A stretch of DNA of 39,844 nt from the NCBI GenBank assembly GCA_025924315.1, contig JAICIO010000049.1:1-39844 (forward strand), in the 5' to 3' direction. The translations under genes were made by a program, and so were the position numbers. The notes under the pieces were generated by a model. That model had not been told where the DNA came from, searched no databases, and saw only the letters and a list, made by a program, of their open reading frames with translations. Below are positions 1-39,844 of the stretch, piece by piece; position 1 is the first letter of the stretch, and each line of letters opens with the position of its first letter. Source of the DNA: Phycisphaerae bacterium (GTDB lineage: Bacteria; Planctomycetota; Phycisphaerae; Tepidisphaerales; Tepidisphaeraceae).

Positions 1-13
1 ATTGTAGCATTTT

Positions 14-84
14 GTTGGGTGCGCTTCCGCGCACCGTTTATTATTTCGACCGCGCATAACCGGGGCGCTGACGCGCACCCTACA
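14..84. repeat. Intergenic inverted repeat, GGGTGCGC family
   Basis: The left arm (14-40) contains GGGTGCGCTTCCGCGCACC, itself a short palindrome, and the right arm (52-84) ends in GCGCACCCTACA. The arms pair imperfectly over about 30 nt. The same GGGTGCGC/GCGCACCC core recurs at 22782-22808 and, partly, around 9495. It ends 9 bp from the stop codon of the minus-strand gene that follows, so it may act as its 3' hairpin. Confidence 0.6.
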
Positions 85-93
85 CGATCGCGA

Positions 94-783
94 TTATTGA
101 ACGTACCAGGTTCGAAGCGCGGCTTCGACGGTGGTCAACTGCTCCGCGAAAGCCTTTCCGTCGTCGGAGCCTTCGGCGAGAAGTGCGGATTTGGCCGATT
201 CAAGGTGCGACGCGTTCGAATTCGAGTGCAGATGCTTCGCGAGTTCGCGATAGCCTCCGGCCATCAGGGCCATCGCCTGTTCATCGCCGAAGGTGGTGTG
301 AGCGGTATCGAATGTCTTCCCGGCGGCTTCGAAGTCGCAATTGGCGAGCTCGTACGCAGCGACGAGCCAATACGCATTGCCGATCGCTTTGGGCGGACGC
401 TTCAGTTCGATTGCGAGGCGCAGGTTGCACTTCGCGGCGTCGTGGCCGAAGGCGCATTCCTTCTTGCTAATCTCGATTCCCGGCTCGACCCAACCTGGCC
501 AGCAAAAGCTGCCGAGATTGTAGCTGATCGCCTTCGCGGTGCCGCGCAGTTGCTCGGCGGTGGCGTTGTCCTGCTCGATGAGCGATTTCGTCAAGCTGAA
601 CGTCACGCCCGCTGCGCCGATCGCGATCACCCCGGGCAGATCTTTAGCCTTCCAATAAAGATCGGTCGCTGCCGACAGGTATAACTTTGCAGCGGTGAGC
701 GCGTCGCCGCAATTTGCAATCGCTTCGATTGCTGCATAGCTGTCGGAGTCGTGCATCAGGGTGCGAATCTCGGTGTAGTTCAT
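94..783 (-). CDS. Hypothetical alpha-helical protein (229 aa)
   Basis: I do not recognise the family. The protein is soluble, without signal peptide or membrane segment, and rich in Ala, Leu and Glu, with short helical stretches of the kind seen in TPR-like repeats (for example AIGNAYWLVAAYELANCDFEAAGKTFDTA). Several Cys residues are spread through it. The ATG at 783 is chosen because an AGGAAGG-like ribosome site lies just upstream; a longer in-frame start at 810 would place nine unlikely residues ahead of that site. It is transcribed divergently from leuS, with about 110 bp between the two starts. No operon partner is visible because the window begins shortly downstream. No function can be assigned. 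Confidence 0.6.
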   Translation of the reverse strand: MNYTEIRTLMHDSDSYAAIEAIANCGDALTAAKLYLSAATDLYWKAKDLPGVIAIGAAGVTFSLTKSLIEQDNATAEQLRGTAKAISYNLGSFCWPGWVEPGIEISKKECAFGHDAAKCNLRLAIELKRPPKAIGNAYWLVAAYELANCDFEAAGKTFDTAHTTFGDEQAMALMAGGYRELAKHLHSNSNASHLESAKSALLAEGSDDGKAFAEQLTTVEAALRTWYVQ

Positions 784-857
784 GCCCGCCCTTCCTATAT
801 GTGTGTGCACAGGATCTTAACAAGCCGTGGCCTGCAGGCACAAACCAAATGCGCACA

Positions 858-886
858 CTGACATCCGAAGCACTTGGCCGTATCAT
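858..886 (+). promoter_or_regulatory. Sigma70-like promoter of leuS, leaderless start
   Basis: CTGACA (858-863) and TATCAT (881-886) each match the sigma70 consensus at five of six positions and are separated by 17 bp. The expected start point near 893 is only about 3 nt before the leuS ATG at 896. The mRNA would therefore be effectively leaderless, which fits the absence of a Shine-Dalgarno sequence. Confidence 0.6.
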
Positions 887-895
887 CTCCGGACT

Positions 896-3841
896 ATGCC
901 TTACAACTTCACCGTGATTGAAAAGAAGTGGCAGAAGTATTGGATCGAAAATAAATCGTTCCGCGCGCTCGATCCCCGGGACGCTGGCGGGATGCCGAAA
1001 AGCTACGTGCTTGATATGTTCCCGTATCCCAGCGGCGCGGGCCTTCACGTTGGCCACGTCGAGAATTACACCGCCACCGATATCACGGCGCGCTTTCGCC
1101 GCATGCGGGGCTTCAACGTTCTGCATCCCACCGGCTGGGACGCCTTCGGCCTCCCTGCGGAGCAGTTTGCGATCAAGACGAATCGGCATCCGCGCGTGAT
1201 GCTCGAGGAGAACATCGCGAACTTCCGCCGGCAAATTCAGATGCTCGGCATGAGCTACGACTGGGACCGCGAAATCGATACGACGGATCCCGGCTATTAC
1301 AAATGGACGCAGTGGATCTTCTTGCAGATCTTCAACAGCTATTTCGACTCGTTCCAGCAGCGAGCGATGCCGGTTTCGCACCTGGAGAACGAGTTGTTCA
1401 ACGGCAATTACGTTGTCGCGCCGGATGGGCAGGTCGTGCAAAATCCGACGCCGGACGGACTGGAGGCAATCACCGGCGAAGTGAACGTCTTTCGCAAATG
1501 GAGCGAGCTCTCGCCGGCGGAGAAGCGCGACATCATCGATGGCCAGCGCCTCGCGTACATGGACGAAGTGCCTGTGAACTGGTGCCCAGCCCTCGGCACG
1601 GTTCTGGCGAATGAAGAGGTGATCGACGGCAAATCGGAAGTCGGCGGATTCCCGGTCGAGCGCCGCCCGATGCGCCAGTGGATGCTGCGCATCACCGCGT
1701 ACGCGGAGCGACTGATCGCGGATCTCGATCTGCTCGAATGGCCGGAATCGCTCAAGGAAATGCAGCGAAACTGGATCGGCAAGAGCGTCGGCGCCGAAGT
1801 CGATTTCGAAATCGATCCGGCCAGCCTCACCTCGCCGACGGGTGTAAAAGCGGCCCAGGGATCGGAACCGCAAGCGATTTCTCCTCCAAGCGCAAGCGAT
1901 GAAGAGGATGTGCCAACGATCACCGTCTTCACCACGCGACCCGACACACTCTATGGCGCGACATACATGGTGCTCGCGCCCGAGCATCCGCTGGTCGATC
2001 GCATCACCGCGCCGACGCACCGCGAAACGATCGAGGCGTATCGCACGATGATCGCGGGCAAAAGCGACCGCGATCGGATGATGGAGACGAAGGACAAGAC
2101 CGGCGTCTTCACCGGCGCCTTTGCGATCAACCCGGTGAACAGCGAAAAGATCCCGATCTACATCGCCGATTACGTGCTGATGGGCTACGGCACCGGTGCG
2201 ATCATGGCGGTGCCTGCGCACGATCAGCGCGACTGGGACTTCGCGAAGAAGTTCAATTTGCCGATTAAGCCCGTTGTCCGACCGCGAAGTGGGGAAGCGC
2301 CAAACGATCGCGCGTTCGAAGGCGAAGGCATCGCGATCAATTCCGATGTGATCAACGATCTGCCGACGGACCAGGCAAAGGAAAAGATCATCGCGGCACT
2401 CGATGCCGAAGGCGTGGCGCGTCGATCGGTCAAATACAAGATCCGCGACTGGCTCTTCTCGCGGCAGCGGTATTGGGGCGAGCCGTTCCCGATCATGCTG
2501 AACAAGGACGGCGATGCCTTCGCGATCACCGAAGCCGAGCTGCCGCTGAAGCTGCCCGAGCTGAGCGATTTCAAACCGACGGGTACGCCCGAGCCGCCGC
2601 TTTCGAAAGCGAAGGAGTGGCTCACCGTGAACACCGACAGCGGAGCGTTCACGCGCGAGACGAACACGATGCCGCAGTGGGCGGGTTCGTGCTGGTATTA
2701 CCTGCGCTATTGCGATCCCAAGAACCCGGATCGCTTCGTCGATCCGGAAAAAGAGCAGTACTGGATGCCGGTGGATCTGTACGTCGGCGGGGTCGAGCAC
2801 GCGGTGCTGCACCTGCTCTATTCGCGCTTCTGGCACAAAATTCTATTCGATCTTGGCTATATCTCGACCCCTGAGCCCTTCATGCGCCTGGTGAACCAGG
2901 GTCTCATTCTCGGCGAGCAGGAATATCATGCGTTTTACACCGACGCTGGCGAGGCAATCAGCGCTTCCGACCTGCGCGATATCGCCGAAGAAGCGACCGA
3001 AGCGGGCGTGACGATGCAGGCATTCACGAAAGTCGGCGGACAGAAGGTCACCGGCAAGCGCGTGAGCGAAGACGAGGTCGAAAAATCGACCGACGGCTAT
3101 CGCCTGAAGTCGAACCCCAACATCCGCGTCGACGCGCGCAGCTTCAAGATGAGCAAGTCGCGAGGGAACGTGGCGAATCCCGACGATCTCGTTCGCGATT
3201 ACGGCGCCGACGCGCTGCGGCTGTACGTGATGTACATGGGGCCGCTCGAAATGCAGAAGCCGTGGAACACGCGCGACATCATCGGGATGGTACGGTTCCT
3301 CAACGCCGTCTGGCGCAACGTCGTCGGCGATGAGGAAAACAATCGCGTCGTGAAGATTGTCGATGCGCCGATTCCCGAGGCGCTTGACCGCATGATGCAC
3401 CGCGCCATCAAAAAGGCGGCGGAGGACATTAATGCGATGCGCTTCAATGTCGCCATCGCGGAACTGATCAAGCTGAACAACGAGATCACCGGCATGAGCG
3501 AAGTTCCTCGCGAGCTGGCGGAGAACCTGACGCTGATGCTCTCGCCGTTCGCGCCACACGTCGCGGAGGAACTGTGGGCGCATCTCGGCCACACCAAAAC
3601 GCTGACGCATCGCCCGTGGCCAACATATGATTCCGCGAAGCTGACGGAATCGACGATGGAGCTGCCGGTACAGGTGAACGGAAAACTCCGCGACAAGATC
3701 ACTGTTGCCGCGGATGCCGATGAGCCGAGCATTCTCTCGACAGCAGAGAAGAGCGAAAAGGTTCAACCGTGGATCGCAGGGAAATCGATCAAGAAGAAGT
3801 TGTACGTGCCGAAGAAGCTGGTGAATTTCGTTGTGGGATAA
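896..3841 (+). CDS. leuS: Leucyl-tRNA synthetase
   Basis: This class I aminoacyl-tRNA synthetase charges tRNA-Leu with leucine in the cytoplasm. It has 981 residues from the ATG at 896, long for bacterial LeuRS (roughly 810-880 is usual). The HIGH-type motif lies in [16 protein letters not shown] (about residues 42-57) and the KMSKS loop is at 751-755. The CP1 editing domain carries [13 protein letters not shown], preceded by an insertion of some 30 Pro/Ser/Ala-rich residues after VDFEI. A second insertion precedes KMSKS, with a region around [11 protein letters not shown] that I associate with planctomycete-type enzymes. The C-terminal anticodon-binding domain is complete. The start is set by [16 protein letters not shown], the usual LeuRS opening; a longer in-frame start at 827 has no homology-like content. 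Confidence 0.97.
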
Positions 3842-3859
3842 CTTGCGACTCGCGTGGTC

Positions 3860-3940
3860 TGTCATTCTGAGCGAAGCGAAGAATCTCGGGATCGAACGCA
3901 GCTCTCGATTTCGAGATCCTTCGCTTCGCTCAGGATGACA
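3860..3940. repeat. Inverted repeat, TGTCATTCTGAGCGAAGCGAAG family
   Basis: Two 28-nt arms (3860-3887 and 3913-3940) pair with two mismatches around a 25-nt spacer. From memory, this TCATTCTGAGCGAAGCGAAG type recurs between genes in Acidobacteria, Chloroflexi and Planctomycetes. It sits between leuS and the CYTH gene and could fold into a strong hairpin behind leuS. Confidence 0.75.
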
Positions 3941-3968
3941 TAGACGCCGTGCGCGGAATGGATTCGAA

Positions 3969-4547
3969 ATGCCCGTTGAGATTGAAGCGAAGTTGAAGGT
4001 GAACGATTTCGAGCAGGTGCGCGAGCGGCTCAAGAGCGCCGGCGCCACGCATATCGGCAACGCAATCGAAACCAATGTCTTCTTCGACACCGACGACCGC
4101 TCGCTTCTGGCCGCCGACCAGGGGCTGCGCCTTCGCCACAAGCGTTCAACCTCCGGCGACGAGCCGGAAAAGTTCATCATCACCTTCAAAGGTCCGCGGC
4201 AGCAGGGAAAGTTCAAAAGCCGCGACGAATTGGAAGTCGGCGTGCTGAGTGGCAAGGACGCGGTCGCGCTGCTCGATCGCCTCGGGTACCACGAAGTGTT
4301 GCGTTTCGAAAAGCGGCGCGAAACATGGAAGCTCGAAGGCTGCCTCGTCGAGCTCGATGAACTTCCGCACCTCGGTTGTTTCGTCGAGATCGAGGGACCG
4401 AAGGAAGAAACGATTCAAAAGATCCGCGAGCTTCTGCATCTTTCCGCACGCCCGATCGTGAGCGCCAGTTATGCGGCGCTTCTCATGACGTATCTCCAGG
4501 AACAAGGCAAATCGTCCCGCACGGTCGCGTTCCCCGAGCGCGCGTAG
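3969..4547 (+). CDS. CYTH-domain protein (class IV adenylate cyclase CyaB / thiamine-triphosphatase-like)
   Basis: The 192-residue protein matches the CYTH fold throughout. The family ExExK signature is at the N-terminus (E4, E6, K8 in MPVEIEAKLK). It is followed by the basic and acidic tunnel residues typical of triphosphate-binding enzymes (LRLRHKR, FIITFKGPRQQGKFKSRDELE, RFEKRRETWKLEGCLVELDEL) and FVEIEG. Family members bind a triphosphate substrate with divalent metal inside an eight-stranded barrel; known activities are adenylate cyclase, thiamine triphosphatase and inorganic triphosphatase. Sequence alone does not decide which applies, although length and the FVEIEGPKE segment resemble the CyaB subgroup. 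The ATG at 3969 is adopted, with MPVEIEAK the normal opening. The gene stands alone between two palindromic repeats. Confidence 0.85.
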   Translation: MPVEIEAKLKVNDFEQVRERLKSAGATHIGNAIETNVFFDTDDRSLLAADQGLRLRHKRSTSGDEPEKFIITFKGPRQQGKFKSRDELEVGVLSGKDAVALLDRLGYHEVLRFEKRRETWKLEGCLVELDELPHLGCFVEIEGPKEETIQKIRELLHLSARPIVSASYAALLMTYLQEQGKSSRTVAFPERA

Positions 4548-4577
4548 TTTTCTTCAGGCGCGTTTCTCTGTATTGTT

Positions 4578-4634
4578 TAGCCGGCGAGCTTGCTCGCCGT
4601 GATTGTGCACGAACGGCGAGCAGCGCGCCGGCTA
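4578..4634. repeat. Inverted repeat, TTTAGCCGGCGAGCTTGCTCGCC family
   Basis: Arms at 4578-4600 and 4613-4634 pair imperfectly (TAGCCGGCGAGC.. with ..GCGCGCCGGCTA). The left arm is nearly the same sequence as the perfect repeat at 34281-34351, so the two belong to one dispersed family. It lies between the CYTH gene and the ABC operon. Confidence 0.65.
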
Positions 4635-4709
4635 CACGCAGCGCAACGGACGGTCGCTTCCGCGACTCGCCCGGTTGCTTCTGCGCGCATGCGGAGAATG
4701 GAGGCGGGT

Positions 4710-5693
4710 ATGGGGCAGATTGTCGTCGAAAATCTGGCGAAGGCATTTCACATCGCGGAGCGACAGGCGGGGCTGCTCGGCGCGATCAGGGGTGTCGTTG
4801 CGCGCAAGCATCGCGAAGTGCGGGCGCTCGACGGCGTCTCATTTTCGCTCGAAGCCGGTGAACTCGTCGGCTACATCGGCCCGAACGGCGCGGGCAAATC
4901 GACGACGGTCAAAATCCTCTCCGGCATTCTCGTGCCGTCCGCCGGTCGATGCGAAGTAATTGGCCGAACGCCATGGAAGAACCGCATCGAACACGTCGCG
5001 CACATCGGCGTGGTCTTCGGCCAGCGGACGCAACTGTGGTGGGATCTGCCCGTCATCGAATCGTTCGAACTGCTTCGCGACATTTATCGCGTTCCACAGA
5101 GCGACTACATCAAGCATCGCGATGAGCTGATCGCGCTTCTCGATCTTGAGAAGCTGCTCGACTCCCCCGTGCGCCAGCTCAGCCTTGGCCAGCGGATGCG
5201 TTGCGACCTGGCGGCGTCGCTTCTGCACGCCCCGCCGATCTTGTTTCTCGACGAACCGACGATCGGGCTCGATGCGGTCTCGAAGCTTGCTGTGCGAGAC
5301 TTCGTTAAGCGCCTCAATCGTGAGCGCGGCGTAACCGTGATCCTGACCACGCACGACATGGACGACATCGAGGCGCTGTGCACGCGCGTGATCGTGATCG
5401 GAGATGGGAAGATTCTGTCGGACGGCACGCTCGCCGATCTTCGCAATCGCGTGACCCGCGAGCGGTGGTTGACGGTGGACCTCGCTGAAGCGAACGGCGC
5501 GATCGACGATCCGGATGTGACGCTCATCCGCCGCGAGGGGCAACGCGTGTGCATGTCGTTTGACCCGCAGCGGATTTCACCGGCGGCGCTGATTGGGCGG
5601 ATCACGCAGAAACATGCCGTGCACGATCTCTTCGTCGAGAATCCGCCGATCGAAACGATCATCGCGAAGCTTTATGCGGAGGGCCGCGGATGA
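4710..5693 (+). CDS. ABC-2 type transporter ATP-binding subunit (COG4586-like)
   Basis: This is the ATPase that drives the exporter encoded with the next two genes. From the ATG at 4710 the protein has 327 residues. Walker A is GPNGAGKST (57-65), the signature is LSLGQ (157-161), Walker B is ILFLDEP (about 177-183) and the H-loop is TTHD (about 213). The C-terminal 80 residues form the extra small domain typical of ABC-2 exporter ATPases. The start is chosen for the GGAGG at 4700-4704; longer in-frame starts run back into a repeat. The stop overlaps the next start as ATGA (5690-5693), so the two are translationally coupled. The pairing with two DUF990-type permeases marks the poorly characterised COG4586/4587/3694 system; the substrate is unknown. 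Confidence 0.92.
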   Translation: MGQIVVENLAKAFHIAERQAGLLGAIRGVVARKHREVRALDGVSFSLEAGELVGYIGPNGAGKSTTVKILSGILVPSAGRCEVIGRTPWKNRIEHVAHIGVVFGQRTQLWWDLPVIESFELLRDIYRVPQSDYIKHRDELIALLDLEKLLDSPVRQLSLGQRMRCDLAASLLHAPPILFLDEPTIGLDAVSKLAVRDFVKRLNRERGVTVILTTHDMDDIEALCTRVIVIGDGKILSDGTLADLRNRVTRERWLTVDLAEANGAIDDPDVTLIRREGQRVCMSFDPQRISPAALIGRITQKHAVHDLFVENPPIETIIAKLYAEGRG

Positions 5694-6505
5694 GACGCTA
5701 CTGGGCGGTCATCAGCACGCGGTTCCGGATGCTCCTGCAATACCGCGCCGCGGCGGTGGCGGGGATCTTCACGCAGAGCTTCTGGGGTTTCGTGCGCATC
5801 ATGGTGCTCGAAGCGTTTTATCGCTCGAACACCGGCGCGTCGCCGATGAATCTGCCGGAAATGGCCGCGTACGTCTGGCTCGGGCAGGCGCTGCTCGCGA
5901 TCCTGCCGTGGAATGCGGATCCCGAAGTGCGCAGCATGGTGCGCACTGGGTCGGTCGCATACGAACTCGCCCGGCCGATCGATCTCTACGGAATGTGGTA
6001 CGCGCGCTCCATCGCGATCCGCACCGCCCCGACACTCTTGCGCTGCATTCCGATGACGATTTTCGCAATGTTCGTCCTGCCATTGATTGGCCTCGGCGAA
6101 TGGCGGCTCATTCCACCGCCGTCCGTTGCATGCGGGCTCGCATTCGCAATCGTCGTCGTCGGCGCGATCGCGCTCAGCTGCGCGTTTACGATGCTGGTGA
6201 ATCTCGCGGTGCTCTGGACCATGAGCGTCGATGGTCTGACCGTCATCGCCGTCACGCTCGTCATCGTCGGCAGCGGAATGGTCATCCCGCTGCCGCTCTT
6301 TCCCGCGTGGTCGCAATGGATCTTCCGCTCGCTTCCCTTCGCGGGGATGGTCGACCTGCCGTTTCGTTTGTACTCCGGCAATATTCCTGCGCGCGATCTC
6401 GTCTGGCTGATGCTGCATCAATGGATCTGGGTCGCGATGCTCGTGCTGCTCGGCCGATGGTGGTTGTCGCATCTCACGCAACGCATGGTCGTACAAGGTG
6501 GGTGA
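5690..6505 (+). CDS. ABC-2 family permease (DUF990, COG4587-like)
   Basis: This is one of two integral membrane subunits of the exporter. The 271-residue protein has a short basic N-terminus and the opening typical of the family (RFRMLLQYRAAAVAGIFTQSFWGFVRIMVLEAFY), followed by about six hydrophobic segments near residues 22-45, 60-75, 118-140, 145-170, 185-205 and 245-262. It overlaps the ATPase stop by 4 nt. The paired permeases probably form a heterodimer in the inner membrane. No substrate can be read from the sequence. Confidence 0.88.
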   Translation: MRRYWAVISTRFRMLLQYRAAAVAGIFTQSFWGFVRIMVLEAFYRSNTGASPMNLPEMAAYVWLGQALLAILPWNADPEVRSMVRTGSVAYELARPIDLYGMWYARSIAIRTAPTLLRCIPMTIFAMFVLPLIGLGEWRLIPPPSVACGLAFAIVVVGAIALSCAFTMLVNLAVLWTMSVDGLTVIAVTLVIVGSGMVIPLPLFPAWSQWIFRSLPFAGMVDLPFRLYSGNIPARDLVWLMLHQWIWVAMLVLLGRWWLSHLTQRMVVQGG

Positions 6506-6522
6506 ACCGGGACGGATGACCG

Positions 6523-7323
6523 ATGAACGCGATCGCACTTTATTTCCGCTATATCGGCCTCTCGCTTCGCGGGCAGATCCAGTACCGCGCGAGCTTCATC
6601 ATGCAATCGCTCGGCCACCTGCTCGTGACCGCGATCGAATTCCTCGGCATCTGGGCGCTCTTCCACCGCTTCGGCAATCTCCGCGGTTGGAAACTGGCGG
6701 AAGTCGGCATGCTGTACGGATTGATCTCGATGATCTTCGCGACCGCGGACGCGCTCGCGAAAGGGTTCGACATGTTCGGCGATATCGTCAAAGCCGGCGA
6801 TTTCGATCGGCTGCTCGTACGCCCGCGATCGACCGTTTTGCAATTGCTCGGGCAAGAATTAACGCTGAAACGCGTCGGACGATTTCTTCAGGGCCTTATC
6901 GTCTTCGTGTGGGCGATTGTCTCCCTCCCGATCGACTGGACGTTTGCGAAAGTGTCGCTGCTGCTCGCGGCATTCGTTGGCGGCGTCTGCCTGTTCATGG
7001 GCATCGTCGTCATCCAGGCGACGATCACGTTCTGGACGACCGAAACGCTCGAGATGATGAACGCCTTCACCTACGGCGGCGAGGCCGCATCGGAATATCC
7101 GCTGGCGATCTACCGCGGATGGTTTCGCAAATTCTTCCTCCTCATCGTGCCGCTCGGATGCGCGAACTATCTTCCCGCCATCGCCATCATGGGCCGCCCG
7201 GATCCGCTCCACACGCCCCAGGTCGTTCAATGGCTCTCACCGCTGGCGGGCGTGGTGTTTCTGACGATCGCGCTGCAGTTCTGGAAGATCGGCGTGCGGC
7301 ATTACACATCGACGGGGAGTTGA
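6523..7323 (+). CDS. ABC-2 family permease (DUF990, COG3694-like)
   Basis: This second permease has 266 residues and starts 17 bp after the first permease ends. Its opening (YFRYIGLSLRGQIQYRASFIMQSLGHLLVTAIEFLGIWALF) resembles that of the first permease, as expected for a diverged pair. A conserved loop reads LVRPRSTVLQLLGQEL, the segment before the fourth membrane helix in this family. About six hydrophobic segments follow. It is the last gene of the operon and converges on the HD gene, with an inverted repeat in the 84-bp gap. Confidence 0.88.
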   Translation: MNAIALYFRYIGLSLRGQIQYRASFIMQSLGHLLVTAIEFLGIWALFHRFGNLRGWKLAEVGMLYGLISMIFATADALAKGFDMFGDIVKAGDFDRLLVRPRSTVLQLLGQELTLKRVGRFLQGLIVFVWAIVSLPIDWTFAKVSLLLAAFVGGVCLFMGIVVIQATITFWTTETLEMMNAFTYGGEAASEYPLAIYRGWFRKFFLLIVPLGCANYLPAIAIMGRPDPLHTPQVVQWLSPLAGVVFLTIALQFWKIGVRHYTSTGS

Positions 7324-7329
7324 ACGAAG

Positions 7330-7410
7330 TAGGTGCGACGCCTGCATCGCGTCGATGCGCGGCATCGAATGATGTCGACTGCGTCGACCGCGACGCAGGC
7401 GTCGCACCTA
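7330..7410. repeat. Inverted repeat at a convergent junction, TAGGTGCGACGCCTGC family
   Basis: The left arm (7330-7352) and right arm (7389-7410) share TAGGTGCGACGCCTGC followed by a TCGCG segment, around a 36-nt loop. It fills the gap between convergent genes. The last three bases (7408-7410), read on the minus strand, are the TAG stop of the HD gene, so the repeat supplies that stop codon. Confidence 0.75.
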
Positions 7411-8694
7411 CAACAACGGCGTGATCGCCTTCTGCACGAGATCGCGATATTCGGCGGTGACGTGTAATCTTCGGAACATCAACTGCTGGTTGAGCGCCTG
7501 CACGAGCGGGGAGATCTGCGCGAAATCGCGCGCGTGGCCGGATCGATCGACAATGAGAATCTCGCTCGGCGAATCGGGATCGCCCGCGATCGGCACTTCG
7601 TATCCCGTCTCCGCGAGCTCGTCGTAGAACACTTCGTAGGTCGAATCACCGCCCGCATCTGCAACCGCACTTTCCGCGCGCTTGACGATGGCTGCGGCGC
7701 GATCCGGGTCCGCGACGCGCGATAGATCGATCGACTTATAAACATTGCGATAAAGCAGCCCGTTGCACAGCTTCGCCAGAATCGCGTCGTCGCTTTTCGA
7801 CCAGATCTTGAAGCAGTGCATCACCGTGATGTCGTCCATCTCCAGGAACTCATCCGGCCGCAGCGGCTGCGCAAGCAGCGCTTTGTAGACCGATTCATCC
7901 CGCACCGGCCAGGTCAATCGGTCCTGCACCGCTAATCGTTTCGCGCGCTGCAGCGCCAGCTTCACCATGCCTTCGGCGCTGCGTACGACCTTGTGGAAGT
8001 ACACGTTGCGATACATGTGGTATCGCGACTGCAGATACGCCTCGACCGCGCTCACGCCCTTCCACGTGACGGCGAGGCGATCGCTCTTCTCGTCGATCGT
8101 GAGCGCGTGCAGCAACCAGCTGAGGTCGTAGTCGCCATAGCGGCTGCCGGTCATGTGGTTGTCACGCAGGAGATAATCGAGCCGATCCGCGTCGAGCTGG
8201 CTCGAGAGAATATCGCAGATGAATGTGCGTTTGGGATGGCAGCGCATCAGATCGACGACCATCCGCGGAAGCTCGCGGTCGTGCTCGATGAGCGCCTGGT
8301 TCACCTGCGTCTTCGGATCGAGAATGATCCGCTGCGTCACGTCTTCATGATGCGATCCGCTCACGCGCTCAAACACATGGCTGAACGGACCATGCCCGAG
8401 GTCGTGCAACAGCGCGGCCGCGAGGCACACGGTTTGACGCTCGGCATCGATATAGAACGAACGCGAGAGTTGTTCGAGCATCTTGCGGGCGGTTTCCATC
8501 ACGCCGAGACTGTGGCTATAGCGCGAATGGTCCGCCCCCGGATACGCCAGCGACGCCATACCCAACTGGCGGATCCGGCGCAACCGTTGAAACTCCGCCG
8601 AGTTCACCAGATTGAACAGCAGCCGATCGATCGGCCGATCAAGCCGAAAGGCGATCACGTCGTGGACAGGATCCCGGATGATTTTCTCGGACAT
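7408..8694 (-). CDS. HD-domain phosphohydrolase (COG1078, dNTPase/SAMHD1-like)
   Basis: The 428-residue protein opens with KIIRDPVHDVI and continues RLRRIRQLG, then YPGADHSRYSHSLGVMETA (His61) and LLHDLGHGPFSH (His97-Asp98), followed by LSSQLDADRLDYLLRD, which carries the later metal-site Asp. These are the hallmarks of the COG1078 group, related to dGTPase and SAMHD1, which hydrolyse nucleotides or other phosphoesters using a bound metal. The exact substrate is not determinable. The ATG at 8694 fits the family opening MSEKIIRDPVHD; an 86-residue in-frame extension upstream crosses a repeat and looks non-coding. Its stop codon lies inside the repeat at 7330-7410. Confidence 0.9.
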   Translation of the reverse strand: MSEKIIRDPVHDVIAFRLDRPIDRLLFNLVNSAEFQRLRRIRQLGMASLAYPGADHSRYSHSLGVMETARKMLEQLSRSFYIDAERQTVCLAAALLHDLGHGPFSHVFERVSGSHHEDVTQRIILDPKTQVNQALIEHDRELPRMVVDLMRCHPKRTFICDILSSQLDADRLDYLLRDNHMTGSRYGDYDLSWLLHALTIDEKSDRLAVTWKGVSAVEAYLQSRYHMYRNVYFHKVVRSAEGMVKLALQRAKRLAVQDRLTWPVRDESVYKALLAQPLRPDEFLEMDDITVMHCFKIWSKSDDAILAKLCNGLLYRNVYKSIDLSRVADPDRAAAIVKRAESAVADAGGDSTYEVFYDELAETGYEVPIAGDPDSPSEILIVDRSGHARDFAQISPLVQALNQQLMFRRLHVTAEYRDLVQKAITPLL

Positions 8695-8796
8695 GAATCG
8701 CTCGTTTTGATCTGGCAAAGAATTCGTGCTCGATTCTACGATATAGTAAGGTCTGATTGGAATGAGACGGCGCCGGATAGCGGTTAATCTCGTCAC

Positions 8797-8849
8797 CCGC
8801 TTGCGGTTTCGCAGATAATGTCGCGTTCGATCTGCGAATCCGCAAGCGG
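8797..8849. repeat. Inverted repeat upstream of the cupredoxin gene, CCGCTTGCGG core
   Basis: The arms CCGCTTGCGGTTTCGCAGA (8797-8815) and its near complement (8831-8849) form a 19-bp stem with few mismatches and a 15-nt loop. The CCGCTTGCGG core recurs in the repeat at 10891-10956, next to the decayed cupredoxin copy. It lies between the divergent HD and cupredoxin starts, so it could affect either promoter. Confidence 0.65.
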
Positions 8850-8912
8850 AGAACGAGGGCGGATCGTACTCGACGTTTGCCTTCGTGATGTGTCTGAATG
8901 GATGGAGCGATG

Positions 8913-9287
8913 ATGTCCAGATCGTGTCGGATGATGACTCTCCTGATTGCAACGGCGCTGTGCGTGGCGCTGGTCAGCGCCAAAGAGAAAGACAAATCCG
9001 ACAAGAAATCCGACGACAAGGACAAGACACACGACGTGAAGATCAAGGACATGGCGTTTGATCCCGACAAGCTCGAGATCCAGGTCGGCGAAACGGTGAA
9101 GTGGACGAACGAAGACGACCGCGATCACACCGTGACCTGCAAGCAGAAGGAAGGCGGATTCAAATCCGGCAACCTTGGGAATGGCGACACGTTCGAACAG
9201 AAGTTCGAAAAGACGGGGAAGTATTCCTATACCTGCTCGTACCATCCGCGAATGAAGGGGACGATTACGGTGAAGGATGGGAAGTAA
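8913..9287 (+). CDS. Secreted cupredoxin (plastocyanin/azurin-like copper protein)
   Basis: A signal peptide (about residues 1-22, ending LCVALVSA) precedes a Lys/Asp-rich linker and a roughly 85-residue cupredoxin domain. Type I copper ligands are visible: His in DRDHTV, then Cys, His and Met in YTCSYHPRMKG. The core strands read VKIKDMAFDPDKLEIQVGETVKWTNED. Such proteins carry electrons or bind copper outside the cytoplasmic membrane. Tandem ATGs at 8910 and 8913 follow GGAG (8904-8907); 8913 has the better spacing. The 3' end of this gene is duplicated in decayed form at 10785-10891. The gene converges on a PEP-CTERM gene with a repeat between them. Confidence 0.9.
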   Translation: MSRSCRMMTLLIATALCVALVSAKEKDKSDKKSDDKDKTHDVKIKDMAFDPDKLEIQVGETVKWTNEDDRDHTVTCKQKEGGFKSGNLGNGDTFEQKFEKTGKYSYTCSYHPRMKGTITVKDGK

Positions 9288-9363
9288 GCGCGGTGTCTGC
9301 AACTCGGGTCAGGAATCTCAGTTCCTTATGGCGGACTTAATTCGCGCGCTGCGTGATGCCTAT

Positions 9364-9442
9364 TGTAGGGTCCGCTTCAGCGGAGCGGTTATTCGCCTTT
9401 TCGAACCGAAGAAATAGCCCGTCCCCTGCAGCGGACTCTACA
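9364..9442. repeat. Inverted repeat at a convergent junction, TGTAGGGTCCGCTTCAGCGGA family
   Basis: The left arm starts TGTAGGGTCCGC (9364) and the right arm ends GCGGACTCTACA (9442). They pair imperfectly over about 30 nt around a central loop. A separate short palindrome (TGCGCGCA, repeated on both sides of AATTACTG) follows at about 9446-9471. The block lies between the convergent cupredoxin and PEP-CTERM genes and may work as a two-way terminator. The rest of 9288-9558 shows nothing else. Confidence 0.6.
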
Positions 9443-9558
9443 AATGCGCGCGCAAATTACTGTGCGCGCAGAGGAAAGGAAATAACCCTGCGCTGAAGCG
9501 CACCCTGCAGGTCTGCACTTCTGCGCGCGTATCGAATGGGAACGGTATAAGATGGCGC

Positions 9559-10464
9559 TCAGTTCGCTTTTCGCTTGACGCGTCGCCGGCGCAAGCACGC
9601 GGCGATCGCAGGAACTGCCAGCAGCGTCGCGGACGTGGGCTCGGGAATACTATTCCAGAGGAGGATGATTTCGCCCGGTTGGCCAGCGGTGCCGAGCGCA
9701 CCGCCGCCGCCAGTGCCCGAGACGTAATTGGGGTCGGAAGTTCCGACAGCCAGGGAGTCCGCAGGCGCGGCGCTCGCGCCGCTGTTGATCAGGGCCGTCA
9801 GTAAAGACCCGGCCGGCCCGCCATCCGTGCCGTCTCCTCCGAAGGGGATACCAGGCCCGCCCGACAGGCCCGCCGTCCCTCCGTTGTATCCTCCGCCCGC
9901 GCCGCCGCCTCCAAAGCCACCGGCGAGGCCAAATCCGCCGTCGCCCCCCGCGCCACCATTCAAGTTTGAGCCATCACCCGCCGGGAGCGTGGGCAGCGCG
10001 CCCTGCGTACCGGCGGCCGAATTGCCGCCACCGGCGCCGGCGACGACCAGTGCGTTCGCACCGATGATCGTGGAAGAAGAAAAGATGCCCGACAGCCCAC
10101 CCCCGCCCGCGCCGTTTGGAGAGGGACCATTGATCCCGGCCCCTCCGGCCCCGCCGTTGCCACCGCCACCGAAACCACCGGTGCCCGCACCGGTTTCACC
10201 ACCACCGCCGACGATCAGCGTTAACGACTCGCCCGACGTCACGCTCAAGTCACCGGTCACATAGGCGCCGGCGCCGCCGCCACCCGTGACGCTCCCGAAA
10301 GCCGATCCGCCACCGGCGCCCCACAAGGAAACGTGCAGGGACGTCACACCCGTTGGCACCATGAACGATTGCGCCGCTCCCGTATAGCCGAAATCCACCA
10401 TCGCCCCGTGCGCCGCCGTCGCCCCCAGGAACGCCGCGCCGATGACCCACTTCGACAGCCGCAT
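9559..10464 (-). CDS. Glycine-rich PEP-CTERM surface protein
   Basis: The 301-residue protein has a signal peptide (about 1-20), a beta-rich opening (YTGAAQSFMVPTGVTSLHVSLWGAGGG) and a long Gly/Ala-rich body with many GGGG and GAGG runs (about 45-235). It ends in a PEP-CTERM sorting tag: PEP near 274-276, a hydrophobic stretch, then the basic tail RRRRVKRK. PEP-CTERM proteins are cut and anchored by an exosortase; none is in the window. The pattern SLWGAGGGSAFG...GGGGETG resembles the glycine-rich domain of ALK/LTK receptors (PF12810), a family I recall in bacterial secreted proteins. The role is probably in the cell envelope or matrix. The gene reads away from the cupredoxin remnant and toward the intact cupredoxin gene. 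Confidence 0.8.
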   Translation of the reverse strand: MRLSKWVIGAAFLGATAAHGAMVDFGYTGAAQSFMVPTGVTSLHVSLWGAGGGSAFGSVTGGGGAGAYVTGDLSVTSGESLTLIVGGGGETGAGTGGFGGGGNGGAGGAGINGPSPNGAGGGGLSGIFSSSTIIGANALVVAGAGGGNSAAGTQGALPTLPAGDGSNLNGGAGGDGGFGLAGGFGGGGAGGGYNGGTAGLSGGPGIPFGGDGTDGGPAGSLLTALINSGASAAPADSLAVGTSDPNYVSGTGGGGALGTAGQPGEIILLWNSIPEPTSATLLAVPAIAACLRRRRVKRKAN

Positions 10465-10784
10465 CTCTCCTCCCGTTCAAAGAAGAATCGCTGACCTCTC
10501 GGTTTTCCGACGGTGTACGAAAAGACTTGACGCCAGAAACGTTACTGTTTTCATCCTGCCCAGTCCACCCGATTCCCCGAATTGTGACCGCAAAAGGCTA
10601 GTATTCAATGGTCCGCCCCACGGCCGCGCCGCGGATGTTCATTAGCGCTTTCGCGGCGCCATGACGCCCGCCACGGCGAAATATATGGATGCCAATGTAA
10701 TCACCGCTACGCCTCTCGCAAAAAGCGGCCTTTCGAACATGTACCCATGGCGAAGAATCAGGATGACCGGATGACCGCTTTTGT

Positions 10785-10891
10785 CTTGGGGAGGGCGACA
10801 CGTTCGAACAGAAGTTCGAGAAGGCGGGGAAGTATTCCTACTCCTGCACCTACCACGAATGAAGGAACGATTACGGTGAGATGGGAAGTAA
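10785..10891 (+). pseudogene. Decayed 3' fragment of a cupredoxin gene
   Basis: These 107 nt align with the last 114 nt of the cupredoxin gene (9174-9287), from CTTGGG through to the TAA, with few substitutions. Deletions of about 4, 1 and 2 nt break the frame: the YHPRMKG ligand codons are shortened and the stop is out of frame. The 5' part, including the signal peptide and the first copper ligand, is missing. It looks like the remnant of a local duplication separated from the intact gene by the PEP-CTERM gene. The 320 bp before it (10465-10784) hold no gene that I can support. Confidence 0.8.
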
Positions 10892-10956
10892 GCCGCCGCT
10901 CGCGGCTTAGCGAAAATGAAAAGCCGCTCGACTCTCCGCTAAGCCGCAAGCGGCGG
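10891..10956. repeat. Inverted repeat after the cupredoxin fragment, CCGCCGCTTGCGGCTTAGCG family
   Basis: The arms at 10893-10912 and 10937-10956 are 20 nt long and pair with one mismatch around a 24-nt loop. The first base of the block overlaps the former stop codon of the cupredoxin remnant. The core CCGCTTGCGG is shared with 8797-8849. Confidence 0.75.
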
Positions 10957-11058
10957 ATCGTTGGTTCAACTCAAGGATTTTCCCCTCTTTCGTTTAAAGC
11001 CTTCTTCTGCCCGCGATCGTTTCCGGCATAATCTCGTTTTCGATATTCAGGAGGTTGA

Positions 11059-11397
11059 TTGAAGTTGAAGATCGTCCGAAGGTGCATCCTCTGCGGTTTG
11101 GTTTTCATCGCGATCTATGCGACCCTCTACACGTTGGTCGTTGAATCGCACATCAACACGCTCAGCGGGAACGGCGCTGGCGCAACGGACTTGCTTTGGA
11201 AGGTCGAGCGCTTCCCCTTCATGTTGCTGTTCCCGGAGCGCAATTCCTATGAGATCTCCGGAGAATACGTCTATAGCCACCGCGCGCTGACGCTGGCCGC
11301 CTGCAACGCCGTCTTCTGGGGCGTCGTCGGCAGCGGGATCTGGCTCGTGATCGAGTTGGCTAAAGGCCGGCGAAACCCATCCGGCGATGGGATCTGA
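11059..11397 (+). CDS. Small membrane protein, unknown function (112 aa)
   Basis: I do not recognise this protein. Two hydrophobic segments (about residues 8-28 and 80-103) flank a hydrophilic loop of some 50 residues that probably faces outside. The start is TTG at 11059 (or TTG at 11065), placed after a clear AGGAGG at 11049-11054; no ATG is available. A CATAAT box at about 11027-11032 could serve as -10. It is followed 62 bp later by another small membrane protein, which suggests a loose group of envelope genes. Confidence 0.6.
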   Translation: MKLKIVRRCILCGLVFIAIYATLYTLVVESHINTLSGNGAGATDLLWKVERFPFMLLFPERNSYEISGEYVYSHRALTLAACNAVFWGVVGSGIWLVIELAKGRRNPSGDGI

Positions 11398-11459
11398 TTT
11401 GTTGTTCGAATGAAGGTCGTGTCCGTCCTGTCGCCATAAGTTCCGAGGACTAACGAAGA

Positions 11460-11966
11460 ATGAGTATGCTGCACAGGCTTTTCAAGATTGGAGCAGTGGT
11501 ATCGCTGGTGTTGTGCGTGGCGACAGCCATTGCTTGGGCGGTGAGCGCGGTGATCCCTTTCAGTTCCACGGTCGTGCCGCAGAAGCCCGTCACCTCGCCG
11601 CGCGTCTTCGTCGCGGGGTCCTACGCGGGGTCGATCGTTATCGACGTGCTCTCGCCCGGCACAGGCAATCCGCAGGTCCAGCGCAACTTTCTTGGCTTCA
11701 GGTACGACAAAGGGCCGGCAGCGCCAAGTGCGAATCGGTTGTCGACGCAGATTGGGATCGCAAACGTGGTGACCATCCCGTGTTGGTTCGTGATGATTGC
11801 GACGCTCATTACGCCGCTGGCGTTCACAGTCGTCGTCATCCGCCGTCGCAGGCGAGGGACGGTAGGCTGCTGTCCGGTCTGCGGCTACGACCTCCGCGCC
11901 ACGCCGGAGAGATGCCCGGAATGCGGAACGGCGAGGGTGGCGGACCCTTCGCGGATGGTGGGATGA
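11460..11966 (+). CDS. Membrane protein with C-terminal zinc ribbon (CPVCGYDL...CPEC)
   Basis: The 168-residue protein has two membrane segments (about 10-34 and 100-127) with a roughly 65-residue loop between them. A basic stretch (RRRRRG) then leads to a C-terminal zinc ribbon, with Cys138/Cys141 and Cys152/Cys155 in CPVCGYDLRATPERCPEC. This tail is very common in Phycisphaerae membrane proteins of unknown role and is useful here as a lineage marker. The topology places the ribbon in the cytoplasm. The ATG at 11460 is used; no strong ribosome site is seen. Confidence 0.8.
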   Translation: MSMLHRLFKIGAVVSLVLCVATAIAWAVSAVIPFSSTVVPQKPVTSPRVFVAGSYAGSIVIDVLSPGTGNPQVQRNFLGFRYDKGPAAPSANRLSTQIGIANVVTIPCWFVMIATLITPLAFTVVVIRRRRRGTVGCCPVCGYDLRATPERCPECGTARVADPSRMVG

Positions 11967-12023
11967 ATCCCAGCCTGCTCGACTGGCTTAGGGGATTCGG
12001 CGCTCGCGAGTTATCTTTACATC

Positions 12024-12569
12024 ATGCCGACCCAGTCATCCGAAAGTGAAACCATTCACTCGGAAAATCCGTATCCCGGCCCGCTTCGCTATGCCGAGTT
12101 CGCGCTCGAGGACTGGGCACGTGTTTTATACCTCACCGCGCTGGTTACGCTGTTGTTCTCGCTGTTCGAGCTTCTGCGGTTAATTGAGCGGTTGCATATG
12201 CTCCCATCGCTGACGCTTTATTACAGCGGTGGCGCGATGTGGCGGAACCTCGTTGCAGTTTTCGCCGATCTGTTCAATGCCGTCTGTGGAACGTTGATGG
12301 GGATTGCGTCCCTTGCGGTTTTGAACAGGTCCACACCGGCGCAGAAATGGGTCGCAAGGTTTGCAATAGGCATGCTGATTTGCGAGGGGATTCTGCTCTT
12401 TTCACCACCCTATAGCTTCTGGACAACGTTGATCTCCAGACAGAGGTCGGAGGGTCTGATCGGTTTGCTTTCGTCGATCGACGCCGCTCTGTACATCGAG
12501 CTCCCGCACATTCTGATGCTGCTTCTCATCATCATTGTTATGACGAGGGGGCGATTCAGGTCCACGTGA
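12024..12569 (+). CDS. Hypothetical membrane protein, four segments (181 aa)
   Basis: I do not recognise the family. Hydrophobic segments lie near residues 33-53, 70-98, 108-130 and 158-178, and the protein is otherwise short of domains. It starts 57 bp after the preceding membrane-protein gene. A -10-like TATCTT (12012-12017) ends only 6 nt before the ATG at 12024 and no ribosome site is present, so a leaderless transcript is likely. It ends 13 bp before the promoter of the cimA leader. Confidence 0.6.
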   Translation: MPTQSSESETIHSENPYPGPLRYAEFALEDWARVLYLTALVTLLFSLFELLRLIERLHMLPSLTLYYSGGAMWRNLVAVFADLFNAVCGTLMGIASLAVLNRSTPAQKWVARFAIGMLICEGILLFSPPYSFWTTLISRQRSEGLIGLLSSIDAALYIELPHILMLLLIIIVMTRGRFRST

Positions 12570-12581
12570 TGACTGCCCAGC

Positions 12582-12609
12582 TTGATCCCCCGCCTTCGCA
12601 CGCTATGAT
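12582..12609 (+). promoter_or_regulatory. Promoter of the cimA leader transcript
   Basis: TTGATC (12582-12587) and TATGAT (12604-12609) are separated by 16 bp. TATGAT matches the -10 consensus at five positions and TTGATC matches the -35 at four. Transcription would begin around 12616-12618, almost at the ATG of the leader peptide (12619). The leader peptide would therefore be translated from a leaderless end, which fits the lack of a Shine-Dalgarno sequence. Confidence 0.55.
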
Positions 12610-12618
12610 ATGGCTCCC

Positions 12619-12675
12619 ATGAAAACCGCGACTACGATCGCCCGGCGCATTATTATCCCGAGAAAATACGGGTAG
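12619..12675 (+). CDS. Ile-rich leader peptide of the cimA attenuator (18 aa)
   Basis: The ATG at 12619 opens an 18-codon frame reading MKTATTIARRIIIPRKYG and ending in TAG at 12673-12675. Four of the 18 residues are Ile, three of them consecutive (ATT ATT ATC, 12649-12657), and three are Thr. The run resembles the III-P segment of the enterobacterial ilv leader. The stop codon lies inside the 5' arm of the antiterminator stem. An in-frame ATG at 12610 is an alternative start but overlaps the presumed transcription start. As inference, the peptide senses charged tRNA-Ile: ribosomes that stall at the Ile run allow read-through into cimA. The frame is too short to prove by composition alone; the support is its fit with the RNA structures that follow. 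Confidence 0.8.
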   Translation: MKTATTIARRIIIPRKYG

Positions 12676-12716
12676 GGCTTTCGTTTCGTGTAATGGTTAA
12701 GATCGACGCCCTGCCC
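12657..12716 (+). promoter_or_regulatory. Attenuator hairpins: pause stem and antiterminator upstream of cimA
   Basis: A short stem pairs CCCG (12657-12660) with CGGG (12669-12672), giving the classic 1:2 pairing. GGGTAGGGC (12670-12678) also pairs with GCCCTGCCC (12708-12716) over 9 bp with one U-G, giving the 2:3 antiterminator. The latter uses the same bases as the left arm of the terminator (12709-12715), so the two structures exclude each other. A ribosome held at 12649-12657 would cover segment 1 and leave segment 2 free. A ribosome at the stop codon (12673) would cover segment 2 and let the terminator form. Confidence 0.8.
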
Positions 12717-12735
12717 TTCGGTGGCAGGGTTTTTT
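12709..12735 (+). terminator. Intrinsic terminator in the cimA leader
   Basis: CCCTGCC (12709-12715) pairs with GGCAGGG (12723-12729) around the loop CTTCGGT, followed by six T (12730-12735). It stands 36 nt before the cimA ATG and has no gene of its own to end apart from the leader peptide. This placement is what marks it as an attenuator. Confidence 0.9.
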
Positions 12736-12771
12736 CGTTTTGGGGTTGATCGTTTTGGCATTAGGTGACGC

Positions 12772-14394
12772 ATGAGCCACGCACGCCGCATCGAAATCTA
12801 CGACACCACCCTTCGCGATGGAACGCAGGGTGAAGGGTTTAATCTTTCGCTTCAGGACAAGCTGCAGATTGCGCAGAAGCTGGATGAACTGGGGGTGGAT
12901 TACATCGAGGGCGGGTTTCCACTTTCGAATCCGAAGGATGAGGCGTTCTTTCGGGAGGTGCGGAATCTTGGGTTGAAGAGCGCGAAGATTTCGGCGTTTG
13001 GCATGACGCGGCGGCGCGGGATCAAGGCGAGTGAAGATCCGGGGATGAAGGCGCTGCTGGCGGCGCAGACGCCGGTGATCACGATCGTCGGCAAGACGAG
13101 CGATTACCAGGTGCAGCATGTGCTGTCGGTGTCGCTGGAAGAGAACCTGGCGATGATCGGCGATTCGATCGCGCTGATGGTGAGCGAGGGGCGGAAGGTT
13201 GTTTACGACGCGGAACATTTCTTCGACACGTACCGGAGCAATCCGGAGTATGCGCTGAAGACTTTGGAAGCTGCTGAAAAGGCGGGCGCGGCGGTGTTGT
13301 GTTTGTGCGACACAAACGGCGGAAGCATGCCGGAGTTTGTCGCGGAAGCCGTGCGCGAAGTGAAGAAGCGATCGAACGCGGTCGTGGGAATTCACACGCA
13401 CAACGATTCGGGCGTGGCGCTGGCGAATGGTTTGGCGGCGGTAATGGCGGGTGCGGATCATGCGCAAGGGACGATGAACGGCGTGGGCGAGCGCTGCGGG
13501 AACATGGATCTGATCCCGCTCGTGGCGAATTTGCAGCTGAAGTACAAGTTCGACTGCCTGCGGCCGGGAACGCTGCAGCATCTCACCGAGGCGAGCCGGT
13601 TTGTGTATGAGACGGCGAACATGAACCTCGCGAACGGTCAACCATTCGTGGGCGCCAGTGCCTTCGCGCACAAAGGCGGAATGCACGTGCACGCGGTGCA
13701 GAAGGACGCGAGCACATACGAGCACATCTCGCCCGAATCTGTAGGAAACAACCGAAAGATCCTGATCAGCGAAATGAGCGGCGCGAGCAACATCGCCGCC
13801 AAGGCCGGGCGAAAGTTCGAGATCGAGAACGATAAGGAAACGCTGCGCAAGGCGCTGGGGAAGGTGCAGGACCTTGAGAACGCGGGGTTTCAGTTTGAAG
13901 CGGCGGAGGCGAGTTTTGAGCTGCTGCTTCGCAAGGAGATCAAGCGGTATCGCAAGTTCTTCACGCTCGAACATTATCGCGTGGTGATCCTGAAGGTGGA
14001 GGACAAGGAGCCGGTGGCGGAGGCGACGGTGAAGCTCGTCGTGAACGGCGAGACGGAGCATTGCGTGGCGGAGGGCGACGGCCCCGTGAATGCGCTGGAT
14101 TCGGCGCTGCGGCGGGCGCTGCAGTCGCATTATCCGGCGATAGATGATGTGCATCTGATTGACTACAAGGTGCGCGTGATCAATTCAAAGGATGAAACCG
14201 CCGCAGCGGTGCGCGTGGTGATCGAATGCCGGAGAGATTCAGGCAATGGCAAGAAAGAATTCTTCGGCACGATCGGTGTGAGCGGCAACGTGATCGAGGC
14301 ATCATGGCAGGCGCTGGTGGATGCGTATGAGTATCATTTGATTCACGTGGAAGAGGCGAAACAGGCGGGACAACCGCAAACGGTGGCGCAGTAA
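12772..14394 (+). CDS. cimA: Citramalate synthase
   Basis: CimA condenses pyruvate with acetyl-CoA to (R)-citramalate, the first step of the threonine-independent route to isoleucine. The 540-residue protein has the DRE-TIM metallolyase barrel with DTTLRDGTQ (11-19) and the metal-binding His pair in GIHTHNDSG (His208, His210), then GTMNGVGERCGN. A C-terminal regulatory domain of the LeuA type follows (from about 395). The opening RIEIYDTTLRDGTQGEGF and the long C-terminal domain fit the cimA group rather than leuA or homocitrate synthase. The start ATG at 12772 has AGG at 12763-12765. Expression appears controlled by the attenuator immediately upstream, consistent with end-product (isoleucine) sensing. 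A small membrane protein and uppS follow within short gaps and may share the transcript. Confidence 0.93.
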   Translation: MSHARRIEIYDTTLRDGTQGEGFNLSLQDKLQIAQKLDELGVDYIEGGFPLSNPKDEAFFREVRNLGLKSAKISAFGMTRRRGIKASEDPGMKALLAAQTPVITIVGKTSDYQVQHVLSVSLEENLAMIGDSIALMVSEGRKVVYDAEHFFDTYRSNPEYALKTLEAAEKAGAAVLCLCDTNGGSMPEFVAEAVREVKKRSNAVVGIHTHNDSGVALANGLAAVMAGADHAQGTMNGVGERCGNMDLIPLVANLQLKYKFDCLRPGTLQHLTEASRFVYETANMNLANGQPFVGASAFAHKGGMHVHAVQKDASTYEHISPESVGNNRKILISEMSGASNIAAKAGRKFEIENDKETLRKALGKVQDLENAGFQFEAAEASFELLLRKEIKRYRKFFTLEHYRVVILKVEDKEPVAEATVKLVVNGETEHCVAEGDGPVNALDSALRRALQSHYPAIDDVHLIDYKVRVINSKDETAAAVRVVIECRRDSGNGKKEFFGTIGVSGNVIEASWQALVDAYEYHLIHVEEAKQAGQPQTVAQ

Positions 14395-14404
14395 CCGGAG
14401 CGCG

Positions 14405-15007
14405 ATGGACGATTCAGCAGCGGTGAAATCAATGCGAGGGCGGCGGAGCATTCTGAATCCGCCCGGTTTCGCTTTTCACGCAGTGGTTGTCGTGCTAGCG
14501 ATTCTCATGGCTGCCGGGGGTTGGCTCGAGCGCTGCCTTCCTGGTGAAGCGCTTTTTGTGATGGGCGTGATCGTGTTCGTGACGTGGCTGCTGCTCGGCG
14601 CGATCTGGCTGATCTCCGGAATCCTTGCGTTACGCTCACGGTTGCGAGGAGTCCGCTGGTTGCAGTGGACGATTTCGCCAGTGATTGTGTTCGGACTTTT
14701 CGCAGGGTTCATGCCGGTGTTTCATCTGCAGTTCTGGCTCTCACGGCCGGCGCTCGAGCGATGGGCACAAGGGATCGAGCAGAGCCCGTCGGTAAGTTCC
14801 GTCGCAGAGCCTTCGTTGAACTTCATCGACATTCATCATCCGCAGAAGATCCCGGGTGGGGTTTGCTTCTATACGCTCGTCGGGGAGCATTGGCTTGATA
14901 CCCAAGGCCTGGCGTATAGTTCTCAAGCTTTGCCGCTCGGTGTGAATGTAAACGGACGTTATTACAAGGCGTACTGCGGGAATTGGTACACCTTCTTGGA
15001 GTCTTGA
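14405..15007 (+). CDS. Hypothetical membrane protein (200 aa)
   Basis: I do not recognise this protein. Three hydrophobic segments lie at about 22-42, 48-77 and 88-110, followed by a soluble C-terminal half of some 90 residues. A basic stretch (RSRLRGVR) stands between the second and third segments. It starts 10 bp after cimA with GGAG at a suitable distance, and ends 5 bp before the uppS ATG, so the three genes probably form one transcript. No link to isoleucine or polyprenol synthesis can be inferred beyond position. Confidence 0.65.
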   Translation: MDDSAAVKSMRGRRSILNPPGFAFHAVVVVLAILMAAGGWLERCLPGEALFVMGVIVFVTWLLLGAIWLISGILALRSRLRGVRWLQWTISPVIVFGLFAGFMPVFHLQFWLSRPALERWAQGIEQSPSVSSVAEPSLNFIDIHHPQKIPGGVCFYTLVGEHWLDTQGLAYSSQALPLGVNVNGRYYKAYCGNWYTFLES

Positions 15008-15012
15008 ACTCA

Positions 15013-15789
15013 ATGGCGGATTCGAAGAACGACATCAGCGACGTCCCCCCACAGAAATTTCCGCGGCATATCGCAATCATCATGGACGGCAACGGTCGGT
15101 GGGCGGTGCAGCGCGGACTGGAGCGCGTTCGCGGGCACCAGGAAGGCGCGAAGACCGTTCGGCGGATCGTGACGGAGTGCGCGCGGCTGCGCAAGGAGCA
15201 CGGCGGGCCGGACTATCTCACGCTTTACTCGTTCAGCCTAGAGAACTGGAAGCGCCCCGTGGATGAGGTCGGGTTCCTCATGCAGATGTACGTCGAATAT
15301 CTGCGGACCGAACGCGCCACGATGATGGAGAACAACATCAAGTTTGCGCAGATCGGGCGGCTGGATAATCTGCCGGATCCGGTGCTGGACGAGGTGAACA
15401 TCACGCTGGAAGAGACGAAAAACAACGACGGCCTGACGCTCGTTCTCGCCCTGAACTATTCAAGCCGGGCGGAGATCACCGATGCGGTTCGCGCGATCGC
15501 GCGGAAAGTGCAGCAAGGTGATTTGTCGCCGGAGGAGATCGACGAAGCCGCGATCTCCGATCACCTCTACACCGGCGGGATGCCCGACCCCGATCTGCTC
15601 ATTCGCACCGCCGGCGAGATGCGCGTGAGCAATTATCTTCTCTGGCAGATCAGCTACGCCGAGTTGTGTGTGAGCGATGTGTTGTGGCCGGACTTCGATG
15701 TGCCGGATCTGCACAATGCGATCCGCGAATTCTCAAAGCGCAATCGGCGGTTTGGGGCGCTGGATCACACCAATACGTTGCGGAAGTGA
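15013..15789 (+). CDS. uppS: Isoprenyl (di-trans,poly-cis-undecaprenyl) diphosphate synthase
   Basis: UppS extends farnesyl diphosphate with isopentenyl diphosphate to make the cis-polyprenyl carrier used in cell-wall and glycan synthesis. The 258-residue protein has the family motif HIAIIMDGNGRWA, with the catalytic Asp at residue 25, YSFSLENWKRP, and the C-terminal RTAGEMRVSNYLLWQ (from Arg198) followed by WPDF. The usual RTSGEQRLSN reads RTAGEMRVSN here, a mild variation. The ATG at 15013 gives the normal length; an in-frame start 30 nt earlier overlaps the previous gene. cdsA, often its direct neighbour in bacteria, lies 1.8 kb downstream on the same strand beyond a minus-strand gene. Confidence 0.95.
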   Translation: MADSKNDISDVPPQKFPRHIAIIMDGNGRWAVQRGLERVRGHQEGAKTVRRIVTECARLRKEHGGPDYLTLYSFSLENWKRPVDEVGFLMQMYVEYLRTERATMMENNIKFAQIGRLDNLPDPVLDEVNITLEETKNNDGLTLVLALNYSSRAEITDAVRAIARKVQQGDLSPEEIDEAAISDHLYTGGMPDPDLLIRTAGEMRVSNYLLWQISYAELCVSDVLWPDFDVPDLHNAIREFSKRNRRFGALDHTNTLRK

Positions 15790-15799
15790 TACGCTTCTC

Positions 15800-15903
15800 T
15801 GGTGGCACCGACATTCTTGTCGGTGATCGGACGGCGTGCTCGACGGACGACATGCGTCGATGATTACACCGCCGCATCACAGACAGGAATGTCTGTGCCA
15901 CCA
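15800..15903. repeat. Inverted repeat at a convergent junction, TGGTGGCACAGACATTC family
   Basis: The arms at 15800-15837 and 15870-15903 pair over more than 30 nt with a few mismatches (TGGTGGCACCGACATTC against the complement of GAATGTCTGTGCCACCA). The repeat starts 10 bp after uppS and ends at the base before the stop codon of the minus-strand TPR gene (15904-15906). Confidence 0.75.
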
Positions 15904-17460
15904 TTATCGATTCAAAGCTTTGAGCGCGTCTTTGATCTCTTGTGAGTTGGGGACACGACGCGCGCCTTCCTGTAATGTCGCGATGGCGTTGGGGATGTTT
16001 CCTATCTGTTGGAAATACTGGGCGAGGTTGAGATAGATCGCGGGATTCTCGGGTTCGATCGCGAGGGCTTGTTCTAGTTGGTCGCGCGCTTCGTTGAATC
16101 GCCCTACGGCTAAATAATCCATACCGAGCGCGCGATGAGATTCGGCGGCACCGGGGGAAAGTTCCACTACGCGCTCGCGCTGGGCGATTGCTTCGGCTTG
16201 TCGGCCGTGCATCCATAGGGCGGCGGCGAGGTTGTTTCGCATGTAGGCGCTTTCGCCGATCACATCGAGCGCGTGCGTGAAGAGCTCTTCGTTCGTCCGC
16301 CAATAACTTGCCTGATTCCAGGTGAGCAATGGACAAAGAAGGATCGAGACCATCGCGGCCGAACTTCGGAGCGATGGTTTCAGTCGATCGGACACAAACC
16401 AAACGACCGCGATCGCGAGGCCGATGAACGGGAGGTACATGTATCGATCCGCCATCGATTGCACGCCGACTTGGATCACGCCGATCACCGGGAGGAGCAT
16501 CACGATGAAGAGCAGCCAGCCGATGAGCAGGTACGGCCATCGCGATCGCGCGAGCCAGAAGAAGGCGCTGAGCACAACCAGCGCGAGGATCGAAGATACC
16601 GTGATTGCGATCGGCCAGCCGCCGGGATGCGGGTAGAAGATGCTGAGCTTCGTCGGCCAAAAGACGTCGCCGATGTAGCGCATGTAGGAAACGAACGCGT
16701 TGGCGATGCGATTCGGAAGCGTGACGGGATAAAACGCATTGGCGGACTGCTGCATGTGAATAGTGACCACTCCGATGACGAGAATCACCGGGAGCATCGG
16801 CAGCTTCTCGATGATCGCGTTGCGAATATCCGCCGCCGAATTCAAGCGATTCAGCGGCCAGTAATCGAGGATCAGCAGCACGATCGGCAGCGTCACGAGC
16901 ATCGGCTTGCTGAGCATTCCTAGCGTGAACCACAGCAGCACAAGCAGATATCGCCCCGCCCCGCCTTTGCGGGCGTAGCTCGAGTGCGCGAGCAGGGTCA
17001 GCATAAAAAACAGTCCGCTGAGCATGTCCTTTCGCTCGGAGATCCACGCGACGGATTCGACGTGAAGTGGATGCAGCGCAAAGAGCGCGGACACGACGGC
17101 GCTTCGATTAAACGAGCCGGTGAGCTGCCAAAGCGCGACGAGGAGCAGACTCGCGTTGAGGATGTGCAGCACGAGATTCACAGCGTGCTGCGGGCGGGCA
17201 TTCATGCCAAAGAGCTGCACGTCGAGCATGTGGGAGATCGATGTCACCGGATGCCACATTGCGGAATGGCGATGAGTCAGTGCCCAGCGGATGTTTTCCC
17301 ATTTCAGTCCGGTGGCGACGTACGGGTTGCCGGTCACGTACGACGGGTCATCGAAGACGCAAAACTCGTCCGTCATCGCGGGGAGATAGACGAGAACCGT
17401 GAGTGCGGCGATCCCGAACATCGTGAGCAAGGCGCGGCGATGACGAGACGACAACTTCAT
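15904..17460 (-). CDS. Multi-pass membrane protein with C-terminal TPRs (TMTC / GT-C glycosyltransferase-like)
   Basis: The 518-residue protein has about eleven hydrophobic segments over the first 395 residues and roughly three TPR units at the C-terminus (ending DALKALNR). Diagnostic stretches are YVTGNPYV, WHPVTSISHMLDVQLFG, HAVNLVLHILNA, LFALHPLHVESVAWISERKDMLSGLF and GMLSKPMLVTLP. These are typical of the bacterial relatives of TMTC proteins, a GT-C type fold that uses polyprenyl-linked sugars, with an early acidic pair in the first loop (FDDPSY). Bacterial substrates are unknown to me. A polyprenol-dependent activity would suit its place beside uppS, but this is positional inference only. 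The ATG is at 17460. It lies opposite to, and between, uppS and cdsA. Confidence 0.8.
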   Translation of the reverse strand: MKLSSRHRRALLTMFGIAALTVLVYLPAMTDEFCVFDDPSYVTGNPYVATGLKWENIRWALTHRHSAMWHPVTSISHMLDVQLFGMNARPQHAVNLVLHILNASLLLVALWQLTGSFNRSAVVSALFALHPLHVESVAWISERKDMLSGLFFMLTLLAHSSYARKGGAGRYLLVLLWFTLGMLSKPMLVTLPIVLLILDYWPLNRLNSAADIRNAIIEKLPMLPVILVIGVVTIHMQQSANAFYPVTLPNRIANAFVSYMRYIGDVFWPTKLSIFYPHPGGWPIAITVSSILALVVLSAFFWLARSRWPYLLIGWLLFIVMLLPVIGVIQVGVQSMADRYMYLPFIGLAIAVVWFVSDRLKPSLRSSAAMVSILLCPLLTWNQASYWRTNEELFTHALDVIGESAYMRNNLAAALWMHGRQAEAIAQRERVVELSPGAAESHRALGMDYLAVGRFNEARDQLEQALAIEPENPAIYLNLAQYFQQIGNIPNAIATLQEGARRVPNSQEIKDALKALNR

Positions 17461-17491
17461 TCGCAGGAAATGTAGCGGAAGGCAGGTCGAA

Positions 17492-17521
17492 GGGCGACGT
17501 CCCGGCGCGCCGGGATCGCCC
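17492..17521. repeat. Short palindrome, GGGCGACGTCCCGGC family
   Basis: The arms GGGCGACGTCCCGGC (17492-17506) and GCCGGGATCGCCC (17509-17521) pair with a two-base internal difference and almost no loop. It lies in the divergent gap between the TPR gene and cdsA, next to CCTACA as in the other repeats of this window. Confidence 0.6.
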
Positions 17522-17574
17522 CTACAAAATTCGCGTCGCGCCGGTCATAATCTCGCCACCTTTGCGGAGAATGG

Positions 17575-18489
17575 ATGGAACAGTCGCTGAAGAATCGTTT
17601 GACGTACGGGCCGATGATGCTCGGGGCGCTGTTCCTGCTGCTTTGGCTGGATTCGTATGCGCAGCGATGGACGGCGTTGCATCATCCGGAGTGGCGCGAA
17701 GGTGGCGTGGGTGGCGTCGGGTTGATGATCATTCTTTGCTTCGTGCTGCCGATTGCGACGGTGGAACTCGCGCAGCTCTTCGCAGCGGAGCAGATTCGGC
17801 CTTACCGGTCTGTGTCGATCCTGGGCACGGGATTGCTTGTCGTGCACGCGTTCATCACACAATTCCCGCGGTTCAAAGACATCGCGGCTTCGACGCTGGC
17901 ATTTATTGTTGTGTTCGTGCCATTGCTCGCGGCGCTCCGACGAGCGGCGCGCAAAGAGACGCAAGAGGCGATCGTGCGCATGGCGGGGACGATCCTCGCA
18001 ACGATGTACCTCGGCGGGCTTGCGTGGTTTCTTGTCGCGATTCGCGTGAAGCATGGCTCGCGGTTCACGGGCTCCACGGCATCGTTGCTGATGTTACTGC
18101 TCGTCGTGAAATCGACAGACATCGGCGCGTACTTCGGCGGACGCGCGCTCGGTCGACACAAGCTCATCCCCTGGCTCAGCCCGGGCAAGACGTGGGAAGG
18201 CCTCGTTTGCGGGATGCTCACCGCGGGGTTCGTCGGCATGGCGTTCGCGCCGCTCGTCTATCGCGCGTTCGGCGCCGACCATCACACGTACTGGGGGAAG
18301 GCGTTTCTCTTCGGCATCATCGTCGGCGGAATCGGACAAGCCGGCGACCTGCTGGAGTCGCTCATGAAGCGCGACGCCGGCGTAAAGGACAGCGGGCAGC
18401 TTGTTCCCGGTTTTGGCGGCGTGCTCGACATCATTGATAGCCCCCTCTTCGCAGCGCCCTTCGCATACCTTTGCTTCAGCTTCTTCTAA
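17575..18489 (+). CDS. cdsA: Phosphatidate cytidylyltransferase
   Basis: CdsA makes CDP-diacylglycerol from phosphatidate and CTP, the branch point of bacterial phospholipid synthesis, in the cytoplasmic membrane. The 304-residue protein has about eight membrane segments. The first conserved block, KSTDIGAYFGGRALG then SPGKTWEG, spans residues 179-209. The C-terminal signature reads GDLLESLMKRDAGVKDSG and GFGGVLDIIDS (about 258-290), with the metal-binding Asp residues in place. GGAG at 17566-17569 supports the ATG at 17575. A CATAAT box near 17546 may be its -10. Confidence 0.95.
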   Translation: MEQSLKNRLTYGPMMLGALFLLLWLDSYAQRWTALHHPEWREGGVGGVGLMIILCFVLPIATVELAQLFAAEQIRPYRSVSILGTGLLVVHAFITQFPRFKDIAASTLAFIVVFVPLLAALRRAARKETQEAIVRMAGTILATMYLGGLAWFLVAIRVKHGSRFTGSTASLLMLLLVVKSTDIGAYFGGRALGRHKLIPWLSPGKTWEGLVCGMLTAGFVGMAFAPLVYRAFGADHHTYWGKAFLFGIIVGGIGQAGDLLESLMKRDAGVKDSGQLVPGFGGVLDIIDSPLFAAPFAYLCFSFF

Positions 18490-18539
18490 TGTTGCGACCC
18501 GCGCGCGTTAAAGCGGATAAAGTTTGCGGAAGGTAAGGG

Positions 18540-18570
18540 CGAAATTTGCACGAAAAGTGTGCAAAATTCG
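18540..18570. promoter_or_regulatory. AT-rich inverted repeat upstream of the modular surface protein
   Basis: CGAAATTTGCAC (18540-18551) pairs with GTGCAAAATTCG (18559-18570), one mismatch in 12 bp and a 7-nt loop. It is AT-rich, unlike the GC-rich intergenic repeats, and lies 30 bp upstream of a TATATT box (18601-18606). It could be an operator or the 3' hairpin of cdsA. A second small GC stem (CCGGGC/GCCCGG) lies near 18629-18645 in the presumed 5' untranslated region. Confidence 0.4.
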
Positions 18571-18740
18571 CAGAATTCTTCCATCTTACCGAGATTATCG
18601 TATATTCGTCCCCCGTCTGTGGGTGCCGGGCGCGATGCCCGGACTTCTCGTTCGTTCAGCAAAAAAACTGGCGTCGGTTTACGCAGCCGCTGCGGGTGCG
18701 CGGTCTCTTCGTTTACTCAGCGCCGGGAAGGAGTGGGTCC

Positions 18741-21700
18741 ATGTCTCGCCGTACATCACGACGGAGCGCGAAGGTCTCGAAACGCTGGCACATTTACGAA
18801 CCGCTGGAGCGCCGCCAACTGCTGGCCGCACACATCCAGGGCGATCCTACTGTTTACAGCACAATCCAATCCGCGATCGATGCGGCCGCGGCGGGAGCCG
18901 TGATCAACGTCGATCCCGGCACGTATTCGGAATGGATCTCAATCAGCAAGTCGCTGACGTTGCGCGGGGCGCAGGCGGGCGTGGATGCGCGCAGCAATGC
19001 GCGCGCTGGCGCCGCGGAAACGATCATGAACGGCATTTCGCTCGGCGGGACGACACGCAGTGCGTCGGTCTCTGTCAATGCCGACAACGTCACCGTAGAC
19101 GGCTTCACGTTCACGGGCACCAACAGTCAGGATCTGGCGCAGGGCGCCGGCCTGGTGATCAGCCCGAATCACTCCGGCACGCATATCTTCGACAACATTT
19201 TCCAGAACAACACGTCGGGCATGTTTCTGGCGAACAACAGTTCGACCAACGCGGCGATCATCTATCACAATGTTTTCAAGAACAACAACAACGCCGGCGA
19301 AGAAGGCGGCCGCGGGATCTATACGAACGGCGACCTCTCCGGCGGAAATCTCACCAATGTCCAGATCGACTCGAACTACTTCTACAACAATCGCGGATCG
19401 TCCGGCACCACCGGGCTCGAAGCCGCGATGGCGTTCGAAGCGCTGACGGCCGGGAAGCAGTCGAACATCTCGATCACCAACAACGCGATGGACAACAACG
19501 GCAAGGCCGTGTTGTTCTTCAACACCGTCGGCATCACGCTCACCGGCAACGTCGTCACGCAAACGCTCGACCAGTACAGCGGAACATTCCGCTTCGAGGG
19601 CAACAACCAGAACGTCACGATCACCGGCAACACGCTGTACAACAACACCGGTCCCGCCGTCGCGGTGGATGCCAAGGGCGTGCCGGGCGACAGCTCCAGG
19701 TTTGTGATCAACAACAACAATATTTATGGCAACTCGACGGGCTGGTCGGGCAGTCATCTCGGCGTGATCACCGACAGCACCACATACGACGGCGCACCGG
19801 ATGATCGAAACAACTACTGGGGATCAGCGACGGGTCCGGGTGGAGACGGCACCGGGACTGGCGATTGGGTGTATGGAATCGGCCACGTCGTAAGCGGCGG
19901 GCAATGGGTCTTCACGCCGGGGGGAAATGAGCTCTGGTCGCCCTTCGCGAGCAGCCCGATCGGCAGCTTGCGCTCGCCGTACTACGGCGTCGCGGAAACG
20001 TCCGACGGGTTGGTGCAGACCGAGGATTACGACGCGGGCGGAGAAGGTAATGCGTATCACGATCTCGACGCATCCAACAGCGGCGGAAAATATCGCCCCG
20101 GCCAGGGCGTCGATCTCGAAACCACGACCGACACCAACGGCGGATTCGATCTCACGAACACCAAAGCCGGCGAATGGGTGGGCTATACACTGAATGTTCC
20201 TGTCGGGGGAATTTTCAACATCGACTTCCGGGTCGCGAACGCGCAAACGACCGGCGGAAAGTTCCACCTCGTCATCGACGGCACCGATGTGACGGGACAG
20301 CTCACAGTGCCCACGACCGGTGGCACGCAAACATGGACGACACTCTCGAAAACGGGCGTCTCGATCGGCGGTGGCACGCACGATGTGCGACTCATGTTCG
20401 ACGCGAATGGCACCAGCGGAACCGTCGGCAACTTTAACTGGCTGAAGTTCACGGACACGTCGATCATTACCACCCCATCGGCGCCGAGCAATGCAGCGGC
20501 GACGGCACAGAGCGGCGCCCGCGTGACCCTTACCTGGAGCGACAACTCGAACAACGAGACCGGCTTCATCATCGAGCGGAAGACCGGCGTCAGCGGAACC
20601 TGGGGCCCACTTACGACGACGCTGGCGAATGTCATTTCGTACATCGACACGAGCGTTCAACCCGGCATCCTGTACGTCTATCGCGTGCGCGCGACGAACC
20701 TGTCGGGCGATTCGCAAAATTCCAACGAAGCGACCGTCACCACGCCGACGGTGAATCCGGTGACGTATCTGAGCGATCTTCCCTTTGCCAGCGCGACCAA
20801 CGGCTGGGGCCCCGTCGAGCGCGACATGAATGTCGGCGGACAGAATTCGGGCGACGGCTCGACGATCGTCCTCAACGGCGTGAGCTACACCAAAGGCCTC
20901 GGCACGAACTCGGTTTCAGACATCACGTTGAACCTCGACGGTTTGTACAAGACCTTCCTGAGCGACGTCGGACTTGACGATGTGCAAAAGTTCGATGGCA
21001 GCGTGCAGTTCCAGGTCTATGCGGACGGCGTCCTGAAGTTCGACAGCGGAATCATGGGGCCGACGAGCACGACACAAGATATTTCGTTCGATGTCACAAA
21101 CGTGCAGCAGCTGACCCTGCATGTCGGCGACGGAGGCGACGGCAACGCTTTTGACTGGGGCGACTGGGCCGGCGCGCGCCTGACGACCGATACCGCAACG
21201 CTCAACGCGCCAACTAATCTGGTCGCCGCGCCACTCAGCGCCACCCAGGTTCAGCTCAATTGGACAGACAAGAGCGTCGGCGAATCCGGCTTCAAGATCG
21301 AACGATCGACGAACGGCACCGACTTCACGCAAGTCGGCCTTGCTCCGGGTGAAGCGACCAGCTTTATCGATAGCACCGCGGCGCCGGGCACGGCGTACAC
21401 GTATCGTGTGCGCGCGACGACCGGCGCGACCGATTCGGATCCGAGCAATACGTACGCGGTGATCACCCCTTCGGTGCCGTCGGTCACGTACGTCAGCGAT
21501 ATGCAGTGGGCCTTCTCGAGCAACGGCTGGGGTCCGGTCGAGCGCGACATGAACGTCGGCGGACAAAACTCCGGCGACGGCACGCAGATCAAGCTCGCGG
21601 GCGTGAGCTACACGAAAGGCCTCGGCACGAATTCGCCCTCGGAAGTCGATCTGAATCTCTCCGGCGCTTACGGATGGTTCGTGTCAGACGTCGGCGTCGA

Positions 21701-22763
21701 TGATCACCAAACCAGCTTCGGAACCGTGACGTTCCAGGTCTGGGCCGACGGTGTGAAGGTATACGACAGCGGACTCATGACGGCGACAAGCGCGACCCAG
21801 ACGATCGTCCAGAGCCTCAGCGGCGTACAGCAGCTGAAGCTCATCGTCACGAACGGCGGCGATGACAGCTCATTTGACTGGGCCGATTGGGCGAACGCTC
21901 GCTTACTCGCGCCCGGCCCGCAGCCCAGTGCTCCGACAGCGCCGACGACACTCACCGCGACGGTTGCGGGAACCGCGATCAATCTCGGTTGGACTAATAC
22001 CTCAACCAACGAGGATAACTTCCTCGTCGAGCGCAGCACGAACGGCGGATCGACGTTCACGCAGATCGCGTCTCTCCCGGCCGATACCATCACATACACC
22101 GATTCAAGCGTGCTCAGCGGCGTGACCTATACGTATCGCGTGCGCGCCGCCAATGGCTTCGGTTACTCGGGCTATACGAACAACGCGTCGAACACGATCA
22201 ATCCGATTCCCGCGGGTTGGACGCAGGCGGACATCGGCTCCGTCGGCACCGCAACGGGAAGCGCCGCCTACGACGGCACGACGTACACCGTTCGCGGCGG
22301 TGGTTCGAGCACCGGTGCATTCACCAGCGGGACCGACGCGTTCCATTACGTGTATCAATCGAAGACGGGCAACTTCACGATCAGCGCGAAGGTCGCGTCG
22401 CTGCAGAACACGAACTCGAACGCCAAAGCGGGCATCATGATCCGCAACACGACGGCGGCCAACTCGCCGTTCGTCGGGCTTTTCGTGACGCCCAGCGGCG
22501 GAGTGAAATTTGTTACGCGCTCGAAAACCGGCGGATCCGTTACGACGACCACGGTCATCGGCGCCACCGCGCCGATCTATCTGCGCATCACCCGCAGCTC
22601 GAATACGTTCACGGCGCAGCGATCGAGCGACGGCATCACGTGGACGACGATCAAGTCGGCCAGTGTGACGCTCACAAGCACCGTGACCACAGGCCTGGTC
22701 GTCAGTTCCGGCGCCGCCAACACGCTCAACACTTCCACGTTCAGCGACGTGTCGATCGTATGA
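18741..22763 (+). CDS. Large modular surface protein: LEP motif, beta-helix, CBM6, FnIII, NPCBM
   Basis: From the ATG at 18741 (AAGGAG at 18728-18733) the protein has 1340 residues. The planctomycete motif EPLERRQLLAA (20-30) follows a basic start and is thought to direct export. A right-handed beta-helix, rich in NNN and NVTITGN turns, spans about 35-400. CBM6 follows at 418-571, FnIII at 578-671, NPCBM at 674-815, FnIII at 820-910, a second NPCBM at 914-1056, FnIII at 1062-1153, and a C-terminal DUF1349/LamG-like sandwich at 1155-1340. The two NPCBM units share GWGPVERDMNVGGQNSGDG, so they arose by internal duplication. The design suggests binding or breaking of polysaccharide outside the cell; the beta-helix may be a lyase or epimerase or purely structural. 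No C-terminal anchor is seen. Confidence 0.88.
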   Translation: MSRRTSRRSAKVSKRWHIYEPLERRQLLAAHIQGDPTVYSTIQSAIDAAAAGAVINVDPGTYSEWISISKSLTLRGAQAGVDARSNARAGAAETIMNGISLGGTTRSASVSVNADNVTVDGFTFTGTNSQDLAQGAGLVISPNHSGTHIFDNIFQNNTSGMFLANNSSTNAAIIYHNVFKNNNNAGEEGGRGIYTNGDLSGGNLTNVQIDSNYFYNNRGSSGTTGLEAAMAFEALTAGKQSNISITNNAMDNNGKAVLFFNTVGITLTGNVVTQTLDQYSGTFRFEGNNQNVTITGNTLYNNTGPAVAVDAKGVPGDSSRFVINNNNIYGNSTGWSGSHLGVITDSTTYDGAPDDRNNYWGSATGPGGDGTGTGDWVYGIGHVVSGGQWVFTPGGNELWSPFASSPIGSLRSPYYGVAETSDGLVQTEDYDAGGEGNAYHDLDASNSGGKYRPGQGVDLETTTDTNGGFDLTNTKAGEWVGYTLNVPVGGIFNIDFRVANAQTTGGKFHLVIDGTDVTGQLTVPTTGGTQTWTTLSKTGVSIGGGTHDVRLMFDANGTSGTVGNFNWLKFTDTSIITTPSAPSNAAATAQSGARVTLTWSDNSNNETGFIIERKTGVSGTWGPLTTTLANVISYIDTSVQPGILYVYRVRATNLSGDSQNSNEATVTTPTVNPVTYLSDLPFASATNGWGPVERDMNVGGQNSGDGSTIVLNGVSYTKGLGTNSVSDITLNLDGLYKTFLSDVGLDDVQKFDGSVQFQVYADGVLKFDSGIMGPTSTTQDISFDVTNVQQLTLHVGDGGDGNAFDWGDWAGARLTTDTATLNAPTNLVAAPLSATQVQLNWTDKSVGESGFKIERSTNGTDFTQVGLAPGEATSFIDSTAAPGTAYTYRVRATTGATDSDPSNTYAVITPSVPSVTYVSDMQWAFSSNGWGPVERDMNVGGQNSGDGTQIKLAGVSYTKGLGTNSPSEVDLNLSGAYGWFVSDVGVDDHQTSFGTVTFQVWADGVKVYDSGLMTATSATQTIVQSLSGVQQLKLIVTNGGDDSSFDWADWANARLLAPGPQPSAPTAPTTLTATVAGTAINLGWTNTSTNEDNFLVERSTNGGSTFTQIASLPADTITYTDSSVLSGVTYTYRVRAANGFGYSGYTNNASNTINPIPAGWTQADIGSVGTATGSAAYDGTTYTVRGGGSSTGAFTSGTDAFHYVYQSKTGNFTISAKVASLQNTNSNAKAGIMIRNTTAANSPFVGLFVTPSGGVKFVTRSKTGGSVTTTTVIGATAPIYLRITRSSNTFTAQRSSDGITWTTIKSASVTLTSTVTTGLVVSSGAANTLNTSTFSDVSIV

Positions 22764-22781
22764 CGGGTCTCCTTCGGCCGC

Positions 22782-22816
22782 GCAGGGTGCGCTCTCCGCG
22801 CACCCTGCCGGCTTTT
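22782..22816 (+). terminator. Intrinsic terminator after the modular surface protein gene
   Basis: GCAGGGTGCGC (22782-22792) and its exact complement (22798-22808) form a perfect 11-bp stem with loop TCTCC, then CGGC and four T. It ends 19 nt after the stop. Its core is the same GGGTGCGC/GCGCACCC palindrome as at 14-84, so a dispersed repeat appears to serve as the terminator. Confidence 0.75.
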
Positions 22817-22949
22817 AATTCGCGTGCGATCGATACACTCATTCCAGCTTTCCACCGGCCCTCGCAAGAGTTCTCATTCACTGCCAATTCGAGCTGCGCA
22901 TTTCATGTCCGCCCCGATAGCCTCATGAAATCTCTGTCGGGAAAAAGCC

Positions 22950-23849
22950 ATGACCCACCTTGAGCCGCTCGAGCCACGCCGCCTGTTTTCAGGAAACATC
23001 TCCGTCACCACCGGCCCAGGACTGACCGCCAAAATCATCGGCGACAACGGCGGCGACTCGTTCACGGTCACGCTCGAGAAAGGCGTCGGCTATCGCGTCA
23101 GTGGAGTCGGCGGCACCAAGGTGAACGGCGTCGCCGCAGTCGACATCAAAAGCGCGTCGGCGCTGGGCCTCACCGTCGTCACCGGCAGTGGAAAGGATCA
23201 CGTCAGCTTCAACGGCGCGTTCGGCACGCAGAACCTCTCCATCTACACGGGCGGCAGCGACGATCAGGTCTCGATTCAAGGCTCGACCCACTTCGGTAAT
23301 CTCGTGATTTCCACGAGCGGCGGAAACGACAATGTTTCACTCGGCCAAGTCACCGTCACCCAAAACGTGGTCATCTGGACAAGCATCGGCAACGATCGCG
23401 TGAAGCTCGACAACGCGAATATCGCGATGTCGCTCGGAATCTCGACCGGCACCGGCGATGACCAAGTCGAGCTCACGAATTCGCACATCACAAAAAGCTT
23501 CGGCACTTGCACCGGCAGCGGCAATGACGAGCTGAAGCTGACGAACACCGGCATCAGCGGAAACGTCGGCATCTCGATGAGCGACGGCGACGACCATCTC
23601 TCGTTCTCCGAAGTGCACATCAAGCGCAGCCTCGGTGTCTGCACGGGCAACGGCAACGACTCGATCAACTTCGATCACAGCGTGCTGGTTGACGCCGGCG
23701 CAGGCATCAATGCCGGCAACGGCGACAATAACCTCGGCGGCACGGACAAGCTCGTCGTCCGAGGCAATTCGCTGTTCCTCGGATTTGAGAAGCAGAAGAA
23801 AGACCACGAGGACGACCACGAGGACGATCATCGCGGCGAGAGTGATTAA
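22950..23849 (+). CDS. LEP-motif secreted protein with GxGxD-type repeats
   Basis: The 299-residue protein begins almost directly with LEPLEPRRLFSG (residues 4-15), the planctomycete N-terminal export motif. About seven repeats of 22-23 residues follow (about 80-250), each built around G-S/N-G-N/D-D-x-V/L-x-L/F with beta-strand spacing (for example TGTGDDQVELTNSHI, TGSGNDELKLTNTGI, SDGDDHLSFSEVHI). This is close to RTX calcium-binding repeats, though the glycines are fewer. The last 17 residues are Lys, His, Asp and Glu (KKDHEDDHEDDHRGESD), a likely metal-binding tail. A calcium-dependent beta-solenoid on the cell surface is the best reading. The ATG at 22950 is preceded by GGGA. It follows the modular surface protein with a terminator between them. 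Confidence 0.75.
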   Translation: MTHLEPLEPRRLFSGNISVTTGPGLTAKIIGDNGGDSFTVTLEKGVGYRVSGVGGTKVNGVAAVDIKSASALGLTVVTGSGKDHVSFNGAFGTQNLSIYTGGSDDQVSIQGSTHFGNLVISTSGGNDNVSLGQVTVTQNVVIWTSIGNDRVKLDNANIAMSLGISTGTGDDQVELTNSHITKSFGTCTGSGNDELKLTNTGISGNVGISMSDGDDHLSFSEVHIKRSLGVCTGNGNDSINFDHSVLVDAGAGINAGNGDNNLGGTDKLVVRGNSLFLGFEKQKKDHEDDHEDDHRGESD

Positions 23850-23878
23850 TTAAGCAGGTTGGCGCCGCGCGGTATGAT
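23850..23878 (+). promoter_or_regulatory. Possible leaderless promoter of the PhyH-like gene
   Basis: TATGAT (23873-23878), with a weak -35 TTAAGC (23850-23855) 17 bp upstream, ends 7 nt before the ATG at 23886. The same -10 sequence and spacing are seen before the cimA leader peptide. It decides the start choice for the next gene. Confidence 0.4.
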
Positions 23879-23885
23879 CCGTCAC

Positions 23886-24638
23886 ATGCTCCACCCAAGC
23901 ATGCTTTCGCCGGACGACATTCGCCGCTACCACGACCGCGGATATCTCACCGTTTCGAACTTCTTTGCGCCCGAGCGGCTCGACGGCGTCGAGCGTTATC
24001 TTCAACAACACGAGGGCGCCGCCTGGCAAGGCAAATCCGCCGACCCGATGCGCGAAGCGCACTATCACGACCGCGCCATCTACGATCTCTGCACGACGCC
24101 GAAACTTCTCGACGCGGTCGAGCAGCTCATCGGCCCGGACATCGTTCTGCTCTACTCGCACATCATCAACAAGAAAGGCGGCGGCGGGCTTGGCGTGAAG
24201 TGGCATCAGGACGGCCCTTACTGGCCGCGGATCGAGCCGAAGATCGCGGTCACTGCATGGATCCCGCTCGACGATTGCGACGTCGAAAACGGCTGCATAC
24301 AGGTGATCCCGGGAAGCCACGCCGGTCATGTCGATCTCGGCCAGCGCGCGACCGGCGAGCGCGATCTGATTCAGGATCACGCCGTCGCCCTGCCCGATGA
24401 AGTCGTCGACGCGAAGCGCGCCGAGAACATCATCCTCAATCGCGGCGACGTCTCGTTCCATGACTCTTACATCGTCCACGGCTCGCAACCGAACCACTCC
24501 AACCGAAGACGCGCCGCGCTTACGGTGCGTTACGTCCCCGCCACCACGCGCATCCAACCCAGACAAGACCGAAAGCAATACCTCGTGCGCGGAAACCCAA
24601 CCAACAACGGCAACGAGTACATGCACTTCGTTGAGTGA
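23886..24638 (+). CDS. Phytanoyl-CoA dioxygenase (PhyH) family Fe(II)/2-oxoglutarate oxygenase
   Basis: PhyH-family enzymes use Fe(II), 2-oxoglutarate and oxygen to hydroxylate small molecules. The opening LSPDDIRRYHDRGYLTVSNFF is typical. The iron ligands appear in WHQDGPYW (His-x-Asp) and the distal His in HDSYIVHGSQPNHSNRRRAALTVRYVP, where the following Arg would hold 2-oxoglutarate. The central VTAWIPLDDCDVENGCIQVIPGSH is a hallmark of the group. The substrate is unknown; the family includes ectoine and alkaloid hydroxylases and many uncharacterised proteins. I choose the ATG at 23886 (250 aa) because a TATGAT box lies 7 nt upstream; an ATG at 23874 is inside that box. Confidence 0.88.
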   Translation: MLHPSMLSPDDIRRYHDRGYLTVSNFFAPERLDGVERYLQQHEGAAWQGKSADPMREAHYHDRAIYDLCTTPKLLDAVEQLIGPDIVLLYSHIINKKGGGGLGVKWHQDGPYWPRIEPKIAVTAWIPLDDCDVENGCIQVIPGSHAGHVDLGQRATGERDLIQDHAVALPDEVVDAKRAENIILNRGDVSFHDSYIVHGSQPNHSNRRRAALTVRYVPATTRIQPRQDRKQYLVRGNPTNNGNEYMHFVE

Positions 24639-24656
24639 GTAATACCCTTTCGATCG

Positions 24657-24696
24657 CCTTCACGGCCGTCCCAAGAGCGAAGCGCCGGGCGGCATC
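24657..24696. repeat. Dispersed 40-nt repeat, copy 1 (CACGGCCGTCCC family)
   Basis: This stretch recurs at 34021-34059 with one single-base gap and one substitution. It starts CCTTCACGGCCGTCCC and ends CGGGCGGCATC. The 34-kb copy is part of a longer inverted repeat; only the left arm is evident here. It lies between the PhyH-like and SnoaL-like genes. Confidence 0.7.
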
Positions 24697-24766
24697 TCGT
24701 AGCGCAAGCAAGATTTGACCACCGACTGACCTTCACGCTACCCTCGCCCAACCAAAGGGAGGCCGC

Positions 24767-25207
24767 ATGGACACCGATCGCAATCGTGCACTGATCCGTC
24801 GTTGGTTTGAAGAGGTGTGGAACCAGGGCCGCGAAGCGACAATCGACGAACTCGTCGCGCCGGGCTCGATCATTCACGGCCTCGGCGACGCCGGCCGAAA
24901 AGTGACCGGCCCCGCCGGATTCCGTGAGTTTTACAACCACTTCCGCGCGGCGTTCTCCAACCTGCATGTCACACTGGAAGACGTCATCGCCGAAGGCGAT
25001 CAAGTTGTCTCGCGCCTCAGCTTCACCGGCACGCACACGGGCAATGGACTCGGCATCGCGCCGACGAATCGGCCGTTCACGTCCACCGCCATCGTCATCA
25101 CGAAATGGCGCAACGGCCAAATCACCGACAGCTGGAACGAATTCGATGCGGCCGGAATGATGCAGCAGCTAAGTCCGCCAAACACGCCGATGAAAATGCG
25201 CGCTTAG
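24767..25207 (+). CDS. SnoaL-like ester cyclase / NTF2-fold protein
   Basis: The 146-residue protein matches the SnoaL-like polyketide cyclase group: NRALIRRWFEEVWNQGREATIDELVAPG at the start, GPAGFREFYNHFRAAFSNLHVTLEDVIAEGDQVVSRLSFTGTHTG in the middle and ITDSWNEFDAAGMMQQL at the end. The fold is a small cone-shaped barrel with a pocket; members include cyclases, isomerases and many proteins of unknown substrate. GGGAGG stands a few bases before the ATG at 24767. The stop lies 6 bp from the end of the convergent lipoprotein gene, with no repeat in between. Confidence 0.85.
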   Translation: MDTDRNRALIRRWFEEVWNQGREATIDELVAPGSIIHGLGDAGRKVTGPAGFREFYNHFRAAFSNLHVTLEDVIAEGDQVVSRLSFTGTHTGNGLGIAPTNRPFTSTAIVITKWRNGQITDSWNEFDAAGMMQQLSPPNTPMKMRA

Positions 25208-25213
25208 CGCCGC

Positions 25214-25513
25214 TTAGTGATGATCGTGGTCGTCATCGCGACCGCGCCAATCGCCTGGGTCGTCGTGGTAATTGTGGCGGTCGTCGTAATATCCGCCGTG
25301 CCAACTGTGATCGCGATCGTAGTAGCCACGGTGTTCGCGGCCCTGATCGTCGTGCATCATGATCGTTTCCTGGCGCCACGGCGTGTTGGCCTCGACGCGT
25401 TCGTCGTGATCACGATGATGATCGTCATCGTGATCGTGATGGCATCCGCCGACCAAAGCCGTGCCGATCACCAGCGACGCGAGCGTCATTCCGAACTTCA
25501 GTTGTGGTTTCAT
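25214..25513 (-). CDS. His/Asp-rich lipoprotein
   Basis: The 99-residue protein has a lipoprotein signal peptide ending in LVGGC (about residue 24). The mature part is dominated by His, Asp, Tyr and Arg: it starts HHDHDDDHHRDHDERVE and the last 45 residues contain repeated GYYDRDH and DD-H clusters. Such a composition suggests binding of divalent metals (Zn, Ni, Cu) at the outside of the membrane; this is inference from composition. No conserved domain is recognised. The ATG is at 25513. Confidence 0.7.
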   Translation of the reverse strand: MKPQLKFGMTLASLVIGTALVGGCHHDHDDDHHRDHDERVEANTPWRQETIMMHDDQGREHRGYYDRDHSWHGGYYDDRHNYHDDPGDWRGRDDDHDHH

Positions 25514-25587
25514 AAATCACCGGCCGCGAGTCTAGGCGGACGTTTTGAAACGACACAACTCAGAATTCTTGTTCACCTGGCGATTTC

Positions 25588-25887
25588 TCAAGGAATCTTC
25601 GCCGCAAGCAAATCGATCTTGTGAATCATCGGGGGCTGCGCCAGCAGCTCATTCGCCTTCGCCATCAGCGCTTTCGCGATCGCGCCGTCGAGATGCGCCT
25701 GCCGCGCCTGCTCGGTCTCGAAGGTGTCGAAGATACCGTACGATCCTTCGTCTTCCTTGAACGCATACCACGTGATCGTTCCCTTCTCGCCCTGCGCGAG
25801 CGGCAGCGCGGACTTCAGAAATGCTTCGACCTCGGCCCGCTTTTCCGGTTTGGCCTTCAGGTGGGCATAGAGCGCAAACTTTGCCAT
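25588..25887 (-). CDS. Antibiotic biosynthesis monooxygenase (ABM) domain protein, YgiN-like
   Basis: The 99-residue protein is a single ABM ferredoxin-like domain: AKFALYAHLKAKPEKRAEVEAFLKSALPLAQGEKGTITWYAF, then IFDTFETEQARQAHLDGAIAKALM. Members are dimeric and include quinol monooxygenases and heme-degrading enzymes, but most are uncharacterised. The ATG at 25887 is chosen because AAAGGAGA lies just upstream. It is followed by the His/Asp-rich lipoprotein gene on the same strand after 74 bp. Confidence 0.88.
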   Translation of the reverse strand: MAKFALYAHLKAKPEKRAEVEAFLKSALPLAQGEKGTITWYAFKEDEGSYGIFDTFETEQARQAHLDGAIAKALMAKANELLAQPPMIHKIDLLAAKIP

Positions 25888-25997
25888 GGCGATCTCCTTT
25901 GCTGATGGATAGGTCTTCAACATCCTAGCAGGTGCGCGCGATGCGAAACGAGAATTTCATTGTTATCCGATCTTCGCCGCGCGAATATATCAGCGTA

Positions 25998-26699
25998 ATG
26001 AGCGTGCCGGAATTTGTTCTCGACTACGCTTCTCCGCGTCCGCGCGGCCGGCTGCGCCTCCCATCACGCAGCCTCATTCGCTGGGAGGTGAACCCCGACG
26101 ACGGCGCCACGACTATCGTCGAAACGCTCGCGGGAAAACAATCCGCGATCGGCCCGCTCATCTTCGGCGCCTTCACGCTCGTCATGATCACCGGCGGCGC
26201 TGTAAACGAGGCGATCCAAATGCGTCGTCACCCCGATGACGGACTGTGGTTCGTCATCTGTGCGACCATCGCTCTGCTCGAACTGGTCGTCATGGCGCTG
26301 GTGATCGATCAAACCTGGGCGAAGACGATTGTGCGCGCATCGCGCGAGGGCGTGCTCTTTCGCACGCGCTCCCCCTTCCGGCGCCGCGAGTTTTCATGGC
26401 GCGAAGATGAAATCGTGTCGGTGCAATTTGAGAGCACGCAAAATCAAGTCGACGCGGCGCCGTTGGGCAAGATTCGAATCGTCACGACCCGGCCACCATC
26501 GCTGACGATCTTCGCCGATCATCTGCATCGCGATCTCGCACACATCGCCGCCGTCATCTTGTACGGCCTGGGCCGCGGCGACGCCCTTCCGCCGCAAGAA
26601 CAAGATCCACGTGCTGCCTACCTGCCTCAAGCTCAACCGAACGAAGCAACTTTTCAACGGCTTCTAACCGTCCACAACAAAATGCGCCGCGACGATTAG
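25998..26699 (+). CDS. Hypothetical membrane protein with two segments and PH-like ends
   Basis: I do not recognise the family with certainty. The protein (233 aa) has a soluble N-terminal part of about 45 residues, two membrane segments (about 50-70 and 85-108) and a soluble C-terminal domain with alternating strands (GVLFRTRSPFRRREFSWREDEIVSVQFEST, IRIVTTRPPSLTIFAD). The strand pattern is like the bacterial PH-type membrane proteins. The ATG at 25998 is supported by a -10-like TATATC at 25986-25991, which implies a leaderless transcript; an ATG at 25941 in frame is the alternative. Confidence 0.6.
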   Translation: MSVPEFVLDYASPRPRGRLRLPSRSLIRWEVNPDDGATTIVETLAGKQSAIGPLIFGAFTLVMITGGAVNEAIQMRRHPDDGLWFVICATIALLELVVMALVIDQTWAKTIVRASREGVLFRTRSPFRRREFSWREDEIVSVQFESTQNQVDAAPLGKIRIVTTRPPSLTIFADHLHRDLAHIAAVILYGLGRGDALPPQEQDPRAAYLPQAQPNEATFQRLLTVHNKMRRDD

Positions 26700-26737
26700 C
26701 CGCACTTCTCCGGCTGCGTAAATCGAATTGGGAGCCA

Positions 26738-26743
26738 TATAAT
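26738..26743 (+). promoter_or_regulatory. Perfect -10 box (TATAAT), 8 nt before a start codon
   Basis: TATAAT at 26738-26743 is followed after 8 nt by the ATG at 26752, with no room for a ribosome site. No convincing -35 is seen. It is one of several leaderless-type starts in the window. Confidence 0.5.
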
Positions 26744-26751
26744 CGACGCAG

Positions 26752-27000
26752 ATGAGCGCTTTAGGCTTTGCCATTCCGGACGAGCTGCTTCGCCAACTGC
26801 ATGATGCGAACGAGCACTTCCGGCATTCGCGACAGGCAGTCGAGCGGGCGATGGAAGGCACCGAGTATCGCCACCAGGAACGCCTCACAAACGCCGAAGA
26901 CAAGCTGCGCGAAGCCGAGCGCGAGGTGCAGACCGCGGAAGAGCGGATCAATAAGCATTTCGCCGACGCGAATCGGGCCGCCAACAATCAGCCCCACTAA
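26752..27000 (+). CDS. Small coiled-coil protein (82 aa)
   Basis: I do not recognise this protein. It is almost wholly charged helix, with heptad-like spacing of Leu, Ala and Val from about residue 13 to 72 (ERLTNAEDKLREAEREVQTAEERINKHF) and no membrane segment. The TATAAT box just before the ATG supports transcription. The opposite strand also has an open hydrophobic frame across this gene, but that is the expected mirror of Glu/Lys/Arg-rich codons. Confidence 0.55.
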   Translation: MSALGFAIPDELLRQLHDANEHFRHSRQAVERAMEGTEYRHQERLTNAEDKLREAEREVQTAEERINKHFADANRAANNQPH

Positions 27001-27179
27001 CGCCGCATCAGGCCGCTTCTTTCGCCACGCTTTGATCCGCTCCGCGATCAATCGGGGGACGAGCCACATCGCGAAGCTTGGCAAGCAACACTGCGATCGC
27101 CAGCAACACGCCGAGATCGCGGCGATACCCGCAAGGTTTGACGTCCCCATCGAATTCACTCGCGAGTAAAACAAATGCG

Positions 27180-27782
27180 TTGAGCGAGCATCAGCCCAAT
27201 CTCTTCGGAGAAGCAGACGAAGAAGGGTCCGCGTCTGCATCGACACTGCCCGAAGGGTTCAGATACCAAACGGATGTCCTCACGCTCGATGAAGAGCGCC
27301 AGCTTATCCGCGATATCCAGCCGCTGCCGTTCAAAGAGTTCGAGTTCCATGGCTTCGCCGGCAAGCGCCGCGTCGTCTCCTTCGGCTGGCGATACGACTA
27401 CACGGATCGCGGACTGCAGAAAGCGGATGAGATTCCTCCTTTCCTTCTTCCACTGCGCGAGCGCGCCGCGCAGTTCGCCGGACTTGCGCCAACCGACTTT
27501 CAACACGTGCTCGTGACGGAATACTCCCCCGGCGCCGCGATCGGTTGGCATCGCGACAAGGCCGTCTTCGCTGAGATCGTCGGTTTCTCCTTGCTGAGTC
27601 CCGCGCGCTTCCGCCTACGACGAAAAGCCGGAAGCAAGTACGAGCGCGTGACGATCAACGCGGAGCCGCGCTCGGCATATCTCCTTTCCGGCCCCGCGCG
27701 CACCGAATGGGAGCACAGCATCCCCGCCGTCGAGCAGCTGCGCTATTCGATCACGTTTAGGAACTTCATTGATCGCAAATAG
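27180..27782 (+). CDS. AlkB-like Fe(II)/2-oxoglutarate dioxygenase
   Basis: AlkB proteins remove alkyl groups from DNA or RNA bases by oxidation. Key parts are seen: FEFHGFAGKRRVVSFGWRYDY, the iron ligands His and Asp in GAAIGWHRDKAVF, LLSGPARTEWEHSIP with the distal His, and RYSITFRNF with the 2-oxoglutarate-binding Arg. The size (200 aa from TTG at 27180) is normal. No ATG exists in frame; TTG 27180 gives SEHQPNLFGEADEEG, a usual AlkB opening with PNLFG. A start at 27078 would add 34 unlikely residues. The 179 bp before the gene (27001-27179) hold no gene I can support. A role in alkylation-damage repair is likely; the exact substrate is not set. Confidence 0.87.
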   Translation: MSEHQPNLFGEADEEGSASASTLPEGFRYQTDVLTLDEERQLIRDIQPLPFKEFEFHGFAGKRRVVSFGWRYDYTDRGLQKADEIPPFLLPLRERAAQFAGLAPTDFQHVLVTEYSPGAAIGWHRDKAVFAEIVGFSLLSPARFRLRRKAGSKYERVTINAEPRSAYLLSGPARTEWEHSIPAVEQLRYSITFRNFIDRK

Positions 27783-27786
27783 GTGG

Positions 27787-27806
27787 ATCGCCGAAGCGAT
27801 GTTTTT
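27787..27806 (+). terminator. Weak intrinsic terminator after the AlkB-like gene
   Basis: ATCGC (27787-27791) and GCGAT (27796-27800) form a 5-bp stem with loop CGAA, followed by G and five T. It starts 4 nt after the stop. The stem is short, so it is only a candidate. Confidence 0.4.
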
Positions 27807-27882
27807 CGCATTGACCGTCCTGCAAGATCATGGCTTAATCGCGATCGACACGATTTCGTGAACCACACAACAGGAGATTCTC

Positions 27883-28518
27883 ATGCGATCATTGACCGTT
27901 GCTCTCGCCGCCGGTGCTGTTGCGTTTTCTACAATCGCACTGCTGCAATACCCGGCCCACGCGGCTACACCCGTTCCGCTCGCGGACAAGGGTGATAAGG
28001 CTTCGAAAGACGTCAGCAATGACGCACGCGAAGTCATCGCTAAAGCGATCGATCACGCCGCTGCGGGCGATCTGCAATCGCTGCTGAAAGAAAACGTCGG
28101 CTCGCACGATCGCGATCGCATCTCGAAGGACCTGAAAGACGAAGCGAAGTACAAAGAGGCCGCCGACAAGTTCCGCGGGGCGTGGAAGAAGAAATACGGC
28201 AGCGACTTCGGCGCCGCCCAGCATTCGCGTTTCGCCAACGCCTTCGCCGTCGACGCCGGCAAGGACGAGAACCACGCCGACGTGAAGATCGAAGGCTCCG
28301 GCGTGAAAGAGCCGCTGTATCTCCACGTTCACAAAGAAAAGAGCGGCGAGTGGGTAATCGCGCTGCCAGATTCCCTGTCGGGCGAGAGCTTTTCATCCAA
28401 CATGGCTGAGCAGATGCAGAAGCTCGCGGACGAAAAGGATTGGCCCAACAGCGTCGACGAAGGATACCGTCACGCCGCCGCGCAGATCCTGCGACCGTTG
28501 CAGTACAAGGCGAAGTAA
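27883..28518 (+). CDS. Secreted hypothetical protein (211 aa)
   Basis: A signal peptide (about 1-27, ending YPAHA) precedes a Lys/Asp/Ala-rich soluble protein. The centre (about 45-150) has helical stretches (DAREVIAKAIDHAAAGDLQSLLKENV) and a strand pair (HADVKIEGSGVKEPLYLHVHKEKSGEWVIALPDSLSGESF), which gives it the look of a small NTF2-like or lumazine-type periplasmic domain; I cannot name the family. AGGAGA lies before the ATG at 27883. It stands alone, followed by an inverted repeat. Confidence 0.7.
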   Translation: MRSLTVALAAGAVAFSTIALLQYPAHAATPVPLADKGDKASKDVSNDAREVIAKAIDHAAAGDLQSLLKENVGSHDRDRISKDLKDEAKYKEAADKFRGAWKKKYGSDFGAAQHSRFANAFAVDAGKDENHADVKIEGSGVKEPLYLHVHKEKSGEWVIALPDSLSGESFSSNMAEQMQKLADEKDWPNSVDEGYRHAAAQILRPLQYKAK

Positions 28519-28541
28519 CGCGATCGGTCGGGTCGCGTGAA

Positions 28542-28626
28542 AACCCGCGAAGCTTCGCTCGCGCCGCTAACTATTGAGATCGACGTCGATCTGTATATTT
28601 AGCGGCGGAGCGCAGCTCCGCGGGTT
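28542..28626. repeat. Inverted repeat upstream of the small basic protein
   Basis: Arms AACCCGCGAAGC... (28542-28569) and the complement ending CTCCGCGGGTT (28600-28626) pair with a few mismatches. The loop contains a perfect 16-bp palindrome AGATCGACGTCGATCT (28577-28592). It separates the secreted protein gene from the small basic gene and ends 31 bp before the latter's ATG. Confidence 0.65.
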
Positions 28627-28657
28627 CCTTCTCTCCAAGCATTCGAAGGAACAAACC

Positions 28658-28813
28658 ATGTCCGAAGCCCAACGTCGCGCCGCGAAGAAGAACATCAAGA
28701 AAGCCGCCGCCGCGGCAAAACGAAAGCGAACCATCGCCAACTTGCCAAAGAAAACCCGCACCGCCCTGGGCAAACAAGGCGCCAAGGTCGCGCGTCAGAA
28801 GCGGTCGAAATAA
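28658..28813 (+). CDS. Small, very basic Lys/Ala/Arg-rich protein (51 aa)
   Basis: From the ATG at 28658 the protein is about 45% Lys plus Arg with Ala spacing (for example AAKKNIKKAAAAAKRKRT), plus TRTALGKQGAKVARQKR at the end. It has no membrane segment. The composition is histone-H1-like and fits a nucleic-acid-binding role; I recall similar short proteins in other soil bacteria without known function. AAGGA 7 nt upstream supports the start; an in-frame upstream start would run through the repeat. Confidence 0.7.
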   Translation: MSEAQRRAAKKNIKKAAAAAKRKRTIANLPKKTRTALGKQGAKVARQKRSK

Positions 28814-28822
28814 ACTCGTCGA

Positions 28823-29117
28823 GGAATTGGCTTCGTTTCGGATTTCGCCCGCATTGGGTCAACAGCGGTCAATAGGCGGTAAACAGCGGGCAAACCATGG
28901 GCCCGCGCGGCGCGGCGTGTTGGGTTCGTTTTGTACTGCAGCCTTCGAGGTCAACAAACGTCAACTTTCATCAACTTTTGACAACCTGCGTCAATCACCG
29001 TGCGCTGACCGCGCCCCCCGAAAACCGATCCCTCCCTTCTCGGAGCGACGTCGCTCACGACGACTCTCTCATACCATGCGACCAGACCGATTTCCGCGGA
29101 AATCCGCGGGTTTTTGC
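28823..29117. repeat. Composite repeat, copy 1: GTCAAC array plus CCGCGG palindrome
   Basis: GTCAAC, GTCAAT, GTAAAC and related hexamers recur from 28857 to 28995, including TCAACTTTTGACAAC and GCGTCAA. About 100 bp on, at 29093-29111, lies the palindrome TTTCCGCGGAAATCCGCGG. Both parts and their order recur at 34154-34435. The opening GGCTTCGTTT is also shared. The 240-bp gap after the small basic gene holds this and nothing else. The palindrome lies inside the coding region of the next minus-strand gene. Confidence 0.6.
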
Positions 29118-30257
29118 GGTTTTTCGACGACCTCCGAGCAGAAGGACGATCGGAGCCATCAGCATCATCGATGACGGCTCCGGCACGAAATGGAAATTGT
29201 CCAGGACGACCGACGACGGGTTGTAGGTGACGTCGAACACGCCTCCGCCGGCGGGGACGGTTGATGGTGCGTTCGTGAAGACACCTGCGACAGTGAGGCT
29301 CGTCAGGATCGTGAAAACGTCGCTGGAGCTGGGCGTGAAGCTGTTGATCAAATTCACGTGAAGCGAGCCGCTGAGCGCCGCGGAGCCGCTGATCGCAAGC
29401 CGATCATATTGTGTGCCCGCGCTCGTTCCGCCGATGTCGATCTGCAGATCGGCGCTTGGCTGCTGGACATAGGCTCCGTCGAACGCGAGCATCCCCGCGC
29501 CCGAAACGCCCGGCGCAACCACCCCGCTGTTTGTCACGCCGCCAAGCGTGAGCCCGCTCATGTCAACCGTGCCAACGCCTGCGATCGTGCCCGTCGAGCT
29601 ATTGGTAAAGCTTAGTCCCGTGAGCGTCAGCGTTGCGGTGTTCGAGGTCGTGGTCAGCGTGCCGTTGTTGACGTGACCATTTGCCGCGCCGGTGCTGAAT
29701 GTGATCGATCGGCCGACGTTGACCGCCTCGTTGTATTGCCCCGTCGCGATCGCCACATTCACCGGCGAAATCTTCGACGAGAGATCGACTGCCTGCTGAA
29801 TGCTCGCGGAGTTCGTCTGGACGTTCACCGCCGTGATGCTTCCGGAGTTGAGATAGTGCGCGGCATTGAACATCACCGAACCGGTCGTGATCTTGGCGCT
29901 GAGGTTGACTGTCGCAACGTTCGGCAGACCGATGAACGACGCCGTGCTCATGTTCAAGCTGTTGTTGATGTCGACGGTGGGCGCCTGTAGACCCAAACTG
30001 CCAAACGCCGGTCCAAATGTACCGGTACTGAGATCCACCGGATCGACCACCGCAATGCTGTTCGTTGCGACCACGCTCACGTTGGTGAACGCGAGCGTCG
30101 CGGCAATGTTCTGCGCGTTGAGGTACGAGCCATCCGGTGACGCGGGCCCATTGCCGATTTGCACATCCGTCAGCGCGCATGCGCTGGTCGATCGCAGGAC
30201 CAAAAGCAACACGAGCGCCGTCATCGCGATGAAGCGCGTGAACGCAGAGCGATTCAT
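29055..30257 (-). CDS. PEP-CTERM surface protein, beta-helix-like, with tail encoded by a repeat
   Basis: From the ATG at 30257 (GGGAG upstream) the protein has 400 residues. A signal peptide (about 1-30) precedes a long beta-rich passenger with Thr/Ser/Asn-rich strands (TGTIAGVGTVDMSGLTLGGVTNSG), similar to the repeat regions of autotransporter-like and PEP-CTERM proteins (an autotransporter-associated repeat followed by DRLAISGSAALSGSLHVNLI). The sorting tag starts at PEP (about 359-361), then MMLMAPIVLLLGGRRK. After the usual basic end there are 17 extra residues (TRGFPRKSVWSHGMRESS) coded by the CCGCGG palindrome and its flank. The role is probably in the cell envelope or matrix. Confidence 0.8.
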   Translation of the reverse strand: MNRSAFTRFIAMTALVLLLVLRSTSACALTDVQIGNGPASPDGSYLNAQNIAATLAFTNVSVVATNSIAVVDPVDLSTGTFGPAFGSLGLQAPTVDINNSLNMSTASFIGLPNVATVNLSAKITTGSVMFNAAHYLNSGSITAVNVQTNSASIQQAVDLSSKISPVNVAIATGQYNEAVNVGRSITFSTGAANGHVNNGTLTTTSNTATLTLTGLSFTNSSTGTIAGVGTVDMSGLTLGGVTNSGVVAPGVSGAGMLAFDGAYVQQPSADLQIDIGGTSAGTQYDRLAISGSAALSGSLHVNLINSFTPSSSDVFTILTSLTVAGVFTNAPSTVPAGGGVFDVTYNPSSVVLDNFHFVPEPSSMMLMAPIVLLLGGRRKTAKTRGFPRKSVWSHGMRESS

Positions 30258-30516
30258 ACGAACTCCCGTTATTGGACCACCCGTCGTGACGAAGAGGTGA
30301 TGAGCTCGCCGCGCGAAAGCCCGCGCGATCGGCAAACTCAGCGGGCAACTATCTTCCAAGGCTTACACGGGGCGGTCAAAGAAAAAGTTATCGGAGCGAA
30401 CATCCATTAAATCGCCATCTTCCGAGGCGCGCCCCGGAGTGAACCGAGGCAAACTTTTCCGCCGGCGCCCGGCAAGATCAGTTAAGTCGGTCCGAAAACG
30501 GTTCGATGCCCAATGC

Positions 30517-30759
30517 ATGAGCACCAAAAACGAACTGATCGAAGTGATCGATGCCTCGCGCGCCAAGGGACTCGGCGTGAAGTCGATCCGCAAACAGAAG
30601 TACGATCCCTGCAACTTCTACATGACGCTCACGGACGGCAAACAGGTCGGGCCGGTGAAGTGCGAAGGCAACAACGACGAGCTCAACCGAAAGTTCGGCG
30701 AAGCTCAGTCGTACCTTGCGGGGATGAAGTCAGCGCCCAGGCATCACGCGGTCGCCTGA
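30517..30759 (+). CDS. Small conserved-looking soluble protein (80 aa)
   Basis: I do not recognise the family. It has an N-terminal helix (KNELIEVIDASRAKGLG), a strand region (KYDPCNFYMTLTDGKQVGPVKCEGNNDELN) and a C-terminal helix. There is no signal peptide or membrane segment. The ATG at 30517 is preferred over the in-frame 30439, since the upstream 26 residues are basic and look non-coding. A strong terminator follows 29 nt after the stop. It is divergent from the PEP-CTERM gene; the 259-bp gap (30258-30516) shows no clear motif. Confidence 0.6.
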   Translation: MSTKNELIEVIDASRAKGLGVKSIRKQKYDPCNFYMTLTDGKQVGPVKCEGNNDELNRKFGEAQSYLAGMKSAPRHHAVA

Positions 30760-30787
30760 TCGATCGCACGATCACGCACAGCATTTG

Positions 30788-30830
30788 AAAGCGGGACGGG
30801 TCCAGTCGTATTTGGACCCGTCCCGCTTTT
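30788..30830 (+). terminator. Strong intrinsic terminator, 17-bp perfect stem
   Basis: AAAGCGGGACGGGTCCA (30788-30804) pairs exactly with 30813-30829 around an 8-nt loop, followed by T. Because the stem begins with A and ends with T runs, it can work in both directions, between the 80-aa gene and the convergent lipoprotein gene. Its 3' end CGTCCCGCTTTTG is repeated directly at about 30838-30850. Confidence 0.85.
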
Positions 30831-30877
30831 GTCATTCGTCCCGCTTTTGGCATTCACATCGCGTCCCCTATTCGCGC

Positions 30878-31132
30878 TCAATCCTTGTTGTGGTCTTTGT
30901 AGACCTTTCCGCCGACGTTGCCGGCGCCGGCGCCGATCGCGCCGCCCACAATCGCACCCTCGGCCGGGTGATCCTTATCCACTCCCGCACCAATGGCGGC
31001 GCCCGTGGCCCCGCCGGCGATCGTCCCCGTCGTTCGCGGATTCTCTTTCATCGTTTCACAGCCACAACAAATGGCCGCGACAACCAACGCACCGGTCGCG
31101 GCTCGTGCGAATCTTCCATAGGCGACATGCAT
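30878..31132 (-). CDS. Glycine-zipper lipoprotein
   Basis: From the ATG at 31132 (GGAGG upstream) the protein has 84 residues. The signal peptide ends in a lipobox near CCGCETMKENP. The mature part has Gly/Ala zippers (TIAGGATGAAIGAGVDKDHPAEGAIVGGAIGAGAGNVGGKVY), as in outer-membrane YMGG-like or SlyB/Pal-related small lipoproteins. These insert next to or across membranes. The function is not known. Confidence 0.8.
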   Translation of the reverse strand: MHVAYGRFARAATGALVVAAICCGCETMKENPRTTGTIAGGATGAAIGAGVDKDHPAEGAIVGGAIGAGAGNVGGKVYKDHNKD

Positions 31133-31322
31133 GAGACCTCCAGATGTTGGAAAAACCAGCCTAAAACACGCGAATCGCGTGCCACCTGTAGCAAGATCTG
31201 TGCAATTTGCGCTGTGTCGCTGGCGCGGGAACAAAGCGCGAGGATGTTGCCTCTGGCGTTAGTTTCACAAGCGATAGCGGCTAAGCTCTCCTCGATCTGC
31301 GGACATTCAAAAAGCGGGCGTC

Positions 31323-31517
31323 ATGGTTGGGAAGATCCTCGTCTGCGGACTGCTGGGTTACTACATTCTCGACGCCATTTTCACAGGAACTTTGCTGACG
31401 ATCACGCGCGGACGCGGATACCGCCGCATTCCCCGCAGTGAAGCGCCGGTGTTCTACTACGTCGCGCTGGCCTTTTACGTCGCCCTCATCATCATCACCT
31501 TGCGATGGTGGCCATGA
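31323..31517 (+). CDS. Small two-segment membrane protein (64 aa)
   Basis: The protein has hydrophobic segments at about 3-27 and 43-62, with a basic loop between them (TRGRGYRRIPRSE). I do not recognise it. The ATG at 31323 follows a 190-bp gap after the divergent lipoprotein start; no clear ribosome site is seen. The next 166 bp (31518-31683), up to the convergent membrane protein, hold nothing I can support. Confidence 0.55.
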   Translation: MVGKILVCGLLGYYILDAIFTGTLLTITRGRGYRRIPRSEAPVFYYVALAFYVALIIITLRWWP

Positions 31518-31683
31518 AGTCCGGCAGTGTGGTTTCAGAACTTTTTCCGCAACAGGGCTCAACGATTTCCTCTCCCGCGAAATGCGCGAAGAGCGCGCCA
31601 CCGAAGCCGCCGAACAGCACATCGACCGCACCGCCGCGGGGGCGTGAGGCAGCGGGACGTTTCAATACCAATCTCCAGCCACA

Positions 31684-32166
31684 TTAGGTCTGCTCCACGA
31701 GCTCGGTTATTTTTGAAGATTCACTGTGGCGCGATCCCAGCCAATGCCAAAGGCTGAGCGCCGCGAGGAGAAGGAAGCTGAGACTCCACAAATAAAAGCC
31801 GGGGCCCAGGCCGGTCACGAGATACTGAGTGACTCCACCTTCGTCGCCCGAGATCGTGGTTCCGACCACACGCCACGTCTGCTGGGCGATGAGCAAAGCC
31901 GCGAGCGACACGACCAGCGACACGCTGTAAAGGCGGGCGAGAAAAAAGAGAAGCGCGAGCCCCGCCAGCGGATTGGCCATCCACGCGAATTGCCGGTCGA
32001 ACATCGCGAAGATCCCATCGAAGAACGCGCCCAGTCCGCCGATTGACGTGGGCTGGCCGCTGGTGTTCGCCTTTCCGACGAGATTGAGCGTCGTCAGAAA
32101 AAACGACGCGAGATAGCACCCGACGACAACCACGCACGATACGATGCGAGAGAGCCGAGAGTTCAT
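31684..32166 (-). CDS. Hypothetical membrane protein, four segments (160 aa)
   Basis: Hydrophobic segments lie at about 8-30, 63-80, 82-97 and 122-146, with a Gly/Ser-rich loop (GKANTSGQPTSIGGLG) after the first. I do not recognise the family. The ATG is at 32166 and no strong ribosome site is seen. The gap to the next upstream gene is 124 bp, with nothing marked. Confidence 0.6.
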   Translation of the reverse strand: MNSRLSRIVSCVVVVGCYLASFFLTTLNLVGKANTSGQPTSIGGLGAFFDGIFAMFDRQFAWMANPLAGLALLFFLARLYSVSLVVSLAALLIAQQTWRVVGTTISGDEGGVTQYLVTGLGPGFYLWSLSFLLLAALSLWHWLGSRHSESSKITELVEQT

Positions 32167-32290
32167 GTGATCGCCCGGCGGGCGTAGGACACATCAATTG
32201 CCGCAACCGCGCGCACATGTATAGTAACTACTAGTTTATGATTGGCAAGAGCCAGCCTGGCAACCAACCGACGCCCCGTTCTCTCCACCT

Positions 32291-32596
32291 CTACCCAATC
32301 ACCGACAGAATCTCGCGGTGCCCGGATTCCGTCAGCGGAATGATCTTCGCGTAGGCCGCTTTCCACGCCGCGTTGTCACGCGCCGCGACGAGCGCCTTCT
32401 CGAAATCGGCCAGCGAGTTGTAGGTCGTTTCGAAAATCAACGTGTAGTACGGCGCGCCGACCAGATCCGTCAGCATCCGCATCGCAACGCCCCCGTAACC
32501 CGACTCGCGGATTATCGTGACGGCCTCTTTCCAATGGGCGATTGCGTCCTTCGATTGGCCAAATTTGAGACGGAAAATATCGCGTACGACGATCAT
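32291..32596 (-). CDS. Dimeric alpha-beta barrel protein, NIPSNAP/ABM-like
   Basis: The 101-residue protein follows the strand-helix order of dimeric alpha-beta barrels: MIVVRDIFRLKFGQSKDAIAHWKEAVTIIRE, then YYTLIFETTYNSLADFEKALVAARDNAAWKAAYAKIIPLTESGHREIL. The centre (SLADFEKAL...NAAWKAAYAKI) recalls the NIPSNAP group. The function is unknown. GGAGG lies 6 nt before the ATG at 32596. Confidence 0.7.
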   Translation of the reverse strand: MIVVRDIFRLKFGQSKDAIAHWKEAVTIIRESGYGGVAMRMLTDLVGAPYYTLIFETTYNSLADFEKALVAARDNAAWKAAYAKIIPLTESGHREILSVIG

Positions 32597-32751
32597 GGGT
32601 GCCTCCAAAATGACGACATCGCGACTGCTGAACCACGGGTATCATGGCGTTTCACATCCCGACATTCAAAAGTTTGTGGCGATCGGGTCATTCGATTGAT
32701 ATGTTGTTATCCGACACGTCGTTTGAGTGAGGGCCTGGAACGGAGACGAAA

Positions 32752-33897
32752 ATGCGAGCAATTCCGCGTTTGGGCGCTGTTGTTGTCTCGTTACTCGTTT
32801 TAGCTCACGCACAAGCAGACGGCATCACTATGGCGCCGCTGTCAACCTTCGGCGGGGGCGATGGCTGGCTCGCGCCGGGCGAAGGCGGATATGCATACCT
32901 CGGCACGGCCAACAACGAGCGCGGGCTCGCTTTCGGCAACGGACATCTCTATCTCGTCAGCCGCGCCAACGTCTCAGGCAATGCGAACAACATCCGCATT
33001 CTGGATGCTTTGACGGGAAGTGACCTCGGCGGACTGAACAACAGCCTCATCACCGGCGGGACGTTTCCGGTCAACGCCGCGGGCGTCGGCAGCGACGGCT
33101 CGATCTATGTCGCCAACCTCACGACTCAATCCACCACCACCGCTTTCAAGATCTACCGCTGGGCCACCGAAGCAGCGGTGCCGACCGTCGCTTACAGCGG
33201 CGACGCGGGCCTTCCCGGTGCGCGCGTGGGCGACGACCTCGCCGTGTATGGCGGATCAGGGACCAAAATCGCCGCGGGCTTTGGCAGCTCTCCGTCCATC
33301 GCGGGCAACAACAGCTATTCGATCATCGATCCCACAGCGAGCAGCGCGACCGCGATCGCTTTCACGAGCACTCCGCCCAATGCCGGCGACTTCCGACTTG
33401 GCCTCACCTTCTTCGACCAGACTCACGTCGCCGGCGCGCAGGGATCGTCCCTCTACCGTTACACCAGCTACAGCGGATCGAGCGGCACACTCATCGCCAG
33501 CCCCGCAATTCCCGACCCTTCCGGCGCCACCGCCGATCGCTTGCTCGCGTATGTGCAAATCAGCGGCGTGTCGCTCCTCGCCGTGCAGAGCATCGGCGAT
33601 TCGCACGTCAGCATCTACGATGTCAGCGATCCTTCGACGCCGCTCTTCCTCGCGACCGGCAACACAACCACCGGCACGCTCGTCGCCAACGGCAACGGCA
33701 CCGGGGCCGTCGCATGGGACATCACCGGCCCGACCACGGCCAACCTCTACGCGATGAGCACCAACCAAGGCATCCAGGCATTCACCGTCACCGTCCCCGA
33801 ACCGGCGAGCATCGCTCTGCTCGCCCTAGGCCTCAGCGTAGGTTTGTCGCGCCGAACGAGACGGCGCCCGATACCGGCACAAGCGCGTCGCGGTTGA
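32752..33897 (+). CDS. PEP-CTERM surface protein, beta-propeller-like (DUF4623-like)
   Basis: The 381-residue protein has a signal peptide (about 1-22, ending AHAQA). The body has blades of the type seen in DUF4623/quinoprotein-like PEP-CTERM proteins (RGLAFGNGHLYLVSR, IRILDALTGSDLGGL, GSDGSIYVANLTT, FKIYRW). The sorting tag starts at PEP (about 349-351), followed by SIALLALGLSVGL and a basic tail (SRRTRRR). It is probably exported and then processed by an exosortase. GGAGA 6 nt before the ATG supports the start. Confidence 0.82.
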   Translation: MRAIPRLGAVVVSLLVLAHAQADGITMAPLSTFGGGDGWLAPGEGGYAYLGTANNERGLAFGNGHLYLVSRANVSGNANNIRILDALTGSDLGGLNNSLITGGTFPVNAAGVGSDGSIYVANLTTQSTTTAFKIYRWATEAAVPTVAYSGDAGLPGARVGDDLAVYGGSGTKIAAGFGSSPSIAGNNSYSIIDPTASSATAIAFTSTPPNAGDFRLGLTFFDQTHVAGAQGSSLYRYTSYSGSSGTLIASPAIPDPSGATADRLLAYVQISGVSLLAVQSIGDSHVSIYDVSDPSTPLFLATGNTTTGTLVANGNGTGAVAWDITGPTTANLYAMSTNQGIQAFTVTVPEPASIALLALGLSVGLSRRTRRRPIPAQARRG

Positions 33898-33925
33898 CAC
33901 CATGTAACTGGTCATTGGAACTGGG

Positions 33926-34010
33926 CCATTGGGATTTCTCTCTCGGTGGGTTCGTTCTGAAATCCCAATCGTTGCGCGAACATTTCCGAACGTTTTGGAA
34001 CATTTTGGAA
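33926..34010. repeat. GAAC-rich repeat block after the PEP-CTERM gene
   Basis: The block holds a stem GGGATTTC/GAAATCCC (about 33929-33967) and then four close copies of GAAC (GAACATTTCC, GAACGTTTTG, GAACATTTTG, GAACGC) at about 33978-34013. It is the first part of a 540-bp gene-free stretch (33898-34439) made almost wholly of repeats. Confidence 0.5.
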
Positions 34011-34020
34011 CGCATGGACA

Positions 34021-34141
34021 CCTTCACGGCCGTCCCAGAGCGAAGCGACGGGCGGCATCGCGCCGCGCGAGCGACCCCCAAAAATGCCGCCCGGACTTCG
34101 ACGGGCTCAGTCGAGCTCGCTAAAGCTCTGGGCGGCCGTGA
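34021..34141. repeat. Inverted repeat with the dispersed 40-nt element, copy 2
   Basis: TCACGGCCGTCCCAGAGC (34024-34041) pairs, with one mismatch, with GCTCTGGGCGGCCGTGA at about 34125-34141. The left 39 nt (34021-34059) match 24657-24696 with one gap and one substitution. The element lies in the gene-free stretch between the PEP-CTERM and GNAT genes. Confidence 0.6.
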
Positions 34142-34153
34142 GCGCGGATCCAC

Positions 34154-34435
34154 GGTGGCTTCGTTTTGAATTTTCCCTCCTTTTGGTAAACAACGGTCAA
34201 CCGCCGTCAACTTTTGACAACAAGCGTCAACGGTCGACGCGCCAAAAAAGCGTCGAACCGGACTTCCCGGCCCCCGCATGTTTAGCCGCGAGCTTGCTCG
34301 CGGAGGCTGCGTTCCATCCACGAAATACTCGCGAGCAAGCTCGCGGCTAAACGTGCGCGATAAACGACCGTCTCGCGCCCACGATCACCATAGCATTCCG
34401 CCTCGCATCTTTCCGCGGAAATCCGCGGAATTTCA
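34154..34435. repeat. Composite repeat, copy 2: GTCAAC array plus CCGCGG palindrome
   Basis: GGCTTCGTTTTG opens the block, GTAAAC/GTCAAC hexamers follow at 34186-34233 (with GTCAACTTTTGACAAC), and TTTCCGCGGAAATCCGCGG lies at about 34411-34429. Order and motifs match copy 1 at 28823-29117. A different palindrome (34281-34351) is nested between the two parts. Confidence 0.6.
34281..34351. repeat. Perfect inverted repeat, TTTAGCCGCGAGCTTGCTCGCG family
   Basis: Two 22-nt arms (34281-34302 and 34330-34351) are exact complements around a 27-nt loop. The family is shared with 4578-4634. It sits inside the composite repeat, as if inserted there. Confidence 0.8.
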
Positions 34436-34439
34436 CCGC

Positions 34440-35015
34440 TCACTCCCCGCGTTGCAGATCGCCGGGGATGAGCGAGTAGAGGCGGGCGTCGGTAGGTGGG
34501 CCGGCGAAGCCGATGCGGTTGCGCAGGACGCCCTCGAATTTCGCGCCGGCTTTCTCGGCGACTCGCTGGCTGGCGGGATGCGACGCCGCGATGACGATCT
34601 CCACGCGGTTGAGTTTCAGGCGATCGAATGCGAAACGCCCTATCAGCCGCGTGGCACGCGTCGCAACGCCCCGGCCGGCAGCGCTCCGACGCACCCAATA
34701 CGAAAGATTCGCCAGCCGATGGTTCCACTGGAACTGGAACAGGTTCGCCCCGCCCAGCAGTTGATCGGTCGCTGCGTCGACAAGCGCGGAATGAAATCCG
34801 CTGCCGTCCGACCACGCCTTGTGCGTGCTTTCGATCCACCGGCCAACGTCATCGCAAGTGAGCCGCTCATGCAAACTCGGCAGATGCCGCGTGATCTCCG
34901 GAACCGATTCCGCCACCGCCTCCACCACCGCCGCGGCATCGCTCGCGGCGAACACACGGATCCGCACAACCCCGTCGTCGATCGCATCCGCGGAAATGTT
35001 CACCGGGGCCAGCAT
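34440..35015 (-). CDS. GNAT-family acetyltransferase, RimJ/RimL-like
   Basis: The 191-residue protein matches RimJ/RimL-type N-acetyltransferases: RIRVFAASDAAAVVEAV at the start, LSYWVRRSAAGRGVATRATRLI with the acetyl-CoA loop (R-S-A-A-G-R-G-V-A), then LNRVEIVIAASHPASQRVAEKAGAKFEGVLRN. Such enzymes acetylate protein N-termini or small amines; the substrate is unknown. The ATG is at 35015. The stop follows directly on the composite repeat. Confidence 0.88.
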   Translation of the reverse strand: MLAPVNISADAIDDGVVRIRVFAASDAAAVVEAVAESVPEITRHLPSLHERLTCDDVGRWIESTHKAWSDGSGFHSALVDAATDQLLGGANLFQFQWNHRLANLSYWVRRSAAGRGVATRATRLIGRFAFDRLKLNRVEIVIAASHPASQRVAEKAGAKFEGVLRNRIGFAGPPTDARLYSLIPGDLQRGE

Positions 35016-35162
35016 GCCCCAATTCCATCCGCAGTGGCTACGCGTTGCAACTGATTGCGGTGCCGAATCGCGCGGAGAAGAAACCGGCTTCGTGCCCGGT
35101 TAGTGCTCTTCCGGTTCGCGAATTTGACTGCGTTTGCTCTCCTCGATTAGCTTGTTCGCGCC

Positions 35163-35414
35163 ATGCACTACCTCGCCCCGTTTCCCATCATCTTCGGCGT
35201 CGTCGGCGTCATCGTTGGGTTGCTTTGGCTCGTGGCGGCCGGTTCGGAAAACGACGGCGGGCCGAGCACCGGGTTGTATTACGCGTTCGGCATGCTCTAC
35301 ATCGGCATTCGGGTGACGAAGCAGCTCATGAGCGAGCCGATGAGCGTCCTGCCCGCGTTCGCCTTCGTGATCGGGGGCGCAGCGCTGATCTGGCTCGGCG
35401 TGATCATGCTTTGA
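35163..35414 (+). CDS. Small membrane protein (83 aa)
   Basis: Hydrophobic segments lie at about 3-24, 36-46 and 60-82. I do not recognise it. The ATG at 35163 has no ribosome site; TTGACT at 35124-35129 may be a -35. The gene is followed after about 50 bp by another membrane protein gene on the same strand. Confidence 0.6.
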   Translation: MHYLAPFPIIFGVVGVIVGLLWLVAAGSENDGGPSTGLYYAFGMLYIGIRVTKQLMSEPMSVLPAFAFVIGGAALIWLGVIML

Positions 35415-35457
35415 TTTCGTCGTCGCTTGAAATCCATGCCGGTTGCAAACTCTTGGT

Positions 35458-35463
35458 TACAAT
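35458..35463 (+). promoter_or_regulatory. -10-like box (TACAAT) close to a start codon
   Basis: TACAAT lies 3 nt before ATG 35467 and 9 nt before ATG 35473. No good -35 is seen. It favours the second ATG as a leaderless start. Confidence 0.4.
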
Positions 35464-35472
35464 AGAATGCGC

Positions 35473-36048
35473 ATGGAACTTCCAGACACTTCCCCCGTGG
35501 GCGAGGCGGTTACCACCTTGACGCAGCGATCCGGGTTGTTCGGTCGCCAATCGTTTTCGATCCTGGAAGATCGAGTGGTCCGCCGAATCGAAGGGCTGGC
35601 CAATTCGCGCGAGGATTCGTTCCTCTTCAACGAGATGCGGGAGAATCCGTCGCGCATCCAGAATTGCCCGTGGATCGCCTACCTTGCGGCCGTTGTGCTT
35701 CTCGCATTCGGAGCGCTCCTGCTCAACCTCTCCGCGGGCAGCCCGCCGTCGGCGGACTCGGCCGTCTTTCTCGCCATCGGCCTCATGTTCGCATTCATGG
35801 GTCTGCTCGCGCTGTATGGCTCATACAGAAAGACGTATCACGTCGTCGCCTTCACCACCGTCCGTGGGCCGCTGCTGATTCACTACAACAACCCTTCCGC
35901 CGAAGTCTCGCGCCCGTTCGTCCAGTTGCTCCAACAGAAGATCGCCGACAGTCGCTCAGTCGAAAAGCGCCTCGCCAAAAACCTCCTGCGTGCCCTCCGC
36001 GACGCCGAGCTGCTCGACGAATGGCACTACCGCGAAGCATGCAAGTAA
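35473..36048 (+). CDS. Hypothetical membrane protein, two segments (191 aa)
   Basis: Two membrane segments lie at about 65-85 and 98-118, with a soluble N-terminal half (SGLFGRQSFSILEDRVVRRIEG) and a C-terminal domain of about 70 residues (HVVAFTTVRGPLLIHYNNPSAEVSRPFVQLLQQKIADSR). The latter has the look of a strand-rich domain followed by helices. I do not recognise the family. An ATG two codons earlier (35467) is possible; 35473 fits the nearby TACAAT box better. Confidence 0.6.
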   Translation: MELPDTSPVGEAVTTLTQRSGLFGRQSFSILEDRVVRRIEGLANSREDSFLFNEMRENPSRIQNCPWIAYLAAVVLLAFGALLLNLSAGSPPSADSAVFLAIGLMFAFMGLLALYGSYRKTYHVVAFTTVRGPLLIHYNNPSAEVSRPFVQLLQQKIADSRSVEKRLAKNLLRALRDAELLDEWHYREACK

Positions 36049-36129
36049 TTTGGCATTCGCGATGAAGATCGGGAAAAGGAAGTTTGACCCCGCCCGCGCG
36101 ACGCCACACCAAACTCACTCATTCCAAAT

Positions 36130-36171
36130 AAAGGGTCCTGTCCCCTTTAATTAAAGGGGACAGGACCCTTT
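36130..36171. repeat. Perfect 42-bp palindrome, AAAGGGTCCTGTCCCCTTT family
   Basis: The 21-nt halves (36130-36150 and 36151-36171) are exact complements with no loop, and the sequence continues imperfectly on both sides. I recall AGGGTCCTGTCCCCTTT-type repeats in other planctomycetes. It lies between convergent genes, and with T-rich ends on both strands it could stop transcription either way. Confidence 0.85.
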
Positions 36172-36190
36172 TATTTCCTCGTCCGTACTT

Positions 36191-36784
36191 TCAGATGATC
36201 ACCTTCATGTCCCGCAGCGCGCGCAGGATATCCGCGGTCACTTGCTCGGGCGGTTGGGTGGCGTTGACGCGGGCGATTTTGCTCATCGGATATCGCGCCA
36301 GCACCGGGCGGGTCTGTTCGTCGTACACGTCGAGGCGGTAGCGGATGACCTCGATGTTCGTGTCATCCACGCGATTTTCCTTAGCCGCCCGCGCCTGCAG
36401 GCGCGCCATCAGCTGCGAGACATCGTTGATGAACAGGTGCACGATCGCGATCACGTCGATGTCGTCCTGCATGAGCACCGACTGATGCTCCGTCCGCGGA
36501 ATGCCGTCGAGCAGGAGGGTCTGCTTGGCCAGGTCGAATCGCCCCGCCGCGATCATTTTTCTGACCGTGTGCCGCCACAGCTCGACGGTGAGTTCATCCG
36601 GGACGAGCCCCCCGCCGATAGTGTATTTCGTGAACAGCTTGCCCAGCTCGCTCTCGCGATCGAGCGAACGGAACACATCCCCGCAGGCGAGATGCACCAG
36701 CGACGGCCGCTTGCCGAGAATGGCGCCCTGAGTCCCCTTGCCGCTGCCCGGCGCTCCGAAAAGTAAGATCGATCGATACTTCAT
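36191..36784 (-). CDS. Adenylate kinase-like nucleoside monophosphate kinase (short-LID type)
   Basis: The 197-residue protein has the P-loop GAPGSGKGTQ (9-18), HLACGDVFR, GGLVPDELTVELW and LLLDGIPRTEHQSVLMQ, all in adenylate-kinase order. The common DGFPR is DGIPR here. The LID is very short (RAAKENRVDDTNIEVIRYRLDVYDEQTRPVL), without the Cys-rich zinc insert. Such enzymes move phosphate between ATP and AMP or another NMP. A second, canonical adk may exist elsewhere, so the name adk is left open. The ATG is at 36784. The terminal YRLDVYDEQTRPVLARYP fits the family. Confidence 0.83.
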   Translation of the reverse strand: MKYRSILLFGAPGSGKGTQGAILGKRPSLVHLACGDVFRSLDRESELGKLFTKYTIGGGLVPDELTVELWRHTVRKMIAAGRFDLAKQTLLLDGIPRTEHQSVLMQDDIDVIAIVHLFINDVSQLMARLQARAAKENRVDDTNIEVIRYRLDVYDEQTRPVLARYPMSKIARVNATQPPEQVTADILRALRDMKVII

Positions 36785-36896
36785 CCGCGGGACAGCTTAC
36801 AGGGGAGGGGAGGTTCGCTAAAGTCTCGCGCGATAGGCCCGCTTAAGCAGGTTACGAATCGGATTAGATCCCGTTCCTGCCTCATGCGCCCGCGAA

Positions 36897-37298
36897 CTAA
36901 CGCAATGCGAGCACGACGCAGGCAATGACGGCGATCAGCACGAACACGATAACCGCAGCGACGCTGACAACGAGAATGAATGATCCGCGGGACTGGAAGG
37001 TGGATTTGCCGGCGTGGTAGCGACGCGCGCGATAGTGATCGAAAAGGTTCATCAACTGCCCGGCGAAGGCCCCGAGGGCCGCACAACCCACGACGCTCAG
37101 TGGCAGCGCAAGAACGATCGAGTCGCGTCGCGTCGCGGTTCCCCACACCACTGCGCCGATGACGGCGCCGACCGCGGCGCAGAAAATCGGAACTTTGAAT
37201 TCGCCGATGATGATCGGCCGATTCGGATGCTCCGCCCGCACCCGCCGAACTTCTGCCGCGGTCCACTCATCAAATTTGGATCGTGATGGTTTGGTCAT
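36897..37298 (-). CDS. Hypothetical membrane protein (133 aa)
   Basis: After a hydrophilic N-terminus (MTKPSRSKFDEWTAAEVRRVRAEHPNRP), hydrophobic segments lie at about 36-56, 60-80 and 106-132. I do not recognise the family. The ATG at 37298 is preferred over 37373, since the upstream residues look non-coding and a CAGAAT box lies 8 nt before it. The adk-like gene follows after 112 bp on the same strand. Confidence 0.6.
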   Translation of the reverse strand: MTKPSRSKFDEWTAAEVRRVRAEHPNRPIIIGEFKVPIFCAAVGAVIGAVVWGTATRRDSIVLALPLSVVGCAALGAFAGQLMNLFDHYRARRYHAGKSTFQSRGSFILVVSVAAVIVFVLIAVIACVVLALR

Positions 37299-37464
37299 GA
37301 CGCACCATTCTGAAACTTGTAACTTAGGCGCAGATAAATCAACGGTCGAAACCGCCCCCATTCTTGCGGACATAAATCAGAATGACCCTTTATGTCCTCC
37401 CCTTTACGTCCTCTCATTATTTTCCTGTCGCTACATCCACGTGGAGGGAAAAAGGGACCAAAGC

Positions 37465-38239
37465 CTATTTCGTTCGGCCCCCTGGAAGGACCTGATAAAG
37501 GAAAGTGACGGAGTCGTCATAGCCTGGCGAGGCATGGAACTCGCGCGAGCTAATGACTCTGAGGTAAACGTAGAAGTTATTCCCGATGTGCTTCTGTTCG
37601 ATTCGAAGCGAAAACGTGCCTACATCCTGCAGAGCCGCGACCTCAAGCGGCCCAAATGAGAGCTCATACTTTAGCGGCTCATCGAGGGGATCGCTGGCAG
37701 TGACCACAAACTCAATCACATCCCCCGGACGAAGTCTCATTCCAGTTGAAACGATCGCCCTCGAGCCTGGCGTCCAAATATTCCCGAGGCTATCCCGTGC
37801 GCTTTCAATCCGTGGGAAGTAAGCTTCTTCTGTGTCCTGCGTGCTGCGAAATCGTACAATGCGATTCCTTATTTCGCCGCTAATACCCAGAATAAGATGC
37901 TTTTGATGCGGAAGAAGTTCTCTTTGTGCGTCGGGATCTCGCAATCTCTCCAGTTCCTTAAGCCACACCTCCATTGTCTTCCAGTCGCCCAACGCTTCGG
38001 TGAACTCTTGCCAGTTCCGACAAATCGTAGAAGTCGGCATAGTAAAGAATCCTCTCTTCGACGACTCCTGCTTCTTGCCGTTTCGCTTCGACTTCCCGCC
38101 GGTCTTTCCACTTCGCTACCCGTTCTTCGGGTACACCAGATTTCGCAAGCCAATCTTCACCGTGCTTCGCGATTAGGATCCGTGCGATGAAATCTCGAAG
38201 TGAGTTCTCGGCGTCCTTCAGCGCTTGACTGACGTCCAT
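37465..38239 (-). pseudogene. Frameshifted Swt1-type HEPN protein
   Basis: Two overlapping frames together read as one protein. The 5' frame (from ATG 38239) gives ALKDAENSLRDFIARILIAKHGEDW to RILYYADFYDL. The 3' frame continues NWQEFTEALGDWKTMEVWLKELERLRDPDAQRELLPHQKHLILG, which fits the order of the Swt1-like HEPN domain. The shift falls between about 38015 and 38030, where a few codons seem lost. In the usual RN-x3-H motif the His is Gln here (RDPDAQ), so a catalytic residue also appears changed. A strand-rich C-terminal domain follows (EFVVTASDPLDEPLKYELSFG). HEPN domains are mostly RNases in defence or toxin systems. A sequencing error could explain the shift, but not the Gln. Confidence 0.75.
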
Positions 38240-38439
38240 GGCTGCCCCTTGCCCTTGTTAGAAATGTTTAGCTACCGGAAACCTCTTATGAACCGTTTCG
38301 CTAATACAGTACTGCAACGCAACGGGACAGGGCCGGCTGGGGTTGCAAGCCGGCTCTTTCGTTTCAGTCTCATCGAACGGACTGAGATGTTGCGATCGTG
38401 TGGCCCCCGCTTTTGGGCTCCGAGTTTTCGAGTCGCGGC

Positions 38440-38637
38440 TCACCCCACCTTTGTAGCCGGCTCGGGCGCGGGGTTGGCGGCGGGGGTCGCGTATGTGCGA
38501 CCGGTGGATGATTGCCGGCGCATGGCTTCTTCCATGATCAGCCGCAGGTCGTATTTAAACTCGGCCGCGATTTCCTCGCGTGCGCGACGGACCTCGGCGA
38601 TGATGGGGTCTTCATCGGGTGTGTCGTAATCGATCAT
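38440..38637 (-). CDS. Small antitoxin-like partner of the PIN gene (65 aa)
   Basis: The 65-residue protein reads MIDYDTPDEDPIIAEVRRAREEIAAEFKYDLRLIMEEAMRRQ and then a loose Pro/Ala tail. It starts in an ATGA overlap with the PIN gene stop, so the two are translated together. The acidic opening and the following helix are what I recall from small genes regularly found behind PIN proteins of this type. An antitoxin role is inferred from position; toxin-first order is less common. A hairpin at about 38331-38355 lies downstream. Confidence 0.7.
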   Translation of the reverse strand: MIDYDTPDEDPIIAEVRRAREEIAAEFKYDLRLIMEEAMRRQSSTGRTYATPAANPAPEPATKVG

Positions 38638-39113
38638 GGCGGCACCATCAAAAGTTGCGGCGTCAGGATACGTGGTGATGTGAAGCCAGCGTCCCTGCAA
38701 ACCGCTTCAATCTTAGGCAATAGCGCGCCGTTCGCCAAATGGGTGCAGTTCCAGGTCAACAGATAATCCACGCGGTGAACTGCGGAAATGGCAACGTGAG
38801 CGGCGTCGAGTCGGGCGCGCTGTGGCAACTTCAAGGCTTGCGCCAACCGGTCCGCCAGGTCAATCGCGGACGGGGTTACGGGTAGCGATGGGATGCCGGA
38901 CAGTGCCTTGAGGCGTTCCGACGCTGCTTTTGGATCCCCGCGGCTGGCTTCATCGGTTACGAAATCGGAAACAAATGTTTCGAATGAGCTTTTCCGATCC
39001 TGCCACCACTGCCGGGTGAGGACTTCGTGGCCCAAACGCACAACATCACGACTTGGCCACGCCGTTAGATAACTGACGATCGTGGTCTCGATATAGACGC
39101 TCGGCTTGGCCAT
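38634..39113 (-). CDS. PIN-domain protein, VapC-like toxin
   Basis: The 159-residue protein has a PIN domain: SVYIETTIVSYLT at the start, where Glu takes the place of the usual first Asp, FVSDFVTDEASRGD with the next acidic residues, then RLDAAHVAISAVHRVDYLLTWNCTHLANG with the last Asp. PIN proteins are metal-dependent RNases; in VapBC pairs they cut tRNA or rRNA. The ATG at 39113 is chosen since an upstream in-frame ATG (39146) lies in the groEL terminator. The ATGA overlap with the downstream small gene supports a toxin-antitoxin pair. The activity itself is not proven. Confidence 0.83.
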   Translation of the reverse strand: MAKPSVYIETTIVSYLTAWPSRDVVRLGHEVLTRQWWQDRKSSFETFVSDFVTDEASRGDPKAASERLKALSGIPSLPVTPSAIDLADRLAQALKLPQRARLDAAHVAISAVHRVDYLLTWNCTHLANGALLPKIEAVCRDAGFTSPRILTPQLLMVPP

Positions 39114-39127
39114 CGTATCCCCACACG

Positions 39128-39162
39128 AAAAAGGCTCGGAAGTCATTTAACTTCCGAGCCTT
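39128..39162 (-). terminator. Intrinsic terminator of groEL
   Basis: AAGGCTCGGAAG (39131-39142) and CTTCCGAGCCTT (39151-39162) form a perfect 12-bp stem around an 8-nt loop. On the minus strand the stem is followed by a run of T (A at 39128-39132 on the plus strand). It lies 21 nt after the groEL stop and ends before the PIN start. Confidence 0.88.
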
Positions 39163-39182
39163 CATTCTACTGCATAGTGAGC

Positions 39183-39844
39183 TTAGTACATCCCACCACC
39201 CGGCGCACCCGCGGGTTCGGGTTTGTCTTCTTTGATGTCGCTGACGATCGCGTCTGTTGTGAGCAACAGGCTCGCGATGCTGGCGGCGTTTTGTAGGGCG
39301 GTTCTCTCGACCTTTGTCGGGACGATCACGCCCATCTTCAGCATGTCGCCGTACTCGTGCGTCAGGGCGTTGTAGCCGAAGTTGGTGTCTTTCGACTCCT
39401 TGATCTTCTGGGCGATCACGCTGCCGTCGACGCCGGCGTTTTCGGCGATTTGCTTGATCGGGGCTTCGATGGCTCGGCGGACGATGTCGATGCCGACCTT
39501 TTGATCTTCGCCCTGGGCGTTCTTCTTGAGGTTGTCGAGGACCTTAGCGGCGGCGCGGATGACGGCGACGCCACCACCCGGGAGGATGCCCTCTTCGACG
39601 GCGGCGCGGCACGCGTGCAGCGCGTCTTCGACGCGGGCTTTCTTTTCCTTCATCGCCACTTCGGTGGCGGCGCCGACGTTGATCTGAGCGACGCCACCGG
39701 CGAGCTTGGCGAGGCGCTCCTGGAGCTTCTCCTTGTCGTAGTCGCTGGTGGTCGCGTCGATCTCGTTCTTGATCTGCTCGATGCGGCCCTTGATGGCCTT
39801 CTCGTCGCCGGCGCCTTCGATGATCGTGGTGTTGTCCTTGTCCA
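39183..39844 (-). CDS. groEL: Chaperonin GroEL, C-terminal part (cut by the window edge)
   Basis: GroEL forms the double-ring chaperonin that folds proteins with GroES in the cytoplasm. The visible 219 residues cover the end of the apical domain and the equatorial and intermediate parts: [56 protein letters not shown], then [15 protein letters not shown] and [11 protein letters not shown]. The C-terminus is [10 protein letters not shown], shorter than the GGM-repeat tail of many GroELs and with a final Tyr. The gene continues beyond 39844, so its start and any groES are outside the window. Confidence 0.95.

Follow-up and report, generated by a model that had tools for sequence, protein, structure and literature searches.

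Dispersed intergenic repeats of bacteria are usually palindromes. PHO boxes, the operators of OmpR/PhoB-type regulators, consist of direct repeats at intervals of roughly one helical turn, near 11 bp, and lie upstream of regulated genes, while iterons and centromere-like arrays consist of short phased direct repeats. REP, BIME and REPIN elements are short intergenic repeats with tens of copies, which form mosaic clusters and act as hot spots for insertion sequences (PMC3116915, PMC3733652), and dispersed intergenic repeats are already known as targets of certain insertion sequences (PMC1525189).

Here we describe a repeat family found in a 39,844-nt stretch of DNA (the window), contig C49 of a 6.57-Mb assembly with 262 contigs. 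Compared with REP, BIME and REPIN elements, the family is likewise short, intergenic, multi-copy, mosaic and hit by an insertion sequence, but its unit consists of direct repeats of one polarity. We rejected assignment to REP/REPIN, which has a palindromic unit of 20–40 bp with a GTAG or CGTC tag, because the consensus here is a direct repeat in which that tag was not seen; the nested hairpin is palindromic and REP-like but belongs to a separate family. Read on the minus strand, the arrays (GTTGACC/GTTTACC) resemble the GTTCACC of PHO boxes and also repeat about once per turn. However, their pitch is 10 rather than 11, they occupy about 60 loci with mixed orientation of flanking genes, and they are not tied to neighbouring promoters, so we do not favour a PHO-box-like operator. 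Short phased direct repeats are shared with iterons and centromere-like arrays, but the units here are dispersed over the chromosome, and a non-systematic inspection did not connect them with genes for replication or partition. A CRISPR array, with repeats of about 21–48 bp and unique spacers of similar length, does not fit a 10-bp pitch and 4-nt spacers, in agreement with an earlier note on this DNA. We found no description of the repeat family in the open-access papers searched.

Structure of the repeat unit

Each unit is composed of a head, TGGSTTCGTTTYG, followed by three to five copies of a direct repeat with a pitch of exactly 10 bp, the repeat sequence being either GGTMAAYNNC or (N)GAACRTTTC. 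The window contains four heads, all on the plus strand (Table 1).

Table 1. Features of the repeat units in the window
Feature	Positions	Strand
Head 1 (TGGCTTCGTTTCG)	28828..28840	+
Array 1, GGTMAAYNNC type, partly degenerate	28857..28895	+
Head 2 (TGGGTTCGTTTTG)	28921..28933	+
Array 2, TTTTGACAAC type; hexamers at 28950/28960/28970/28980/28990	28949..28995	+
Promoter-like pair: CGGAAA (29096-29091), N17, TATGAG (29073-29068)	29068..29096	-
Tail palindrome TTTCCGCGGAAATCCGCGG, copy 1	29091..29109	+
Head 3 (TGGGTTCGTTCTG)	33947..33959	+
Array 3, NGAACRTTTY type; GAAC at 33978/33988/33998/34008, exact 10-bp pitch	33977..34013	+
Head 4 (TGGCTTCGTTTTG)	34156..34168	+
Array 4; hexamers at 34186/34196/34206/34216/34226	34185..34231	+
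REP-like inverted pair (TTTAGCCGCGAGCTTGCTCGCGG), nested in copy 2	34275..34357	.
Promoter-like pair: CGGAAA (34415-34410), N17, TATGGT (34392-34387)	34387..34415	-
Tail palindrome TTTCCGCGGAAATCCGCGG, copy 2	34410..34428	+

The earlier note had described two copies of a composite repeat sharing a head, clustered hexamers and a CCGCGG palindrome in the same order, and these parts (heads 1 and 4, phased hexamers and both occurrences of TTTCCGCGGAAATCCGCGG) are present where it placed them. The count of two did not hold, since heads 2 and 3 had been overlooked and the family extends genome-wide. Likewise, what it called a GTCAAC array is borne out by the phasing of the hexamers but not by their number, with 19 GTCAAC found in the window and 19.4 expected. 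The palindrome that it saw nested in copy 2 exists but belongs to a repeat family separate from the head and array units, a REP-like hairpin with 71 half-elements genome-wide against 0 in the control and frequent facing pairs. In the window, the non-random parts are the hexamer phasing, the shared core, the head and the 19-mer TTTCCGCGGAAATCCGCGG, for which 0.05 occurrences were expected by chance; TCAACTTTTGACAAC accompanies the phased hexamers, at 28971 and 34207.

Two open reading frames adjoin the first block. One (28658-28813, 51 aa) is lysine-rich, lies immediately upstream of head 1 and has no Pfam match. The other (29055-30257, minus strand) appears PEP-CTERM-like by eye, without a Pfam match; its final codons include the copy 1 promoter-like pair and cross the tail palindrome, as though the element had lengthened the frame.

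Spacing and sequence type were analysed in 212 kb of merged stretches with 95 head matches, obtained with a slightly different head pattern. In 47 out of 56 units the first hexamer began 28–30 nt after the start of the head, and successive hexamers were 10 nt apart in 112 out of 169 intervals, the remainder being mostly 8, 12 or 20 nt. The autocorrelation at lags 10, 20 and 30 was extreme (580 at lag 10, compared with 64 expected). Hexamers keep to GTMAAY (GTCAAC 116, GTAAAC 42, GTCAAT 35, GTAAAT 10), and the 4-nt spacers are variable, with GGCG most frequent. Sorted by sequence, 20 units carried TTTTGACAAC, 34 were other GTMAAY units, 24 were GAAC units and 17 were unassigned. Using provisional wedge parameters, predicted curvature exceeded that of shuffles for GTMAAY-type arrays (48.5 versus 30.4 and 51.1 versus 27.5), but GAAC-type arrays showed no predicted curvature (29.3 versus 26.0).

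Genome-wide distribution and gene context

Searches of the genome for further copies, which the earlier note had proposed, recovered 97 heads, compared with 0 in a reversed-pattern control. The core sequence (20 versus 0), the head plus hexamer (71 versus 2) and the three-unit array (55 versus 1) gave similar contrasts, so further copies exist and the hexamer is not randomly spread. The heads fall into at least 59 clusters, nearly all intergenic. Based on gene calls from a purpose-written hexamer-score script, 39 of 59 clusters are flanked on both sides by called genes, 13 are at the edge of the examined DNA, and seven overlap a called ORF, although some of these ORF calls are doubtful. All heads within a cluster share a single strand in each of the 34 clusters with two or more heads. 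The clusters are mosaics with inverted repeats. The composite repeat of the earlier note combines head/array modules with REP-like hairpins and, in some copies, with a tail that resembles a promoter. In genome G000, contigs C66, C85, C135, C151 and C172 carry a multi-copy, partly repetitive region with head and GGAAC units, which are possibly inside coding sequence.

Flanking gene orientations were mixed (<< 13, >< 9, >> 9, <> 8), and for this reason we rejected a terminator or promoter of neighbouring genes. The earlier note had also considered a non-autonomous mobile element, for which it suggested looking for fixed length, target-site duplication or fixed orientation relative to genes. Dispersal irrespective of gene orientation agrees with that idea, but composite length ranges from 161 to 475 bp, and a 10-bp match between flanks was seen in only one of 11 copies, the rest being near background. 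Head and tail are not complementary by eye, and no terminal inverted repeat was seen. These observations do not fit a MITE or similar simple non-autonomous transposon, which would have terminal inverted repeats, a target-site duplication and a roughly constant length, although the uncertain element ends weaken the flank test.

An insertion sequence in the hexamer arrays

The head/array unit itself is not an insertion sequence, as the earlier note had held. A separate insertion sequence, the sole mobile element that could be demonstrated, lands in the hexamers. Its end, CAAAAGTGCAGAAGTCGA, occurs eight times, always close to a contig end (L212-L219). All eight ends (four left and four right) adjoin a hexamer, and hexamer arrays are the sole landing site that we detected. 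When the adjoining 6-mers were compared, contigs C230 and C127 matched each other only (GTCAAT), as did C40 and C45, while C6 and C161 each fit C11 or C42 (GTCAAC). All eight ends would therefore be explained by four insertions, each with a 6-bp duplication that is the hexamer itself. The matches are consistent with the hexamer being the target duplication, with ends paired by sequence rather than by spanning reads. When the flanks from C127 and C230 are joined, the repeats of the array fall back into phase. The assembly contains the two ends of the insertion sequence but not its body, and the end peptides, including the left-end peptide MLALPTAAEPLVDRVRATFTRPSFE, have no Pfam family match. 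Compared with the REP-targeting insertion sequences of PMC1525189, this one shows similarly high specificity for a dispersed intergenic repeat, but it targets a hexamer within an array of phased direct repeats, and its putative 6-bp duplication would match that hexamer.

Distribution among other genomes

Among the genomes searched, arrays were found in the window species alone, while the head is widespread in Phycisphaerae. The triple-array pattern was absent from all 100 relatives and had one match, a short perfect tandem in G255, in 391 other genomes of the phylum, a sample that overlaps the relatives; the same array was not found in the GTDB collection of public genomes apart from its own. 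A viral match to the core was dismissed as a lone 17-mer without an array. In contrast to the arrays, the head with a leading T occurs 11–52 times each in six relatives (G003, G004, G010, G020, G095 and G508). A 22-base version matched 87 stretches of public genomes, mostly Planctomycetota, with a few matches in records labelled Zixiibacteriota, Campylobacter or Finniella.

Copies of the head are themselves repeated every 10–11 bp in some relatives. G020, from the same family as the window species, has a lag-10 signal (136 versus 31) that is confined to the downstream side of the head, with repeat units visible by eye (e.g., CGGACATTTC). Other lags dominate in G508, G095 and others, and several other genomes show little or no lag-10 signal next to their heads, so present evidence does not support a general 10-bp pitch. 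In G508, paired heads lie 91–92 bp apart with an open frame, MQNEPNFRKSQM... (L192-L198, L238-L243).

Possible function and origin

We tentatively favour, at somewhat less than even odds, a reading in which the family consists of scattered arrays of sites, in phase with the helix, that bind a protein or bend the DNA and that an insertion sequence has come to exploit. The head would be a conserved anchor at a fixed distance from three to five direct repeats, and since these recur exactly once per helical turn, a protein that binds or bends DNA would meet identical hexamers on a single face of the helix. The exact helical pitch, the fixed anchor distance and the conservation of hexamers between variable spacers suggest an array that acts at the DNA level and faces a protein, much as the earlier note had proposed in naming a protein-binding array. 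The single strand kept within each multi-head cluster, the lag-10 signal in G020 and the eight insertion ends in hexamers also favour it. Predicted curvature supports this for GTMAAY types only. Protein binding, the protein and the role are what we infer; the role would probably be architectural, because the elements are intergenic in every gene orientation, and the insertion sequence would have evolved to land in the same hexamers. Several observations count against phased protein-binding sites. No binding protein was found, the repeats vary in sequence from array to array and from species to species, a poor fit to sequence-specific binding, GAAC-type arrays lack predicted curvature, and the lag-10 signal is faint or missing by the heads of several other genomes. 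Additionally, the random gene context also fits neutral or selfish spread. The family is a polar, helically phased direct-repeat module with an anchor common to a class and a repeat sequence that turns over, and it offers a concrete, testable way into the question of how intergenic DNA is organised in Planctomycetota.

The mixed orientation of flanking genes speaks against regulation of those genes and suits either an architectural role or selfish spread. The latter, a REPIN-like non-autonomous population moved by a transposase or recombinase and decaying between genes while its arrays grow by slippage, we consider a serious though unlikely alternative. Ninety-seven dispersed heads in mixed gene context, array sequence that is species-specific, the mosaic with REP-like hairpins and the copy 1 tail in the final codons of a neighbouring ORF, as though inserted, all favour it. 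However, terminal repeats and a general target duplication were not seen, composite length is variable, no candidate mobilising gene was found, and fixed head-array spacing with a strict 10-bp pitch would not be expected under decay.

A further alternative is a transcribed unit, in which a promoter in the tail would drive a short non-coding RNA, transcribed on the minus strand through the array and the head (RNA-sense sequence CAAAACGAACCCA). A CCGCGG-type tail palindrome follows a subset of units, including about half of the TTTTGACAAC-type units, and read on the minus strand it forms half of a promoter-like pair. This CGGAAA-N17-TAnnAT-like pair occurs on the minus strand in 12 of 21 TTTTGACAAC-type units and in none on the plus strand, compared with a mean of 0.14 and maximum of 2 in shuffles, a flattering figure because the pattern was defined post hoc. 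We therefore treat it as a lead rather than a test. Upstream of the heads of G020, 17 of 20 loci have a TTGCA...TGCAA element whose spacing is that of a promoter, and eight have an exact copy of CTCTTTGACAA, which resembles the rRNA boxA antiterminator (L203, L134, L224, L225, L228, L229, L233 and L235). Together, these elements make transcription from tail to head plausible in two genera, as far as sequence motifs can indicate. However, the promoter-like motif was not found in most other units, six array stretches folded as single sequences were no more structured than shuffles (z −1.85 to +1.0), and Rfam gave nothing relevant for the window stretch and 15 related loci. Overall, we regard a transcribed unit as improbable.

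A broader reading, which we hold to be more doubtful, joins these motifs to the spread of the head. It proposes an undescribed, Phycisphaerae-wide class of intergenic elements in which a 13-bp anchor organises one-turn repeats of species-variable sequence but fixed pitch, with its own promoter and, in some genera, boxA antitermination. If true, Planctomycetota would have a chromosomal element of a new kind.

Small protein genes, with the minus strand of the head encoding MQNEPT/KTNPI-like peptides, are very improbable: the G508 copies do retain one open frame with a similar peptide, but codon-position bias was not significant in G508 (p 0.74) or G020 (p 0.13), consistent with the non-coding character given in the earlier note, no Pfam or NCBIfam match exceeded the cut-off, the 10-bp arrays of the window species are unable to hold a frame, and the frame in which the head is read changes from genome to genome.
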